NCBI RefSeq assembly: GCF_003925875.1
Contig: NZ_AP019309.1
Location: forward strand, 930,001 to 994,000
DNA: 64,000 bases
Reading direction: 5' to 3'
From: Intestinibaculum porci
GTDB taxonomy: Bacteria; Bacillota_I; Bacilli_A; Erysipelotrichales; Coprobacillaceae
Both the position numbers and the translations under genes were made by a program. Shown piece after piece: positions 1-64,000 of this stretch. Position 1 is the first letter of the stretch. Every line of letters begins with the position of its first letter. A model generated the notes under the pieces. It was not told where the DNA came from and did no database searches. It was given only the letters and a program-made list of their open reading frames with translations.

Positions 1-36
1 TGCTGTCATTAAGGATACGAATTGTACTTTTTTCAT
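1..36 (-). CDS. Start of a gene running off the left edge
   Basis: Only 12 codons are inside the window (MKKVQFVSLMTA). A GAAAGGG-type ribosome site lies about 9 bases upstream of the ATG at 36, and a good sigma-A promoter lies at 81-108. The Lys-Lys start followed by hydrophobic residues would fit a signal peptide, but too little is visible to name a product. The IscB element lies just upstream of its promoter. Confidence 0.5.
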   Translation of the reverse strand, partial: MKKVQFVSLMTA

Positions 37-80
37 AAAAAACACGCCCTTTCTTTTAAGCCTTGCTTAAATTGCCTCAT

Positions 81-108
81 AGTTTAGCACGCTCTTTACA
101 AAAGTCAA
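81..108 (-). promoter_or_regulatory. Sigma-A promoter for the left-edge gene
   Basis: On the minus strand TTGACT and TAAACT are separated by 16 bases, upstream of the ATG at 36. Confidence 0.6.
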
Positions 109-149
109 ATTCACATTTGTCACAAAATGGAAAAACAGTTTACAAAACA

Positions 150-193
150 GGCGGTCTAACGCTCGTGACTTCAGTCATGAGATAAAGACCGCC
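150..193 (-). repeat. Right-end hairpin of the IscB element
   Basis: An outer 8-bp stem (GGCGGTCT/AGACCGCC) encloses an inner palindrome, CTCGTGACT...AGTCATGAG, at 162-181. The inner part resembles the hairpin at 1888-1907. It may also stop iscB transcription. Confidence 0.65.
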
Positions 194-202
194 GATAGCA
201 TC

Positions 203-1684
203 CTAGACATATACCAGTCCGGCATTTTCTCTGATGATCGTGCATTTGGCAGCAGGAAAATTTCTTTTCTCGCATCCGACAGCGCGGTAATAGCGACCGC
301 CGGTAAGCTGACTCTGCAGCACATATCGCTCGCCATCAAAAAGAAATACAGCACCCGGCATGAGCCTGTCTGCATCGTTATAATAGCGCGTTGATTTTGT
401 CACCGTCAGCCGCGAAACCTGATCAGGGTATTTCTGTCTGAACTCCTCAAGTGAATCGCCTTTCTGTTCAAATCGCTTATGCCTGTTCCGGCAGACAATT
501 CTTCCATCAAGACGATACGTCCTTTCACGCTGATTGTTTATGTTTGCCCTGCTGTGTCGGCAAAACTGCACGATTTCAAATGTGCGGGGGAGTCTTCGGA
601 CAGGTGTAATGCCTGATCCGATGCATGCGATGCAGAGTGCATCGATGTCATGATCCTTTGGAAGTCCTAAATCATCTCTCAACGTCTGTGTTTCCACGCC
701 AGTGCAGAAATGCGCATGATCTTCCCCGTATGTCTCTGTCATCCATTGCCAGATATATGGAATAGCCTGATTCAGAACGGAAAGTGAGCCGTATTTCTTC
801 ATGACGCCTTTCATGTCAGATCTTAGCTCTCCTTTATGTATTCGCGCATGGCATTTCATGCAGACGCCGAGAATATTTTCCGGCAGGTCGCTTCCGCCCC
901 GAGAGCGAGGGATGATGTGATGATAGTGTTCTATCGGAGCACCGCACATTGGGCATACGCCATTCTGTCTTATGTATACGTACTCATGCGAGTTTTTATA
1001 GCCTTTCATGCGTCCGTTCTGGAAGTCAGTGCCGTAGCACTTTCCGTTATCCATCTGCATGAAGGCAAACTTATTGGCTTCAATCGTCCAGTCAGTCACG
1101 GGAAGAATAGCACTTATACGGCAAATCAGATTTTCGTGTGTCTGCACAAGCTGATTCGCAGTTGGCGTAAGCCATTTCTCGGGGCGTTTCCTGTAGCTGA
1201 ACTTAGCCGTCGTATTGACAATATCCTTCACCATAACAGGTTTCTTATATCCGGGCAGCATTCGCCCGTCTGGAAATTCTGTCGTCGTTCCGTTTGCTTT
1301 GGCACGGCGTTTTCTTCTCAGGCGTTCGCCTCTTCGGCTTGCCTGACGATGCGATTTTCTCGCTTCCATGTTCTTCGGTACGTCTCTGTTTCTGGATGCG
1401 GTATGTGATCTGTACACGCATTTCCCTTCAGGCGTCACAACTGCAGCGCCTATGTTTGTACGACCCGGATCAATGCCACCGAAAAGCGGCTGCGTGTTCT
1501 TGGATCCGTCGTACTTCAGCTGAATGACGAAAGGGACATGCGATACAATTCTCGCCTTTCCCTTATTGAGAAGACGCTTCACATGTCCGCGTCTTCTGGT
1601 AGGCATCAGCGGATCTCCGTCCGCAGACAGAACATAAATATAATCTGTTTCAGACAGTTCCTGCTCAAGTTTTGTCTTAGGCAT
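203..1684 (-). CDS. iscB: IscB RNA-guided endonuclease (PLMP, RuvC, HNH)
   Basis: This is a 493-residue IscB, the transposon-encoded relative of Cas9 that is known to cut double-stranded DNA guided by an omegaRNA. In order: PLMP motif (residues 25-28) in the N-terminal domain; RuvC-I with GIDPG (Asp72); an Arg-rich bridge helix (about 107-130); RuvC-II in TIEANKF; an HNH domain with CPMCG, HYHHIIPRSRGG and CMKCH; RuvC-III in HDIDAL; and a C-terminal region likely to bind RNA/target. All catalytic elements appear present, so it is IscB rather than the HNH-less IsrB. The start at 1684 is chosen because an AGGGGGG ribosome site precedes it. An upstream in-frame ATG at 1759 would translate part of the structured leader. 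The 5' leader should hold the omegaRNA. Confidence 0.92.
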   Translation of the reverse strand: MPKTKLEQELSETDYIYVLSADGDPLMPTRRRGHVKRLLNKGKARIVSHVPFVIQLKYDGSKNTQPLFGGIDPGRTNIGAAVVTPEGKCVYRSHTASRNRDVPKNMEARKSHRQASRRGERLRRKRRAKANGTTTEFPDGRMLPGYKKPVMVKDIVNTTAKFSYRKRPEKWLTPTANQLVQTHENLICRISAILPVTDWTIEANKFAFMQMDNGKCYGTDFQNGRMKGYKNSHEYVYIRQNGVCPMCGAPIEHYHHIIPRSRGGSDLPENILGVCMKCHARIHKGELRSDMKGVMKKYGSLSVLNQAIPYIWQWMTETYGEDHAHFCTGVETQTLRDDLGLPKDHDIDALCIACIGSGITPVRRLPRTFEIVQFCRHSRANINNQRERTYRLDGRIVCRNRHKRFEQKGDSLEEFRQKYPDQVSRLTVTKSTRYYNDADRLMPGAVFLFDGERYVLQSQLTGGRYYRAVGCEKRNFPAAKCTIIRENAGLVYV

Positions 1685-1689
1685 ATCAT

Positions 1690-1910
1690 GATGCCCCCCT
1701 TCATAAGATTCCGGTGCCGTCGCCTGTAAGGCACTAACATCCGGCAATAATGTTTCCATAGTCTGGGTGCGTCTTTAGGGTTCGGGAGCCTTGGAATCAG
1801 CCCCGGTCCTTGCATCTCCGGAGGAATGCGACGCATCCATATGACTCTGCTCAATTAATCATTTCCATCATCGCTCACTCTTTCAAGCTCGCGACTTTAG
1901 TCGTGAGAAA
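1690..1910 (-). ncRNA. Putative omegaRNA of IscB
   Basis: About 220 bases between the 5' hairpin and the iscB start lack a convincing gene and are rich in short inverted repeats. In known IscB loci the omegaRNA is encoded here, upstream of the nuclease, and its guide is the flanking DNA at the 5' edge. The strings TTGAAAGAG (just after the first hairpin) and GACGCACCC (nearer the start codon) resemble strings I recall from the OgeuIscB omegaRNA. That comparison is from memory. Limits are approximate. Confidence 0.6.
1888..1907 (-). repeat. Left-end hairpin of the IscB element
   Basis: On the minus strand CTCACGACT and AGTCGCGAG pair across a two-base loop. It matches the hairpin at 162-181 at 16 of 20 positions. 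The DNA just outside it (about 1908-1931) would be the natural guide. Confidence 0.65.
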
Positions 1911-1931
1911 TCGACTCGAAAGTAAACTGCT

Positions 1932-3338
1932 TTAATAAATAGAACCTTTTAATTCGTCTTCATTGGCATTATCCATGCGACTGTTTTTTAAGTTTGTCAG
2001 GTGGCGGACACGTTCATCAGTCTTATGCATATGTAAGACTTTGCGCTTGGTGACATTTTCATAGTCATGACGGGCTGAGGTATTACGGTAACGATTATAA
2101 ATAATAAAGAAATAAATCAGTCCAGAGGCTAATAAAAGATAAGCCCATGGCCAGTCTTTGGCTTTATTCATGAAGAAGGCAACGAGGAAACAAACGACTT
2201 CAATAAGTAAAGTCAAGAGAAGCAGCTTAGGATAATAAATCGGAATCGAACCCATCGTTTCTTTCGTCCGGCCATTGACTGCGATGTAGTGAATAGTCGA
2301 CGGATCACCGTTGGTTTCCTGATAAGAGAATAACCAAACCGGTAAATATGCAGAAAGCCACTGCTGACCTTGAATCGCGGCTTTGCAGCTGTTCCAATGG
2401 ACCCCGCGATCATATTGCTTGATCGTTTCTTTGGCGCAGTTACGAGCGATATCATCGGTCTGATTTTGCACAATCTTTTTTAAATCCTTGGTATTCATAT
2501 CTCTTTTTTCAAAGGTATAACCCTTTAAAAAGCCCGGATTCCACATGAGGGGATGCTCGGTATCAAAAGGCATAATGGCATTGATAATGTTGTTCGTTAA
2601 GGCCGCATTCTTATCCATTTTGGTTTTCGAAGATTCAATTGTTAAACCTTCCACTAACATATCAAACTCACGCTTGATGGCATAGCGATCGGCATCATAA
2701 CGGGTTTCCTTAATGTCATTGCCTTGTTCATCGGTATCGACAACAACTTCATAAGAGCGCGTTTTGATTTCGCCTTCGCCATTTGCCGTAACATGCGTAT
2801 TTTCGTTAATCATCATATAAGGTAAGTAGACACCCATGACGCTATCGGTATTAAAATCATGACTGAATTTTGGATGGGCATAAAACTTTCGCTTACCCGC
2901 AAAATCTTCAATCAGATTTTTCGCTTCATCCTTGGTAATCTGAAATGGTAATACCACATCCGGTACCGCCCCGTTAGGAATCTGTTCATTGAGGGATAAG
3001 GTATTACGGCACCAGTGACAGCGGGCGCTGGTCTGGGCTGAGGAATCGATGACGACTTCCGCCCCGCAGCTTGGACATTTCAAAGTGATCATCGCAGAAG
3101 CGGTCGCTTTTTCATCAATTTCTTTCGCCCCGGAACCAATCGTTACGCCTTGCAGGTTTTCTAAATGGGCATTGAGGAAATCCTGCATTGTGGGGGTATC
3201 AAAGGTTTTTCGACAGCTATGACACTGCAGTTTGCCGGCTTTGATATTGAGCGCGATATCCGTTGAGCCGCAGGCTGGACATTTGTTTTGCCCATGCGCC
3301 TTTTTACTGCTGGTGTCGATGATTTTTGCGTCAGTCAT
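1932..3338 (-). CDS. Double zinc-ribbon membrane protein
   Basis: A 468-residue protein with two zinc ribbons: C20-x2-C23...C39-x2-C42, and a second CPSC...CHWC pair near residues 87-110. A long soluble middle region follows, then two adjacent membrane helices near residues 372-425 and a basic, polar tail. This layout (TFIIB-type zinc ribbon plus C-terminal membrane anchor) is seen in uncharacterised Firmicute proteins found beside SPFH-domain genes. It starts two bases after the stop of the SPFH gene, so the two are surely co-transcribed. Function is unknown; a membrane scaffold partner of the SPFH protein is an inference. The IscB element lies immediately after its stop and does not cut the frame. 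Confidence 0.75.
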   Translation of the reverse strand: MTDAKIIDTSSKKAHGQNKCPACGSTDIALNIKAGKLQCHSCRKTFDTPTMQDFLNAHLENLQGVTIGSGAKEIDEKATASAMITLKCPSCGAEVVIDSSAQTSARCHWCRNTLSLNEQIPNGAVPDVVLPFQITKDEAKNLIEDFAGKRKFYAHPKFSHDFNTDSVMGVYLPYMMINENTHVTANGEGEIKTRSYEVVVDTDEQGNDIKETRYDADRYAIKREFDMLVEGLTIESSKTKMDKNAALTNNIINAIMPFDTEHPLMWNPGFLKGYTFEKRDMNTKDLKKIVQNQTDDIARNCAKETIKQYDRGVHWNSCKAAIQGQQWLSAYLPVWLFSYQETNGDPSTIHYIAVNGRTKETMGSIPIYYPKLLLLTLLIEVVCFLVAFFMNKAKDWPWAYLLLASGLIYFFIIYNRYRNTSARHDYENVTKRKVLHMHKTDERVRHLTNLKNSRMDNANEDELKGSIY

Positions 3339-3339
3339 A

Positions 3340-4482
3340 TTATAAACCTAACAGTTTCTTTTTCGCGTCATCAAAATCGGCTTGGGAAATGATGCCATCA
3401 TCAAGTAACTGTTTCATCTTTCGCAGTTTTTCATAAGGATCTTCACTTGGCGCTGCGGCCTCTTGATTAAAAGCGCCCATCATATTGCCGGCAACACCCA
3501 TATTCATCCCCATAAAGGCCATGTTCGCACTGCCGCCGTTTTCGCCAGCTGCCTGCATGCCGCGGGCAAAAGCCTGCTGTTTAAAGGAAGCGCCACGAGC
3601 CCCGCTTAATGCATCGGCACGTTTAACATCGGCTAACAGCTTCTTTGTATCTTCATCATATTCAATGGCTACTAAAGCCGCTTTCACGATGGCTAAACCA
3701 TATTCTTCACGCCAGCTGTAGTCATTTTCTACGGCCTGAGCTAAGGATTTCGCAAAGCCGACCTGATCGCTTTGAATTCTGGTGATGCGATTGCCTTTAT
3801 CAGGATCATTGGTATAGAGGGAGAAAGCTGATGAGAGACAGCTTACGACTTCATCAAAAAGCTTATTGCCGGCAGGATTATCCATATCCGCAAAATCAAA
3901 GATTGGTCCATCTGGCCGTAAATAGTTTTGTGGGACAAAACGTTTCACAAAAACCATTGGATCGACGATCCGCATCGTATAACTGCCGCGCGTTACAGCG
4001 CCAACCTGCGTGCCTAAGAAGGCATCATCCCAGTGGATTTCAGATTGCGTACCGAAACGATTATCCGGAATATCTTTTAAGTTGACATAAATAGCCGTCT
4101 GTTCACTGCCCGGCATGCCGCCAAATTTAAAACGGTCCCAGGAATCTTTTAATGTGTCAATGAGTGAATCACCGGCTAAAAATGATTGCGAAGCTTGCGC
4201 ATCAGAGCTGTACGTGTAGCCGCCCGGCTCTGTGATTAACCCAGTGATGGCGCCATCCTGCATGGTGAGGAGAGCGCAGCCTTCGGGCACGATAATCTTA
4301 CTGCCGTTGGTAATAATATTGTCACTGCCTTTCGTATTGGCGCCGCGGCCTTTGTTTTGCCCTTTCTTTACGCCATGGAAGACACCAGCGGTAGCTGGGG
4401 CGTCCTCCGGCATAATAAAATCTTTCCAGGTATCCGCTAAGCTGCCTTCGAGGGCGCCAGTAAATGCTTGAATAAAACCCAT
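3340..4482 (-). CDS. SPFH-domain protein with C-terminal SHOCT
   Basis: A 380-residue protein with an SPFH/band-7-like core (about residues 60-290), an Ala/Gly/Met-rich linker, and a C-terminal SHOCT motif (about 347-380: DPYEKL...LLDDGIIS...FDDAKKKLL). This family is often annotated as virion-core-like or SPFH protein; SPFH proteins form oligomers at membranes. The start is supported by AAAAGGAGATG nine bases upstream. It is the first gene of a two-gene unit with the zinc-ribbon protein. Its promoter (4518-4546) survives the IS insertion next to it because the duplicated target begins inside the promoter. Confidence 0.8.
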   Translation of the reverse strand: MGFIQAFTGALEGSLADTWKDFIMPEDAPATAGVFHGVKKGQNKGRGANTKGSDNIITNGSKIIVPEGCALLTMQDGAITGLITEPGGYTYSSDAQASQSFLAGDSLIDTLKDSWDRFKFGGMPGSEQTAIYVNLKDIPDNRFGTQSEIHWDDAFLGTQVGAVTRGSYTMRIVDPMVFVKRFVPQNYLRPDGPIFDFADMDNPAGNKLFDEVVSCLSSAFSLYTNDPDKGNRITRIQSDQVGFAKSLAQAVENDYSWREEYGLAIVKAALVAIEYDEDTKKLLADVKRADALSGARGASFKQQAFARGMQAAGENGGSANMAFMGMNMGVAGNMMGAFNQEAAAPSEDPYEKLRKMKQLLDDGIISQADFDDAKKKLLGL

Positions 4483-4517
4483 AAATTCATCTCCTTTTCG
4501 TGTTATTCTTTACTTTA

Positions 4518-4546
4518 AGATTACAAAATAATATGTTTGAATGCAA
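4518..4546 (-). promoter_or_regulatory. Sigma-A promoter of the SPFH/zinc-ribbon operon
   Basis: Minus strand TTGCAT and TAATCT are 17 bases apart, 36-64 bases upstream of the ATG at 4482. Confidence 0.55.
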
Positions 4547-4924
4547 TTTATTTTAAACTTTCTCGAAAAAAAGTCGAAAGGAAGAAAAAACGATGAAGAT
4601 TGTATTTTAAAGGGGAATTGGTATAATGGCGGTAGAGGTGAAGATGATGAAATATCAGGCAGCTATTTTTGATATGGATGGCACAATTTTAAATACAATT
4701 GAAGATTTAACGAATGCTTTAAATTATGCGATGAAAGAAACGGGGCACCGTCATAATTATACAAATGAAGATACTAAAAATTTCTTTGGCAGCGGCGTTG
4801 AGGTGGCCTTAACAAGAGCCTTGGCTTATGAAGCGGGCGCTCGTTTAGACTCCTTAGTCGCCGTCGGGACAAAAGATGAAGTGATTCCAAAAAGTGTGAC
4901 AAAAGAAGAAGTGGAACGGATTTC
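4528..4924. repeat. 397-bp target duplication, left copy
   Basis: Identical to 7045-7441 and directly flanking the IS at 4925-7044. It holds the promoter and the first part of the HAD phosphatase gene. Confidence 0.95.
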
Positions 4925-4934
4925 GGGCGATTGA
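4647..4934 (+). pseudogene. 5' fragment of the HAD phosphatase gene
   Basis: This is the left copy of the first 278 bases of the phosphatase gene at 7164-7880, base-for-base identical up to 4924, then two foreign codons and a stop in the IS end. It keeps its promoter and ribosome site, so a truncated peptide of about 95 residues with the DMDGT nucleophile motif could still be made. It lacks HAD motifs II-IV and should be inactive. Confidence 0.9.
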
Positions 4935-7044
4935 CAGAATCTCTACTAGCCATATCTACAAAACCCCTGTTATCAGGGGCTTTTATCTGTCAAATTTTAT
5001 AAATTATTATGTTGTATGTGTTGTATGTCTTTCCCTTTCATGCTAAAATATTAGATGAGAGGAGGACTTTTTTATATGAAGCTCTACTACGACAAGCGTC
5101 TTAAGGATCCCACATACTATGTCCAGGAGGGAATCAGAAACGGCAAAAAGACGACCACCCGCAATGTAAAAAAGCTCGGCAAACATTCAGAACTTCTGAT
5201 GATCACCGATGATCCGGTATCCTACTGCAGAAATGTAATACAAAAAATGAATGAGGATGCGAGATCCGGAAAGCGGGAATACACACTGACGGTCGACTTC
5301 AATCAGCGAGTGACAGGACCCGATGATAGCCGGATAAGCCGCTCACTGTCATCCAACATCGGATACTTCTACCTTCAGTACATTTATAATATGCTTGAAC
5401 TGGACGGCTTTTTTAGAAATCTTCAGGAAAAGTCCAAGGCGAAATATGACTTTAATTCTGTTAACAGATTTCTTACCTTTGGCAGAATCCTTGATCCTCA
5501 CAGCAAGTATGGCACCTATGACCGCCTTAATGCCTACTATGAGAATCCTCAGATTGAGTACCATCATTTTCTCCGCTTTCTCGATTTAATTGCAGAAAAC
5601 CAGGAGGACTACCTTGCGCATCTTTATAAAAAATCACAGAATCTCATAAAGAGAGACATGTCTGTCGTCTACTATGACTGCACAAATTACTTTTTTGAAT
5701 GCGAACAGGCTGACGATGATGAGATTGATCCGGAAACGGGCGAAGTTACAAAGGGGCTAAGACGCTACGGCGTCAGCAAGGAAAACAGGCCTAATCCTAT
5801 CGTTGAAATGGGACTTTTAATGGACAAGAGAGGAATTCCTATTTCTATGTGCCTGGATCCTGGCAATACCAGCGAGCAGGAAACGGCCACCCCGCTGGAG
5901 GAGCAGGTCATTAAGACCATGGGTAACAGTAAATTCATATACTGTGCCGATGCCGGTCTGGGTTCATACAATATCCGCAAATTTAATTCAATGGGCGGCC
6001 GAGCTTTTATTGTCACGCAGTCAGTCAAGAAGCTGTCTGATGCTCTTCAGACTGCTGTATTCAACGACTGTGACTACAGAAATCTCAGTGATGACAATCC
6101 AGTGTCAATTGAGGAGCTAAAAACCTTTAAATATGACAAAAACAGCGAACTGAACAGAGCACGCTATGAATCTACAGCCTATAAAGTTTTAAATGCTGAC
6201 AAGGAGGACATCTTTCTTGGTTATTATGAGATGAAAAAATGCAAAAATGGTAAGATCAGGAAAGTAAAAGCAAAAGGCACTTTAAAGCAGATCGTCATTG
6301 TTACGTTCTCGAGAAAAATGATGGACTATCAGAGAAAAGTTCGTCAGAGACAGATTGACAGAGCTAAAAAGCTCATCTCTTCAGGTGATCCGGAGAAGAT
6401 CAAGAAGGGACCCAATGACGTAAGAAGGTTTATCAAAAATAAAAATAAGACAAAGTCAGCTTATATTATAGATGAGGAGCAGATTCGAAAAGAAGAGCAG
6501 TATGACGGCTATTATGCAGTAGCGACAAATCTTGTTCTTGATCCGGTCAAGGATATTCTTGACATATCACATAAGAGATACCAGATTGAGGACTGCTTTA
6601 GAATAATGAAGACTACCTTCAAAGCTCGTCCTGTCTATGTATATAATCCCAACAGAATTAGAGCGCATTTTTTAACGTGCTTCACCGCCCTGCTAGTATA
6701 CAGACTGTTAGAATGCATGCTTGATGATCAGGGAACACATGTAACAGTAAAAGAGCTGATAGAAACATTAAAAAACATGAATGTGGTGAATGAGCATGAT
6801 GTTTACTATAGTGCAACATACACTTCAAGCTATACGCTAAAGGCTCTCGAGCAGCTAACAGAGCTGGGGCTTGACTTTCAGTACTACAAGCCAAAGGACC
6901 TGAATAAAATTTTAAGAAAAATTTCAAAAAAACTTTTAAAGAGGCAATCACATACAACAAAAAATTGATTAAACAAAAAACCAGGAAACACCGATAAATA
7001 AAGGGAATCCTGGCTTTTACTCAATTTTTTCTGTCAATTGTGGG
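4925..7044 (+). mobile_element. IS1634-type insertion sequence (copy a, 2120 bp)
   Basis: Ends are defined by the 397-bp direct repeats. Imperfect terminal inverted repeats share ATTGACAGAA near both ends. One transposase gene fills it. The IS1634 family is known for long, variable target duplications. Confidence 0.93.
5076..6968 (+). CDS. IS1634-type DDE transposase (copy a)
   Basis: A 630-residue transposase of the IS1634/IS1549 group (IS4-like DDE fold). Visible features are an N-terminal domain starting MKLYYDKR with GKHSELL; the first catalytic Asp in YYDCTNYFFE; an aspartate-rich ADAGLGSYN block (second Asp); and the C-terminal RYQIEDCFRIMK segment carrying the catalytic Glu. The start at 5076 follows GAGGAGG. 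It appears intact. It is related to the transposase remnant at 31394-33277 and more distantly to the copies at 23361, 33811 and 61319. Confidence 0.92.
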   Translation: MKLYYDKRLKDPTYYVQEGIRNGKKTTTRNVKKLGKHSELLMITDDPVSYCRNVIQKMNEDARSGKREYTLTVDFNQRVTGPDDSRISRSLSSNIGYFYLQYIYNMLELDGFFRNLQEKSKAKYDFNSVNRFLTFGRILDPHSKYGTYDRLNAYYENPQIEYHHFLRFLDLIAENQEDYLAHLYKKSQNLIKRDMSVVYYDCTNYFFECEQADDDEIDPETGEVTKGLRRYGVSKENRPNPIVEMGLLMDKRGIPISMCLDPGNTSEQETATPLEEQVIKTMGNSKFIYCADAGLGSYNIRKFNSMGGRAFIVTQSVKKLSDALQTAVFNDCDYRNLSDDNPVSIEELKTFKYDKNSELNRARYESTAYKVLNADKEDIFLGYYEMKKCKNGKIRKVKAKGTLKQIVIVTFSRKMMDYQRKVRQRQIDRAKKLISSGDPEKIKKGPNDVRRFIKNKNKTKSAYIIDEEQIRKEEQYDGYYAVATNLVLDPVKDILDISHKRYQIEDCFRIMKTTFKARPVYVYNPNRIRAHFLTCFTALLVYRLLECMLDDQGTHVTVKELIETLKNMNVVNEHDVYYSATYTSSYTLKALEQLTELGLDFQYYKPKDLNKILRKISKKLLKRQSHTTKN

Positions 7045-7441
7045 ATAATATGTTTGAATGCAATTTATTTTAAACTTTCTCGAAAAAAAGTCGAAAGGAA
7101 GAAAAAACGATGAAGATTGTATTTTAAAGGGGAATTGGTATAATGGCGGTAGAGGTGAAGATGATGAAATATCAGGCAGCTATTTTTGATATGGATGGCA
7201 CAATTTTAAATACAATTGAAGATTTAACGAATGCTTTAAATTATGCGATGAAAGAAACGGGGCACCGTCATAATTATACAAATGAAGATACTAAAAATTT
7301 CTTTGGCAGCGGCGTTGAGGTGGCCTTAACAAGAGCCTTGGCTTATGAAGCGGGCGCTCGTTTAGACTCCTTAGTCGCCGTCGGGACAAAAGATGAAGTG
7401 ATTCCAAAAAGTGTGACAAAAGAAGAAGTGGAACGGATTTC
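7045..7441. repeat. 397-bp target duplication, right copy
   Basis: Identical to 4528-4924. This copy is joined to the rest of the phosphatase gene. Confidence 0.95.
7117..7144 (+). promoter_or_regulatory. Promoter of the HAD phosphatase (duplicated)
   Basis: TTGTAT, 16-base spacer, TATAAT preceded by TGG (extended -10). The same promoter occurs at 4600-4627. Its -10 box overlaps an in-frame ATG at 7143, which shows that translation must start further in. Confidence 0.65.
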
Positions 7442-7880
7442 TCAGGTCTATCGTCCTTATTATGCGGCCCATGCCGGCATTGCGACGAAACCGTTCGACG
7501 GTATTGTCGAGATGATTCAGGCCTTAAAGGCAAAAGGCATTGCCTGCGCAGTGGTTTCAAATAAACCAGATGAAGCCGTACAAAGCTTAGTGAAAACATT
7601 CTTTGATGGTGTTTTTGATTTTAGTTTAGGGCAGAAAGCATCAATTAAACGTAAACCAGCACCGGATATGAACGAAGAATGTTTACGCGTTTTAAAAGTT
7701 GCCCGTGAACACTGTGTTTATATTGGGGATTCAGAAATTGATGTCCAGACGGCACAAAATTCAGCGATGGACGAGATTGCCGTAACCTGGGGCTTTAGAA
7801 GTGCAGATTTCTTAAAGACACATGGTGCAAATGAAATCGTGAATGATTCAAATGAATTATTTGCGGCCATCACAAAATAA
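7164..7880 (+). CDS. HAD-family phosphatase, phosphoglycolate phosphatase-like
   Basis: A 238-residue HAD hydrolase with motif I DMDGT (nucleophile Asp), motif II in VVSNKP, motif III Lys in KRKPAPD, and motif IV in YIGDSEIDVQTA. The helical cap lies between motifs I and II, as in Gph/PpaX-like enzymes that dephosphorylate small sugar phosphates or pyrophosphate; the substrate cannot be told. The start is placed at the second ATG of ATGATG because AGAGGTG precedes it and the -10 box covers the earlier ATG. The gene is complete although an IS inserted inside it, since the target duplication rebuilt promoter and 5' end. Confidence 0.9.
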   Translation: MKYQAAIFDMDGTILNTIEDLTNALNYAMKETGHRHNYTNEDTKNFFGSGVEVALTRALAYEAGARLDSLVAVGTKDEVIPKSVTKEEVERISQVYRPYYAAHAGIATKPFDGIVEMIQALKAKGIACAVVSNKPDEAVQSLVKTFFDGVFDFSLGQKASIKRKPAPDMNEECLRVLKVAREHCVYIGDSEIDVQTAQNSAMDEIAVTWGFRSADFLKTHGANEIVNDSNELFAAITK

Positions 7881-8048
7881 ACATATTTCTTAGAAAACCG
7901 ATATCTTTATTTCAGTTTTCATTTGATATAATGGAGATAAATAAAGGAGAGGCAAAGATTTCCAAATTATGAAAAAGCCCACTTTCGCTTGAAACCGTGA
8001 GCTACATCATGTATGATTAAGGAAAGGAAATCATTAAAGGTATTGGTT

Positions 8049-8243
8049 ATGAAATTAGTGAAACTGTATTGGGACTGTGTCCGTCGTCAAAAGGGTATGA
8101 ATGACTTTAACGCGTATATGGAAACAAAAGCTTTGTTTGGCTGTAATTTCTTAGAAGCTTTAGTCATCGATTATATGTATAAAGATCTGGTGGCTAAAGG
8201 GACACCTACCCTTGTGGTTGACGGCTATGCCTCACCATTTTAA
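8049..8243 (+). CDS. Small protein of unknown function
   Basis: A 64-residue protein (starts MKLVKLYWDC) with a mixed charged and hydrophobic sequence, no signal peptide and no family I recognise. The start at 8049 has AAAGG eight bases upstream; an earlier in-frame ATG at 8013 has none. A TATAAT promoter lies near 7927. A hairpin with a T-run follows the stop (8245-8272). It stands between the phosphatase and the LysR gene on the same strand. Confidence 0.55.
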   Translation: MKLVKLYWDCVRRQKGMNDFNAYMETKALFGCNFLEALVIDYMYKDLVAKGTPTLVVDGYASPF

Positions 8244-8244
8244 G

Positions 8245-8273
8245 ACTTTGTCATAAGACAAGGTCTTTTTTTC
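8245..8273 (+). terminator. Rho-independent terminator
   Basis: GACTTTGTC and GACAAGGTC pair with G-U wobbles, followed by a run of seven T, right after the small gene. Confidence 0.6.
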
Positions 8274-8333
8274 TTGGATAATTATGATACAATAAGCATA
8301 TATGTAAAAAAATTAGGAATAGGAGTACTTTTT

Positions 8334-9257
8334 ATGAATATTGATCATTTAAGATACGTCTTAGAAGTTGAAAAATGCGGATCAATTTCGCAGGCAGCGA
8401 AATCTTTGTATCTTAATCAGCCTTATTTATCAAAAGTGATTGGAGAATTAGAAGAAGAACTCAATTTACGCATTTTTGAACGATCGAATAAAGGCATTCA
8501 GGTGACCCCCAAAGGACGTGATGTCCTCACCCGCATCAGTCATATCGTCGATGAAGTGGATGAACTTGATCATTTATATAAAGGTTTTGAAATGCCTTTT
8601 TCCTTTAGTGTTGCGGTCCCCACCGCTTCCTATATTTCCGCCGCTTTTCATAAGTTTATTAAAGAAGGCCAGCCTTATAAAAATGGCTTAGATGTCGCTT
8701 ATCATGAAACCAATCCGACTGATGTCGTGGATTTAGTCACCAAAGGAGAATGTAATCTTGGAATCTTACGCGTTTTTGATTTTGATCGCGATTACTATAA
8801 CCATCTTTTTGAATTCAAGAATCTGCAAAGTCAGGTGATCAGCTCTTTTGCCTGTGTTTTATTAATGTCTGAAAGCAATAGCTTAGCTGGGAGAAAGCAT
8901 ATTGATATCACAGACCTTAAAAATCAGATTCTGATTCGCCATGCCACCGATCATTTACCTAAGCATACGGTTAGCTATCTTAATGATATCATTCACCAGA
9001 CCGGCGTTACGCAAAGTATTGAAGCTTTTGAAAGGGCCTCCCAGCTGGAGCTGTTAGAAAACTTAGAGGATACATTTATGTTAGTTTCACCGATGCCTAC
9101 AGATTTATTAGAAAAATATCATCTGATCACTCGGCCGCTCAACACGGATGTGCTTAAAGCAATGGATTTATTGATCTATCGTCGCGGTTATACATTATCC
9201 CCTGGAGAAAAGCGTTTTTTAGAAGATCTTCATAAAGAAGTACAAGCGTTTGAATAG
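8334..9257 (+). CDS. LysR-family transcriptional regulator
   Basis: A 307-residue regulator with the N-terminal winged helix-turn-helix (residues 1-60: LRYVLEVEKCGSISQAAKSL...QPYLSKVI..LE..L) and the two-lobe substrate-binding domain behind it. The ribosome site AGGAG is seven to nine bases before the ATG at 8334. It is followed by the Fe-alcohol dehydrogenase on the same strand but separated by a terminator, so it may or may not control that gene. No divergent target gene is present. Confidence 0.88.
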   Translation: MNIDHLRYVLEVEKCGSISQAAKSLYLNQPYLSKVIGELEEELNLRIFERSNKGIQVTPKGRDVLTRISHIVDEVDELDHLYKGFEMPFSFSVAVPTASYISAAFHKFIKEGQPYKNGLDVAYHETNPTDVVDLVTKGECNLGILRVFDFDRDYYNHLFEFKNLQSQVISSFACVLLMSESNSLAGRKHIDITDLKNQILIRHATDHLPKHTVSYLNDIIHQTGVTQSIEAFERASQLELLENLEDTFMLVSPMPTDLLEKYHLITRPLNTDVLKAMDLLIYRRGYTLSPGEKRFLEDLHKEVQAFE

Positions 9258-9297
9258 TGCTATATCTTTTTTGATATAGTGCTATTCTTTTTTTAAT
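9253..9297 (+). terminator. Terminator overlapping the LysR stop codon
   Basis: GAATAGTGCTATATC pairs with GATATAGTGCTATTC (two wobble pairs) around a T6 loop and is followed by a T-run. Confidence 0.75.
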
Positions 9298-9299
9298 AT

Positions 9300-9328
9300 T
9301 TGAAATTTTGAGATGAAAACGGTATCAT
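9300..9328 (+). promoter_or_regulatory. Promoter of the Fe-alcohol dehydrogenase
   Basis: TTGAAA, 17 bases, TATCAT, about 50 bases before the start codon. Confidence 0.55.
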
Positions 9329-9333
9329 AGGAA

Positions 9334-9351
9334 TCGTGAAATGTATCACGA
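9334..9351 (+). promoter_or_regulatory. 18-bp palindromic operator, Rex-like
   Basis: TCGTGA and TCACGA are perfect inverted arms around six bases. It lies where transcription should start. Rex (NADH sensor) sites have GTGA...TCAC arms with similar spacing and often control alcohol dehydrogenases. The assignment to Rex is inference. Confidence 0.45.
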
Positions 9352-9378
9352 AGTAAATGTGTAAAGGAGATAATAATT

Positions 9379-10596
9379 ATGGCAAGATTTACTTTACCAA
9401 GAGACCTATATCATGGAAAAGGTTCCCTGGAAGCATTAAAAACATTAAAAGGAAAGAAAGCGATCATCTGTGTCGGCGGCGGCTCAATGAAACGTTTTGG
9501 TTTCTTACAGAAAGCTGAAGAATATCTGAAAGAAGCAGGTATGGAAGTTCAGTTATTTGAAGGAATCGAATCAGATCCATCAGTTACGACGGTCATGAAC
9601 GGGGCAAAAGCCATGGAAGAATTCGGTCCTGACTGGATCGTAGCCATCGGCGGCGGTTCACCAATCGATGCTGCAAAAGCTATGTGGGTTAAATATGAAC
9701 ACCCAGAATGTACATTCGAAGATATGTGTAAAGTGTTTGCTTTACCTGAATTAAGACATAAAGCAAAATTCTGTGCAGTTTCTTCAACATCAGGAACAGC
9801 AACAGAAGTAACTTGCTTCTCAATTATCACTGATTATGATAAAGGTATTAAATATCCAATCGCTGACTTTGGCATCACTCCAGATGTAGCCATCGTTGAT
9901 CCTGAATTAGCAGAAACAATGCCTAAGAAATTAGTCGCTCATACAGGTATGGATGCGATGACACATGCGATCGAAGCTTTTGTGTCAACAGCACACTGCA
10001 ACTATACAGATCCAGTAGCGATCTGGGCAATCCGTATGATCCAGAGAGATTTAATCAACTCTTATAATGGCGATATGACTGCTCGTGATAATATGCATGA
10101 TGCACAGTGCTTAGCAGGTCAGGCATTCTCTAATGCTTCATTAGGTATCGTACACTCAATGGCTCATAAGACAGGTGCTGCATTCGCTGATTACGGCGCT
10201 CATATTATCCATGGCGCTGCTAACGCAATGTACTTACCAAAAGTTATTGCTTTCAATGCGAAAGATCCAGAAGCAAAATCTAGATATGCATTCATCGCTG
10301 ATGAAATGAAATTAGGCGGCACAACTGAAGATGAAAAAGTTGCAAAGTTAATTGAAAAATTACGCAGCATGAATGATGCATTAAATATTCCACATGGCAT
10401 CAAACATTACGGTGCAGATTCTTATCCAACAGAACAGGGCTTCGTTCCTGAAAATGTCTTCTTAGAAAGATTACCTGAAATCGCTAAGAATGCCATCGCA
10501 GATGCCTGCACTTTAACAAACCCACGTAAACCAACACAGGAAGAAATGGAAAAATTACTGAAGGCTTGTTACTACGACACTGAAGTGGATTTCTAA
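9379..10596 (+). CDS. Iron-containing (type III) alcohol dehydrogenase
   Basis: A 405-residue standalone Fe-ADH that reduces aldehydes to alcohols with NAD(P)H. The N-terminal Rossmann-like half carries GGGSPIDAAKAM. The metal site is made of the Asp and His residues in the AHTGMDAMTHAIEAF region and in GIVHSMAHKTGA and HIIHGAANA. The length fits the family, and it is not fused to an aldehyde dehydrogenase as in AdhE. AAAGGAG precedes the ATG. A strong promoter and a palindromic operator suggest redox-controlled high expression in fermentation. It is monocistronic, ended by the hairpin at 10606-10630. Confidence 0.92.
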   Translation: MARFTLPRDLYHGKGSLEALKTLKGKKAIICVGGGSMKRFGFLQKAEEYLKEAGMEVQLFEGIESDPSVTTVMNGAKAMEEFGPDWIVAIGGGSPIDAAKAMWVKYEHPECTFEDMCKVFALPELRHKAKFCAVSSTSGTATEVTCFSIITDYDKGIKYPIADFGITPDVAIVDPELAETMPKKLVAHTGMDAMTHAIEAFVSTAHCNYTDPVAIWAIRMIQRDLINSYNGDMTARDNMHDAQCLAGQAFSNASLGIVHSMAHKTGAAFADYGAHIIHGAANAMYLPKVIAFNAKDPEAKSRYAFIADEMKLGGTTEDEKVAKLIEKLRSMNDALNIPHGIKHYGADSYPTEQGFVPENVFLERLPEIAKNAIADACTLTNPRKPTQEEMEKLLKACYYDTEVDF

Positions 10597-10605
10597 AACA
10601 TATGA

Positions 10606-10630
10606 GGAGAAGGACACCTTCTCCTTTTTT
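10606..10630 (+). terminator. Rho-independent terminator after Fe-ADH
   Basis: GGAGAAGG and CCTTCTCC with a three-base loop and six T. Confidence 0.85.
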
Positions 10631-10643
10631 GATGGAGGCAAAT

Positions 10644-11156
10644 ATGAAAGATCGCAATGGTTTAACCGAAGAAGAATTTTTAAAACAGTATAATCCTGAT
10701 AAATATCCCAAACCATCTCTCACGGCGGATATTGTCGTTTTCGCAAAGGATCATGACAAGCTGCAAATTTTATTAGTCAAAAGAGGGGGCCATCCCTTTA
10801 TTGGTCACTACGCGACTCCGGGCGGTTTCGCTAATAAAAATGAACCCTTAGAAAAGACGGCAGCACGTGAATTAGCCGAAGAAACGGGTGTGACCGGCTT
10901 ACCTTTACAGCTATTAGGGGTGTATTCCAAACCAGGCCGTGATCCGCGCGGCTGGGTTGTTTCCTGCGCTTATATGGCCGTAATTGATAAAAACAAAGTG
11001 CATGTGAAGGCTGGTGATGATGCAGCTGAAGCAAAGTGGTTTACAGTCACCAAAGCGCATGCGCTCATCTGTGGAGATGAAACATTATCTTTGTCTGATT
11101 TGGCTTTTGACCACCAGGACATTGTCGGTGATGCGCTTGCAAAAATAGGTTACTAA
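10644..11156 (+). CDS. NUDIX hydrolase
   Basis: A 170-residue NUDIX protein. The Nudix box is clear: G-x5-E-x7-REL-AEE-TG (GGFANKNEPLEKTAARELAE then ETGV), residues about 60-83, which binds the metals that cleave nucleoside diphosphate linkages. The N-terminal YPKPSLTADIVVF segment and the length resemble ADP-ribose pyrophosphatase-like members. The substrate is not determined. GGAGG six bases upstream supports the start at 10644; the earlier in-frame ATG lies in the terminator. Likely co-transcribed with the next two genes. Confidence 0.87.
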   Translation: MKDRNGLTEEEFLKQYNPDKYPKPSLTADIVVFAKDHDKLQILLVKRGGHPFIGHYATPGGFANKNEPLEKTAARELAEETGVTGLPLQLLGVYSKPGRDPRGWVVSCAYMAVIDKNKVHVKAGDDAAEAKWFTVTKAHALICGDETLSLSDLAFDHQDIVGDALAKIGY

Positions 11157-11182
11157 TTTATAATAATGTCAGGAGGTAAACT

Positions 11183-11656
11183 ATGGAACTGAATGTAGAT
11201 GTATTTCATAACTTTTTTCCTGGCAATGCATTAGTCACTGCCGGAAACTTAGAAGACTATAACACGATGACAATTGGCTGGGGAGCATTAGGCAGTATCT
11301 GGGGGAAGGATGCAGTCACGATTTATGTTCGTGATAGCCGTTATACCCTGGAATATTTAAGAAAGTGCGATTATTTTACAATCGATTTCTTTGAGGGGGA
11401 GCATAAAAAGGACTTAGCGATCTTAGGCAGCAAGTCGGGTCGTGATGGGGATAAAGTCGCATTGACATCCCTAACCCCAGAAGCATGTGATCATGGCGTG
11501 CGCTTTAAAGAAGCCAAGTATACCCTGATCTGCAAGAAACTGTATGAACAGAAAATGGATTTGAGCGCCATGCCAAAAGAAATTCAGAATTCTTCTTATA
11601 AAGATGGCGATATACATAATATGTTCATTGGGGAAGTTGTAGGTCTTGTGAAATAA
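11183..11656 (+). CDS. Flavin reductase-like (FMN-binding) protein
   Basis: A 157-residue protein of the flavin reductase/flavoredoxin fold: the N-terminal block NALVTAG...NTMTIGWG and the IYVRDSRYTLEYL segment are typical for FMN binding. Such proteins transfer electrons from NAD(P)H or reduce flavin. AGGAGG precedes the start. The stop TAA overlaps the ATG of the following aldolase by one base (TAATG), so translation is coupled. Confidence 0.82.
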   Translation: MELNVDVFHNFFPGNALVTAGNLEDYNTMTIGWGALGSIWGKDAVTIYVRDSRYTLEYLRKCDYFTIDFFEGEHKKDLAILGSKSGRDGDKVALTSLTPEACDHGVRFKEAKYTLICKKLYEQKMDLSAMPKEIQNSSYKDGDIHNMFIGEVVGLVK

Positions 11657-12687
11657 TGTATTACTTTATTAATGATTATAGTGAAGGAGCGCATCCCAAA
11701 CTTTTAGAAGCGTTAGTGAAAAGCAATGAGGAACATTTAACGGGTTATGGCAGTGATCCTTACTGCGCCAGCGCGAAAGAAAAGATCAAAGCATTCACGA
11801 AAGTGGATAGTGATGATATTTACTTTATCTCAGGTGGTACGCAGACCAATATGATCGTCATTTCAACGATGCTAGCGCCTTATGAAGCTGTAGTGGCAGC
11901 GACGACGGGTCATGTGAATTTCCATGAAGCAGGGGCGATTGAGCACGCTGGCCGTAAGGTCTTAACGATTCCTTCTCATGATGGAAAGATTGATGCGGGT
12001 GAATTAAAAGACTATTTAGCGACGTTCTACGCTGATGAAAACCATGAACATATGGCTTTCCCAGGGATGGTGTATGTTTCTCATCCAACGGAATATGGAA
12101 CCTTATATTCTAAAGCTGAACTGACCGCTATTTCCGATGTTTGTCATGAATATGACTTGCCCTTATTCTTGGATGGCGCCCGTTTAGGCTACGCGTTAGC
12201 AGCAAAACATGACTTAGAGATTGAAGAGATCGGCGCGTTAACGGATGTTTTCTATCTTGGCGGCACGAAAGTGGGCGCTTTATGCGGGGAAGCAGTTGTT
12301 TTTACGCATAATAATGCGCCTAAACATTTCTTAACACAGATCAAACAAAATGGCGCTTTATTAGCGAAAGGGCGTTTAATGGGTGTGCAGTTTGATGCGC
12401 TCTTTACTGATGATCTGTATTTAAAGATCTCGCAAAATGCCATTGCCTGTGCGATGGCTTTAAAGAAAGGCTTAATAGAGCGTGGTTATCATCTTTATAT
12501 CGATTCACCAACCAATCAGCAGTTCATTGTCGTGGCTAACGAAGAACTTAAAAAGATGCAAGAATACGTCGCTTACGGGTTCTGGGAAAAGTATGATGAT
12601 ACGCATACCGTGATTCGTTTAGCAACGTCCTGGGCTACGCAAATGCGTGATGTCGAAGGTCTATTAGCAATGATGGAAAGACATTGA
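11656..12687 (+). CDS. Low-specificity L-threonine aldolase-type PLP enzyme
   Basis: A 343-residue PLP-dependent enzyme of the beta-eliminating lyase/threonine aldolase family, which splits threonine (or allo-threonine) to glycine and acetaldehyde. Visible are GGTQTNM (cofactor phosphate contact), FLDGARLGYAL (Asp contacting PLP) and the Schiff-base Lys205 in LGGTKVGAL. Acetaldehyde could be handled by the Fe-ADH upstream, though the genes are not in one unit. Start overlaps the stop of the flavin reductase. A convergent hairpin follows. Confidence 0.87.
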   Translation: MYYFINDYSEGAHPKLLEALVKSNEEHLTGYGSDPYCASAKEKIKAFTKVDSDDIYFISGGTQTNMIVISTMLAPYEAVVAATTGHVNFHEAGAIEHAGRKVLTIPSHDGKIDAGELKDYLATFYADENHEHMAFPGMVYVSHPTEYGTLYSKAELTAISDVCHEYDLPLFLDGARLGYALAAKHDLEIEEIGALTDVFYLGGTKVGALCGEAVVFTHNNAPKHFLTQIKQNGALLAKGRLMGVQFDALFTDDLYLKISQNAIACAMALKKGLIERGYHLYIDSPTNQQFIVVANEELKKMQEYVAYGFWEKYDDTHTVIRLATSWATQMRDVEGLLAMMERH

Positions 12688-12708
12688 GAAAAACTCAATG
12701 CCTTTTTT
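12682..12708. terminator. Hairpin between convergent genes
   Basis: CATTGAG/CTCAATG with a T6 run on the plus strand; it overlaps the aldolase stop and the end of the ABC ATPase gene. Confidence 0.65.
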
Positions 12709-13333
12709 CAATTGTGCCCTTTTTAATTGGTAAGATCCTATCACAAATACTTTCTAAAAAGTCCCGATCATGTGAGGCAATGATCAGTGTTCGTCCTTCT
12801 TCTTTAAAACTTTCAAAAAGCATCATAATGCGTTGTACGCTTTCTTCATCTAAAGCATTGGTTGGTTCATCGAGTAATAAAAGTTCCTGGTGTTCAAAGA
12901 AGCTTTGCGCTAAGCACAGTTTCTGCTTCATTCCTAGTGAGTAGCGAAAGACGCGCTTTTTACTTTGCGGATCTAAACCAACTGCGTTTAAAGCCTCGAT
13001 AATATCTTCTTCACTGGCAATCTTTTGGATTTTCGCAATACCTTCTAAGTTTTCTTTGGCACTTAAATAGGACAGCATGTTCATATGTTCGATGAGAATA
13101 CCGGTATGGGGCGCAAAATCAACATCTTTGGTAATGATCTGATCATTGATTTTAACAAAGCCTTCCGTTGGCATAATAAGGCCGGCAATGGCTCTTAAGA
13201 GCATTGTTTTCCCGCTGCCGTTGCGGCCATATAAACCATAGATTTTTCCTTTCTCTAAAGAGATCGTAAGATGATTTAAGATTGTTTCCTGGCGGATCAC
13301 CTTGGTATAGTTTTCAATTTCGAGATAGCTCAT
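12695..13333 (-). CDS. ABC transporter ATP-binding protein
   Basis: A 212-residue ABC ATPase: Walker A GRNGSGKT, signature YSLGMKQKL, Walker B LLLLDEPTNALDE, followed by a switch His in ASHDRDF. It is shorter than importer ATPases and fits ABC-2 exporters (bacteriocin immunity or peptide export type). Start at 13333 follows AAAGGAG and its ATG overlaps the stop of the upstream membrane gene (ATGA). It is the last gene of a four-gene minus-strand operon. Confidence 0.92.
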   Translation of the reverse strand: MSYLEIENYTKVIRQETILNHLTISLEKGKIYGLYGRNGSGKTMLLRAIAGLIMPTEGFVKINDQIITKDVDFAPHTGILIEHMNMLSYLSAKENLEGIAKIQKIASEEDIIEALNAVGLDPQSKKRVFRYSLGMKQKLCLAQSFFEHQELLLLDEPTNALDEESVQRIMMLFESFKEEGRTLIIASHDRDFLESICDRILPIKKGTIEKRH

Positions 13334-13926
13334 AAGTACTCCTTTCTTTTGATCAAATAACTGTTTATAGCTAGTAAGCATAAACAAACGGGGATCAGCA
13401 ACAATGGATGGGGATAACGAGTAAAGAGGCTTTCTGGGATGAATAAGTCCGTTAATAATGGCTGCTTCATGTATTGCATATAATCACTCATCATAGGACT
13501 GCTTACCACATAAGTCATAATGAGTAATAAAGGATCATGAAGTAATAATGCAAGAGAGGATTGCATCAGTAATAAGCAGATCAAAAGGACAGTGAAAAGA
13601 AGACTTTGATAAACTCTTAGATGTTTGAAGACAATACGATTCATCATCAGAAAGCTGATGCTGCATAGGAAAGCGTCTATAAAGATTCCTAAGAGATGTT
13701 TGTGAATGATCTTCTTTTTAGAGACATAACGAATAATTTGATAATCCTTTTCTTCCTTAAAAAGAGAGAAAAATAAGGGAATAGCATAAAGGGGTACAAC
13801 CTTTAAGTAAAAGATCAGGCCTATATCGTAGGGCAAATCAATACTTGTCTTACCTGTTTTAAGAAAGAATGTACATAAGATATATAAATAGGGCAAATAA
13901 CATAGTAACATGAGAAGATGACTCAT
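13330..13926 (-). CDS. ABC exporter membrane subunit (1)
   Basis: A 198-residue protein dominated by about six hydrophobic helices with short basic loops. No family motif is recognisable. Its start overlaps the stop of the upstream permease by four bases and its stop overlaps the ATPase start, so it is a transporter subunit by context. Confidence 0.75.
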   Translation of the reverse strand: MSHLLMLLCYLPYLYILCTFFLKTGKTSIDLPYDIGLIFYLKVVPLYAIPLFFSLFKEEKDYQIIRYVSKKKIIHKHLLGIFIDAFLCSISFLMMNRIVFKHLRVYQSLLFTVLLICLLLMQSSLALLLHDPLLLIMTYVVSSPMMSDYMQYMKQPLLTDLFIPESLFTRYPHPLLLIPVCLCLLAINSYLIKRKEYL

Positions 13927-14546
13927 ATGACATCACGTCCCTGTAAACATTTTTGTCTGATGATGGATAAGAAAATGAGTAAAGCGAGGAAAAGACAATC
14001 CTTTTGCATGAGTAAAAGATAGGGGATTGTTTTGTTTTCAAAGATCATAATACCCATGAAAGACATCATCGGAAATGTCAAAAGCATCGATAACACACAC
14101 GTAATGGCAACGCTAAGCAAGTGTTGATGGGTGATGAGTATGATGATATCCAAAAGTATCATAAAAAGTAAATAAACAGGAATCAGATAACAGCCTTCCA
14201 TTAGTGATGGCCAAATTACCAAACGACCGTAGCGGATCATCACGCAAAGATTCGTTGTTATATAAAACATACTGAGAAAACAAAGCACATGCAGGCATTC
14301 ATGTAAAGTTATTTTCTGTAACAGTTTCTTTTTAGAGAAACGAATCAGATAGGCATCCTGAAAACGTAAATAAAGGAAACTATGTCCCACGATCACGAAG
14401 GGGATGTATTCTTTAAAATGTAATTCATAAGCATTAGGCGTTGAATAAGAGAGAACCATATTCGCTAGTGCATTGTGATGGGTAAGATAACTATGCATGA
14501 TGGTCAGACTTATAAGCACGTAGTAGATAATCAGCATTTTCATCAC
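13923..14546 (-). CDS. ABC exporter membrane subunit (2)
   Basis: A 207-residue polytopic membrane protein with about six hydrophobic stretches. It overlaps both neighbours by four bases (ATGA junctions), giving tight translational coupling. It has no recognisable motif beyond the membrane pattern. It is likely one of three permease-like partners of the ATPase at 12695-13333. Confidence 0.75.
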   Translation of the reverse strand: MMKMLIIYYVLISLTIMHSYLTHHNALANMVLSYSTPNAYELHFKEYIPFVIVGHSFLYLRFQDAYLIRFSKKKLLQKITLHECLHVLCFLSMFYITTNLCVMIRYGRLVIWPSLMEGCYLIPVYLLFMILLDIIILITHQHLLSVAITCVLSMLLTFPMMSFMGIMIFENKTIPYLLLMQKDCLFLALLIFLSIIRQKCLQGRDVI

Positions 14547-15325
14547 CGCCTTACTTTATTGACAATGACGCTGATGATAATAACAATCAGTAAAGGAATC
14601 ATATATAACACTAAATTGTGTAATCGCATGGCGAAAGTAACCTCGGTATAAGGCTGATATAAATCTGGTAAATATGATAATTGGCTATACCAAAAGTAAA
14701 AACTGACAATCCAGACAATCAGACGGAAAGGAATGAGGGTACTTAACGCCGTGATCGCTGTGGCATAGCAGGCTGATAATAAACCAAACAGGATGATGAA
14801 TGTGATATACGATATATAGGGTTTTCGATTTGACAATAAAAGTGGTAAATTATCTTTATACATATTACTTGCGTATTGACCATGGCGAAATACGACTAAG
14901 CAGACAAGATAATTAATAGTCGCTAAGATGATGAATGTGATCGTAATATAAAGAAACTGAGCGAGCAGTTTTGCATAGTAAATTTTGTGAGAGGAACGCA
15001 TCTTTGTCATGTCATCCATATGGGAAGCATGTTCTGCGCAGTGATCTCCCGCGCCGAGCAATAATAAGTAGATAGGCATCAGCCAAATAATGATCGTTTG
15101 GGGAATATGACCGTGTGATAATCCGGACAAAAAAGCTGCATCGGGCGGGATATAAGTCCATTTGTAGACAAGGGACATTGGTGTTCCAGGATAAATATTG
15201 GCTGGATTAATATAGGAATCCTTAAAAACAAGGTACACATCCCAAAGCATAATGGTCAGCATAAAGAGTAAGACGATCAGATTTCTTTTACGATGTAATC
15301 TTTTATAAAGTTCATAGGCAAACAT
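14543..15325 (-). CDS. ABC exporter membrane subunit (3), first gene of operon
   Basis: A 260-residue membrane protein with an N-terminal cytoplasmic start (MFAYELYKRLHRKRN) typical of ABC-2 permeases, then a membrane helix, an extracytoplasmic loop rich in Pro/Tyr/Asp (about 35-75), and four or five further helices. A weak AGGAG-type site lies upstream (AAAAGGAGTAAT). Together the operon resembles small exporters for lantibiotic immunity or peptide export. The cargo is unknown; the broken secreted-protein gene just upstream is a candidate former partner. Confidence 0.78.
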   Translation of the reverse strand: MFAYELYKRLHRKRNLIVLLFMLTIMLWDVYLVFKDSYINPANIYPGTPMSLVYKWTYIPPDAAFLSGLSHGHIPQTIIIWLMPIYLLLLGAGDHCAEHASHMDDMTKMRSSHKIYYAKLLAQFLYITITFIILATINYLVCLVVFRHGQYASNMYKDNLPLLLSNRKPYISYITFIILFGLLSACYATAITALSTLIPFRLIVWIVSFYFWYSQLSYLPDLYQPYTEVTFAMRLHNLVLYMIPLLIVIIISVIVNKVRR

Positions 15326-15377
15326 AAAATTACTCCTTTTATATTATTTATGCAGAAGCAACATACGTATACAATAT

Positions 15378-15789
15378 TATTTTGTAGCAGCTTGCCAATG
15401 ACCACTGACAAGATAGACATTTTCGTTATATTTATTATTTTCAGCAGTTAACATAACGTGCTGCTGATTTGCAAAGCCATAGGCAGCTGGTGTCTGCGAG
15501 GTACCTTGCTTGACATCGGTAGAAGGTGCGACATGAGTGCCGTCGGTCTTTTCGAGCCAAAAACTTGTAATGGTGCCTTTTCCTTCTCCGGATGATTCTA
15601 AGGAAATATACCAAGGGACATCAAGTTTGTCTTTTGGGACATCTCTAAATACGGTGTAGTCTGTTGATGTGTTTTGTTTTCTGCTTGGATTCTATAATGA
15701 TAATATTATACCGGGCTTGCATGAGCGCAAACGGTGGAAAATGGAATGAATCCCAAAAGCAGAAAAATTCCTAATAATTTCATTTTCAT
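15378..15789 (-). pseudogene. Broken secreted protein gene, DUF2712-like
   Basis: An AGGAGG site (GGAGGTTATTTT) leads into MKMKLLGIF..., a good signal peptide ending near VCAHAS, after which the frame meets a TAA. A second frame then reads NPSRKQNTSTDYTVFRDVPK and on through SGEGKGTITSFWL to VSGHWQAATK and a stop at 15378. The two pieces fit one secreted protein of about 130 residues disrupted by at least one small insertion or deletion near 15700. The SGEGKGT...FWL...QGT...AENN...SGHW pattern resembles DUF2712 secreted proteins, as I recall the family. The gene was probably the partner or cargo of the ABC exporter downstream. Confidence 0.65.
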
Positions 15790-15912
15790 AAAATAACCTC
15801 CAAAAATCAAAATGATGTTGCTTCTGTACTTATAATCAAGCACAAAGCAGGGATTTTGAACAGGACACAAGCTGAGAATCGAAAAAAATAGCGCCTTTTT
15901 TATGAAAAAATC

Positions 15913-16401
15913 CTAGCGTGAAAGCGCTAGGATCAAAGTGGTGACTAAAAGGATGAGGAAGAGGGAGGAGTGGTGGGCGATCAGCCATTGACCACTTGCA
16001 GTGTGATGTAAATAATAGCGTACCTGCGTAATATACAAAGGTGATCCTAATAGTAAGAGTGGAATGATTAATGGAATGGCAGTGCTTTGGTAAAAGAGAT
16101 TACCTAAGGAGCTATGAAGTGTCAAGCTTAGTAATAATGCCAAACTTGTCAACAAAGACAACAGCTGATGATAAGCCTGATCGCTCATTGGCGTTTGGGT
16201 CTTTTTGATGAGGTCATCAAGACTGACATGGAAATAGCGTGATAATTCTAACATCACTGTATAATCTGGCATGGTTTTGCCGTTTTCCCAGCGGGAAATG
16301 GATTTGCTGGTGGTGTTAAGAATTTCCGCTAACTGTTCCTGAGTCAAATGATGACTATGTCTTAATGTTTTTAAGTTTTCACTAAATTGAATGTCATTCA
16401 T
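15913..16401 (-). CDS. XRE-family regulator with C-terminal membrane helices
   Basis: A 162-residue protein. The Cro/C1-type helix-turn-helix (about residues 8-62) reads FSENLKTLRHSHHLTQEQLA and SKSISRWENGKTMPDY. After a short linker there are two or three hydrophobic stretches, so the DNA-binding domain is probably tethered to the membrane. Start at 16401 follows AGAAGGTG. This type of regulator is common in Bacillota next to transporter genes, and it lies upstream of the ABC exporter operon. A link to it is inference. Confidence 0.82.
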   Translation of the reverse strand: MNDIQFSENLKTLRHSHHLTQEQLAEILNTTSKSISRWENGKTMPDYTVMLELSRYFHVSLDDLIKKTQTPMSDQAYHQLLSLLTSLALLLSLTLHSSLGNLFYQSTAIPLIIPLLLLGSPLYITQVRYYLHHTASGQWLIAHHSSLFLILLVTTLILALSR

Positions 16402-16463
16402 GTGGTCACCTTCTTTCTTATATTGTAGCATGGAAGAAAGAGATTTCAGAAAAAAGCGTATAT

Positions 16464-16898
16464 TTACGATGAAATTATTAATTGATGACTTTGACGATAC
16501 TGTGTTGGCGTACAATGATAAGTATGTTTAAACAAGCGAGAGAAATAGAGCGCATCTTCATAACCGACAGACAAGGCGATGACTTTAATCGGCTGAGTCG
16601 TTTCAGTTAATAAGCTGCAGGAGCGCTTTAAGCGATAAGTAATGAGAAAGTCTTTTGGTAACATGCCAGTTCGTTCTTTAAATAAGCGATACAGATAAGT
16701 GCGTTCAATATGCAAAGCATTAGCGATACTGGAAATGTTTATGGGTTGACTGTAATTGGCCTCAATATAGCGAATTGCTAAATCAGTATAGCTCTTCTGC
16801 TTTTCCTGGAGATCGATTTGCTGGCGGGGGAATTTTGTGACCAAAAGATAAAGGTAGCGATCAAGAATGCTGGTGATGAGCAGATCATTATGGGTTAA
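16464..16898 (-). pseudogene. C-terminal remnant of an AraC-family regulator
   Basis: The reading frame encodes a complete AraC DNA-binding domain (ISSIANALHIERTYLYRLFK ... IKVIALSVGYEDALYFSRLF) but opens only after an in-frame TAA at 16899-16901. The remaining upstream part is just a linker (LLITSILDRYLYLLVTK). The usual N-terminal cupin sensor of about 150 residues is absent, and there is no convincing ribosome site for the TTG at 16844. I read it as a decayed gene, though a short DNA-binding protein cannot be excluded. Confidence 0.65.
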
Positions 16899-17028
16899 TT
16901 ACGGATCATCATGAAAATGGTGATTTTACTTCTCAGCTTTTTGTTTTAAAAGCCTTATAAAAGAAAAATACTTTGAGCCTCCCTGGCATAAATGATAAAA
17001 TATTCTTATAAAGGGGAGGCTTTATCTT

Positions 17029-17586
17029 ATGGATTTGAAAGAGAAAATCATTCAAGCAGCTTTAGTAGTCTATAAACAAAAAGGGTTGAAGTTCACGATG
17101 GATGACATCGCCAAAGACATGTCAGTTTCGAAAAAGACAATTTATCAGGTCATTGATGACAAGAATGCCTTGGTTAATGATTTAGTGGATTACTGCTTTG
17201 CGAGTATTAAAGAGAAGGAAGAAGAAGTTACAAATGATCTCAGTCATACGACGCTTGAAAGAATTGAGATGATTTTAGCGGCGATGCCGGAAAGCTTTTT
17301 ACAAATGGATATGACTGGTCTTTATGTCTTACAGGATAAGTATCCTTCAGCTTATCGAAAAGTGCAGTATTATTTGGAATCAGGCTGGGAGATGACCTTT
17401 GATTTATTGCGACAGGGCATTGATGAAGGGGTTATTCGAGATATTAACTTAAACTTATTTCAGATTATTTATACCTCCACGCTAGAGAACTTTTTTAAAC
17501 GGGATGTCTTAGTGGAAGCACATCTCGATTATATGGATGCTCTGAATCAAATGGTTGATATTTTGATGAAAGGTATCGAAAAATAG
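17029..17586 (+). CDS. TetR/AcrR-family regulator
   Basis: A 185-residue TetR-like repressor: N-terminal helix-turn-helix KIIQAALVVYKQKGLKFTMD and DIAKDMSVSKKTIYQVIDDK (residues 5-50), then an all-helical ligand domain. Ribosome site GGGGAGG is eight bases upstream and a TATTCT-type -10 lies near 17000. No neighbour is clearly its target; it may repress its own promoter. Confidence 0.88.
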   Translation: MDLKEKIIQAALVVYKQKGLKFTMDDIAKDMSVSKKTIYQVIDDKNALVNDLVDYCFASIKEKEEEVTNDLSHTTLERIEMILAAMPESFLQMDMTGLYVLQDKYPSAYRKVQYYLESGWEMTFDLLRQGIDEGVIRDINLNLFQIIYTSTLENFFKRDVLVEAHLDYMDALNQMVDILMKGIEK

Positions 17587-17709
17587 TATAAAGTGTAAAT
17601 AATATTTGTGAAAAATAAAAAAATACATAATTTTTATAAAAAGTGCTCGCTATTTATGATCGTTTCAAGTAAGATGTAGATACTATCGAATATAGGGGGA
17701 ATAATCATT

Positions 17710-18744
17710 ATGGATATGCAGATGGAATTTATCCGCAAATTACCAACACCACAGGAAATTAAGAATCAGTATCCTGTGACATTAGAAATGAAAAAGCTGA
17801 AACAGGCTCGCGATGAAGAGATCCGCGATATCTTTGCCGGCCGTTCAGATAAATTTTTACTTATTATCGGACCTTGTTCAGCTGATAACGAGGACGCTGT
17901 TTTAGATTATATGCACCGCTTAAGAAAAGTTCAGGATCAGGTGGCTGATAAAATCTTTATCATTCCACGTGTCTATACAAATAAGCCAAGAACGATCGGA
18001 AAAGGCTATAAAGGCATGTTACATCAGCCAGATCCCCTCGGTGAAGAAGATATGTTAGCGGGGATCATCGCGATTCGTCATATGCACAAACGCGTGGTCG
18101 AAGAAACTGGCTTTACCTGCGCTGAAGAAATGTTATACCCACAGAACCATCGTTACCTCTCTGATTTATTATCTTACGTAGCCGTTGGGGCCCGTTCAGT
18201 GGAAAACCAGGAACATCGTTTAGTCGCTTCTGGCGCTGGTATTCCGGTTGGTATGAAAAACCCAACAGGCGGCGATTTGACCGTTATGATGAACTCGATT
18301 ACCGCTGCTCAGGCTTCACAGAAATTCATCTACCGTGGCTGGGAAGTTAAGACGCCAGGTAATGATTTCGCCCATGCAATCTTACGTGGTTACGTTGATG
18401 AAAACGGGAAGGCTTACCCAAACTACCATTATGAAACATTAGAAAAAGTGTACAACTTATATCAGGAAAGAAACTTAGAACATCCTGCTGTCATCGTTGA
18501 TACCAACCACTCTAACTCTGGTAAACGTTACGAAGAACAGATCCGTATCGCTAAGGATGTGCTGCATTCAAGAAACTGCAATGACAATATCAAAAACTTA
18601 GTCAAAGGGTTAATGATTGAATCTTACCTGGTTGATGGCTGTCAGAAACCAGAAGATGGGGTTTATGGAAAATCTATTACTGATCCTTGCTTAGGCTGGG
18701 AGAAAACCGAAAAATTAATCTTAGAATTAGCAGAAATGCTTTAA
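17710..18744 (+). CDS. 3-deoxy-7-phosphoheptulonate (DAHP) synthase, AroG type
   Basis: A 344-residue class I DAHP synthase, the first step of the shikimate pathway (phosphoenolpyruvate plus erythrose-4-phosphate). It shows LLIIGPCSADN, IFIIPRVYTNKPRT, the PEP-binding VGARSVENQEHR, and late metal ligands in VDTNHSNSGK and DPCLGW. The length and N-terminal extension match the feedback-regulated AroF/G/H group rather than the short AroA(Q) form of Bacillus. AGGGGG supports the start. It stands alone, with its own terminator. Confidence 0.93.
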   Translation: MDMQMEFIRKLPTPQEIKNQYPVTLEMKKLKQARDEEIRDIFAGRSDKFLLIIGPCSADNEDAVLDYMHRLRKVQDQVADKIFIIPRVYTNKPRTIGKGYKGMLHQPDPLGEEDMLAGIIAIRHMHKRVVEETGFTCAEEMLYPQNHRYLSDLLSYVAVGARSVENQEHRLVASGAGIPVGMKNPTGGDLTVMMNSITAAQASQKFIYRGWEVKTPGNDFAHAILRGYVDENGKAYPNYHYETLEKVYNLYQERNLEHPAVIVDTNHSNSGKRYEEQIRIAKDVLHSRNCNDNIKNLVKGLMIESYLVDGCQKPEDGVYGKSITDPCLGWEKTEKLILELAEML

Positions 18745-18745
18745 G

Positions 18746-18773
18746 AGGCTGACTTTTATGTCAGTCTTTTTTT
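18746..18773 (+). terminator. Terminator after DAHP synthase
   Basis: AGGCTGAC/GTCAGTCT hairpin with loop TTTTAT and seven T. Confidence 0.8.
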
Positions 18774-18923
18774 GTGCAAAAAGGGGTATTTTGTCTAAAA
18801 AAGAAAAGTCAAGAGAAAGAGAATACTTGTATAAAATTTCCAAAAGCATCGTAAATAAGGCATAAAATTCTATTTTCTCTATTTCTTATATCACAAATAT
18901 TTTTTGGAGAAATTGTGCAAATG

Positions 18924-18951
18924 TTCACTTTGTGAAAGAGCTGATTATAAT
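18924..18951 (+). promoter_or_regulatory. Promoter of the membrane pyrophosphatase
   Basis: TTCACT, 16 bases, TATAAT. The -35 box lies in a small palindrome, TTCACTTTGTGAA, that could be an operator. Confidence 0.5.
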
Positions 18952-18999
18952 AAAAAGTAGTTAAAGGAATTTATGATGTTTGAAAGGAAGTGTTGTCTT

Positions 19000-20988
19000 A
19001 TGTCTCATCAGAATCTTATGTATCTCGTTCCTATTGTCGCAATCATAGCGCTCCTCTTTGCTTTTTATCTCACGCACATCGTGATCAAAGAGGACGAAGG
19101 AACCGAGAAAATGAAAGAAATAGCTTCCGCTATTTCGGAAGGTGCTCATGCCTTTTTGTGGAGTGAGTATCGTGTGCTCATTATCTTTGTCATTATTCTA
19201 TTCTTCTGTATCGGTATTGGCGTTGGTAACTTCGTTACCTCGATCTGCTTTGTAGCGGGCGCTTTGCTTTCCACCCTAGCCGGCTACTTTGGTATGAACG
19301 TTGCCACCAAAGCCAATGTTCGCACCGCTAATGCAGCTCGTCAGTACGCTTCTAATAAAGCATTGGATATCGCTTTTTCTGGGGGCAGTGTCATGGGATT
19401 ATGTGTCGCTGGTTTTGGGATCCTTGGTGTCTCTATTATTTATCTGATTACCAAAGATGTCGATGTCTTATCGGGCTTTAGTTTGGGGGCCTCTTCGATC
19501 GCTTTATTCGCTCGTGTCGGCGGCGGGATTTATACCAAAGCTGCGGATGTTGGGGCGGACTTAGTCGGTAAAGTTGAAGCTGGCATTCCGGAAGATGATC
19601 CCCGTAACCCAGCGGTCATCGCCGATAACGTTGGCGATAACGTCGGTGATGTTGCCGGGATGGGCGCTGATTTATTTGAATCCTATGTTGGCGCATTGAT
19701 TTCCGCTATTACTTTAGGTGTAGCCTTCCTCGATGCCAAGGGCGCTCTGTATCCATTATTAGTGGCCTCGATCGGTTTATTAGCTGCCATTATCGCGACC
19801 TTCTTTGTCCGTAAATCAAAAAATACCAATCCCGCGAGTTCTTTAAAAATTGGGACTTATGCGGCGAGTACGATTGTCTTTATCGGTGGTCTGTTATTAA
19901 GCGTCGCGATCTTTGGTGACGCCAAATACGGTATGTGCGTCGTGGCTGGTTTGATTGTCGGCGTGCTTATTGGGATGATTACAGAAATCTATACCTCTGC
20001 CGATTATGCCCCGGTTAAAGAAATTGCGAAACAGTCTGAAACCGGCGCCGGAACGACTGTGATCAGTGGCTTATCGGTCGGTATGAAATCGACAGTTTTA
20101 CCAATTATGCTTATTTGTATTGCGATCTTTGCGTCTTACTATTTTGGTGATCTTTACGGCATCGCCTTAGCAGCCGTCGGAATGTTATCGACAACTGCTA
20201 TCACTGTTGGCGTTGATGCTTATGGGCCAATCGCTGATAATGCCGGCGGCATTGCGGAAATGTCAGGCTTAGATGAAGGCGTTCGTGATATTACCGATTC
20301 CTTAGATGCTGTCGGGAATACGACAGCAGCCATGGGCAAAGGCTTTGCGATCGGTTCCGCAGCTTTAACGGCATTAGCTTTATTCGTTTCTTATGCTCAG
20401 GCTGTTAACCTTAAAAATATTGATATTTTAAACTATAAGGTTATTATTGGCTTACTTATTGGGGCAATGCTGCCATTCTTATTCTCCGCTAATACCATGG
20501 CTTCCGTTTCCAAAGCCGCTTTCAAGATGATTGAAGAAGTCCGTCGTCAGTTCAAAGAAATGCCAGGTATCTTACAGGGCGAAACCAGACCGGATTATAA
20601 GACCTGCGTGGCTATTTCGACTAATGCAGCCTTACATGAAATGATCGTGCCAGGGTTAGTGGCTGTCTTAGCACCGATTGTCATGGGCGTTTTATTAGGA
20701 ACCGCTGCTCTTGGCGGTATGCTAGCCGGGGCTTTAGTCACTGGCGTCATGATGGCGATCTTTATGAGTAATGCCGGCGGCGCTTGGGATAATGCGAAGA
20801 AGTATATTGAAAATGGTCATTTAGGCGGCAAAGGATCGGCTTGTCATAAAGCGGCGGTCGTTGGTGATACTGTTGGTGATCCATTCAAAGATACCTCTGG
20901 TCCATCTTTAAATATCCTCATCAAATTAATGACCATTGTCTCATTAGTCTTCGCACCATTATTCTTAGCCATTGGCGGTTTACTGTAA
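19000..20988 (+). CDS. hppA: Membrane-bound ion-pumping pyrophosphatase
   Basis: A 662-residue, roughly 16-helix pump that couples PPi hydrolysis to H+ or Na+ export. Substrate-site motifs are present: [57 protein letters not shown] and [27 protein letters not shown], with Ala where K+-independent enzymes carry Lys, indicates the K+-dependent subgroup. Whether it pumps Na+ or H+ cannot be decided. Start at 19000 follows AAAGGAAG; an ATG at 18973 is also possible. It is followed closely by a lipoprotein gene. Confidence 0.94.
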
Positions 20989-21019
20989 TGGTGCTATACT
21001 CTTGGCGAGGAGGACATCT

Positions 21020-21475
21020 ATGAAAAAGTTATTAACCGTCTTATTAGTCTTAGGATTATGGGGCTGCTCATCTAAAAAGGATACCGGCTCTGATACCAAT
21101 AATCAGGAAAATGTCAAAGTCGAAGAAAAGCAGCAGGCTAAAACTATGACCTTAAGCGTGAATAAGCAAAAGTATAAAGTGACCTTGTTAAGCAATAAGT
21201 CAGCCAATTCATTATTGTCAATTGCCCCAATTGAACTCAACTGCGCGAAAGATCGTCATGGTTATTACTGTGAATTAGATAATGCACTGAATGTGGCTGA
21301 CAAAACAGCGGGCGCTATGAAAAAGGGTGATCTCTATGTCAAAGGAGGGCATACCCTCTATATTGCGACCAAGGCTGAAACCTTAAACACTAAAATCACA
21401 CGTTTAGGGACAATTGATGAAAAAGGTGTTGATGCGCTGGCGAAAAGTGATGGTGTCGGGACTATTAATAAGTAA
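21020..21475 (+). CDS. Small lipoprotein of unknown function
   Basis: A 151-residue protein with a lipoprotein signal: MKKLLTVLLVLGLWGC, with Cys16 as the lipidation site, followed by a Ser/Lys/Asp linker. The mature part (Cys in NCAKD and YYCEL) has no family I recognise. Start at 21020 follows GAGGAGG. The gene begins only 31 bases after hppA on the same strand and so probably shares its transcript. A bidirectional terminator ends it. Confidence 0.8.
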   Translation: MKKLLTVLLVLGLWGCSSKKDTGSDTNNQENVKVEEKQQAKTMTLSVNKQKYKVTLLSNKSANSLLSIAPIELNCAKDRHGYYCELDNALNVADKTAGAMKKGDLYVKGGHTLYIATKAETLNTKITRLGTIDEKGVDALAKSDGVGTINK

Positions 21476-21505
21476 AAAAAGATCGGCTTAATCCGATCTT
21501 TTTTC
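21474..21505. terminator. Bidirectional terminator
   Basis: AAAAAAAGATCGG...CCGATCTTTTTT hairpin between two convergent genes. Confidence 0.85.
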
Positions 21506-21949
21506 AATAGGCAGCCAAAATTCACTATAATAATCTGGGCTTTTTCGATCACCGGCGCTTAAGTAATCGATCGAAGCGTCAAAGCGAATGGAGAATTCGG
21601 GATGACTTGGTAAAAAGTCATTATATACTTCATAAGCAAGCTGCTGGAGGGCGTAGGGATAAGCGCCATAGCAGGGAAACTGAAGCCATAAGCCATCGGG
21701 GAATGTATAAGATGAGCACCCGGCAATATCTTTCTTTCCTTCACTAGCGAGATAGAAATGGATGGTATTAAAATCCTGTTCATCATTGATGGTCACTGCG
21801 AGGTCGCCGATAGGAAGCTTATTTTCATTAATGTGTGTGGTCATAGTATTCATATAAGCGGGGATCTTTAAAAAGGCATCCGCGGCGGTAAAGTCCTGGG
21901 TGAAGCCTGTGATCGTAAATTGCGACCGCTCTACTATTTTATAGTCCAT
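21488..21949 (-). CDS. GyrI-like/AraC effector-binding domain protein
   Basis: A 153-residue protein with the GyrI-like small-molecule-binding fold: starts MDYKIVERSQFTITGF, typical for SOUL/GyrI domains, then the LAVTINDE and GLWLQFPCYG segments, and ends with DYYSEFWLPIEK, the conserved C-terminal Glu-x-Trp-x-Pro. No DNA-binding domain is attached. Members bind drugs or gyrase; the ligand here is unknown. It is monocistronic on the minus strand. Confidence 0.82.
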   Translation of the reverse strand: MDYKIVERSQFTITGFTQDFTAADAFLKIPAYMNTMTTHINENKLPIGDLAVTINDEQDFNTIHFYLASEGKKDIAGCSSYTFPDGLWLQFPCYGAYPYALQQLAYEVYNDFLPSHPEFSIRFDASIDYLSAGDRKSPDYYSEFWLPIEKRSD

Positions 21950-22056
21950 AAAAAAACTCCTTTCGCGCTCATTGTATCAAAAGTTTTTAGAAAGGCGAAC
22001 TTTTTTCAGGAAAATCACACTTTTTGATTATAATGAAGATAGAGAGGAGTGAACAT

Positions 22057-22713
22057 ATGTTAAAAAAGTCATTCGCCTTCGTGGCTCAGCCCCATGCCCA
22101 TTTTCGCGTGAAAATGCTGGAAGCACACTACGATTCTTTTGGTGATAAAACCGCTGAAGATACCCACTTAACCAATCATATTTTACGCAAGAAATTACGT
22201 GCTCTCGATGCTTCCTTTGTGCCATTAGATATTGCTAGTAAGACGGATTATGAGGATGGCCGTCAGCTCAGTGAGCTGGGCTTAAAGATTCTCAATGGCA
22301 AAACGGAAATCAATCTCAAAGCGGCACTAAAAAACAGTATTGTTTACCAAGGCCGCAAACATTATCAGGATTTTGTTGAAGAAGTGATGATCGATGGTGT
22401 CAAAAAGAAACGCCGCACCAAACTCACCAAACCGATTTACTTTGAATGGGATGGATATAAGTTTATCTTAGCCCAGGAACAGAGTTTAGTCGATTATTTA
22501 GTCATCTGCTCACTGAAAGAGCATCCGGAGTTACTAGAAAACTTGCAGGAAAAGGGCTATAATGTGTTCTCAGATCGCCGCTTCAGTCCCAAGAAGTCTT
22601 CTCATTCCTTAGCCAATTCATTAGCTTTAGTGGTGGCTTTGATCAAAGAAGATCTTTTTGAAGAGTATGCCAATAATGTGACATTATTAATAGAAGCGCG
22701 CGCATATCATTAA
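22057..22713 (+). CDS. Conserved-looking protein of unknown function
   Basis: A 218-residue soluble protein beginning MLKKSFAFVAQPH. It is rich in Lys and Asp, with a VKKKRRTKL basic patch near residue 120 and no membrane segment. I recognise no family. GAGAGGAGTG before the ATG and a TATAAT-like box near 22030 support expression. It is 11 bases upstream of the next small gene, so the two are co-transcribed. Confidence 0.65.
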   Translation: MLKKSFAFVAQPHAHFRVKMLEAHYDSFGDKTAEDTHLTNHILRKKLRALDASFVPLDIASKTDYEDGRQLSELGLKILNGKTEINLKAALKNSIVYQGRKHYQDFVEEVMIDGVKKKRRTKLTKPIYFEWDGYKFILAQEQSLVDYLVICSLKEHPELLENLQEKGYNVFSDRRFSPKKSSHSLANSLALVVALIKEDLFEEYANNVTLLIEARAYH

Positions 22714-22724
22714 AGGGGGAGCTT

Positions 22725-22907
22725 ATGCGCTATAAGATTATTCGTATTTTAGAGCCGGATTTTGGCTGTGAAGGACGGCCTGATGGTTACGAGCAGGTTG
22801 ATGATGTCATTGTCGAAGACGAAAAGGGACATCAGAAAACATTACAGTTTAAAGATCAGGAACTGTATGATCGTCATCTTGATGAAGGAGATTATATCGA
22901 CATTTAA
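22725..22907 (+). CDS. Small acidic protein of unknown function
   Basis: A 60-residue acidic protein (MRYKIIRILEPDFGCEG..., ends GDYIDI). AGGGGGAGC directly precedes the ATG. It is likely co-expressed with the 218-residue gene upstream. A hairpin AAACGGAAAAG...CTTTTCCGTTT follows immediately (22909-22937) and can terminate the unit. Family unknown. Confidence 0.6.
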   Translation: MRYKIIRILEPDFGCEGRPDGYEQVDDVIVEDEKGHQKTLQFKDQELYDRHLDEGDYIDI

Positions 22908-22908
22908 A

Positions 22909-22941
22909 AAAACGGAAAAGAATTTCTTTTCCGTTTGTTTT
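22909..22941 (+). terminator. Terminator before tRNA-Ser
   Basis: AAACGGAAAAG pairs with CTTTTCCGTTT and is followed by T residues. Confidence 0.7.
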
Positions 22942-22948
22942 TGCAATA

Positions 22949-23039
22949 TGGCGCGGATTGAGGGATTTGAACCCTCGCACCGGTTACCCGGTCTACTCCC
23001 TTAGCAGGGGAGCCTCTTCAGCCACTTGAGTAAATCCGC
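22949..23039 (-). tRNA. tRNA-Ser (GCT anticodon)
   Basis: A 91-base class II tRNA with acceptor pair GCGGATT/AATCCGC, anticodon stem CTCCC/GGGAG with loop CTGCTAA, a long variable arm and T-arm GAGGGTTCAAATCCCTC. Discriminator G and CCA are encoded. Confidence 0.95.
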
Positions 23040-23076
23040 ATCGACTGCTCGTTTATAGTATCATACCCACTTCCTT

Positions 23077-23226
23077 ATTGCAACAGGAAAATGAAAAAAA
23101 TCGCGATGCGAAATTCATGAAGATGTCATTTCAGTTTGGTAGAGTCTCAAGAAAGTGTTACTATTAAGGTATGTGAGGTGGTTAGATGATCGGTTTAACA
23201 AGTGAAGAAGCGAAAAAGAGACAAGC
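23077..23226. repeat. 150-bp target duplication, left copy
   Basis: Identical to 25257-25406, flanking the IS at 23227-25256. It carries the P-type ATPase promoter and first 13 codons. Confidence 0.95.
23186..23226 (+). pseudogene. 5' fragment of the P-type ATPase gene
   Basis: The first 41 bases of the gene at 25366-27720, including its GTGAGGTGG ribosome site, cut off by the IS end. It can only give a short peptide. Confidence 0.9.
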
Positions 23227-25256
23227 CGGGTATTTTACAGTTGGACAACCTCATATTTTAAATTATACGCTTTAAAAAAGCGTTTTTTTGTCAACTTTTT
23301 CAATTTTTAATATCGTAATGTTCCATAATGTATGTTATAATGGTTTGGGAGGGGTTACATATGGCTAAACGTTTAAAATCAACCAAATCTAAAAACTCTG
23401 AATCATTCTATGTTATCGATGACTTCTATGATCCTAACACTAAAAAGAAATCTACCTTCGTAGCTGAAAAACTGGGCAATATCAGGACTCTTATGGAAAA
23501 GTATCATACCGATTCCCGGGATGAAGTAATGAGACAGCTTCAGCTCTATGTTGATGGACTAAGACAAAAAGACAGTGAGGACAAGGCAGACGTCAAACTA
23601 ATCCTCAGTCAGGCTGATTTAATAGAAAAGGACAAGGAAAATCTCTTTAACATCGGATACATGTACATAAGAAACATATTATGCTCATTGGGCATTAAGG
23701 ATATCTGCAAGGAGATATCAGACCAGTACAATTTTCAATACAATTTAGCGAGCATTATTAACGATCTTGTATCTGCTAGGGTTATTTATCCTTCATCAAA
23801 GCTGTCTACGTACAAATCAACTTGTAAATTTCTCGACTTGTCCGATTATGAGCTGGCAGATGTTTACCGTTCCCTCAAGGTTCTTTCTGAGCAAAGGTAT
23901 TTCATTGAAAAAACGCTTTATAAAAACAGTTCACAGCTTTTCAAAAAGAACACAGCGGTTCTCTACTATGACTGCACAAATTTCTATTTTGAGATTGAAG
24001 AAGAGGATGACTACAGAAAATACGGAAAAAGCAAGGAAAACAGACCAAATCCTATTGTGCAGTATGGTCTATTTATGGATGCAGATGGTCTCCCTTTAGC
24101 TGATTATGTCTTTCAGGGCAATATGAATGAGCAAAAATCCATGAGAGAGTTAGAGGCTATAGTTGAAAGAGACTTTGCAGTTTCAAAGTTTGTTGTCTGT
24201 GCTGATGCCGGACTCAACGGCTGGGAAAATAAGGTATATAATGACATGAAGAAAAATGGTGCCTATATTGTCACCCAGCCAATCAAGAAAATGTCAAAAG
24301 TAATGAAGGAATGGGCAATATCACCAGAAGGATGGAAGCTTGAGGGATATCCTGGAACTTTTAATCTTAATGATCTGGCTGATAGAGAAACTATAGAAAT
24401 TGAAGGCGTAAAGAAGAAGATAAAAGATCTTGTTTTCTTCAAAAACAAATGGGAAAAAAGAACCAAAAAATCCGAATCATCAGGCGGTAAATACACTCTT
24501 GAAGAAAACTATATAGTTACTTATTCAAGAAAATTTGCCAATTACCAAAAACATATCAGAGATAAGAAACTAGAAAGAGCGAGAAAGCTTCTTGATAACC
24601 CAGGAAAACTTACAAAAACCAACCAACGCGACCCACGCTATTATATTTCTAAAACATCTTTCACGAAGAACGGTGAAGTAGCTAGTGATGCAATTTATAC
24701 AATTGATGAAAATAAGATTGCAGAAGAAGAAAAATACGATGGCTTTTATGCTGTAACTACCGATCTTGAAGACAGTGATCTCTCATTAATTATTAGTGCA
24801 AACAAACAGCGCTGGGAGATTGAAGAAAACTTTGAAATAATGAAAAGCGAACTAAAAACAAGACCAATGTATGTCTCAAAAGAACATTCAATCAACGGTC
24901 ACCTGTTAATATGCTTCATTGCCCTGCTGGTTTATCGTTTGCTTGAAAAAAAGTATATGAATGAAAAATATACGTGTGCAGAATTATTTGATACACTTCG
25001 CAATCTTAACCTAACCTATATAAACGGAACAAACTATATTCCATCCTTTAAAAGGACAGAAATCGTGGATGACCTAGCTGAAGTTTTTGGATTTCAGCCC
25101 TCACGAAAAATAATTACTCAAAAATATTTAAAAAAATATCAAAGGGTTGTAAATTCAAAAAAAAGTACGAAACTGATTTGAATAAAGAAAAGGCAAAATA
25201 TATTGATGTATTCAATGTATTTTGCCTTTATTAGCTTATCAGATGTAAAATATGAG
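23227..25256 (+). mobile_element. IS1634-type insertion sequence (copy b, 2030 bp)
   Basis: Bounded by the 150-bp direct repeats. Terminal inverted repeats share TATTTTACA at both ends. It is nearly the same element as 61244-63272 in the opposite orientation. Confidence 0.93.
23361..25181 (+). CDS. IS1634-type DDE transposase (copy b)
   Basis: A 606-residue transposase. N-terminal MAKRLKSTKS region, first catalytic Asp in LYYDCTNFYFE, second Asp in VCADAGLNGWE, and Glu in KQRWEIEENFEIMK. Start at 23361 follows GGAGGGG. The protein differs from the one at 61319-63139 at only a few percent of positions, so the two copies spread recently. No frame damage is seen. Confidence 0.92.
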   Translation: MAKRLKSTKSKNSESFYVIDDFYDPNTKKKSTFVAEKLGNIRTLMEKYHTDSRDEVMRQLQLYVDGLRQKDSEDKADVKLILSQADLIEKDKENLFNIGYMYIRNILCSLGIKDICKEISDQYNFQYNLASIINDLVSARVIYPSSKLSTYKSTCKFLDLSDYELADVYRSLKVLSEQRYFIEKTLYKNSSQLFKKNTAVLYYDCTNFYFEIEEEDDYRKYGKSKENRPNPIVQYGLFMDADGLPLADYVFQGNMNEQKSMRELEAIVERDFAVSKFVVCADAGLNGWENKVYNDMKKNGAYIVTQPIKKMSKVMKEWAISPEGWKLEGYPGTFNLNDLADRETIEIEGVKKKIKDLVFFKNKWEKRTKKSESSGGKYTLEENYIVTYSRKFANYQKHIRDKKLERARKLLDNPGKLTKTNQRDPRYYISKTSFTKNGEVASDAIYTIDENKIAEEEKYDGFYAVTTDLEDSDLSLIISANKQRWEIEENFEIMKSELKTRPMYVSKEHSINGHLLICFIALLVYRLLEKKYMNEKYTCAELFDTLRNLNLTYINGTNYIPSFKRTEIVDDLAEVFGFQPSRKIITQKYLKKYQRVVNSKKSTKLI

Positions 25257-25406
25257 ATTGCAACAGGAAAATGAAAAAAATCGCGATGCGAAATTCATGA
25301 AGATGTCATTTCAGTTTGGTAGAGTCTCAAGAAAGTGTTACTATTAAGGTATGTGAGGTGGTTAGATGATCGGTTTAACAAGTGAAGAAGCGAAAAAGAG
25401 ACAAGC
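25257..25406. repeat. 150-bp target duplication, right copy
   Basis: Identical to 23077-23226. This copy restores the ATPase promoter and start. Confidence 0.95.
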
Positions 25407-27720
25407 GGCAGGACAAGGCAATGTCAGTCATGAACAGACATCAAAAACGATTGGTGAAATCGTGCGAGAAAATGTCTTTACCTACTTTAACTTTATCTTC
25501 TTCGTGTTAGCGATTTTAATTATTTTAGCACGGGCCTGGAACTCCTTGAGTTTCCTGGTGGTCATCATTATCAATACGCTCATTGGCATTGCCCAGGAAG
25601 TGTATGCAAAAAAAGTGTTGGATAACCTAAATATTTTAAATGCCCCCACCGCGATGGTCTATCGTGATGGCAGTTTAAAACAGCTAGCTGTTTCAGAGCT
25701 GGTATTAGGGGATGTCATCGCTCTTAAAGGCGGCGATCAGATTCCTGCAGATGCGCGAGTTATTAATGGCAGTGTCAACGTCAATGAAGCCCTTTTAACT
25801 GGGGAAGCTGATGAAATTGAGAAAACTGTCGATAGTGCATTGATGTCGGGCTCATTTATTGTCAACGGGGAATGCGAAGCGGAATTAACCCATGTTGGCG
25901 ATGATTCCTATATTTCGCAGTTAACCGCGAAAGCGAAAAAAGTGAATAATAAAGAATCGGATATGGTCAAAGCCATTGATCGGATTGTCAAATTTGCTGG
26001 GGTCGCCATTATTCCAATTGGTCTCATGTTATTTGGTCAAAGTTATCTCTTTGCCCACAAGCCGTTTTCCGAAAGTGTCGTATCTAGTGTCGCAGCGGTC
26101 ATTGGGATGATTCCAGAAGGCCTTTATTTATTAGTATCTGTGCGTTTGGCTTTATCAGCGGTGATGTTAGCACGTCAGCAGGTGATGTTACACAATATGA
26201 AGTCGATTGAAGCGTTAGCCCGCGTGGATACATTATGCGTCGATAAGACCGGCACGATTACTGATCATTCCATGTTGGTGGCAGATTTTATGAAAGCTAC
26301 GGATATGAATGCATCGCTGGAAAGCGAAAACAGAGACATTCTTCAGTCTTATGTGAAAACACTGCCGGATGATAATGCGACAATGCAGGCCATTCGCAGC
26401 TATATTGGGGAAAGTGATACGTATACATCACAGGACTATATGTCCTTTTCTTCCAAATATAAATACAGTGCGGTGACCTTTGGGCATGTCACTTATATGA
26501 TGGGGGCGCCGGAAATTGTCTTAGCGATGAATTATGAAACGTATCGTGAACAAATTGAAAGCTATGCCTCTAAAGGCTTGCGTGTGCTCGTCTTTGCATC
26601 TAAGGAAGGCGGTTTGCCAGCGGGGTCTTTAAGCAATGAATATGTGGAACCGATCTTCTATATTATGTTATCGAATCCCTTACGTAAAAATGCGAAAGAA
26701 ACCTTTAGCTACTTTGAGAAACAAGGCGTCGATGTGAAAGTAATTTCCGGGGATAATCCTGTGACCGTTTCAGAAGTGGCGAAACAAGCCGGTATTTTGC
26801 ATGCTGAAAATCATATCAATGCCCAAACCTTAGGTGATGAAAAAGCAATTGCGGAAGCGGTACAGAAGTATACGGTCTTTGGCCGTGTCACGCCAGAACA
26901 AAAACAAATGATTGTTCGCGCTTTGAAAAAGCAGGGGCATACTGTGGCGATGACAGGCGATGGGGTCAATGATATTTTAGCGATGAAAGATGCCGACTGT
27001 TCCATCGGTATGGCCGCCGGCTCGGATGCGGCGGTTCAGGCAGCTCAGTTAGTTTTACTTGATTCGGACTTTTCCCACATGCCGGCGATTGTCTCGCAGG
27101 GACGTAATGTCGTGAACAATATTGAACGTTCGGCAACGTTATTCTTAGTGAAGAATATCTTTTCACTTATTTTGGCAATCTTTACGATTGTCAATTTCCT
27201 GACCTATCCATTATCACCAGCGCAGATCTCGCTGATCAGCTTCTTTACCATTGGCTGCCCGGCTTTTCTCTTAGCGTTAGAGCCAAGCGAAGAGCGCATT
27301 ACTGGTCATTTTATTCGCCGCGTCTTATTTAAGTCGCTGCCGGCGGCGATTACTGATTTTGCGATTGTCGGATCACTTGTTGTCTTTGGTGAAACCTTTG
27401 GTGTTGCCACCAAAGATATTTCCGTTGCATCAGCATTTCTGATGTCGATTGTTGGCTTTTTAATCTTAATCTCGATTTCTAAACCATTGAATCTTTTCAA
27501 GAGTTTAGTTATTGGCGGCAATATTATAGGTATCTTAGCAGCGGTTTACTTTGGTCATCGACTCTTTGATATCACCCGTGTCTCGCAAAAATGTATCATG
27601 CTCTTTGTCGTTTTTGCGATTGCCTCAGAACCGGTCTTACGCTATCTGACAATAGCCTTTGAGGCCGTGGCGAATGCCAAAGAGTGGTTAGTACGTAAGT
27701 TTACACGAAAAAAATCTTAG
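25366..27720 (+). CDS. P-type cation ATPase, Exp7/CtpE-like
   Basis: A 784-residue P-type ATPase with about ten membrane helices. Actuator-domain TGEAD (LLTGEADE), membrane motif IPEGLYLL in place of the PEGLP of SERCA-type pumps, phosphorylation site DKTGT, and hinge TGDGVNDILAMKDADCSI. This set matches the Exp7/CtpE group, reported for calcium uptake in mycobacteria and in Streptococcus; the ion here is inferred. The nucleotide-binding domain is short, as in that group. The gene is complete despite the IS next to it, because the 150-bp duplication kept promoter and start. Confidence 0.9.
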   Translation: MIGLTSEEAKKRQAAGQGNVSHEQTSKTIGEIVRENVFTYFNFIFFVLAILIILARAWNSLSFLVVIIINTLIGIAQEVYAKKVLDNLNILNAPTAMVYRDGSLKQLAVSELVLGDVIALKGGDQIPADARVINGSVNVNEALLTGEADEIEKTVDSALMSGSFIVNGECEAELTHVGDDSYISQLTAKAKKVNNKESDMVKAIDRIVKFAGVAIIPIGLMLFGQSYLFAHKPFSESVVSSVAAVIGMIPEGLYLLVSVRLALSAVMLARQQVMLHNMKSIEALARVDTLCVDKTGTITDHSMLVADFMKATDMNASLESENRDILQSYVKTLPDDNATMQAIRSYIGESDTYTSQDYMSFSSKYKYSAVTFGHVTYMMGAPEIVLAMNYETYREQIESYASKGLRVLVFASKEGGLPAGSLSNEYVEPIFYIMLSNPLRKNAKETFSYFEKQGVDVKVISGDNPVTVSEVAKQAGILHAENHINAQTLGDEKAIAEAVQKYTVFGRVTPEQKQMIVRALKKQGHTVAMTGDGVNDILAMKDADCSIGMAAGSDAAVQAAQLVLLDSDFSHMPAIVSQGRNVVNNIERSATLFLVKNIFSLILAIFTIVNFLTYPLSPAQISLISFFTIGCPAFLLALEPSEERITGHFIRRVLFKSLPAAITDFAIVGSLVVFGETFGVATKDISVASAFLMSIVGFLILISISKPLNLFKSLVIGGNIIGILAAVYFGHRLFDITRVSQKCIMLFVVFAIASEPVLRYLTIAFEAVANAKEWLVRKFTRKKS

Positions 27721-27737
27721 AAATTTCGCATTTCTTA

Positions 27738-27766
27738 TTGACGTTAGCCGTGATCTATTGTATCAT
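27738..27766 (+). promoter_or_regulatory. Promoter of the tRNA-Lys pair
   Basis: TTGACG, 17 bases, TATCAT, 23 bases before the first tRNA. Confidence 0.7.
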
Positions 27767-27789
27767 TATTCACGCAGTCGATAAGAAAT

Positions 27790-27865
27790 CTCTCCTTAGC
27801 TCAGTTGGCAGAGCATCTGACTCTTAATCAGAGGGTCCACGGTTCGAGCCCGTGAGGGGAGACCA
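27790..27865 (+). tRNA. tRNA-Lys (CTT), copy 1
   Basis: 76 bases: acceptor CTCTCCT/AGGGGAG, anticodon loop CTCTTAA (anticodon CTT), T-arm CACGGTTCGAGCCCGTG, encoded CCA. Confidence 0.95.
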
Positions 27866-27926
27866 TTTGATCTATGAAGCTGCACAATGTGCAGCTTTTA
27901 CTTTCAATTGCATATTTTACGTACAT

Positions 27927-28002
27927 CTCTCCTTAGCTCAGTTGGCAGAGCATCTGACTCTTAATCAGAGGGTCCACGGTTCGAGCCCGTGAGGGGAGAC
28001 CA
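27927..28002 (+). tRNA. tRNA-Lys (CTT), copy 2
   Basis: Identical to copy 1, repeated 137 bases downstream with a different spacer (61 bases). Followed by an imperfect hairpin and T-run (28010-28040). Confidence 0.95.
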
Positions 28003-28189
28003 TTTTTTACAAGCAGGAGAGGGATGACCTCTCTTTTTCTTTTATTAAAAGGATGTTTTTGGATTTTTTAACGTGCATACGTTGCAAAAATTGATTTAGT
28101 CTTTATAATAGTCTTGTGTGCCTGAATGTGAATTACAGTGGCATAATAAAGCGAGATTTGGTATAATTAGCCTCAAAGGGGATGAACAT

Positions 28190-30199
28190 ATGGTAAGGCA
28201 AAACGTCAGTGATTTAAAACTCGCCGTCATTGAATTAGATGGCTGCTTATTTCCTTTAAATCACTATCGCTATAACTTTTATAAAAATCTATGTAAGAAA
28301 CAGAATGTCTCGCTGGATCGCCAGACGTTCTATGAAGCCTTAGGTAATATGTATTCTATGTATGATGCATTACCTCTTGCTCATTCAATGGATTCAGCGT
28401 CGCTGAATGATAAAGTAGAAAAAGATCTATATAATTATTTGAAAATGAAAGATCAGAGTGCCAATGATGGGGCTTTGGAATTTCTTGAATATTTAAGACA
28501 AAAAGAGATTAAGATTGCAGTGGTGACAACCCATAAAACAAAAAATGCGATCGCTTATCTCGAAATGGGGAAACTTTATAATAAAGTTGATTATGTGATT
28601 GGGAATGATACAAAATTACAGCCATTCCCAGCAACCGATATTTTTGACTTATTAATGAAGAAATATCAGGTCACACCAGAACAGACCTTATTAGTGACAT
28701 CGTTAGTGTCATTGCTGGAAACTGGTAAAGAAGCCCATCTGAATATGATTTATATGGAAGACTTAGTGCCAGCAGGAGAAAAGGAACGTTCTCTTTCTTA
28801 TCAGACCTGCAAGTCTTTATATGAAGCATTAAACGATGTCATCTTTGGTCGTTATGAAGATTATAAGATGTATGAATCCATCTTAGGTCTTGATGAAGAT
28901 ATGTCACCAGAAGAATTACGTAATGTTCGTATTCATTTGGAAGATTTATACAAAGATGATGATTCGCTGTTAGATATCGTCAATAAGACATATGAATTCC
29001 GTTTATCGGAATTAAATGTGGATCCTGCTTCCTTAGAAGATGAAAAGCCGGTTATTCCTGATACCGTGCCAGAAGTGGCAGAAGTTGAGGAATCGGAAGA
29101 AGCGGAAGAGTTATCACTCTCGGAAATGCCAAATGCGTTCTCCGAAGAAACGGAAGCCGCATCGGAAAGCATCGCAGCGCCAGAAAGTGAGGCTACTTCT
29201 GAAAGTGAAGAAATCATTGCCGAGAGCAGTGAAACGGCTGAACCAGAAACAACTGAAGAAACACCGTCGCAGGAACCAGCTTATGAAGAAATTGAACCGG
29301 AACCATCAGAAGCGATTGTTTCACCACGTCATTCGATTGAAGATATCTTAGAAAACTTAGAATCAAGCTTATCATCACGCGAAGAATCTTTAGAAGAGGT
29401 TGACGAATCAGAAATTCCGGAAGTCGGAGAAGAGCCGGAAGAAGATGCTTCTGCTGCGGAAGTATCTGAAGAGGAAACTGACGAAGAAGACGTTTATGAA
29501 GACACCCCGGAAGAAGAACCTTACGAAGCTTATCCGGAAAGTGAAGCGGAAACTGCTGAAAGTATGAGTGAAGAAGCTTATACCTCAGAAAGTGAAAATA
29601 TCGAACCTGAAGAAGAGTCACAGGTTCAGGATTTTGGTGATACCATTATTTATAATGGCCCAATTGATAAGGAAAGCTATGAAGATACTGGGATCTTATC
29701 GTTAGATCCGCAAAAGACCATCGAACTCGATGATGTGTTATCAAAAGTAATGGCGCGTAATGAAGAAAACTTTGCGGACGAAACGCCCGCAACGGACTTC
29801 CTGATTCAGGATGAAAGCCGTCAGGAGGATACGAAATTACGGAAAACCGCCAATGTCATTATTAATATCCTTTATACCTTTGCTTTATCATTAGTCATTC
29901 TGATTATTGGCTTAGTCATTTATATTGCTCTGCAAAGTCAGTTTGATCGTGGCGTCTTACAGTTCATTGCGAATATGTATAGTGCTTATAGCGGTTTTGC
30001 AACGATTCTGGTCCGTGGCATTGTTAATGGCTTACATACGATCTTACCATTCTTGCCAAGCTATGCGGCTTATGTCTCATTATCAGAAGGAGCTTCTAGT
30101 CTGATTAATGTGTATATCTTAAATACCGTTATTATTGCGATCGTCGAATTACTGGTTTATTTCTTAAGACCAAAAGATGACGAAGATTATTACTATTAA
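28190..30199 (+). CDS. Pseudo-HAD protein with acidic stalk and membrane anchor
   Basis: A 669-residue three-part protein. Residues 1-260 follow the HAD fold (pyrimidine-nucleotidase-like cap), but motif I reads ELDGC, with Glu at the nucleophile position, and motif IV lacks its aspartates (LLVTSLVSLLE), so catalysis is unlikely. Residues about 280-530 are a low-complexity stretch of Glu/Ser/Pro/Ala. The C-terminal 130 residues hold three or four membrane helices and a DDEDYYY tail. The long N-terminal part would be cytoplasmic. I know no named family with this layout. The start follows AAGGGGATG, and a TGGTATAAT box lies 25 bases upstream. Confidence 0.8.
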   Translation: MVRQNVSDLKLAVIELDGCLFPLNHYRYNFYKNLCKKQNVSLDRQTFYEALGNMYSMYDALPLAHSMDSASLNDKVEKDLYNYLKMKDQSANDGALEFLEYLRQKEIKIAVVTTHKTKNAIAYLEMGKLYNKVDYVIGNDTKLQPFPATDIFDLLMKKYQVTPEQTLLVTSLVSLLETGKEAHLNMIYMEDLVPAGEKERSLSYQTCKSLYEALNDVIFGRYEDYKMYESILGLDEDMSPEELRNVRIHLEDLYKDDDSLLDIVNKTYEFRLSELNVDPASLEDEKPVIPDTVPEVAEVEESEEAEELSLSEMPNAFSEETEAASESIAAPESEATSESEEIIAESSETAEPETTEETPSQEPAYEEIEPEPSEAIVSPRHSIEDILENLESSLSSREESLEEVDESEIPEVGEEPEEDASAAEVSEEETDEEDVYEDTPEEEPYEAYPESEAETAESMSEEAYTSESENIEPEEESQVQDFGDTIIYNGPIDKESYEDTGILSLDPQKTIELDDVLSKVMARNEENFADETPATDFLIQDESRQEDTKLRKTANVIINILYTFALSLVILIIGLVIYIALQSQFDRGVLQFIANMYSAYSGFATILVRGIVNGLHTILPFLPSYAAYVSLSEGASSLINVYILNTVIIAIVELLVYFLRPKDDEDYYY

Positions 30200-30206
30200 A
30201 AGATGA

Positions 30207-30235
30207 AGGATACGTTTCAGGCGTATCCTTTTTTG
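30207..30235 (+). terminator. Terminator after the pseudo-HAD gene
   Basis: AAGGATACG/CGTATCCTT hairpin and a T-run. Confidence 0.85.
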
Positions 30236-30249
30236 TATAGGAGGACATT

Positions 30250-30804
30250 ATGTCAGTGCATTATCAGCCCATGCCCTTTACTTATAAAAGAGGGGCTTTC
30301 GTTATTTTAGGCAGTATTCTTTACGCTTTAAGTGTCAATATCTTTTTAACCCCATTAAAGCTTTATGCCGGCGGGATTGTCGGCTTAGCGCAGCTCATTA
30401 AAACGTTAGGATTTTCTCATGTTTCTTTTGATTTAGCTGGGATGATTAACTTAGCTTTGAATATTCCATTATTTATTCTCGCTTATAAAGCGATGAATAA
30501 GCGCATGTTTTTTTTAACAATATTATCGGTTGCTATTCAAACATTTGTTTTCTCCTTGGCGCCGATTCCTGCTCATCCTTTGCTTGATGATAAGTTAGCG
30601 AATATTTTAATCGCTGGTTTATTAGGCGGCGCTGGCTGCGGGATTGTATTGACCAATGGCGGCAGCGCTGGCGGTCTTGATTTACTAGGCGTCTATTTGA
30701 CAGAGCACTTTGAAAACTTCAGTGTCGGGATTATGAACCTAAGTTTTAATGCAGTGCTCTATACGATCTGCGCCATTCTTTTCAATTTAGGGACCGCGAT
30801 CTAT
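30250..30804 (+). pseudogene. yitT: YitT-family membrane protein, 5' part (split gene)
   Basis: 185 codons of a YitT/DUF161 membrane protein: several hydrophobic helices and the glycine-rich LLGGAGCGIVLTNGGSAGGLD motif region. The frame continues, after removal of the IS605-type element, into SIIFVATFALAIDRMHY at 37619. The rejoined protein would be 289 residues with a C-terminal DUF2179 domain. In its present state the first part ends at a stop just inside the IS end (30805-30807). YitT proteins have unknown transport-like roles. Confidence 0.9.
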
Positions 30805-30820
30805 TAAAAAAGGCAGAGTA

Positions 30821-30849
30821 CCACGTCCATATCTCTGATATGGGCGTGG
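30821..30849. repeat. Left-end hairpin of the IS605-type element
   Basis: CCACGTCCATAT pairs with ATATGGGCGTGG (one wobble) around a five-base loop; likely TnpA recognition site. Confidence 0.7.
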
Positions 30850-30862
30850 ATGAATGCCCGCT

Positions 30863-31312
30863 CTACTGGTTGTGGATGTATGCCTGCACGGTTTCCAGAC
30901 TGTTCTCGCTGACCGTTGTGATGAAATAGCTGTCACTCCAGAATAGAGGCTTCCAGTAATATTTCTTCAGTTCCGTTTCACCGAACTGCTTTCTCGCAAA
31001 TCGGCTTGTTTTCGTCTTTACAACATTGACAAGCTCACCTGGTGTCGTATATGGGTCCGCCTCAAAAAGCACGTGAACATGGTCCTCCTCACCGTTCATT
31101 TCCAGGATGTTTAGTCCTCTCTCACTGAACACGTCTCTGATTATCTGGTATACAAGATCACGGACTTCTCCTCTGAGAACAGGTTTCCTGTATTTTGTGA
31201 CAAGCACCATGTGATACTGCAGCAGAAAACAGCTGTGTCTGTTTGTATAGTATGACTGATCTTTTTTTCTTCGGTACACTGCATCATTCTCTCCTTTCAT
31301 GTATACATCCAT
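30863..31312 (-). CDS. tnpA: IS200/IS605-type Y1 (HUH) transposase TnpA
   Basis: Up to 149 residues: HUH motif in DHVHVLF, catalytic Tyr in VQAYIHNQ near the C-terminus, RXXR-type N-terminal strand HMVLVTKYRKPVL. It cuts and rejoins single-stranded DNA at end hairpins. The -10 box TATAAT covers the first ATG (31312), so translation more likely starts at the ATG or GTG a few codons in (GTG at 31279, 11 bases after AAAGGAG). The gene is whole, but an IS has separated it from all but its immediate promoter sequence. Confidence 0.88.
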   Translation of the reverse strand: MDVYMKGENDAVYRRKKDQSYYTNRHSCFLLQYHMVLVTKYRKPVLRGEVRDLVYQIIRDVFSERGLNILEMNGEEDHVHVLFEADPYTTPGELVNVVKTKTSRFARKQFGETELKKYYWKPLFWSDSYFITTVSENSLETVQAYIHNQ

Positions 31313-31319
31313 TATAATA
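31055..31319. repeat. 265-bp target duplication, left copy
   Basis: Identical to 33429-33693; flanks the IS at 31320-33428. It is part of tnpA plus its promoter. Confidence 0.93.
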
Positions 31320-33428
31320 TCCCGTTTTCGACAGTTGTAAAGGTCAAAAAGCCAGAAAGTGTTCTAAATATCAGCACTTTCTGGCTTTTAATATCATGAT
31401 TTCAGCGTAGTATAACTTGGCCGTCTTTTAATTTTTCTCAAAATTTTTGTAAAGTCACTTTTCATGAGGTATTGGCTGTCAAACTGATAGCCTGCATACT
31501 TTTCAAGTGCCTCCAAAGCTTTGCTGTTGGAGTAGATTGCCCGGTAGTAGATATCTTCCTCGTTGACTACTATCATATTTTTCATAGTATTAATGAGCTG
31601 ATCGGTTGTAAGATGCGTCCCCTGATCGTCCAGTTTGCGCTGAAGGAGACGCGTGATCAGCAGAGCAGTATAACAGATAAGAAAATGAGCCTCTATTCTT
31701 GGTGTATTCCGGTGATATACTGGTCTTGCATCAAAGTTAGTCTTCATTATACGGAAGCAGTCCTCAATCTGATATCTATTATGTGCAATTTCAAGTATGT
31801 CTTTAACCGGATCATCCAAGTTTGTAGCGATGGCATAGAAGCCGTCAAACTTTTCCTCTTCTTTTATTTTCTCTGTATCAAGAATGTATTCGCTTTTTGA
31901 TTTGCTGGTATTTTTCAGAAATCTTCTTACATCATTAGGCCCTTTCTTGATTGCCTCTGGATCACAGTTTTTAAGCATGTTTTTCGCTCTTTCAATCTGT
32001 CTGTTTCTGACCTTTCTCTGATATTCCATCATTTTTCTGGAAAATGTAACGATGATTGACTGCCTGAGTGTCGTGTAAACTTTTCTTCTGGCGGTTTTTC
32101 CATTTTTTGTTGTTATTTCACGGTATTCACCATTCCACATTTTTTCATTGTCTGCATTAAAGACCTTATAAGCCTTGTCGTTGTACAGGCTTATATTGTC
32201 AGGGTTTTCCTTATCAAATTCCATAAGCTCTTTCAGCGTGATTTCTCTGTCAGTTGAAAGGAGCCGATAGTCGAAGTCATTAAAGACGGCCTCCTGGAAT
32301 CTTTTGGAAAGATTCTTAATGGACTGGGTGACAACGAAAGCACGTCCACCCATGGAGTTAAATTTGCGAATATTATATGATCCGAGACCTGCATCAGCAC
32401 AGTAAATAAACTTGCTCTTTGGAATGAATTTAACTATTTCCTTTTCCAGGGGGATGGCTGTTGTCTGCTCGCTCTCATTTCCTCTGTGAATACACAAAGA
32501 GATGGGGATGCCTCTTGAATCCATGATCAGTCCCATTTCCACAATCGGGTTAGGTCTATGCTCTTTACTGACACCAAACTGTCTGAGCCCCCTAATTAAT
32601 TCACCTGTTACTTCATCTACTTCAATATCAGGATGCTCATTTTCAAAGAAATAATTAGTGCAGTCATACTACATGACAGATGTATCTCTAGGAATGATTT
32701 TATTGGATTCCTTATAGAGATGGCCAATATATTCTTCTTTGTTTTCTACTAGAATATCCATGAATCTGAGCACCTGCTGATGCGTGAATTGAGGCTTCTC
32801 ATAAAAGAACTTAAGACAATCACATGTTCCTTTTTTGCTCTTAGGATCAAGTATTCTTGCAAATGTCAGGAACCTGTTGATGAGATTGCAGTCAAAAAGA
32901 TTCTTTTTATTTGCGGTGACCTTTTCAAAGAATTTCTGTAGGTTGAGCTGATAATAGATGCCCTGAAGATAGAAGTAGCCAATGTTTGATCCGTAAATAA
33001 CAACAGAGGTATCCGCTTCTTGATTATTATCGGGATAGCTGACTTTTTTAGTGCGGTCAAGTGACATGTTAACTTTTAGAACTTTACTCTTTTCCTTGTC
33101 GTTGAGATTCCGTACGTACTGCTTTGCATATTCAAGGGGATCATCAGTTATTTTCAGAAGCTCAGAATGCTTGCCGATTGTGCACACAGACTTTGTGGTT
33201 GGTTTTCCGTCTTTTCGGTATGATTTTTGTACATAGTAGGTGGGATCTTTAGATTTCCTGTTATAGCTCAGCTTCATTTTGAAAAAACCTCCTGTTTATC
33301 GTCTCTTTTGTAATATTATAACACAAACAAGCCACGATAGCCACAATAAAATAAAAAATTCTTGACAAAAAAATATCCTATTAATCAGGATAATTTAAAA
33401 AAGAGGGTGAATTAAGTGTCGAAGACCC
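31320..33428 (-). mobile_element. IS1634-type insertion sequence (copy d, 2109 bp)
   Basis: Bounded by the 265-bp repeats; terminal inverted repeats share TTCGACA. Its transposase has a stop codon inside. Confidence 0.9.
31394..33277 (-). pseudogene. IS1634-type transposase with internal amber codon
   Basis: The frame runs without shift from the ATG at 33277 (AGGAGG upstream) to the stop at 31394, 627 codons, except for one TAG at 32669-32671. The TAG sits where relatives have Tyr in the SVVYYDCTN block holding the first catalytic Asp. Downstream, ADAGLGSYN and RYQIEDCFRIMK are intact. A single base change explains it, so this copy decayed recently or would need suppression to be active. It is closest to the transposase at 5076-6968. 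Confidence 0.88.
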
Positions 33429-33686
33429 GTCCGCCTCAAAAAGCACGTGAACATGGTCCTCCTCACCGTTCATTTCCAGGATGTTTAGTCCTCTCTCACT
33501 GAACACGTCTCTGATTATCTGGTATACAAGATCACGGACTTCTCCTCTGAGAACAGGTTTCCTGTATTTTGTGACAAGCACCATGTGATACTGCAGCAGA
33601 AAACAGCTGTGTCTGTTTGTATAGTATGACTGATCTTTTTTTCTTCGGTACACTGCATCATTCTCTCCTTTCATGTATACATCCAT
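33429..33686 (-). pseudogene. tnpA 5' fragment (second)
   Basis: The N-terminal 86 residues of TnpA, then foreign residues from the IS end. The catalytic Tyr is missing. Created by target duplication and not by an independent IS. Confidence 0.88.
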
Positions 33687-33693
33687 TATAATA
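33429..33693. repeat. 265-bp target duplication, right copy
   Basis: Truncated tnpA 5' part (tnpA residues up to the HVHVLF strand). Its last 181 bases (33513-33693) were duplicated again by the next IS. Confidence 0.93.
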
Positions 33694-35725
33694 CCTGGGT
33701 TTAGGATGATTTTTTAAAAAATGGTGCTAAACGAGAAAAAATGTTATTAAAAATAAAGATGCAAAATAGTATGAATATGATTATATCCATATATATTTGC
33801 ACCTTTTTATTTAACGGAATTTGTAATTTAAAATATTTTTAATGTCTTTATTCGTTAAGTAATAATTATCTATTGGTCTGCCTATCTTCTTTTTGAGTCT
33901 AAGCATTACGTCGGATTTCTTGGTGAGGTTGACCATATACTGTCCCTTCAGATCAACAGCGGTTGCGCTTCGCATATAGTCTATCAGCTCCTGATAGCCA
34001 AACTGGTCATCTAATTCCTCAATCTGCAGTAATCTCATAAGTAATACCGCAATGTAACAAATCAGGAAGTGTCCAATAATACTGTCTTCTCTTTGAAGAT
34101 ATACTGGTCTGGCGTCAAACGCTGACTTCATCATTCTAAATGATTCCTCAATTCTCCATAAATTATGGTAATTGTTATAGATTTCCTCATCAGTCATTTT
34201 TAGTTCTGAGGTCACAAGAAGATTGTAGCCCGCTAGACGCTTGGCTTTTTCTACCGCTTCCATATTAACACTGATTTTTATGTTGCCATCGGTGCCTTTT
34301 CCGTCCTTATCAACCGTTATAAAATCCATATATTTGCTTTTGCTGCCATATTCAGCTCTTTTCGCGGAGCTTAACGATGCATTTAAAGCTTTGTTGACTT
34401 CCTTATCAATTTCAGCGATTTGTTTTTTGGCTAATGAAGGATTATATGTGACAACTCGCTTCTCACATAGCATAACCTTTGTCTTCTTTCCATTATTATC
34501 AGTGATCATATAAGGGAATTCATCTATACATGATTTTGTCTTATAGAGAAGATTATCATTCTTGTCTTTCACTTCCACATAATCATTATCGAGAAGGACC
34601 CAGGTTTTCTCTTTTTCTGGAAGGGTCTTGACGCTTTTGGAAAAAAGATAGCCGTCACCGCAGAGTATCGCATCCATGATATTAGCAGTACAGTTTAATC
34701 CCTTGTCAGCCACTCTGATTGTTTTGCCTTTAATATTATTACGGTCCTTCAGACCCTGAATAACCTCTCTGTAAATCGGCTTTTCACTCATGTTGCCGGG
34801 ATAAATTTTCATGCCGATAGGGATCTGCTTATTATCCAGAAGAAGTCCCATCCCGACAATCGGATCAGTTCTCTTCTCTTTGGATGGTCCTTTTCTGCGA
34901 AGATCATCCTCTTTATCTATTTCAAAGAAAAAGTTAGTACAGTCAAAGTATGTATGATCGGTATTTCTGCCATAAATCAGCTGAATTTTATGGTTGTAAA
35001 TTTCAATGATGCGCTCGTATTCAATACCCAAAAAACGTAGGCCTTCATACATCTGATCTCTTGAAAACGATGTTTCATCAATTAAATAGGGGAGAACATC
35101 AAAAAATGTCTTATGTTTAGAGCATGGAGATATTACTCGCGCATAAACAAGCGAAGATAAAAGCTCAAAAACATTAAATTTAAAATTATACGGGAGCTGT
35201 AAAATGCATAAATCCCTGTCGAGACCAAGTCTATTATTAATGGATCTGATTGGGAAATAGCCATAATACTTAATAGGCAGAGTATCAGAAACCTTTTGGG
35301 ACTTTTTATCCCTTATTTCACTTTGGCGATCCGCATTCATCTTTTTAATTTCTTCTTTGTAGTAGCTGACAGGATCACTGATACCCTGTTTTTTCAGATC
35401 ATCAACATAGCCGATGGGCTTAAAAGATTTGTGAGAAGTCTGCTTCTTTTCAGGGTTATAGAAGCTGCTGTAGATCTGCAAATATGTCCCTTTCTTATTC
35501 TGTGTCTGCTTTAAAAAATAAGCCATAATTTCACCTCTTTTTACCTTGATTTTTGTTAATTTTATTATAACACCATAGCACCATGAATAGAACACTTTAG
35601 AAAAAAGTTTGTCAAATTTATTCAGAAAATAAAAAAATCGGCTTGTAAAGCCAACATTTAGTGAAAAAAACTTTTTGGAAAGTGAAAATCAACCTAAAAA
35701 ACATGGTGCTATATCCTAAACACGG
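33694..35725 (-). mobile_element. IS1634-type insertion sequence (copy e, 2032 bp)
   Basis: Bounded by 181-bp direct repeats (33513-33693 and 35726-35906). Terminal inverted repeats share GTTTAGGAT. A different subgroup from the other copies. Confidence 0.92.
33811..35526 (-). CDS. IS1634-type DDE transposase (copy e)
   Basis: A 571-residue transposase: N-terminal MAYFLKQTQNKKGTYLQIYS, first Asp in TYFDCTNFFFE, second in RVADKGLNC, Glu in LWRIEESFRMMK. Start at 35526 follows AGAGGTG. The frame is intact. Sequence similarity to the other transposases here is limited to the catalytic blocks, so it represents a separate lineage of the family. Confidence 0.9.
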   Translation of the reverse strand: MAYFLKQTQNKKGTYLQIYSSFYNPEKKQTSHKSFKPIGYVDDLKKQGISDPVSYYKEEIKKMNADRQSEIRDKKSQKVSDTLPIKYYGYFPIRSINNRLGLDRDLCILQLPYNFKFNVFELLSSLVYARVISPCSKHKTFFDVLPYLIDETSFSRDQMYEGLRFLGIEYERIIEIYNHKIQLIYGRNTDHTYFDCTNFFFEIDKEDDLRRKGPSKEKRTDPIVGMGLLLDNKQIPIGMKIYPGNMSEKPIYREVIQGLKDRNNIKGKTIRVADKGLNCTANIMDAILCGDGYLFSKSVKTLPEKEKTWVLLDNDYVEVKDKNDNLLYKTKSCIDEFPYMITDNNGKKTKVMLCEKRVVTYNPSLAKKQIAEIDKEVNKALNASLSSAKRAEYGSKSKYMDFITVDKDGKGTDGNIKISVNMEAVEKAKRLAGYNLLVTSELKMTDEEIYNNYHNLWRIEESFRMMKSAFDARPVYLQREDSIIGHFLICYIAVLLMRLLQIEELDDQFGYQELIDYMRSATAVDLKGQYMVNLTKKSDVMLRLKKKIGRPIDNYYLTNKDIKNILNYKFR

Positions 35726-35893
35726 GATTATCTGGTATACAAGATCACGGACTTCTCCTCTGAGAACAGGTTTCCTGTATTTTGTGACAAGCACCATGTG
35801 ATACTGCAGCAGAAAACAGCTGTGTCTGTTTGTATAGTATGACTGATCTTTTTTTCTTCGGTACACTGCATCATTCTCTCCTTTCATGTATAC
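35726..35893 (-). pseudogene. tnpA 5' fragment (third)
   Basis: About 55 codons of tnpA up to the VYQII strand; cut by the right end of the IS. It keeps the original divergent promoter arrangement with tnpB. Confidence 0.87.
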
Positions 35894-35906
35894 ATCCATT
35901 ATAATA
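35726..35906. repeat. 181-bp target duplication, right copy
   Basis: Identical to 33513-33693, a third copy of the tnpA promoter and 5' end, now joined to tnpB. Confidence 0.93.
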
Positions 35907-35958
35907 TATGGTATAATATAAGTCGAGAGAAAGGTATATTTTAGGAGGTCACCCATAC

Positions 35959-37347
35959 ATGGAAACAGTCGTTCAGTATCTTGTAAAGCCCGGCCATTAT
36001 AATACCCTGTGCCAGTATGCGGCAAAAAATGCGAAGCTTGCAAAGAATCTTTATAATGCCGCGCTGTTCAGAATCAGACAGACATTCACCGGATGGAATA
36101 AGACTTCACAGAGTGCTAATGAGCAGGAGGTCTTTGCAGAGCTTGCCAGTACAGAGGCAGCATATCCATCCCTGGTCATCAGGCGGCGTCTGTCATACAG
36201 GGCACTTGACAAGATCATGAGAGTCAATAAGAATTCTGACTTCTTTGCGGGGCTGCCGATGCAGACTGCCCAGGCGGTTCTGAAGCAGGCGACATCAGAC
36301 TTTGAAAACTGGCTCAGGGCGCTCAGTGACTACAGGAAACATCCTGACAAGTACACCGGACGTCCCAAAATGCCGAAATACAAGACATCTGAGCATGCCT
36401 CATTTACTGTAACGAATCAGGATGCTGTTATTTATCCTGCATATGACAGTGACGGGAATCAAATCCCTGACTGCATCCGTCTCAAGCTTCCGGGACTGAA
36501 CGAAAAAGATCATCCTGTCTTCCATGGTTTCAGAGCGGACGGCCGTCTCAAGCAGGTGACTGTAAAGCCTTACTGCGGATACTATATTTTCTCTCTTGTC
36601 ATTGAATCGCCTGACGTGCCTGTCAGGACTGATCTGCCTAACATGGCCGGTCTCGATTTCGGAACGGACAACATTGCAGCTTTAGCGTGCACGGACGGAT
36701 CGTCCGCTGTATTCAAGGGCGGTGCTGTTCTTTCAGAGAACCGATGGTTTGCCAAAAAGAAAGCAGACGCAGTTTCTGATATTACAAAAGGTCACAAGCA
36801 CATGCACGCTGAATCAGCGCATCTTGACAGGCTCTCGCTGCGCCACAGCTTCAGAAACGGAAATTTCATGCATCAGTGCAGTCGCAGGATCATTGACTGG
36901 TGCCTTGAGCACAGTGTCGGCGTGCTTGTCATTGGACGAAACAAGCGATGGAAACAGAACTCAGACATGGGAAAGAGAAACAACCAGAAATTTGTATCCG
37001 TTCCCCATTATCAGCTCCTTCAGCTGATAGAGTTCAAGGCCATGAAGGCCGGAATCCAGGTCATTGAGCAGGAGGAGTCGTTTACGTCAAGAGCCGATAT
37101 CAGCGCATCAGACTTCATGCCTGTGTACGGCAGGGATAAAGGCACATCATGCGTATTTTCAGGAAGACGCGTTAAGCGGGGTCTGTACCGCACGCATACC
37201 GGCTATCTCATCAACGCCGACTGCAACGGGGCAGCCAATATTCTTCGCAAGGCCATGCCTGATGCCTGGAAAGACATATTAGACTTCCGGTTCCTGGGCT
37301 TTCCTGAAAGCTTCTCATATAAAAGAATCATTGGCGCTGTCCGCTGA
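35959..37347 (+). CDS. tnpB: TnpB RNA-guided nuclease (IS605 OrfB)
   Basis: A 462-residue TnpB, ancestor-type relative of Cas12. RuvC residues: Asp in GLDFGTDNIAAL, Glu in VIEQEESFTS, Asp in NADCNGAANIL. The N-terminal half has the usual helix-turn-helix and recognition part (RRRLSYRALDKIM). The canonical CxxC...CxxC zinc finger between the second and third RuvC motifs is not seen; the segment reads DFMPVYGRDKGTSCVFSGRR. AGGAGG supports the start. TnpB cuts DNA guided by an RNA from the right end of the element, favouring its retention. The nuclease is intact even though the element's tnpA was displaced. Confidence 0.9.
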   Translation: METVVQYLVKPGHYNTLCQYAAKNAKLAKNLYNAALFRIRQTFTGWNKTSQSANEQEVFAELASTEAAYPSLVIRRRLSYRALDKIMRVNKNSDFFAGLPMQTAQAVLKQATSDFENWLRALSDYRKHPDKYTGRPKMPKYKTSEHASFTVTNQDAVIYPAYDSDGNQIPDCIRLKLPGLNEKDHPVFHGFRADGRLKQVTVKPYCGYYIFSLVIESPDVPVRTDLPNMAGLDFGTDNIAALACTDGSSAVFKGGAVLSENRWFAKKKADAVSDITKGHKHMHAESAHLDRLSLRHSFRNGNFMHQCSRRIIDWCLEHSVGVLVIGRNKRWKQNSDMGKRNNQKFVSVPHYQLLQLIEFKAMKAGIQVIEQEESFTSRADISASDFMPVYGRDKGTSCVFSGRRVKRGLYRTHTGYLINADCNGAANILRKAMPDAWKDILDFRFLGFPESFSYKRIIGAVR

Positions 37348-37625
37348 TGATGTCATCTGACATATACGCTATCTGAACGCGTCCGGTCATGCCGGTATAA
37401 AAAAAGGATCAGACCAATGTATTCCCGACGGTTTCATCAGCCGAAGGGATAGAGGCGCCTGTGAATGTGCCTGTAAGGAGCGGTTCAGCGGAAGTTTCAT
37501 TAGCCGAGGCTGTTCTCGAAACCTGCTTAAACAAAACGACTGCTGTCGGCTTCTGCCATTGGTTGCGGTAGAGATACCACTTCCATTGAGCGAAGCGCAA
37601 TGGGAGTGGAGAATTCATTCCATTA
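37348..37625 (+). ncRNA. Putative TnpB omegaRNA/right end
   Basis: About 270 bases without a gene between the tnpB stop and the yitT junction, rich in inverted repeats and ending in a 12-bp hairpin (37577-37609). In TnpB systems the omegaRNA covers this region and runs into flanking DNA, which serves as guide, here the yitT sequence from about 37619. The 5' limit may lie inside tnpB. Confidence 0.55.
37577..37609. repeat. Right-end hairpin of the IS605-type element
   Basis: CCACTTCCATTG pairs with CAATGGGAGTGG with one wobble around a nine-base loop; resembles the left-end hairpin. Confidence 0.7.
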
Positions 37626-37933
37626 TCTTTGTGGCAACTTTCGCTTTAGCCATCGATCGTATGCATTATCAGAATGTCGAGATCGAACTCATGATCTTTA
37701 CCCATCATCCGGAAATGGCCCAAACAATTATGCATAACTATACCCGCGGGGTAACGGCCTGGGAAGGCATTGGCGTTTATACCAATGCGGCGACTCATGT
37801 CTTAGTAACGGTTGTGGCCAAAGATGAAGTCAAAGCGATTAAGAAAGATATCTTATCAGCCGATCCAAAAGCTTTTATTATTGCCCATGAAAATATCCAG
37901 GTAACCGGTGGTTATATCAAACATCTTATTTAA
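37619..37933 (+). pseudogene. yitT: YitT-family protein, 3' part (DUF2179)
   Basis: 104 residues continuing the frame broken at 30804: one membrane segment (IIFVATFALAID), then the soluble DUF2179 domain (VEIELMIFTHHPEMAQTIM, GVTAWEGIG). A TTG at 37559 could start a chimeric product in frame but has no ribosome site. The gene is inactivated by the IS605-type element. Confidence 0.88.
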
Positions 37934-37935
37934 AA

Positions 37936-37966
37936 AGCAAGTAGACGTTTGTCTACTTGCAGTGTT
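37936..37966. terminator. Bidirectional terminator yitT/nudF
   Basis: GCAAGTAGAC/GTCTACTTGC hairpin between convergent genes. Confidence 0.75.
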
Positions 37967-38498
37967 TTCGGTTATAAGCATACATGATGGCAATAATGGT
38001 TTTAGCATCAACGATCTCTCCACTTAATACTTTCGCATAAGCTTCATCAATCGGCATCTTAATGAATTTTAAGAATTCGTCATCATCCTGCGGCAGGGCA
38101 TCATCGACTTTTTTGAAGTTTTCCGCTTCATATAAGTAATCCGCTTCAGAGCAGAAGCCGGGGGTTGGCAATAATTTTAAAATGAAACGCATATTTTGAG
38201 CACGACGTGATGTTTCTTCTTCAAATTCACGATAACAGGCTTCATCAGGATTTTCTCCTTCTTCAAGTTTTCCGGCTGGGATTTCAATTGTTTCCATGCG
38301 ATTAGGATAGCGATACTGACGAATCAGATAAATACAGTCATCTTCGATCGCGAGAATACAGACGCCGCCGCGATGATAGACACATTCTCGCATCGCCGTA
38401 TTGCCATCTGGCAATTCCACTTTTTCATGGGTTACAGTAATAATATTCCCTTTAAAGATCTCTTCACTTTGTAATTGTTTTTCTTCTAAGCTTTTCAT
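37953..38498 (-). CDS. nudF: ADP-ribose pyrophosphatase (NUDIX)
   Basis: A 181-residue NUDIX enzyme of the NudF type, splitting ADP-ribose to AMP and ribose-5-phosphate. N-terminal LPDGNTAMRE and VYLIRQYRYP-type strand (IYLIRQYRYPNR), then the Nudix box GKLEEGENPDEACYREFEEE with TS following. The conserved PTPGFCSE loop downstream is typical of ADP-ribose pyrophosphatases. Own ribosome site GAGGTGAC. Confidence 0.9.
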   Translation of the reverse strand: MKSLEEKQLQSEEIFKGNIITVTHEKVELPDGNTAMRECVYHRGGVCILAIEDDCIYLIRQYRYPNRMETIEIPAGKLEEGENPDEACYREFEEETSRRAQNMRFILKLLPTPGFCSEADYLYEAENFKKVDDALPQDDDEFLKFIKMPIDEAYAKVLSGEIVDAKTIIAIMYAYNRKHCK

Positions 38499-38618
38499 AA
38501 TGTCACCTCGTCAAAAGTATATCACAAATAGCCAAAAATCGCTTTGTGAAATCGTTAAAAGGGCACATTGTCACGACTAAATAAGCTATGATATAATGGG
38601 CGTGAATGAGGTGAAATA

Positions 38619-39680
38619 ATGGATATCAGAAATAATAGTACGATGCGTAATGAAGTCAAAAAACTGATCACAAAGAAAAAAGAGAAAGATATGCTTTCTT
38701 CTTATTTGATTGAAAAAGAACATGAACGCATCATCACTATCGATGTGAAAGAGACGGAAAGTTTTCTTAAACAATGTGAAAAGCGACTGCCACATTTTCA
38801 AAATCCTGGCGCTTTAGTCACGAAAGCCGCTATTGCTTGCGGAAATTTAGAAGATCATCCCATGATGAAAAACTATGTTTCTTTTTATATGATGGAACAT
38901 TTATCACGGACAGATCCGCATTTTCTGCAGGAAAATCCGTATTTAAAATATATTCAGACGCCGGATACAAAGGTCGGTGATTACCATCTGGAAAAGGTGG
39001 CCTATGAGCCGATGACGATCATTTTAGATGAAGAACCAGCTATTGATGGATTAAGTATTGCGCCACATTTTACCTTGCTGGAAGATCGTTTTCAGTTTCC
39101 GATTCTTATCGGATCAGAGGGATTGATCGGAACGGTCACACCATTTGAAATTCATGCGTATCAACAGATGATTGATCAGGCGTATGGTCAGGTTGTGATT
39201 TATGGTTTGAAGCTTGGTTATCTGTCTTATATGGTGCATTTAAAAAATGATGTTGATCATATTACCATTATTGAAGAACGTGAAGAAGTCATTGATCTGT
39301 TTTATAAACAGATTTTGCCGCAGTTTGATCATCCGGAAAAGATAACCGTAATGAAAGGTCGTTATCAGGATCATTCTCATATAAGTGGAGATTGCCTCTT
39401 ATATGATCAGTATCAGGATCAGCATGAGGGGGTGCCATTTTATCTCTCTAAACCGCATCATCAGGGTTACTATTATTTAGAAACTTCCATTTTAGAGCAG
39501 CTGCGCCGGCTTATGCTTTATGATTTAGAAGGATGGTTAGATCATCATGGAAGTATTGATGAAGCGCTCATCGATCAGCAGGTAGGACGTTTTTTAAAAC
39601 AGTTAAAAATAAAAGATCAGAGATCTTTAATGCGTTTATTTGATTTGAAAGGATTGAAAAGAGAAATCACGAAACAATAA
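38619..39680 (+). CDS. Methyltransferase-fold protein of unknown function
   Basis: A 353-residue soluble protein. The segment VVIYGLKLGYLSYMVHLKND followed by ITIIEEREEVIDLFYKQILP has the nucleotide-binding loop and acidic strand end of class I SAM-dependent methyltransferases or spermidine-synthase-like proteins. The N-terminal 170 residues match nothing I know. A clear GATATAATGG -10 box sits about 25 bases before the ATG and GAGGTG provides the ribosome site. Followed by a terminator. Function unknown. Confidence 0.7.
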   Translation: MDIRNNSTMRNEVKKLITKKKEKDMLSSYLIEKEHERIITIDVKETESFLKQCEKRLPHFQNPGALVTKAAIACGNLEDHPMMKNYVSFYMMEHLSRTDPHFLQENPYLKYIQTPDTKVGDYHLEKVAYEPMTIILDEEPAIDGLSIAPHFTLLEDRFQFPILIGSEGLIGTVTPFEIHAYQQMIDQAYGQVVIYGLKLGYLSYMVHLKNDVDHITIIEEREEVIDLFYKQILPQFDHPEKITVMKGRYQDHSHISGDCLLYDQYQDQHEGVPFYLSKPHHQGYYYLETSILEQLRRLMLYDLEGWLDHHGSIDEALIDQQVGRFLKQLKIKDQRSLMRLFDLKGLKREITKQ

Positions 39681-39683
39681 GAA

Positions 39684-39713
39684 AAAAGGACGCGGGGGAA
39701 GCGTCCTTTCATA
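39684..39713 (+). terminator. Terminator
   Basis: AAAGGACGC/GCGTCCTTT hairpin directly after the gene ending at 39680. Confidence 0.7.
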
Positions 39714-39838
39714 AAGCTTTACACTTAAAAAAGTGAATAAATATTAGGGGGGTTACCACATCTAGGTTTCTACCCGTCTTTATAATAACATGAAATAAGA
39801 TAGGTGTAAAGGCTTTCAAATAGAAAGTTGAGGAGAAT

Positions 39839-40807
39839 ATGAAAAAATTAGTCATTGATCATACTAATGAAAACCAGCGTATTGATAAATATTTAAAGAA
39901 ATTGCTTGTGAAAGCGCCAGCTTCGATGATTTATAAGATGTTAAGAAAGAAAGATGTCAAGGTAAATGGCGTAAAAGTAAAAGAGAACTATATTGTCAAA
40001 TATGGGGATGTGGTGGAATTATTCCTTTATGATGATAAGTTTCAGGAATATACAGCGCCAATGACCATTCATGATCTAGCCATTACTTTTAAAACCGCTT
40101 ATGAAGATGAACATTTACTCGTGGCGAATAAACCAGCTGGTTTACTGGTCCAGCCGGATACTAAAGATGACTTTGATACACTCTCTTATCAGGTACTGAG
40201 TTATTTAAGTCAGAAAGGTGATTACGATCCTGCCTTAGCCCAGGGCTTTACCCCGGGTCCCGTTCATCGTTTGGATCGTAATACCAGCGGCCTTGTGATG
40301 TTTGGCAAAGATATGCGGGCTTTACAGGATCTTAATGAAATGATGAAGAAACGTCATTGCATTGATAAAAAGTATCTGACGATTGTAAAAGGATACATGA
40401 AAGACTGTGAACTTGTTGATTATGTGAAAAAGAATGAAGCGGAAGGGAAGATGTACTTAGTCAAAGAAAATACCCCTGGGGCTTTAAAGATGCATACGGT
40501 TGTTCATGTGATCAAAGCGCGTCCGCAGTATTCATTAGTAGAAGTTTCGTTAATTACTGGCCGTACTCATCAGATCCGTGTGCATTTAGCGAGCACTGGT
40601 CATCCGGTGATGGGCGATGCCAAATATGGGGACTTTGAATGGAACAAGGCGATCAAGAAAAAATATCATTTGAATTCTCAGTTATTGCATGCTTATTCTT
40701 TGACCTTTGTGCGGCCGATTGGTTCAATGAAATATATGCAGGGGAAAACAATTACTGCGCCTTTACCGCCGCTTTTTAAGAAAATTAAAAAAGATCTCTT
40801 TGATTAA
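39839..40807 (+). CDS. RluA-family rRNA/tRNA pseudouridine synthase
   Basis: A 322-residue RluC/RluD-like enzyme: N-terminal S4 RNA-binding domain (residues about 12-75), then the catalytic domain with HRLDRNTSGLVMFGK, whose second Asp is the catalytic residue, and the GRTHQIRVHLASTGHPVMGD motif. Target positions in rRNA or tRNA cannot be told from sequence. Ribosome site GAGGAG. The leader (39714-39838) has an unexplained G-rich stretch. Confidence 0.92.
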   Translation: MKKLVIDHTNENQRIDKYLKKLLVKAPASMIYKMLRKKDVKVNGVKVKENYIVKYGDVVELFLYDDKFQEYTAPMTIHDLAITFKTAYEDEHLLVANKPAGLLVQPDTKDDFDTLSYQVLSYLSQKGDYDPALAQGFTPGPVHRLDRNTSGLVMFGKDMRALQDLNEMMKKRHCIDKKYLTIVKGYMKDCELVDYVKKNEAEGKMYLVKENTPGALKMHTVVHVIKARPQYSLVEVSLITGRTHQIRVHLASTGHPVMGDAKYGDFEWNKAIKKKYHLNSQLLHAYSLTFVRPIGSMKYMQGKTITAPLPPLFKKIKKDLFD

Positions 40808-40849
40808 TTTCAAAAAGTGAAGAAAATATATTAAGAAAATGAAAGAAAA

Positions 40850-40868
40850 ATAAGCGTAAGCGCTTTAA
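40850..40868 (+). promoter_or_regulatory. Weak cre-like inverted repeat before GH13
   Basis: AAGCG-TAAG-CGCTT inverted repeat, about 50 bases before the start of the glycosidase gene. It resembles CcpA (cre) sites but fits the consensus with about three mismatches. Confidence 0.3.
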
Positions 40869-40915
40869 ATGTGATAAAGTGGTACTATGTTAAAAAAGAA
40901 AGAGGTAATAATTAT

Positions 40916-42526
40916 ATGGCATGGTATGATGAAGCGGTGTTCTATCACATTTATCCTTTAGGATTAACGGGAGCACCTCGTTTAAATGATTTTGGTAAGG
41001 TGGAACATCGATTAAACACTTTACTTCCCTGGATCGATCACATCAAAGCAATCGGCTGCAACGCCCTTTATATCGGTCCATTATTTGAATCTGTAGGACA
41101 TGGCTATGAAACCATTGACTATAAAAAGTTAGATCGCCGTTTAGGTGATAATGATGATCTTGTAAAGTTTGTGCAAACCTGTCACGAGAAAGGCGTAAAA
41201 GTCATCTTTGATGGCGTCTTTAATCATGTCGGCAGGGATTTCTTTGCCTTTAAAGACTTGTTAGAAAAAAGAGAAGCATCACCTTATAAAGACTGGTTTA
41301 AACAGGTTAACTTTTCTGGAAATAACGAATACAATGACGGCCTGAGTTATGAAAACTGGGGCGGTTATAACTTACTCGTTAAGCTTAATCAGCAAAATCC
41401 AGCAGTGCAGGATTACATTGCGGAGGTCATTAAATTTTGGGTTGAAACCTTTGATGTTGACGGGATCCGCTTAGATGCGGCAGATGTCTTAGACTTCGAT
41501 TATATGAAGATGATCCGCCGCGTGGGAGATTCTTTAAAAGAAGACTTCTATCTGATGGGGGAAGTCATCCATGGCGACTACAGCCGCTGGGTGAATGCCT
41601 CAACTTTACACGCGGTAACGAACTATACCTTACATAAAGCGCTCTATTCCGGACATAATGATCATAACTACTTTGAGATTGCTCATACGGTGAAACGTAA
41701 TTATGAAATGGGCGGCAATAAACCATTAGGTTTACGTCTCTATAACTTTGTGGATAACCACGATGTCGAACGTATCGCTTCTAAGTTAACTCATAAAGCC
41801 CATCTCATTCCGGTCCATATTTTACTTTATACATTGCCGGGTGTGCCTTCTATTTACTATGGCTCTGAATTTGGTATTGAAGGCAAGAAAGGACGCGGGG
41901 AAAATACCGATGCGCCGCTTCGTCCCGCTCTTGATTTAAAAGATTATGAGAATCCTTTAGAAGACAATACCTTAACGAAGCTGATTAGTGCTTTAGGAAA
42001 AGTGCGTCAGGATGTCAAAGCGTTATCGTATGGCGATTATGAGCAGTTATTATTAACGAATCGTCAATATGCTTTCGCCAGAGTCTTAGGCGATGATGAA
42101 GCGATCATCGCGGTGAACAATGATGACAATGATGCTCGTATTACAGTCTCTGCGCATCATAATCTCTATTTAGGTGTCTTAAGCGGCCAAAAGGTCAAAG
42201 CAGAAGGATCATTAAATATCACTTTAAAAGCTAATGAAGGGGAAATCTTTATTCCGCTCAATGAAGAAACCCAAAGCTATGAACCGGTCGACTTTGAAGT
42301 CTTTGAAGAAGAAGTCAAAGAAGAGGAAGCTGCTCTTCAGGAAGAAGTCGTATTACCAGAAGAAGTCCGCGATGTGCCTTATGAAGATATGACAGTGGAA
42401 GAGCTGCAGACTTGTATTTTAGCGAAGATGGCTGCCAATGGTCCGGTGAGCGATGATATGAAACGCAGTGTCTTAGAGAATGTTTATCATGATTCTTTAG
42501 TGAACTGGGTAAAAAGTTTCCGATAA
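40916..42526 (+). CDS. Glycoside hydrolase family 13 (alpha-amylase type)
   Basis: A 536-residue cytoplasmic GH13 enzyme without signal peptide. TIM barrel: YHIYPLGLTG (strand 1), DGVFNHVGRDF (region I), DGIRLDAAD with the nucleophile Asp (region II), LMGEVIHGD with the acid Glu (region III), FVDNHDVERI with the third Asp (region IV). The C-terminal beta domain is followed by an acidic, Glu-rich tail of about 80 residues. Intracellular members of this type cut maltodextrins, cyclodextrins or trehalose-like sugars. Start at 40916 follows AAAGAGG. The glucokinase downstream would phosphorylate the glucose released. Confidence 0.88.
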   Translation: MAWYDEAVFYHIYPLGLTGAPRLNDFGKVEHRLNTLLPWIDHIKAIGCNALYIGPLFESVGHGYETIDYKKLDRRLGDNDDLVKFVQTCHEKGVKVIFDGVFNHVGRDFFAFKDLLEKREASPYKDWFKQVNFSGNNEYNDGLSYENWGGYNLLVKLNQQNPAVQDYIAEVIKFWVETFDVDGIRLDAADVLDFDYMKMIRRVGDSLKEDFYLMGEVIHGDYSRWVNASTLHAVTNYTLHKALYSGHNDHNYFEIAHTVKRNYEMGGNKPLGLRLYNFVDNHDVERIASKLTHKAHLIPVHILLYTLPGVPSIYYGSEFGIEGKKGRGENTDAPLRPALDLKDYENPLEDNTLTKLISALGKVRQDVKALSYGDYEQLLLTNRQYAFARVLGDDEAIIAVNNDDNDARITVSAHHNLYLGVLSGQKVKAEGSLNITLKANEGEIFIPLNEETQSYEPVDFEVFEEEVKEEEAALQEEVVLPEEVRDVPYEDMTVEELQTCILAKMAANGPVSDDMKRSVLENVYHDSLVNWVKSFR

Positions 42527-42579
42527 TAGTTTTCTAAAATATGAAAATATAATATAATGATTTTTAGGAGGATAAAGAA

Positions 42580-43503
42580 ATGAAATATTATATTGGTATT
42601 GATTTGGGCGGAACCAATGTTCGTGCCCTGCTCGTTGATGCAAACGGCGAAACATATAGCGAAGTCAAAGAATCGACTGAAAAAGAACAAGGGCCAGATT
42701 ATGTCTATACAAAAATTGTGCGCATGATTCGTACATTAGATTATGATGCCTGCGGCGGTTTTGAAAATGTCCGTGGGATTGGAATCGGTGTTCCAGGTCC
42801 TGTCGACACCGTAAAAGGCGTAATGATTATGGCCAGCAACTTACCTGGTTTTGAAGGTTATCCTATTGTGGAAAAATTAAAAGCAGAATTCCAGAAACCT
42901 GTTTTCTTAGATAATGATGCCAATGTGGCAGGCTTAGCCGAAGCTTTATTAGGTGCTGGTAAAGGGTATCCAACCGTTTACTTTATTACTGTTTCAACGG
43001 GGATCGGCGGCGCCTTCATCGTGGATGGCAAATTAGTATCTGGCGGTCGCGGCCATGCTGGGGAAATCGGTAATATCATTGTGAAACCAGGCGGTTATAA
43101 GCAGGGCGCTTTAAATGCTGGGGCTGCCGAAGGGGAATGTTCTGGTACGGCCATTACCCGTAAAGGTCAGGCTATTTTTGGCGATGCTGTTAAACATGCG
43201 GGAAATGTCTTTGATTTAGCAGCCAAAGGCAACGAAGATGCCATTGCCATTGCAGAAGAATCAATCAATGAATTATCAACTTTATTAGCGAATATCGCGC
43301 ATACGGTCGATCCGCATTGCTTCGTTTTAGGCGGCGGGGTCATGAAATCTCGTGATTACTTCTGGGATACATTAAACCGTCAGTTCAATGAAAAGATTCA
43401 TGTCGGGATGAGAAATCATATTCCACTTTTATTAAAGAAGTTAGATGACTGCGGTGCCATTGGTGCAGCAATGCTGCCAATGAGTCAGTTAGGTGACGAA
43501 TAA
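42580..43503 (+). CDS. ROK-family glucokinase
   Basis: A 307-residue ROK sugar kinase making glucose-6-phosphate. ATP site DLGGTNVRALLVD, sugar-binding and catalytic DNDANVAGLAEA, and GGRGHAGEIG with the conserved His. The ROK zinc motif (CxCGxxGCxE) is replaced by a GALNAGAAEGECSG stretch with a single Cys, so it is a zinc-less variant. GGAGGAT ribosome site and a TATAAT box in the 53-base gap suggest its own promoter besides read-through from GH13. Its terminator was the target of an IS. Confidence 0.88.
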   Translation: MKYYIGIDLGGTNVRALLVDANGETYSEVKESTEKEQGPDYVYTKIVRMIRTLDYDACGGFENVRGIGIGVPGPVDTVKGVMIMASNLPGFEGYPIVEKLKAEFQKPVFLDNDANVAGLAEALLGAGKGYPTVYFITVSTGIGGAFIVDGKLVSGGRGHAGEIGNIIVKPGGYKQGALNAGAAEGECSGTAITRKGQAIFGDAVKHAGNVFDLAAKGNEDAIAIAEESINELSTLLANIAHTVDPHCFVLGGGVMKSRDYFWDTLNRQFNEKIHVGMRNHIPLLLKKLDDCGAIGAAMLPMSQLGDE

Positions 43504-43509
43504 TGATAA

Positions 43510-43531
43510 TGATCAGGCGTTAGCCTGATCA
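43510..43531. repeat. 22-bp target duplication, left copy (glucokinase terminator stem)
   Basis: Palindromic arms TGATCAGGC and GCCTGATCA. Identical copy at 49606-49627 is followed by the T-run of the original terminator. Confidence 0.85.
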
Positions 43532-43661
43532 ATGGCGTCAATTTAACAATCAGCTGTTATCTTGACGCTTTTATTTTCTCAATTTTATTCCAGCATGTGT
43601 TAAAATATGAATCAGGAATAATTTAGTCATGATGATTCAGAAAAAAAGGGCACAAAGCCCT

Positions 43662-43728
43662 AAAATGGTACCATAGAAAGGAACATTACATTGACAGTAA
43701 TGTCACCTAACCTATGGTGCCATTTTTT
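43662..43728 (+). terminator. Hairpin with T-run at the left end of the IS3-like element
   Basis: AAAATGGTACCATAG pairs with CTATGGTGCCATTTT (one wobble) across about 35 bases, followed by T6. Likely shields the transposase gene from outside transcription. Confidence 0.6.
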
Positions 43729-43749
43729 GTAATGAAGGTAATAATTGTT

Positions 43750-45633
43750 ATGTCTAAAGGAACTGTAATATCTGATGAAGCCATTAAAATACTTTCAGCC
43801 AATAAATTCGTCAAACTGGTGAGATCAAATCGTATTTCATTTACCTATGAATTCAGGATCATGATGTGGGAGAGATGGATTAAATATAAAAGCATTTCAT
43901 CAATTAGAGAGGTCATGAAGGAAAATGGCATTGACTACTCTCTCTTTAACGCACAAATTATTAGTCGTATTCAAAGAAATTTTAAACGCGATGGGAAACC
44001 TACTAACGGACGTATGGGTAACTCTGCCAAACGTAATAAAACAGATAAAAACTATGATCAGTTCCTCGTCTCGACCGGAAAATTCATTCGCGCACGTCGT
44101 GGCATTTCATTTTCAAAAGACTATACTGAAAAGCTCTATAGCTTATATCCTGATCAGGCAATCGAGGATGTCCTTAAATCAGATGGCTTTGATCCAGAAC
44201 GAATTGGCTATCAGCGTATTCATGCGCTAAAAAGAGTATTTGACGGGGATATTGAGCCGCATGAAAAGCAAACGTTTGATCAGAATATAATCGAAGAATA
44301 TACAGACCACCCAATGGTTGAAAGGATAACTGCACATAGAATCAAACTGACGGATGTATTCTACAGCGAGGCATCAATTTTCTCTGATATGCACATTAAT
44401 GATATTCTCAAAATCTTTGATATTGATTCTGCAATTCTTACTATCTCCACGAAACAGCGCATAAAAAAGCAAATTACTCAATCTGATCATACATGTTCCA
44501 TTCATTTAGAGGCAGGCTCATCTGATCGATTCAAAGCCATTGCCCTAAATCTTTATGAGGCACTATACAATAAAATGGCTTGTTTTCTGAAGTCTATATC
44601 CCAATGCATATGGGATCTTAGCGCCAGCCTAAGAAGAGAAGCCTTCATAATGCTTGACTCGTTAGCGGACAGTCACATTATGCCTTTAAGCCAAATCATT
44701 AGTGAAGCAGGCCTGTCAAGATCCACCTTCTACTCTATTTTAAGAAACGATGCCTACGGCAGATATGAAGAGCTAAGGAATCAGAATGAAGAAGAAGAGG
44801 TCAGGGCCATTATTGATACAATGAATTACAAAGGCTATCCCAAAGGCAAGAGAACTATCCACATGATGATGCCTGAGATTACAGGCAAAAGCTTTTCAAT
44901 TAAGAAAATAGCACGTCTGATGAGAAAGCATGGACTTAATTCAGGAGTTCGAGCTCCCCGTCAGTCCCTTAAGGCTGCTCGTGAGCATCTTGAAAAATAC
45001 AAGTGCCCTAATCTTCTTAAACGAAAATTCAGACTGGCCATGCCTTTTACGCACATTCTCACTGATGTTTCCTATCTGTTTTTTGGAGCAAATGGCAGAG
45101 GCTATCTTTCAGCAGTCAAAGATGCGGTAACAGGGCGCATATTAGCTGCCGTGGTGAGCGAAAACAATGATTCGGCAATGACTATGGAGACGCTGAAGCA
45201 GCTTGAACGCTACACCTTTCGCGATAATGCCATCTTCCATAGCGACCAGGGGGCACTGTATCTCAATGAAGCATTTCAGAAAAAGGTAAAGGAGCTGGGA
45301 TTCAGAGAATCAATGTCCAGAAGAGGCATCTGTGAAGACAACAGTTCACAGGAAAGCTTTTTTGGCCATTTCAAGGATGAATGTGACTATACCAGCTGCA
45401 GTTCCATTGAGGAGCTGAGGGAAATGGTGCTTTCCTATGTGGAATACTACAACAACGAGAGACCACAGTGGACAAGAAATAAAATGACACCCGTGAAATA
45501 CGAATCGTATCTTGAAGCCATGCCGCCTGAGCAGTTTGATTTATACATGTCCAAGGAAACTGATAAGTATGAAAAAACGAAGGCTCTTGCAACAAAAAGA
45601 GCTAAAGCGCGTGCCAACCTGATACTGTCATGA
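43750..45633 (+). CDS. IS3-type transposase, long single-frame form
   Basis: A 627-residue protein. The N-terminal 330 residues carry two or three helix-turn-helix-like modules (YEFRIMMWERWIKYKSISSI; YTEKLYSLYPDQAIEDVLK). The middle is an HTH_21-type IS3 segment (YKGYPKGKRTIHMMM). The C-terminal rve/DDE core shows TDVSYLFFG (first Asp), FHSDQGALY (second Asp) and RRGICEDNSSQESFFGHFK (Glu), then YNNERPQWT. Start at 43750 follows GAAGGTAA. A full OrfA/OrfB-type protein in one frame with such a long N-terminus is unusual for IS3. Confidence 0.85.
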   Translation: MSKGTVISDEAIKILSANKFVKLVRSNRISFTYEFRIMMWERWIKYKSISSIREVMKENGIDYSLFNAQIISRIQRNFKRDGKPTNGRMGNSAKRNKTDKNYDQFLVSTGKFIRARRGISFSKDYTEKLYSLYPDQAIEDVLKSDGFDPERIGYQRIHALKRVFDGDIEPHEKQTFDQNIIEEYTDHPMVERITAHRIKLTDVFYSEASIFSDMHINDILKIFDIDSAILTISTKQRIKKQITQSDHTCSIHLEAGSSDRFKAIALNLYEALYNKMACFLKSISQCIWDLSASLRREAFIMLDSLADSHIMPLSQIISEAGLSRSTFYSILRNDAYGRYEELRNQNEEEEVRAIIDTMNYKGYPKGKRTIHMMMPEITGKSFSIKKIARLMRKHGLNSGVRAPRQSLKAAREHLEKYKCPNLLKRKFRLAMPFTHILTDVSYLFFGANGRGYLSAVKDAVTGRILAAVVSENNDSAMTMETLKQLERYTFRDNAIFHSDQGALYLNEAFQKKVKELGFRESMSRRGICEDNSSQESFFGHFKDECDYTSCSSIEELREMVLSYVEYYNNERPQWTRNKMTPVKYESYLEAMPPEQFDLYMSKETDKYEKTKALATKRAKARANLILS

Positions 45634-45679
45634 TATACTACAGACACCAATAAATACATATCAGGCGGAGGAAAGCATT

Positions 45680-46105
45680 ATGGCAAAAAGAAATAAGCAG
45701 ATTAACCTGGAAAAAGCTTTAGAAGAGGCTTCTAAAAACCAATACACTGAGAAGGTAACAGATGGCAGAATCTATTACACAAGGGAATTCTATGCCCGCA
45801 TGAAACAGCTGATGGATGGCGGCATGTCACCAATTAAGGCATACAAGACACTCGGATACGATGTAAACACGTTAGGAGAAGATCGCGCCTACGCAGCTGC
45901 CGGTCGCGCTGCCAGCGGACAGGCACGCAAGCCCAAGAAGGTCAGCGGCATGGTTCCGCGTGATCAGGTTGGCAATCTTTCCGATCAGGAAATGGTTGAC
46001 TATCTTAATTCACGCATTGACTATCTGGAAACAGTTGTTGGAGTCGTAAAAAAAAAGGGCTCAAAACTGCTGGTGAAGGTATCATCATCGAAGAACGAGA
46101 AATAG
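45680..46105 (+). CDS. OrfA of the second IS3-type transposase
   Basis: A 141-residue basic DNA-binding protein: TREFYARMKQLMDGGMSPIK resembles a module in the N-terminal half of the neighbouring 627-residue transposase, and the C-terminal part (MVDYLNSRIDYLETVVGVVK) looks like a short coiled coil, as in IS3 OrfA proteins. GGCGGAGG precedes the ATG. A run of nine A at 46048-46056 near its end allows -1 slippage into OrfB. Confidence 0.82.
   Translation: MAKRNKQINLEKALEEASKNQYTEKVTDGRIYYTREFYARMKQLMDGGMSPIKAYKTLGYDVNTLGEDRAYAAAGRAASGQARKPKKVSGMVPRDQVGNLSDQEMVDYLNSRIDYLETVVGVVKKKGSKLLVKVSSSKNEK
46048..46057 (+). other. Programmed -1 frameshift site (A9G)
   Basis: Codons AAA AAA AAG GGC include the heptamer A-AAA-AAG. 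After slipping back one base the frame is open without stop from 46049 to 47469. Confidence 0.75.
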
Positions 46106-46272
46106 CGGTAGATAAATGTCTTCTCGCAGATACGTATATAAGAGATCATCCTGATGTCAAAATCAGTGAGGCCTGCAAGATATTTGAAATCACTTCAAGA
46201 AAATACAGGTGCTGGAAGAAAAAACGTGAAAATCCATCTGCCAGCCAGATTCAAAAGGCTACCGAAGATGAG

Positions 46273-47469
46273 ATGATAAAGGATAAGATGATTGATATCG
46301 TCAAAACCTTTGGCTTCGTGCCTGGGCGAAGAACATTCTGTGCTCTTTTTACTCGCATGCATTTTAATATCAATGGTCAGCCGGTTGGTGAAAAAAAAGT
46401 AACGCGTCTGATGCAGGAATTGAATTTGTTCCCCAACCTACGCCATAAGGATGCCTACAAGGGACAGGCAACATACAACCATCCTTATTATAACGTTAAC
46501 GATTACGTAAAAAGATACTTCAGACAAGACCCGCGCAAGGTTATTCTCACTGATATCACTTATATTTCCTATAACGGCAATAAAAACATCTCTTATCTAT
46601 GCGTATTTAAGGACGCATTTACCAATGAAATTCTTGGATGGCATATTTCTAAAAGAATGGACGTTACCCTCGTTGAAAGAGCTTATTGCATGATGATGGA
46701 TCTTCATGAAAAGGAAATTGAGAAGGCATGCAAATACATGAAGGAAAATGGAAAAAAGCCTTATGTCTATATTCATTCAGACAACGGCTCTCAATACCTT
46801 TCCACCGAATTCAGAGAAATTCTAGAAGATGACGGCTTCATTCAGTCAGTATCCAGACGCGGAAACAGCCTCGATAATGCGCCAATGGAAAGCTTTTTTG
46901 GAAGAATGAAATCTATTCTAAATGAATTAGTTGAAAAATGTCCTAACTTTGATACGGTTGAAACCATGATCAAAAACTTTATGGAACAGTATAATACAGT
47001 AATACCTCAGTATGATCTGGCAGGACAGACTCCTGAAGAATACTATCGCTATATTACTGAAGGCATTTATCAGACTGATGTTTATTTCGGCGTCTCAGCC
47101 AAAGAACTCATCACCCAGGAAGAACTGGAATCCAGACGCGAACAAGCGCGTGCTGAAAGAGCTCGACGCAGAAGCAAGCAAAACGAGTCTGGTGAATCAT
47201 CTTATGAGTATAAGAGCGAACAGCATCCTTTCAAAGTGGTACAGAAGGATCAGAAGGTTATTCTAGCTCGAATCAATAAGCTACAGAGACTGATTGACGA
47301 AAATACGAAAGAAGTAGAAAAACTGGATACGCTATTGGCTGATACGAATACAGCACTCAAGTTCCTAACCAAGGCATCCGATTCAGTGATCAAGTCACTG
47401 TACTATCCTAGAAACTGGCAGAATTATCCAGAGCTATCGTATGTGAACAGAACAGGAGCAATCTATTAA
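46273..47469 (+). CDS. OrfB of the second IS3-type transposase
   Basis: 398 residues from the first ATG, but the frame is open back to the A9 slippery site at 46048, giving a fused OrfAB of about 596 residues, the usual active form in IS3. The extra segment (EACKIFEITSRKYRCWKKKR) is a helix-turn-helix that would be lost with the internal ATG. DDE core: LTDITYISYNG (Asp), IHSDNGSQYLS (Asp), SRRGNSLDNAPMESFFGRMK (Glu). The C-terminus has a coiled coil (about 330-365). Confidence 0.87.
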   Translation: MIKDKMIDIVKTFGFVPGRRTFCALFTRMHFNINGQPVGEKKVTRLMQELNLFPNLRHKDAYKGQATYNHPYYNVNDYVKRYFRQDPRKVILTDITYISYNGNKNISYLCVFKDAFTNEILGWHISKRMDVTLVERAYCMMMDLHEKEIEKACKYMKENGKKPYVYIHSDNGSQYLSTEFREILEDDGFIQSVSRRGNSLDNAPMESFFGRMKSILNELVEKCPNFDTVETMIKNFMEQYNTVIPQYDLAGQTPEEYYRYITEGIYQTDVYFGVSAKELITQEELESRREQARAERARRRSKQNESGESSYEYKSEQHPFKVVQKDQKVILARINKLQRLIDENTKEVEKLDTLLADTNTALKFLTKASDSVIKSLYYPRNWQNYPELSYVNRTGAIY

Positions 47470-47571
47470 TAATACATCAAGTCATCCACTTCTTGTTTAA
47501 AAAATCACGTAAAGTGGTTCTTTTTGTCGTACAATAAAACTCCTGATATGGATGAATAGAAGCGAAAAAAT

Positions 47572-47604
47572 GAGGGCAAGATTCAATTGAATCTTGCCCT
47601 CATC
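47572..47604. terminator. Hairpin after OrfB
   Basis: GAGGGCAAGATTC/GAATCTTGCCCTC palindrome; possible terminator with weak T content. Confidence 0.5.
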
Positions 47605-47724
47605 CTTTGTGAGCTGAAAACAAGTCGTCACTGTCAATAAATAGTCCTTGACAATGGTACCAGTTTACCCCTATCGTAAAATAGCCATTTTTTTAAAATT
47701 GCTTATTTTACCGGCATTTCTTAA

Positions 47725-49227
47725 CTACTTTCTTACGGTTCTATAAATGCCTTTGAATCTTTTGACTTTAGCGTGTTCCCTGCCGTCAATTCTATACCTG
47801 TTTTTCGGTGGCGATACAACGTATTTATTCCATCTTGGGTAGTGCCTATCTGGTCGGATAGGCACTTTTATTTTATTAAGCAGTTCTATGACAGTTGTTA
47901 TTGCATTCCTTATCTTTCGCTTCCTGCCATTCAGGATTCCATCCAAAATTCCCTGTTTTCTGAGAACGTCGATCATCTGCTGCGTATTAACCTCATATTG
48001 ATACTTGTCAGCATTGCCTTCAGCCTTACTGATCATATAGACGTTTCTAAGTATATCATCAATCTCCTTGCCGATGATGCCGAAAATGCTCATCATGAAT
48101 ATCTTTCCCAGTATGCAACATTCCGCAATATTAAGATTGGTAGAGATGTGCCTTTCTATTTCGAGTATGCTTTTCAAATTTTTATAGTCGGTTTCGATGC
48201 CCCACCTGCGAGAGTAGAGATCAATTATGTCTTCCGCAGAGAACTCGTCCTTCGAAAGATTAGTGAAGTATAAAAGCTCTGTAGCTGCTTCTTTTCCATC
48301 CTTGTCAGTATATTTATATCTGTGACGCACCACTCGGATCTTGATTGATTCATTCTCCTTGAAGTATGCCTCGCATTCAGGATACTTCGAGAGCTCCTTG
48401 AATGCCAGTTTATAAGGAGTAACCTCAATCACTTCATCATCCGACTTCATTTCCTTTACCAGATCCTTGTAGAAGTTCTTCTTGCCTCGGATGCAGTACT
48501 TCATGCCCATATACTCGACAAAGCTGAAGATCTTTAGCGATGGATAATATCTGTCTGCAAGCAGAAGATACTTGCCCGGATCGTCAGTCACGTGGTTCTT
48601 CAGCGTATAAAGATGGTTCATGCACATTGGTATCTCCGAATAGTTGAAGTTATTATATGTGAAGTCAATAATATTGCCGTTGAGCACATCGTAAAGCATG
48701 GCCAGCTTAATTTTTCTTTTGGCATCCTCAATCTGATCGGCGATTGAGAGCTTGCCGTTTCCTCTTAGCGTATAGTAACGGATGGCATCAGGCGTGTCAG
48801 GCGCCTCGATGGTTGTTCCGTCCTCAGCCAATACGATGTAGCCGTTCAGCTTCTTTACAAGTTCGGACTTATAGAATTCCTTTGAGGTCTCCTGCGTAAG
48901 ATATCTGAAGACATACGGGTTAAGCTTCTTGCCGTTTGCAAAAAGCGCCTGTCTTGATATCCTGTTCTTCAGTTTGCCGACATCGCTGAAAAATGAGTTG
49001 AGCTCAAAGCCGGTATTGGTTCGGTGACGGAACGCAAAGTACATAATAGCGCTTGAACTGCTGAAGCATCTATGCCTTGTAAAGTCGACAGGCTTGTTTC
49101 TGGCCATTACTGTGGTATCATCGGAATTTATTATAGCGGATACCCTATTGACAAAGCTCACGAGAGGGCTGCACTTGTATTCAATAACTGTCTTAACTAC
49201 TTTCTTCTTAGGAGTCTTCGTCGTCAT
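47725..49227 (-). CDS. IS1634-type transposase of copy f, catalytic part
   Basis: About 500 residues from the ATG at 49227. First Asp in VLAEDGTTIE, second in LLADRYYPS, and the YREK-type block YSRRWGIETDYKNLK with the Glu. The N-terminal domain common to the family is in a separate, overlapping frame (49208-49411), so the protein is made by coupling, +1 shift, or has been broken by a one-base change. Reading from 49332 would add residues in the wrong frame of the N-terminal domain. Confidence 0.82.
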   Translation of the reverse strand: MTTKTPKKKVVKTVIEYKCSPLVSFVNRVSAIINSDDTTVMARNKPVDFTRHRCFSSSSAIMYFAFRHRTNTGFELNSFFSDVGKLKNRISRQALFANGKKLNPYVFRYLTQETSKEFYKSELVKKLNGYIVLAEDGTTIEAPDTPDAIRYYTLRGNGKLSIADQIEDAKRKIKLAMLYDVLNGNIIDFTYNNFNYSEIPMCMNHLYTLKNHVTDDPGKYLLLADRYYPSLKIFSFVEYMGMKYCIRGKKNFYKDLVKEMKSDDEVIEVTPYKLAFKELSKYPECEAYFKENESIKIRVVRHRYKYTDKDGKEAATELLYFTNLSKDEFSAEDIIDLYSRRWGIETDYKNLKSILEIERHISTNLNIAECCILGKIFMMSIFGIIGKEIDDILRNVYMISKAEGNADKYQYEVNTQQMIDVLRKQGILDGILNGRKRKIRNAITTVIELLNKIKVPIRPDRHYPRWNKYVVSPPKNRYRIDGREHAKVKRFKGIYRTVRK

Positions 49228-49411
49228 AGACAAGTCTAGGCTTCTTCTTGGCGAAGGCCGCCTTAAGATATGGAACGGATTCGTTGTCAACCAGGCCGAA
49301 ATTGATAAGAACGACATGTTTAGGAACACCATTTACACGCTTGGACTCAACCAGAGCGCAGAAGCTCTTGGTCTTGTCTCCCTTATTATTTGGAATTACT
49401 CTAACAAACAT
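49208..49411 (-). CDS. IS1634-type transposase of copy f, N-terminal part
   Basis: 67 residues (FVRVIPNNKGDKTKSFCALV, then KRVNGVPKHVVLINFG), the usual start of IS1634 transposases. AGGAGGCATGATAT precedes the ATG. It ends in TAA 20 bases after the ATG of the catalytic frame, one base out of phase. Confidence 0.75.
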   Translation of the reverse strand: MFVRVIPNNKGDKTKSFCALVESKRVNGVPKHVVLINFGLVDNESVPYLKAAFAKKKPRLVYDDEDS

Positions 49412-49605
49412 ATATCATGCCTCCTTTTCTCAACTACATTATATCATATATAATAGCTAACATTAAATAATATAGCAGTATTTGCCTTAACTACTTTTTG
49501 CTTGGAACCAGATAGCAGGAGACTACTATATATATTTTTTTAAATGATATTTGTATTTATAACACAAAAGGACGCAAAAAAGCGCCAACCTTAAGTTGAC
49601 GCCAT
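49412..49605. other. Right end of IS copy f, non-coding
   Basis: Holds the transposase promoter region (TATAAT box near 49440 on the minus strand) and, at 49570-49604, a GGCGTCAACTTAAGGTTGGCGC-like hairpin forming the terminal repeat. No gene. Confidence 0.5.
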
Positions 49606-49635
49606 TGATCAGGCGTTAGCCTGATCATTTTTTTG
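49606..49635 (+). terminator. Original glucokinase terminator, right copy of the 22-bp repeat
   Basis: TGATCAGGC/GCCTGATCA stem followed by eight T, now separated from the glucokinase gene by 6 kb. Confidence 0.8.
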
Positions 49636-49769
49636 TTAAGAGAAAAAGTGCGATTAATAGGGATAAAAGAGAAAATATCATCCATTTCCTTACAATCATT
49701 CACATTCTTGTAAAGAATAGGCCAAAGGAATGTAAAGAACATGTTAAGAATAGGTTTAGAGTATATAAA

Positions 49770-49797
49770 TTAACATATTCTTAACAAACACTTAACG
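49770..49797 (+). promoter_or_regulatory. Pho box (three 11-bp-spaced repeats)
   Basis: TTAACA-5-TTAACA-5-TTAACG. PhoP of Bacillota binds TTAACA-like hexamers spaced by about five bases. Position upstream of a phosphate transporter gene fits. The region 49636-49769 otherwise shows no gene. Confidence 0.7.
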
Positions 49798-49881
49798 ACG
49801 CCATGATGTTTCTTACTTAAATTTTGCTTATTATTTAATTGAAATTTAAGATTCATAAGGACAAGTTTGGAGGGCCTATAT

Positions 49882-51606
49882 ATGAATGAAACTATGAAAA
49901 CACTATTCGGTCTCTTTGGCGGTTTAGCGATCTTCCTCTTTGGCATGAACCAGATGAGTGACGCACTGCAGAAAGCTGCCGGGGAACGAATGAAAAAGAT
50001 ACTCGCGATGTTTACATCGAATCCTGTCAGAGGCGTTTTAGCTGGTGCTTTAGTCACGGCGGTATTACAAAGCTCTAGTGCGACCACCGTTATGGCGATC
50101 GGCTTTGTATCCGCTGGCTTAATGACCCTGCCGCAGGCGATCTCTGTCATCTTCGGGGCCAATATCGGGACCACGATGACGGCGCAGTTAATTGCTTTTG
50201 ATATCAATGATTATATTTATCCGATTATTTTTGTCGGCTTCTTGACCAACTTTATTGGTAAGAAAGAAAAGACGAAAAGTATCGGAACCGTTATTTTATC
50301 CTTTGGTTTATTATTCTTAGGAATTTCGACAATGAGTTCAGTGATGAAACCATTAGCGAATTCGCCAGTTTTCATCCATATGCTTGAAAAAGTTGCGGAT
50401 ATTCCAGTCTTAGGCGTTTTAGTTGGTTTATGTATGACCCTAGTTGTGCAGAGTTCCAGTGCGACGATTGCCGTACTTCAGAACTTTGCGGCCCAGGCTG
50501 GACCAAATGGGCATTCCTTACTTGGTTTAGCGGGCGCCATTCCGGTTTTATTAGGCGATAATATCGGGACCACCATTACGGCTTTATTAGCCTCTTTAGG
50601 CGGCAGCCGTAATGCGAAAAGAACGGCGATTGCCCATTCGATCTTCAATATTTCCGGAACCTTATTATTTATCTGGTTCGTCAAACCTTATGCCCATCTG
50701 ATTACAATGATTTCTCCCCATGGGGCGGAAACCGCAGTCATCTCTCGTCAGATTGCCAATGCCCATACAGGCTTCAACTTAACAATGACAATTTTATGGA
50801 CGCCATTATTATGGTTAATGGTCAAGATCGTGATGCGTATCTTACCAGAAACAGAAGCGGAAAAGAAAGCGCGTTTAGGAACGAGTCGTGTCATTATGTA
50901 CTTAGATGATTCGGTCATCAATCAGCCTGCGGCCGCTTTACAGTTAGTCGTTGAAGAAGCAATGAACTTAGGTAACCGCATTGGGGAAGTGTTACGAGAA
51001 TTGCCAGCTGTTGTCCGCGGTGATCAAAAGAGCGAAAAAGTTATGGCATCGATTGAAGAAAGCAAAGAGCTTCATAAAGCCATTCTTGATTATATGACCA
51101 AGCTTTATGCCAATGGTGTCTTAAATGAAGATCAGGCCCATAAAGCCAATGGTATTATGTATATCGTTGATGAAATTGATCGTATCCGTCATGTCTGTCA
51201 CAATGTTATTGATATTTCAACGCAGGATCAGACCGGTGGCTTCAGTTACAGCGCTAAAGCCATTTCGGATGTCAATAAATCCTTAATGTCGACTTTAAAT
51301 ATGTACTTTGCGACGTTAGAAGTCATTGCGACAGGCGATGTCAGTCGGATTCATGAGATTAAGAATATTAAAAACACCTTGGTGCAGTTTAATGTCAATA
51401 TTCAGAATCGCCACTTAAAACGTGTCGCTAAAGGAGAATGCGCAAAAGAATTAACAGCTTCCTTTGCTGAGCTGATTTCGAATATCGATCGTATTACCAG
51501 TAACTGTGATAACATCTTAGAGGCGGTTAACGGTCATCTCAATCTCAATGAGTTAAGAGCGATTGAAGACCACGTGATGCCTTCTGAATTATCCTTGAAT
51601 ATGTAA
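49882..51606 (+). CDS. Na+/phosphate cotransporter with PhoU-like tail
   Basis: A 574-residue NptA/PNaS-type transporter. Two inverted membrane repeats each have the QSSSA motif ([11 protein letters not shown] near residue 60; [11 protein letters not shown] near 190) and a GANIGTT or GDNIGTT element. The C-terminal 200 residues are soluble, helical and PhoU-like. GGAGGG precedes the ATG at 49882. The Pho box upstream suggests induction by phosphate starvation. Terminated at 51609-51635. Confidence 0.93.
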
Positions 51607-51608
51607 GA

Positions 51609-51636
51609 AAGATTCCTTTCGGGGAATCTTTTTCAT
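51609..51636 (+). terminator. Terminator after the phosphate transporter
   Basis: AAGATTCC/GGGAATCTT hairpin with T5. Confidence 0.8.
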
Positions 51637-51704
51637 TTGGCGAACAGCTTTTTTTTACTACACGAATGTGTTACAATGGAGGACGCGTAAAAGGAGGCGT
51701 AAAC

Positions 51705-52835
51705 ATGAGCCAAAGAGTTGTATTAGGCTTAAGCGGGGGCGTTGATAGCGCCGTAGCTGCCTATATGTTAAAAAAACAAGGCTATGATGTCATTTGTGTA
51801 TTTATGAGAAACTGGGATTCTCAGTTAAATAATGATATATTAGGAAACCCGACGAATAATGATCCTGTCTGTTCCCAGGAAATGGATTATAATGATGCGA
51901 AAGCGGTCGCTGACGCATTAGGCTTAGAATTAAAAAGAGTCGACTTTATTAAGGAATACTGGGACCATGTCTTTACTTATTTCTTAGATGAATATGGCAA
52001 AGGCCGTACCCCTAATCCAGATATTTTATGTAATAAAGAAATTAAGTTTAAAGCATTCTTGCAGTATGCTGAAGAATTAGATGCCGATTATATTGCGACC
52101 GGCCATTATGCCCGCGTGGAACATCGCGATGGGGATGATGTGATGTTAAGAGGGGTGGATGGCAATAAAGACCAGACCTACTTCTTATGTCAGCTCAATC
52201 AGCATCAGTTAAAGAAATCACTCTTCCCCATCGGTGAATTAACCAAACCGGAAGTGCGTCAGATCGCTCATGATCTTCACTTGCCCGTTGCCGATAAGAA
52301 AGATTCTACCGGTATCTGTTTTATCGGAGAACGTGATTTCAGAGAATTCTTAAAGAACTATATTCCGGCCAAACCAGGGAAGATTGTCGATTATGCAACA
52401 AAGAAAGTGATTGGCGAACACCAGGGGATTATGTACTATACGATTGGTCAGCGCCGCGGCCTGGAAATTGGCGGCAAGGGCGGCCCTTGGTTTGTCATCG
52501 GTAAAGAATATGATCAGAATATTCTTTACGTCGCTAGTGGTGATTCTAACCAGTGGTTATTATCTGATGAGGCCCTCATTACCGGCGTGAACTGGATTTC
52601 CTCAACGAAACCAGAAGGTGATTTTGACTGCACGGCCAAATTCCGTTATCGTCAGAAAGATAATGATGTCAGCATTCGTTTTATCAACGAAGATACCATC
52701 TATGTCACTTTCAAAAAGCCAATCAAAGCCGTTACGCCAGGTCAGGCAGCGGTCTTCTATGATGGTGAAGTATGCTTAGGCGGCGGCACCATTGATAAGG
52801 TTTATCACAATAATAAGGAGCTTGAATATTTATAA
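51705..52835 (+). CDS. mnmA: tRNA-specific 2-thiouridylase MnmA
   Basis: A 376-residue enzyme that makes 2-thiouridine at the wobble position of tRNA Lys, Glu and Gln. PP-loop [15 protein letters not shown] at the N-terminus, first catalytic Cys in [12 protein letters not shown], second in [20 protein letters not shown] supports the start at 51705. It overlaps the recD2 start by one base (TAATG). Confidence 0.96.
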
Positions 52836-55048
52836 TGATTGAATATACGGGTACGATCAGTTATGTCCGCTACTACAGTGAAGAAACGAAGTTCATTGTG
52901 GCGATCTTTGACTGTGATCAGGAAGGCGTTAAAATCAATATTACCGGCAATATGTCTTATGTGAATAAAGATGAACGCTATCGTATTACGGGTGATTATG
53001 TCACCCATCCCCGCTATGGCAAACAGTTTCAAATTCAGTCTTATGAAGTGATTCTGGCGGATGACCATGATCAGGTCATCCGCTATTTATCATCACCGTT
53101 ATTTAAAGGCATTGGCACAAAACAGGCGCAAGCCATTGTCGATACCTTAGGGGATGATGCGTTAACACAGATCAAAGACAATCCGCATTGTTTATTGCGT
53201 GTCCGCGGGATGAGTGAAAAGAAGATGAAGGTTATTACTGATGTCCTCAATGATCAGGCCCTTGATCATGAAATTCTCAATTTCTTTATGGGCCATGGCA
53301 TTTCAACGCGTTATCTGACAGCGATTCAAGGCTGTTATGGTGATGAAACCGTAAAAGTTATTGAAAACAATCCTTATCAGCTGATTGAAGATATTGAAGG
53401 AATCGGTTTTAAAACGGCTGACGATATTGCCATGAAACTGAACTTTGATCCGCAGTCTGAATACCGCATTCTCGCGGCGATTGAAGATGCGTTGATGAGT
53501 CAGTGTTTTAAAAGTGGGGCAACTTATCAAAGATATAGTGATATTTATTATACCTTCTCACGTTTTTTGCCAGATGTTCCCTCTGAAGTGTTTGAACAGG
53601 CATTAAAGAGTTTGCTTGATAAGAAGCACATCGTTTTAGAAGAAGACCGTTATTATCCAGTTACTCTTTATGATTCCGAAGTCACAATTGCCTCATTATT
53701 TAAGAAATTCAAACGTTTACCAAAGTCGCATTATGATCAGGAAGAACTCGAAGACAAATTATCTGAGATCGAAGAGATGTTAGGAATTCATTATGATGAA
53801 ACCCAAAAAGAAGCGATCTTCACCTTTATGCGCGAACCAGCGATGATTCTCACTGGTGGCCCGGGAACGGGGAAAACAACGATTGTTTTAGCAATTTTAA
53901 AGCTTTATCGGTCGCTGCATCCTGATGATCATATCGATTTAGCCGCGCCTACTGGTCGCGCCGCGAAACGTTTAGCCGAATTAACAAACTTAGAAGCTTC
54001 TACCATTCATCGTTTATTAAAATGGGATATGCATAAGAACGTCTTTGCGATGGATGAAAACAATCCCTTATCAACGCAGTTATTAGTCATTGATGAGTTC
54101 TCAATGGTGGATAGTTTATTATTTTCTAAGCTTTTAAAAGCGGGGAAACATGTCACCAAAATCTTAATGATTGGTGATGATCAGCAGCTGCCAAGTGTTA
54201 GCTGCGGGAATGTCCTCAAAGACATGATGACCTCTGGGATCGTGCCGGTGGTCGCACTCAATACCATTTATCGTCAGTCGGAAGGTTCCGGGATTGTCGA
54301 ATTAGCCCATGCGATTCGTAATAACCAGTATCATCCTGATTTATTACAAGCACAGGATGTGCATTTTATGCCTGCGGCGAATTATGAAGTGCCAGGGAAA
54401 ATCTTAGAGATCATTCAGGAAGCGATTGATGATGGCTTTGAAATGGATGAAATCCAAGTCTTAGCACCGATGTATCGCGGTGTCGCCGGTATTGATGCGC
54501 TTAATGAAGCCATTCAGAATCTCGTGAATCCTGCCGATCCTTTTAAAGAGGAATACAAGGCGGGACGAAGGACTTTTAGAGTAGGAGATAAAATTCTGCA
54601 GCTAAAAAATCGCGTAGAGGATGAAGTCTTTAATGGAGATATTGGGATCCTCACAGAGATTATTCCTAAAAATCCTCAAGAAGGGACTTCTGAAATCTTA
54701 GTTGTGACCTATGATGACAAAGAGATTGAATATAGCACGCAGGATCTTTTTCAAATCACGCATGCTTACTGTATGTCGGTTCATAAATCTCAGGGCAATG
54801 AATTCCCTATTGTCATTATGAGTGTTTTACGTGATTATACGATTATGAATCGTAAGAACCTGCTTTATACTGGGTTAACCCGAGCAAAGCATGAATTATT
54901 CCTCATCGGTGAGCAAAATGCCTTTACCCAAGGCTTAACGCGAGACAGCGATGCGGTGCGCAACACCACTTTATCACAGCGTTTACGCGGTGAAAAAGTG
55001 CCTGCTCTACAAATTGATGATTTCTCTTTTGGAGACCTCTCTTTCTAA
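52835..55048 (+). CDS. recD2: RecD2-type 5'-3' DNA helicase
   Basis: A 737-residue standalone RecD-like helicase (SF1B), which in bacteria without RecBC helps in repair and replication-fork maintenance. N-terminal OB-like domain, helix-hairpin-helix repeats (about 75-210), Walker A GGPGTGKTT, Walker B VIDEFSMVD, motif III GDDQQLPSV, and late motif SVHKSQGNEFPIV. Length is typical. Translationally coupled to mnmA. A small hairpin (CCTAGG...CCTAGG, 55048-55070) follows. Confidence 0.95.
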   Translation: MIEYTGTISYVRYYSEETKFIVAIFDCDQEGVKINITGNMSYVNKDERYRITGDYVTHPRYGKQFQIQSYEVILADDHDQVIRYLSSPLFKGIGTKQAQAIVDTLGDDALTQIKDNPHCLLRVRGMSEKKMKVITDVLNDQALDHEILNFFMGHGISTRYLTAIQGCYGDETVKVIENNPYQLIEDIEGIGFKTADDIAMKLNFDPQSEYRILAAIEDALMSQCFKSGATYQRYSDIYYTFSRFLPDVPSEVFEQALKSLLDKKHIVLEEDRYYPVTLYDSEVTIASLFKKFKRLPKSHYDQEELEDKLSEIEEMLGIHYDETQKEAIFTFMREPAMILTGGPGTGKTTIVLAILKLYRSLHPDDHIDLAAPTGRAAKRLAELTNLEASTIHRLLKWDMHKNVFAMDENNPLSTQLLVIDEFSMVDSLLFSKLLKAGKHVTKILMIGDDQQLPSVSCGNVLKDMMTSGIVPVVALNTIYRQSEGSGIVELAHAIRNNQYHPDLLQAQDVHFMPAANYEVPGKILEIIQEAIDDGFEMDEIQVLAPMYRGVAGIDALNEAIQNLVNPADPFKEEYKAGRRTFRVGDKILQLKNRVEDEVFNGDIGILTEIIPKNPQEGTSEILVVTYDDKEIEYSTQDLFQITHAYCMSVHKSQGNEFPIVIMSVLRDYTIMNRKNLLYTGLTRAKHELFLIGEQNAFTQGLTRDSDAVRNTTLSQRLRGEKVPALQIDDFSFGDLSF

Positions 55049-55073
55049 CCTAGGTGATGCCTAGGTTTTTCTA
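55047..55073. terminator. Hairpin between convergent genes
   Basis: AACCTAGG/CCTAGGTT with five T. Confidence 0.65.
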
Positions 55074-55478
55074 ATCCGTCAGCAAGGGGAGCGCATGATC
55101 GGCTAAGTAATCATTGATTTCCATCACCGAAAGGTGATGTGAGATGCCATAAATAATTAAGGCATCGCGGGACACTTTGGCATAAAGCGGGCCATGATCG
55201 CATAGCGCGAGAAGGCGGTTAATCTCGTCAAAGCTAAGATCTAAAGCGATGGCTAGAGATAAAATTTTATTCCGGCTAGGCTGACGGGTTCCCTTAAGAA
55301 TCTGATAGCCATAGGTTCTTTCAATTTGTGCTGCTTTAATGATCTGACTTTTTGATTTTGAAGAGCGCTGGATATAGTGATCTAAAAGAGCTGTAAAGCT
55401 AATATTAGGTAAGTCATGAATAAGTTTCGTAGGGTCTTTGGTTTGCGTGAGCTGATTAAATAATTCGTTCGTTTTCAT
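55071..55478 (-). CDS. Helix-turn-helix protein divergent from the kinase
   Basis: A 135-residue protein with an XRE-like DNA-binding domain (about 50-100: SKSQIIKAAQIERTYGYQIL and RNKILSLAIALDLSFDE). The remaining helices could mediate oligomerisation. The ATG at 55478 has GGTGAT just upstream. It is transcribed divergently from the Ser/Thr kinase gene with only about 50 bases between the starts, so they probably share a control region. I know this arrangement as recurrent in Bacillota, but not its function. Confidence 0.8.
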   Translation of the reverse strand: MKTNELFNQLTQTKDPTKLIHDLPNISFTALLDHYIQRSSKSKSQIIKAAQIERTYGYQILKGTRQPSRNKILSLAIALDLSFDEINRLLALCDHGPLYAKVSRDALIIYGISHHLSVMEINDYLADHALPLLTD

Positions 55479-55528
55479 ATGTATCACCAATTCAATGATA
55501 TAATATTTAAAAAGTGAAGGAAAGATGG

Positions 55529-56524
55529 ATGATGAGAAAAGAGATTCAAGTGATAAAAAAGGATGATCAGAAAATTATTTATCTGATCACTGATCAGAAT
55601 GAAAAAATCATTGAAAAGATTCTGCCTTTAGAGGCGAGGTCACTCTATGTTGCTTTAAGGGACATAAAGACATACATTCCCCGTATTAAAAAAATTTATG
55701 AAAGCCAAGGACGTCTAATTGTCGATGAAGAATACATTGAGGCACCAACCTTGGCGACTTATCAGCAGAGTCGCCCTTTAACGCGTTCGCAAATAATCTC
55801 AGTGATGCAACAGCTGCTTGAGATTTTAGATGTTTTACATCATCATGATCCAATGATTATTCATCGTGATATTAAACCAGAAAATATTTATTATGATGGG
55901 GAAAAGATCATCTTGGGGGATTTTGATATTGCGCGTTTTTATACCAATAAACATACTGTTGATACCACAGCCCTGGGTTCCATTGGTTATGCGGCGCCTG
56001 AACAATTTGGCTTTTCTCAGACCACCGAGCAGACGGATCTTTATGCCTGCGGGGTTTTGCTCAATGTGCTAGCAACCGGCTATATGCCTTCTGTTTCTTT
56101 AGTGAAAGGGATGCTGCGACCAATTGTGAAAAGAGCTATTGAGATTGATCCCCAAGATCGCCATCAAAGTGCCCAGGCCATGCAAAGAAGCCTGGCGTAT
56201 TGCACATTGATTCCCGTTGGTTTTCGTCATGGCAAAAAGTCTCATAAGATCATTGCGAGCATCACTTACATCCTTTTTGCTCTTTTGCTTATTATGGTCG
56301 CTTTATCAGTCAAAAAAGATACGTTTTGGTCAGTTCTCTTCATGCTTTCTCTAGAGCTTTGGTTTTTCGTTTTTGGCTTTAATTATGCGAATGTTTATGA
56401 CTTTTGTCTCTTTCATAAAAATCATTATCGCATGATTCGCATCCTTGGCATTCTCTTAACGACAATCATTACATATTTTTTCTTCTTGTTTCTTTTTGGT
56501 TTGGGCTTAGTGATTTTCTCATAG
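55529..56524 (+). CDS. Membrane-anchored Ser/Thr protein kinase without PASTA domains
   Basis: A 331-residue protein. The kinase domain (about 10-225) shows the catalytic loop HRDIKPEN, the metal loop as GDFDIAR (DFD in place of DFG), and activation/substrate segment GSIGYAAPEQF. The glycine-rich loop is not obvious. The C-terminal 110 residues have four hydrophobic segments. There is no extracellular PASTA tail, so it is not the PknB/PrkC-type cell-wall kinase. AAGGA precedes the start. Its partner may be the divergent HTH protein. Confidence 0.87.
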   Translation: MMRKEIQVIKKDDQKIIYLITDQNEKIIEKILPLEARSLYVALRDIKTYIPRIKKIYESQGRLIVDEEYIEAPTLATYQQSRPLTRSQIISVMQQLLEILDVLHHHDPMIIHRDIKPENIYYDGEKIILGDFDIARFYTNKHTVDTTALGSIGYAAPEQFGFSQTTEQTDLYACGVLLNVLATGYMPSVSLVKGMLRPIVKRAIEIDPQDRHQSAQAMQRSLAYCTLIPVGFRHGKKSHKIIASITYILFALLLIMVALSVKKDTFWSVLFMLSLELWFFVFGFNYANVYDFCLFHKNHYRMIRILGILLTTIITYFFFLFLFGLGLVIFS

Positions 56525-56604
56525 ATGTGTGTGCTAGCAGCACACCATTTTCTTTTTGAAGTATGGCATAATCATTCTTGAAAAATGTTTAGATGGAGGA
56601 AATT

Positions 56605-57132
56605 ATGAGAAAGCAAAAGAAACCTATTTATAAAAGAGTCTGGTTTTGGATCCTAGTTGTGATCATTATTTTTGGCGTGAGCTCAATGGGTAATGATTCC
56701 GGCAATGGTGGTGAAAAAGTGAGTTCATCGACAACAAAGCAGACTACACAAAAGAAAATGAGCTATTATAAAGTTGGTGATAGTGTCAAGGTTGGAGATG
56801 TTGTCTATACATTAAAAAGTGCCACTACCACGAAAGAGCGCAATATGTTTGAAGATAAGAAGCCAAAGTATGTCATTAAAATTGTTTATCATGTGAAAAA
56901 CGGATCAGATCAGGATCTTTCTGTTGGTGTCGATGATGATGTTTATGGACCTGATAATAATAAACTAGATAATTATCCGCTTAATAACACGACATTAGAT
57001 GCGATTGCACCAGGTAAAGAAAAGGATGTCACGGTTGGTTATGGGGCTCATTCTCTAGGCAGTTTTGAAATCCATTTTAAACCGGTCTTGTCTTTAGAAA
57101 AAGAAGCCATTTACAAAGTAAAAATCAAGTAG
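56605..57132 (+). CDS. DUF4352-like secreted or membrane-tethered protein
   Basis: A 175-residue protein: one N-terminal membrane anchor (VWFWILVVIIIFGV), a Ser/Thr/Lys linker, then a beta-rich domain with VGDSVKVGDVVYTLKSA, KYVIKIVYHVKNGSD and the C-terminal FEIHFKP strand, typical of DUF4352 (immunoglobulin-like) domains. Start at 56605 follows GGAGGA. It sits after the kinase gene on the same strand behind a hairpin (56529-56550). Role unknown. Confidence 0.8.
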   Translation: MRKQKKPIYKRVWFWILVVIIIFGVSSMGNDSGNGGEKVSSSTTKQTTQKKMSYYKVGDSVKVGDVVYTLKSATTTKERNMFEDKKPKYVIKIVYHVKNGSDQDLSVGVDDDVYGPDNNKLDNYPLNNTTLDAIAPGKEKDVTVGYGAHSLGSFEIHFKPVLSLEKEAIYKVKIK

Positions 57133-57505
57133 AAACAGGGCAGTAACAGCTGACCTGTTTTCCTATAGCAAACTTATGAATGATTGAATCAATTGATGAC
57201 ATATGCTTATTGTCAGCGGATTTGCTTTATATGTCATCGCTATAAGTGTCTCGGTGATTGTGACTTAGGCTGATCCATTCTCTATTGGATTTACTGTTTC
57301 TTTTTTTAAGATTACGGAGATCAAAAGCAGGTTAAGATTGAAACGATGACCACATCGCAGAAAGTTTTAAATATTGCTTTTCTTATTTTTCCCTTTATCC
57401 TTTGTTTTATGCTCTAATGCTCAAGTAAAAGATACCAAGACAAGAAAATAATCCTACTTGTATAAAGTAACTTACTCATTTATAGTAACTATCGAGGTGA
57501 TTACT
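57133..57505 (+). other. Non-coding or decayed stretch
   Basis: First 30 bases hold an AACAGG...CCTGTT hairpin (terminator). After it short hydrophobic readings in one frame (GFALYVIAISVSVIV, then stops, then VLNIAFLIFPFILCF) suggest the remains of a small membrane protein, but no continuous gene is present. Confidence 0.45.
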
Positions 57506-58276
57506 ATGAAATTTCCAGCAGTATTCATCGGTCATGGTTCACCGATGCTGGCTTTAGAAAACAACATGAAAACTTTAACACTCAAGAAAATGGGTGACTA
57601 TATTTTAAAAACTTATGGCAAGCCAAAAGCGATTTTGATGGTTTCCGCACACTGGTATCAGAATGATACCTTTGTCTCTTGTGCAAAGGAACCGAAACAA
57701 ATCAATGATATGTATGGCTTCCCTGATGAACTTTATGCTTTAAAGTATCCTGTGAAAGGCGATCCTGAGTTAGCGGAAAAAGTCGTGAAGATGCTGCCGG
57801 GAATTGCTCGTGTTAATAATGACTGGGGCATTGATCATGGCGTTTGGACACCACTTATTCATATGTTCCCTAAGGCGGATATTCCCATTGTTGAAATGAG
57901 CGTGAATGCCCGTTTAGATGCCAAAGGCTCTTATTTAGTTGGTCAGGTCTTAGGCGACTTACGCGAGCAGGGTTATTTAGTGATGGGCAGCGGAAATGTG
58001 GTTCATAACTTAAGAGAAACAGATTGGAATAATCCTCATGGCAGTAAACAGGCAGATGCTTTTGATACCTATATTCATGATGCTATTACCCGCAAAGACT
58101 ATGATGCAGTGATTGATTATAAGTCTCATCCAGATAGCAGTTATGCCGTGCCAACGCCCGATCATTTCTTACCACTTCTCTATGTTTTAGGGGCAGCTGG
58201 TCAGGATGATGTCAAGGTTTTTAACTATTTTAGAGAATTAGGCTCAATGAGTCAGACCTGCTACTTATTTGAATAA
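57506..58276 (+). CDS. Class III extradiol dioxygenase (DODA/LigB type)
   Basis: A 256-residue LigB-like enzyme. Motifs: FIGHGSPML near the N-terminus (metal His), ILMVSAHWY (metal His), WGIDHGVWTPLIHMF, and VMGSGNVVHNLR. These place it in the 4,5-DOPA dioxygenase/YgiD group, non-haem Fe or Zn enzymes opening catechol rings; the natural substrate is unknown. CGAGGTG supports the start at 57506. Monocistronic. Confidence 0.88.
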   Translation: MKFPAVFIGHGSPMLALENNMKTLTLKKMGDYILKTYGKPKAILMVSAHWYQNDTFVSCAKEPKQINDMYGFPDELYALKYPVKGDPELAEKVVKMLPGIARVNNDWGIDHGVWTPLIHMFPKADIPIVEMSVNARLDAKGSYLVGQVLGDLREQGYLVMGSGNVVHNLRETDWNNPHGSKQADAFDTYIHDAITRKDYDAVIDYKSHPDSSYAVPTPDHFLPLLYVLGAAGQDDVKVFNYFRELGSMSQTCYLFE

Positions 58277-58283
58277 GAGGCCA

Positions 58284-58311
58284 TTGATTTTTTATCAAAG
58301 GCATGTATAAT
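58284..58311 (+). promoter_or_regulatory. Promoter of the alaS leader
   Basis: TTGATT, 16 bases, TATAAT, just upstream of the T-box. Confidence 0.65.
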
Positions 58312-58324
58312 AGTACACGTAAAT

Positions 58325-58533
58325 CGATGAGAAAGATGAGTACTCACATGGCCTTTAAAAGAGAGCAGGCGGCTGGTGTAAGCCTGTAAAGACGTGCGAG
58401 GAAAGCTCCTTTTGAGAGTGATGCAAACATCACCGTGACACTGACGTTACAAGTGAAGAGGTGCATGAAGTCATTCATGAACAAGGATGGTACCGCGATT
58501 CAAGTCGTTCCTTACTAGGAACGGCTTTTTTTA
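58325..58533 (+). promoter_or_regulatory. T-box riboswitch for alanine
   Basis: An AGAGAG bulge and GGCTGGTG distal loop in stem I, a likely GCT (Ala) specifier at 58405-58407, the T-box AAGGATGGTACCGCG at 58483-58497 (TGGT reads the tRNA-Ala ACCA end), and a terminator stem GTCGTTCC/GGAACGGC with T8 at 58502-58532. Uncharged tRNA-Ala would open the terminator and allow alaS expression. Confidence 0.88.
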
Positions 58534-58548
58534 GTTGAAGGAGGACAT

Positions 58549-61155
58549 ATGAAACAACTTACAGGTAATCAGACACGTCAAATGTTCCTTGATTATTTTA
58601 AAAAACAGGGACATATGATTGAACCAGGGGCATCATTAATTCCCCATAACGATCCGACATTATTATGGATCAATGCTGGCGTTGCCGCATTAAAGAAATA
58701 CTTTGATGGAACGGAAAAACCAGCATGTAACCGTATTGCCAATGCGCAGAAATCTATTCGTACAAACGATATCGAAAACGTTGGGAAAACGGCTCGTCAC
58801 CATACATTCTTTGAAATGTTAGGTAACTTCTCTATTGGTGATTATTTTAAACGTGAAGCGATTCATTTTGCCTGGGAATTCTTAACCAGCGAAGAATGGA
58901 TTGGGATGGATAAAGATAAGCTTTATATCACCGTTTATACCGATGATGAAGATGCTTATAACATCTGGACGAAGGAATGTGGCGTAGATCCTAGTCATAT
59001 GTGGAAAACAGCTGATAACTTCTGGGAAATCGGTGAAGGTCCAGGCGGCCCTGATAGTGAAATTTTCTATGACCGCGGGGAAGCTTTTGACCCTGATCAT
59101 ATCGGTATTAAATTATTCCATGATGATATGGAAAATGACCGTTATGTCGAAGTCTGGAATATCGTTTTCTCACAGTTTGACTGTAATCCAGCCATTGATC
59201 GTAAAGATTATAAAGAATTACCACATAAGAATATTGATACCGGGATGGGCTTAGAACGTTTAGTTTCCATCATCCAGGGTGGTGAAACTAACTTTGATAC
59301 TGACTTATTCTTACCACTTATTCACCATGCCGAAACTTTAGCAAATGTGAAATATGAAGATAATAAGATGGCTTACCGCGTGATTGCCGACCATATCCGT
59401 ACCGTGACTTTCGCTTTAAGCGATGGGGCTATGTTCGATAAAGCAGGCCGTGGCTACGTCTTAAGACGTATCTTACGCCGCGCTGTCCGTTATGGTCGTC
59501 AGATTGGTATTGAAGGTCCATTCTTATATAAATTAGTGGATACCGTTGTCGATATGATGAAAGAATTCTATGACTATCTGCCAGCGAAAGCAGACATGGT
59601 CAAAGCCGCTGTCAAGAAGGAAGAAGAAGCTTTCGCTAAAACCTTAAATCAGGGTGAAAAACGTATTCAAAACTTCATGGCGAATGCGAAAGACAAAACG
59701 ATTGATGGTAAAACAGCTTTCATGCTTTATGATACGTATGGTTTCCCATTTGAATTAACCGTTGAAATCGCCTCAGAAAAAGGCTTTACCGTTGATCAGG
59801 AGGGCTTTGATGAAGAAATGAAAGCCCAGCAGGAAAGAGCCCGTGCGGCGCGTGGCGATCTGGAATCATTTGGTTCTCAGAAAGCAGACTTAATGGACTT
59901 TGATGAACCATCGACCTTCACTTATGATAAAACGCCAATTGAAGCGAAAGTGATCGCTTTATTCAAAGATGGTGTGAAGTGTGATGAAATCACTGATGAA
60001 GGAGAAGTCATCTTCGACAAAACCACATTCTACGCAGAAATGGGTGGCCAGGTTGCCGATACGGGGGTTATTAAAAATGCCCAGGGTGAAGCGCAGGTAG
60101 AAAATGTTTTACGTGCCCCAAATGGTCAGCATTTACACTTCGTGAAGACAAATACGCCTATTCATGTTGGTGATACCTTCACTTTATATATTGACACGGT
60201 TAAACGTCAGTATACTGAAAATAACCATACGGCGACACATTTATTAGATGCCGCTTTAAAACAGATCTTAGGGGATCATGTCGCTCAGGCTGGTTCTTAC
60301 TGTGATGATAAAGGCTTACGTTTCGACTTTACCCATCCAGCAAAGATGAGCGAAGAAGAATTAAAAGCGGTTGAAGCTTTAGTGAATGAAAAGATCTTTG
60401 CTGGCATTCCTGTAGAAACGAAAGAAATGCCTAAGGATGAAGCCATTAAAGAAGGGGCTATTGCCTTATTCGATGAAAAATATGGCGATATTGTTCGCGT
60501 TGTAAAAGTCGGCGATTTCTCGGCAGAATTATGCGGCGGGACACATGCGCCTAACTCATCACGAGTTGGTTTATTCAAGATTACCAACGAAACATCAGTT
60601 GGTTCAGGGGTCAGACGTATTGAAGCCGTGACGTCCTTTGAAGCATACAAAGCGCTCAAACATGAAGAAGAAGTCGTGAATGAAGTGGCGGCAGCGTTAA
60701 AGTTAAAGAATAAGAAAGATGTCACAGAAAAAGTGGCAGAATTGGTTGAACAGGAAGCGGCGGATCGCAAAGAAATCGAAAAGCTGACCTCGCAATTAAA
60801 CAGCTTAGAAGCGAAAGCGAAGATGAATGATGTGGAAGAAGTCAATGGTGTGAAATTCCTTTATGAACATGTTGAAAAGAACACTAAAGAAGCTAAACAG
60901 CTCGTCTTCGATTATCGTGATTCGTTAGGCAGCGGTGTGATCTTTGTGACTAGCACTCTTGAAGGGAAGAACTCTTACTTCATCGGGGTCACGAAAGACT
61001 TAAATGAAAAAGGTGTGAAAGCGGGAGATCTTGTCAAAGCGATCAACCCAATCTTAAATGGCCGCGGCGGCGGGAAACCAGATATCGCCCAGGGTGGTGC
61101 ACCTACTTTAGACGCTATTGAAGATGCTAAAGAAGCCGTTAAAGCCAAATTATAA
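58549..61155 (+). CDS. alaS: Alanyl-tRNA synthetase
   Basis: An 868-residue enzyme charging tRNA-Ala. The class II catalytic domain is N-terminal (ARHHTFFEMLGNFSIGDYFK and GMGLERL). The editing domain has the zinc ligands in NNHTATHLLD and ELCGGTH. A C-Ala domain ends with NGRGGGKPDIAQGG. GAAGGAGG supports the start. The last 115 bases lie in DNA that was duplicated by the downstream IS, so the gene is complete. It heads the alaS-ireB-ruvX cluster typical of Bacillota, now interrupted by an IS. Confidence 0.97.
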   Translation: MKQLTGNQTRQMFLDYFKKQGHMIEPGASLIPHNDPTLLWINAGVAALKKYFDGTEKPACNRIANAQKSIRTNDIENVGKTARHHTFFEMLGNFSIGDYFKREAIHFAWEFLTSEEWIGMDKDKLYITVYTDDEDAYNIWTKECGVDPSHMWKTADNFWEIGEGPGGPDSEIFYDRGEAFDPDHIGIKLFHDDMENDRYVEVWNIVFSQFDCNPAIDRKDYKELPHKNIDTGMGLERLVSIIQGGETNFDTDLFLPLIHHAETLANVKYEDNKMAYRVIADHIRTVTFALSDGAMFDKAGRGYVLRRILRRAVRYGRQIGIEGPFLYKLVDTVVDMMKEFYDYLPAKADMVKAAVKKEEEAFAKTLNQGEKRIQNFMANAKDKTIDGKTAFMLYDTYGFPFELTVEIASEKGFTVDQEGFDEEMKAQQERARAARGDLESFGSQKADLMDFDEPSTFTYDKTPIEAKVIALFKDGVKCDEITDEGEVIFDKTTFYAEMGGQVADTGVIKNAQGEAQVENVLRAPNGQHLHFVKTNTPIHVGDTFTLYIDTVKRQYTENNHTATHLLDAALKQILGDHVAQAGSYCDDKGLRFDFTHPAKMSEEELKAVEALVNEKIFAGIPVETKEMPKDEAIKEGAIALFDEKYGDIVRVVKVGDFSAELCGGTHAPNSSRVGLFKITNETSVGSGVRRIEAVTSFEAYKALKHEEEVVNEVAAALKLKNKKDVTEKVAELVEQEAADRKEIEKLTSQLNSLEAKAKMNDVEEVNGVKFLYEHVEKNTKEAKQLVFDYRDSLGSGVIFVTSTLEGKNSYFIGVTKDLNEKGVKAGDLVKAINPILNGRGGGKPDIAQGGAPTLDAIEDAKEAVKAKL

Positions 61156-61243
61156 AAGATCGAGAACATTTGCTTTTGCAAATGTTCTTTTTTTGGTCAC
61201 ATCATAATCATGTCGATTGTAATTTCCTAAAAAGTGGTATAAT
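61041..61243. repeat. 203-bp target duplication, left copy
   Basis: Identical to 63273-63475. It covers the end of alaS, its terminator and the ireB promoter up to the -10 box. Confidence 0.95.
61163..61195 (+). terminator. alaS terminator
   Basis: AGAACATTTGC/GCAAATGTTCT stem and T7. Second copy at 63395-63427. Confidence 0.88.
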
Positions 61244-63272
61244 CCCATATTTTACAGTTAATAAGCTAATAAAGGCAAAATGTATTGATGTATTCAACAT
61301 ATTTTGCCTTCCTTTTATTTAAATCAGTTTCGTACTTTTTTTAGAATTAACGACTCTTTGAAATTTTTTTAAATATTTTTGAGTAATTATTTTTCGTGAG
61401 GGCTGAAAGCCAAAAACTTCAGCCAGGTCATCCACAATTTCTGTCCTTTTAAAGGACGGAATATAGTTTGTTCCATTTATATAGGTTAGGTTAAGATCAC
61501 GGAGTGTATCAAATAATTCTGCACATGTATATTTCTCATTCATATACTTTTTCTCAAGCAGGCGATAAACCAGCAGGGCAATAAAGCATATTAGGAGATG
61601 ACCGTTGATTGAATGTTCTTTTGTGACATACATAGGTCTTGTTTTTAGTTCGCTTTTCATTATTTCAAAGTTTTCTTCAATCTCCCAGCGCTGCTTGTTT
61701 GCGCTAATAATCAATGAAAGATCATCGTCTTCAAGATCAGTGGTAACGGCATAGAAGCCATCATACTTTTCTTCCTCAGCGATTTTTTCCTCATCAATCA
61801 TATAAACCGTTTCATTAGCCACCTCGCCATTCTTGGTGACTGATGCTTTAGAAATATAGTAGCGGGGATCTCGCTGGTTTGTTTTTGTGAGCTTTCCTGG
61901 GTTATTAAGGAGCTTTCTGGCTCTTTCCAGTTTCTTTTCTCTGATGTGTTTCTGATAGCTGGCAAATTTTCTTGAATAAGTAACTATGTAGTTTTCTTCA
62001 AGGGTGTACTTGCCGCCCGATGACTCGGATTTCTTAGTTCTTTTTTCCCATCGGTTCTTGTAGAAAACAAGATCCTTTATTTTTCTTTTTACACCCTCAA
62101 TTTCAATGGTTTCCTTATCAGCCAGGTCATTAAGATTAAAAGTTCCGGCATACCCCTCAAGCTTCCATCCTTCTGGAGATATTGCCCATTCCTTCATGAC
62201 TTTTGACATTTTCTTGATTGGCTGGGTGACAATATAGGCACCGTTTTTCTTCATGTCATTATATACCTTGTTTTCCCAGCCGTTGAGACCTGCATCAGCA
62301 CAGACAACAAACTTTGAAACTGCAAAGTCCCTTTCAACAATAGCCTCTAACTCTCTCATGGATTTTTGCTCATTCATATTGCCCTGAAAGACATAATCAG
62401 CTAAAGGGAGACCATCAGCATCCATAAACAGACCATACTGAACAATAGGATTAGGTCTGTTTTCCTTGCTTTTTCCGTATTTTCTGTAGTCATCCTCTTC
62501 TTCAATCTCAAAATAGAAATTTGTGCAGTCATAGTAGAGAACCGCTGTGTTCTTCTTGAAAAGCTGTGAACTGTTTTTGTAAAGCATTTTTTCAATGAAG
62601 TATCTTTGCTCAGAGAGAACCTTGAGGGAACGGTAAACATCCGCCAGTTCATAATCAGACAAATCAAAAAACTTACTGCATGACTTATACGTAGACAGCT
62701 TTGATGAGGGATAAATAACCCTGGCAGAAACAAGATCATTAATAATGCTCGCTAAATTATACTGAAACTTGTACTGGTCTGATATCTCATTGCAGATATC
62801 CTTAATGCCCAAAGAACACAGTATGTTTCTGATGTACATATAGCCGATATTAAAGAGATTTTCCTTGTCTTTTTCTATTAGGTCATCCTGACTAAGAATC
62901 AGCTTAACATCTGCCTTGTCCTCACTGTCTTTTTGTCTGAGTTCATCAAGATAAAGCTTAAGCTGCTTCATGACCTCATCACGGGAATCGGTATGATACT
63001 TGTCCATGAGAGTCCTGATATTGCCCAGTTTTTCAACAACGAAGGTTGATTTTTTTCTAGTGTTAGGATCATAGAAGTCGTCGATAATATAGAATGATTC
63101 AGAGTTTTTAGATTTGGTTGATTTTAAACGTTTAGCCATATGGAAGCCCTCCCATATCATTATAACATACATTACGGAATATTACGAGTCTAAAATTAAC
63201 AAAAGTTGACAAAAAAAGCTTTTTTCAAGCGCATAATTTGAGATATTAGGTTGTCTAACTGTAAAATCCCCG
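61244..63272 (-). mobile_element. IS1634-type insertion sequence (copy c, 2029 bp)
   Basis: Bounded by the 203-bp repeats; terminal inverted repeats share ATTTTACAGTTA. Nearly identical to 23227-25256. Confidence 0.94.
61319..63139 (-). CDS. IS1634-type DDE transposase (copy c)
   Basis: A 606-residue transposase almost identical to that at 23361-25181 (same LYYDCTNFYFE, ADAGLNGWE and RWEIEENFEIMK blocks). Start at 63139 follows GGAGGG. Intact frame. It is transcribed against alaS and ireB. Confidence 0.93.
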   Translation of the reverse strand: MAKRLKSTKSKNSESFYIIDDFYDPNTRKKSTFVVEKLGNIRTLMDKYHTDSRDEVMKQLKLYLDELRQKDSEDKADVKLILSQDDLIEKDKENLFNIGYMYIRNILCSLGIKDICNEISDQYKFQYNLASIINDLVSARVIYPSSKLSTYKSCSKFFDLSDYELADVYRSLKVLSEQRYFIEKMLYKNSSQLFKKNTAVLYYDCTNFYFEIEEEDDYRKYGKSKENRPNPIVQYGLFMDADGLPLADYVFQGNMNEQKSMRELEAIVERDFAVSKFVVCADAGLNGWENKVYNDMKKNGAYIVTQPIKKMSKVMKEWAISPEGWKLEGYAGTFNLNDLADKETIEIEGVKRKIKDLVFYKNRWEKRTKKSESSGGKYTLEENYIVTYSRKFASYQKHIREKKLERARKLLNNPGKLTKTNQRDPRYYISKASVTKNGEVANETVYMIDEEKIAEEEKYDGFYAVTTDLEDDDLSLIISANKQRWEIEENFEIMKSELKTRPMYVTKEHSINGHLLICFIALLVYRLLEKKYMNEKYTCAELFDTLRDLNLTYINGTNYIPSFKRTEIVDDLAEVFGFQPSRKIITQKYLKKFQRVVNSKKSTKLI

Positions 63273-63387
63273 GATCAACCCAATCTTAAATGGCCGCGGC
63301 GGCGGGAAACCAGATATCGCCCAGGGTGGTGCACCTACTTTAGACGCTATTGAAGATGCTAAAGAAGCCGTTAAAGCCAAATTATAA
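63273..63387 (+). pseudogene. 3' fragment of alaS
   Basis: Duplicate of the last 115 bases of alaS (from the INPILNG codons to the stop), created by target duplication. No start. Confidence 0.93.
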
Positions 63388-63466
63388 AAGATCGAGAACA
63401 TTTGCTTTTGCAAATGTTCTTTTTTTGGTCACATCATAATCATGTCGATTGTAATTTCCTAAAAAG

Positions 63467-63475
63467 TGGTATAAT
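63467..63475 (+). promoter_or_regulatory. Extended -10 promoter of ireB
   Basis: TGGTATAAT 37 bases before the start codon; preserved by the target duplication. A clear -35 at 17 bases is not seen; TTGTAA lies 15 bases upstream. Confidence 0.6.
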
Positions 63476-63512
63476 ATATATTTAGTGATTTAGCGTAAGG
63501 GGGGTCTGAATT

Positions 63513-63770
63513 ATGGCAAAAGATTACACACAGACAAGAGTATTTAACTCAGAAGAATTACGTAGAGAAGTTATTCGCAGCAATCTCAATACGGTGGCAT
63601 CAGCTTTGAATGAACGTGGCTACAATGCGGTTCATCAGATTGCCGGATACCTGATTTCGAACGATCCAGCTTATATTTCCAGCCACAAAGGGGCCAGATC
63701 TATTATCCAGCAGGTCGATCGTGATGAGATTATTGAAGAACTTGTAAAATCATACCTGGAGAAAAAATAA
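63513..63770 (+). CDS. ireB: IreB family regulatory phosphoprotein (UPF0297)
   Basis: An 85-residue cytoplasmic protein of the YrzL/IreB family. In Enterococcus faecalis IreB is phosphorylated on N-terminal Thr residues by the PASTA kinase IreK and limits cephalosporin resistance; here Thr6 and Thr8 lie in DYTQTRVF. The family blocks NLNTVASALNERGYN and AYISSHKGAR are present. AGGGGGG supports the start. It is two bases from ruvX. Confidence 0.94.
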   Translation: MAKDYTQTRVFNSEELRREVIRSNLNTVASALNERGYNAVHQIAGYLISNDPAYISSHKGARSIIQQVDRDEIIEELVKSYLEKK

Positions 63771-63771
63771 C

Positions 63772-64000
63772 ATGGAACGGATTTTAGGCTTAGACTTAGG
63801 CTCACGTACCTGCGGCATCGCCATCAGCGATGAATTAGGACTCTTAGCCCATGGCGTAGAGACTTATCACTTTAGTGAAAATGCCTATAAGAAATGCAGC
63901 TATCGCATTAAAGCATTAGTCGATGAATACAATATTCATACCATTGTCTTAGGCTTACCAAAACATATGAATGGGGATTTAGGCGAACGTGCACAAATCT
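63772..64000 (+). CDS. ruvX: RuvX/YqgF Holliday-junction resolvase-like protein (partial)
   Basis: The first 76 codons of the RNase H-fold YqgF family: ILGLDLGSRTCGIAISDELG (first catalytic Asp) and IVLGLPKHMNGD. The family processes pre-16S rRNA and/or Holliday junctions. Directly follows ireB with a one-base gap; cut by the window end. Confidence 0.93.
   Translation, partial: MERILGLDLGSRTCGIAISDELGLLAHGVETYHFSENAYKKCSYRIKALVDEYNIHTIVLGLPKHMNGDLGERAQI

Follow-up and report, generated by a model that had tools for sequence, protein, structure and literature searches.

Pho boxes are built from direct repeats. The part of PMC4415409 on which we draw describes those of E. coli as two direct repeat units of 11 nt and those of B. 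subtilis and others as similar, and 11-nt direct repeats are likewise described for Streptomyces in the part used of PMC7866108. The locus analyzed here shares with the boxes of B. subtilis PhoP, E. coli PhoB and Streptomyces PhoP the presence of at least two direct units at an 11-nt period before phosphate genes. It differs from them in the unit itself, which is TTWACA here versus CTGTCAT in E. coli and GTTCACC in S. coelicolor (PMC4415409, same part), and in an additional reverse-oriented pair upstream in the promoter of NaPi1, the gene behind the box. As for the transporter, nptA of S. aureus is PhoPR-dependent, and PhoPR is in turn modulated by the PhoU domain of NptA (PMC13170248, in the portion consulted). 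NaPi1 resembles it as an NptA-type symporter with a C-terminal PhoU domain; control by PhoPR, shown in S. aureus, is predicted here. Unlike the S. aureus case, the lineage is a different one and the genome carries another Na/Pi-PhoU gene, which is preceded by a box as well. The phosphate transporters of S. aureus also show a response to glucose that is independent of PhoPR, according to an excerpt of PMC10746193.

Two described cases of negative control provide a comparison for the reverse-oriented boxes that we report below at sister Na/Pi genes. In B. subtilis, phosphorylated PhoP represses tagAB, the targets there being teichoic acid genes (PMC6232261, in part). In S. meliloti, pit1 falls under phosphate stress, so that a low-affinity, secondary importer goes down during the starvation response, as we propose for the reverse-box Na/Pi genes. 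However, this importer belongs to the Pit family and to an alphaproteobacterium, and the part of PMC8829014 on which we rely gives expression, not box orientation.

In this study, we analyzed a stretch of 64,000 nucleotides of the genome of Intestinibaculum porci, positions 930001-994000, hereafter the window. Our results indicate that positions 49770-49797 are a real Pho box before the phosphate transporter gene NaPi1, which would belong to the phosphate-starvation regulon, and most likely an activator site; we assign this reading, in which binding and activation are predicted from sequence, a probability of about 0.86. The features of the locus are as follows:

49606..49627, plus strand: intrinsic terminator hairpin followed by T7, just upstream of the NaPi1 promoter (from sequence and congener comparison)
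49731..49747, minus strand: reverse-oriented Pho-box pair, TTAACATGTTCTTTACA (exact TTWACA-N5-TTWACA match; congener alignment)
49770..49797, plus strand: forward Pho-box array TTAACA-N5-TTAACA-N5-TTAACG with an 11-base period (sequence, shuffles, congener alignment)
49804..49812, plus strand: candidate extended -10, TG-A-TGTTTC, 6 nt past the last Pho unit (GATA register in forward-array promoters)
49869..49874, plus strand: ribosome-binding site GGAGGG (from sequence)
49882..51606, plus strand: NaPi1, NptA-type Na+/phosphate symporter with a C-terminal PhoU domain, 574 aa (profile matches)

The original prediction, made from the sequence alone, was that TTAACA, TTAACA and TTAACG follow each other at an exact 11-base period in a PhoP binding pattern. 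The repeats are as it described them: the three direct units occupy 49770-49775, 49781-49786 and 49792-49797, and the period is exactly 11 bases. The same prediction attributed QSSS phosphate-transporter motifs and a PhoU-like tail to the downstream gene, and both attributions were confirmed. NaPi1, which runs from the ATG at 49882 to a stop codon ending at 51606, contains QSSS twice in its translation, has tandem Na_Pi_cotrans domains (PF02690 in two stretches, E 2.3e-66), and matches TIGR00704 above its cut-off (235 bits, cut-off 210) as well as NF037997. Moreover, residues 471-549 form a PhoU domain at the C-terminal end (PF01895, 30.4 bits versus a cut-off of 23.5). These matches identify the product as a PhoU-tailed Na+/phosphate symporter of the NptA type, whose transport function is predicted. 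Its closest relatives share 75 percent identity, in an uncultured Erysipelotrichaceae bacterium, and 70 percent, in Sharpea, which places the genome close to Sharpea within Erysipelotrichales. On the reading proposed here, the phosphate regulon of a gut lineage that has been little studied would include an NptA-type transporter.

With up to two mismatches allowed, TTAAC-N6-TTAAC-N6-TTAAC is found twice in the window, both times in the NaPi1 promoter, versus 0.19 matches expected; two or more matches were obtained in 3 of 100 shuffles. Across the whole genome (3,212,924 bases in a single contig), the NaPi1 array is the sole match without mismatches, and one further match has a single mismatch. 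At up to two mismatches there are 22 matches versus 13 for a reversed-pattern control, and at this tolerance the pattern alone is non-specific. Another loose pattern gave 31 genome-wide matches versus 28 in the control, a signal not separable from background. Similarly, the pair TTWACA-N5-TTWACA is not over-represented in the genome, with 11 exact matches versus 9 in the control; two of the 11 lie in the NaPi1 promoter, one at the second Na/Pi-PhoU gene (NaPi2) and one before a polysaccharide deacetylase gene, and at least three fall within ORFs. Because these loose-pattern counts fail to separate signal from background, conservation was used as the test instead. Boxes were scored as TTWAC plus half a point for a following A or G, a scheme chosen from the window's own repeats, by which not one of 2000 dinucleotide shuffles attained the three-unit score of 49631-49881, the 251 bases preceding NaPi1.

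We scored up to 250 bases upstream of 80 related Na/Pi genes, loci with another gene directly upstream included. The three-unit threshold was reached at spacing 11 in 29 of the 80, at spacings 7-10 and 12-16 in only 0-4, and in none of the 80 when two control stretches within the gene bodies were scored. The 11-base spacing is, in other words, conserved before related genes. When each upstream region was compared with its own shuffles, 35 of 81 (the window included) fell at or below 0.05, and 46 of 81 failed at this level. The other Na/Pi genes of the order behave alike: a box at spacing 11 precedes 20 of 29 (30 less the window itself, L169), and other spacings give 0-2. The same holds for pst in the relatives, where a two-unit box at spacing 11 occurs in 20 of 29 loci, against 0-3 at the other spacings from 8 to 15. 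This set derives from PstS matches in 31 related genomes, of whose 30 loci one (L140) was dropped with only 21 nt upstream; it includes the window's own genome, one gene twice (L158, L168), one genome twice (L149, L165) and several weak PstS matches, of less than about 35 percent identity, whose orthology is uncertain. Together with the regulator genes and the NaPi2 array described below, the conserved spacing at Na/Pi genes and at pst of relatives supports the predicted PhoP binding pattern. The consensus TTWACA at an 11-nt period, tested by conservation, is usable to annotate the regulon in Erysipelotrichales and Lachnospiraceae.

The conserved arrays also share a fixed distance to the core promoter. 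From the 81 Na/Pi loci, 31 rows with forward arrays were picked, near-identical pairs such as L096 and L117 among them. GATA starts 7 bases past the last unit in 16 of these 31, and at any other offset in 0-3; this count was made after inspecting the offset rows of a search for TATAAT past the forward arrays, which itself showed nothing clear. The window and its congener carry GATG at this register. The GATA register can be read as a -10 held at a constant distance from the array, which takes the place of the -35, an arrangement that activation would predict. The candidate extended -10 of NaPi1 at 49804-49812, with the -10 itself at 49807-49812, is weak, since its key A is replaced by G. An alternative -10, TATTAT, can be seen by eye at 49829-49834, and scanning the promoter region for plain sigma-70 promoters gave no information, with 3 matches versus 3.3 expected.

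As the repeats match the known site of the regulator of phosphate shortage, NaPi1 is very probably switched on at low phosphate. Under phosphate scarcity, the sensor kinase would phosphorylate PhoP, which would then bind the 11-base direct repeats head to tail at the usual place of the -35 and recruit RNA polymerase to the poor extended -10 six bases further on. The NaPi1 importer would thereby be induced together with Pst, and the PhoU domain at its C-terminus may exert feedback on the kinase in the manner described for S. aureus NptA. A Pho box at NaPi1 is, in itself, expected biology.

The promoter contains a second element that the original prediction overlooked. The minus-strand pair at 49731-49747 is one of the 11 exact TTWACA-N5-TTWACA matches of the genome, and weaker units flank it on both sides, extending from about 49709 to 49758. 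The promoter of the congener (L038, identical in this region to L170) aligns here without gaps, with the reverse pair and the forward array in matching places and the forward array at the same phase. We also considered whether the reverse pair could serve a divergent gene. In the congener this was ruled out, because the upstream neighbor there is a co-directional glucokinase gene.

Reversed boxes, also overlooked at first, are widespread at the sister Na/Pi genes of the order. Among the 29 loci of that set, 14 have boxes on the minus strand only, 3 on the plus strand only, 3 on both and 9 on neither. In a second set, made of the 30 best matches to one such Na/Pi protein (L175, itself included as L199), 29 have boxes on the minus strand only and one on both. 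The two sets are not independent, as the second holds several species per genus and 9 of its 30 genomes are already in the first. At pst promoters the boxes of the 29 loci lie on the plus strand only in 19, on both strands in one and on neither in 9. In 6 of the 8 genomes with both genes in the sets, pst has plus-only and Na/Pi minus-only boxes; in the remaining two, one of the genes carries both orientations. The nearest upstream ORF of the sister Na/Pi genes is mostly co-directional. In PhoP-repressed promoters of B. subtilis, the repeats lie on the opposite strand.

The reverse-box promoters of the second set are well organized. A -35-like hexamer lies 17 bases before an extended -10 (TGT-TAA) in 25 of 30, other spacings accounting for at most one of 30, and in all 25 of these core promoters a reverse pair lies entirely upstream of the -35. 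In 17 of the 25, a further unit precedes the TGTTAA of the -10 by exactly 11 bases, with none at distances of 6-10 and 12-15 and three at 16. Operator units here flank and overlap a good core promoter, which suggests repression; PhoP may repress the reverse-box sister transporters and activate NaPi1. Among open-licence papers, a literature search found none on Pho boxes at Na/Pi genes in Clostridium or Erysipelotrichaceae lineages.

These observations bear on an alternative in which the site is bound by PhoP and the effect on NaPi1 is not simple activation: the reverse pair and the forward triple would act jointly, and the gene would be repressed or fine-tuned. The perfect match of the reverse pair and its gap-free alignment in the congener speak in favor of such joint action, as do the reverse boxes around a good core promoter at the sister genes, which resemble a repression operator, and the repression of tagAB by PhoP~P in B. 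subtilis mentioned above. However, the reverse pair of NaPi1 lies upstream of the forward triple and not over the core promoter, it is common to the genus only, as far as seen, and the forward triple, followed by a -10-like element at the forward-array register, resembles an activator site. We consider joint action unlikely, and keep activation from the forward array as the preferred reading for NaPi1.

A broader scheme for Erysipelotrichales would extend this reading. Forward boxes, at pst and NaPi1, would replace the -35 and activate, and at the Na/Pi-PhoU genes that belong to the order itself, reverse boxes flanking an intact -35 plus extended -10 would repress; NaPi1 would then be a later-acquired, starvation-induced importer versus a resident importer repressed by starvation. 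This scheme is possible but, on balance, somewhat doubtful as a whole. The reversed boxes of the sister transporters bear on whether operator orientation sets activation versus repression by an OmpR-family regulator, a question that can be addressed by comparing two promoters within single genomes carrying both kinds of box. The orientation pattern among the relatives is the part worth a bench test.

The original prediction depended on PhoP/PhoR and other such boxes being present in the same genome, and both were found. At about C1:312968-319518, a row of genes begins with pstS and continues with two genes that look permease-like by eye, pstB, phoU, the gene of an OmpR-type regulator at C1:317137-317814 and that of a sensor kinase, so that phoP and phoR directly follow pstSCAB-phoU as a cognate phosphate two-component system. 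PstS (TIGR02136), PstB (TIGR00972) and PhoU (TIGR02135) each exceed their curated cut-offs. The regulator has PhoB (TIGR02154) as its best match at 209 bits, below the cut-off of 296 for membership of that equivalog, and the kinase is likewise below the cut-offs for PhoR (265 versus 334 bits) and for PnpS, its best match (316 versus 400); the names PhoP-type and PhoR/PnpS-type rest for this reason on best match and synteny. The similar array is that of NaPi2, where TTTACATAAAATTAACATAAACCTTACA lies about 60 bases before the likely start codon (L123:2682), TATAAT follows 9 bases past the last unit, and the three-unit score was reached by none of 2000 shuffles. As for the same pattern before the genome's own pst, its promoter has a two-unit box, TTTACCTTATCTTTACA, with a score reached by 20 of 2000 shuffles, and the three-unit array is insignificant there (736 of 2000). 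A pst promoter with a two-unit box only is the weakest point of the Pho-box case.

Further boxes occur elsewhere in the genome. In front of the polysaccharide deacetylase gene, TTAAC units form an array of up to four in phase (L118:5571-5608, C1:324570), its three-unit and four-unit scores each being reached by none of 2000 shuffles. Because this gene, a few kb from phoPR, has such an array, cell-wall modification may be part of the phosphate regulon. Four TTWAC-like units in phase, one of them a weaker CTTAC, are found on the minus strand at C1:1340137-1340174 (L119:5138-5175), with no ORF of at least 70 aa on that strand within 1 kb downstream. Two exact two-unit boxes (L127:2594-2610 and L130:2239-2255) lie about 40-60 bases before small ORFs, of 88 aa, membrane-like and without a Pfam match, and of 76 aa, respectively. 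In three relatives (G002:C3, G003:C6 and G023:C4), a Na/Pi gene has a PhoP-like regulator gene no more than about 4 kb away.

OmpR-family regulators as a whole can bind direct repeats, and a member other than PhoP with a similar preference could occupy these sites. The genome has 10 Trans_reg_C matches, and the assignment to PhoP rests on synteny and motif. However, the motif also precedes pst, a classical PhoP target, in 20 of 29 relatives' loci, the PhoP gene sits within the pst-phoU cluster, and all 31 genomes searched have a PhoP match, although in many this is possibly another OmpR-family regulator. Binding by such a regulator is therefore distinctly improbable. Least probable of all is a chance origin of the repeats in AT-rich intergenic DNA, which would fit the lack of a genome-wide excess of two-unit boxes and is made very unlikely by the conservation tests, with the shuffles at 0/2000 and spacing 11 kept in relatives.

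The predicted PhoP site before NaPi1 accompanies a gene of restricted distribution. Matches of at least 70 percent are present in only 3 of 31 genomes, its own included, and the next are at about 42 percent. In a FastTree tree of 109 proteins, NaPi1 groups with support 1.0 with its five nearest relatives, of which two records are from the congener and three from Sharpea. The group sits inside mostly Lachnospiraceae/Clostridia proteins and includes none of the order's sister Na/Pi proteins. Either acquisition from Clostridia or an old paralogy followed by loss would fit these results; the test is a weak one, given that the clostridial set was selected by similarity to the query.

In the window, a 6-kb mobile-element block (43504-49627) lies between the glucokinase gene and NaPi1, with rve-type transposases at 43714-45633 and 46273-47469 and an IS4 transposase on the minus strand at 47725-49332. 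In the congener, glucokinase and the NaPi1 equivalent are 0.29 kb apart, and a terminator-like hairpin is seen by eye at the position equivalent to 49606-49627. The hairpin of the window probably belonged originally to the glucokinase gene. The 22-base terminator palindrome TGATCAGGCGTTAGCCTGATCA is present on both sides of the block (43510 and 49606), and the ends of the block, ATGGCGTCAA / TTGACGCCAT, lie inside the flanking palindromes, as if the element had landed in the terminator and duplicated its palindrome. The 166 bases at the right end of the block occur once in the genome.
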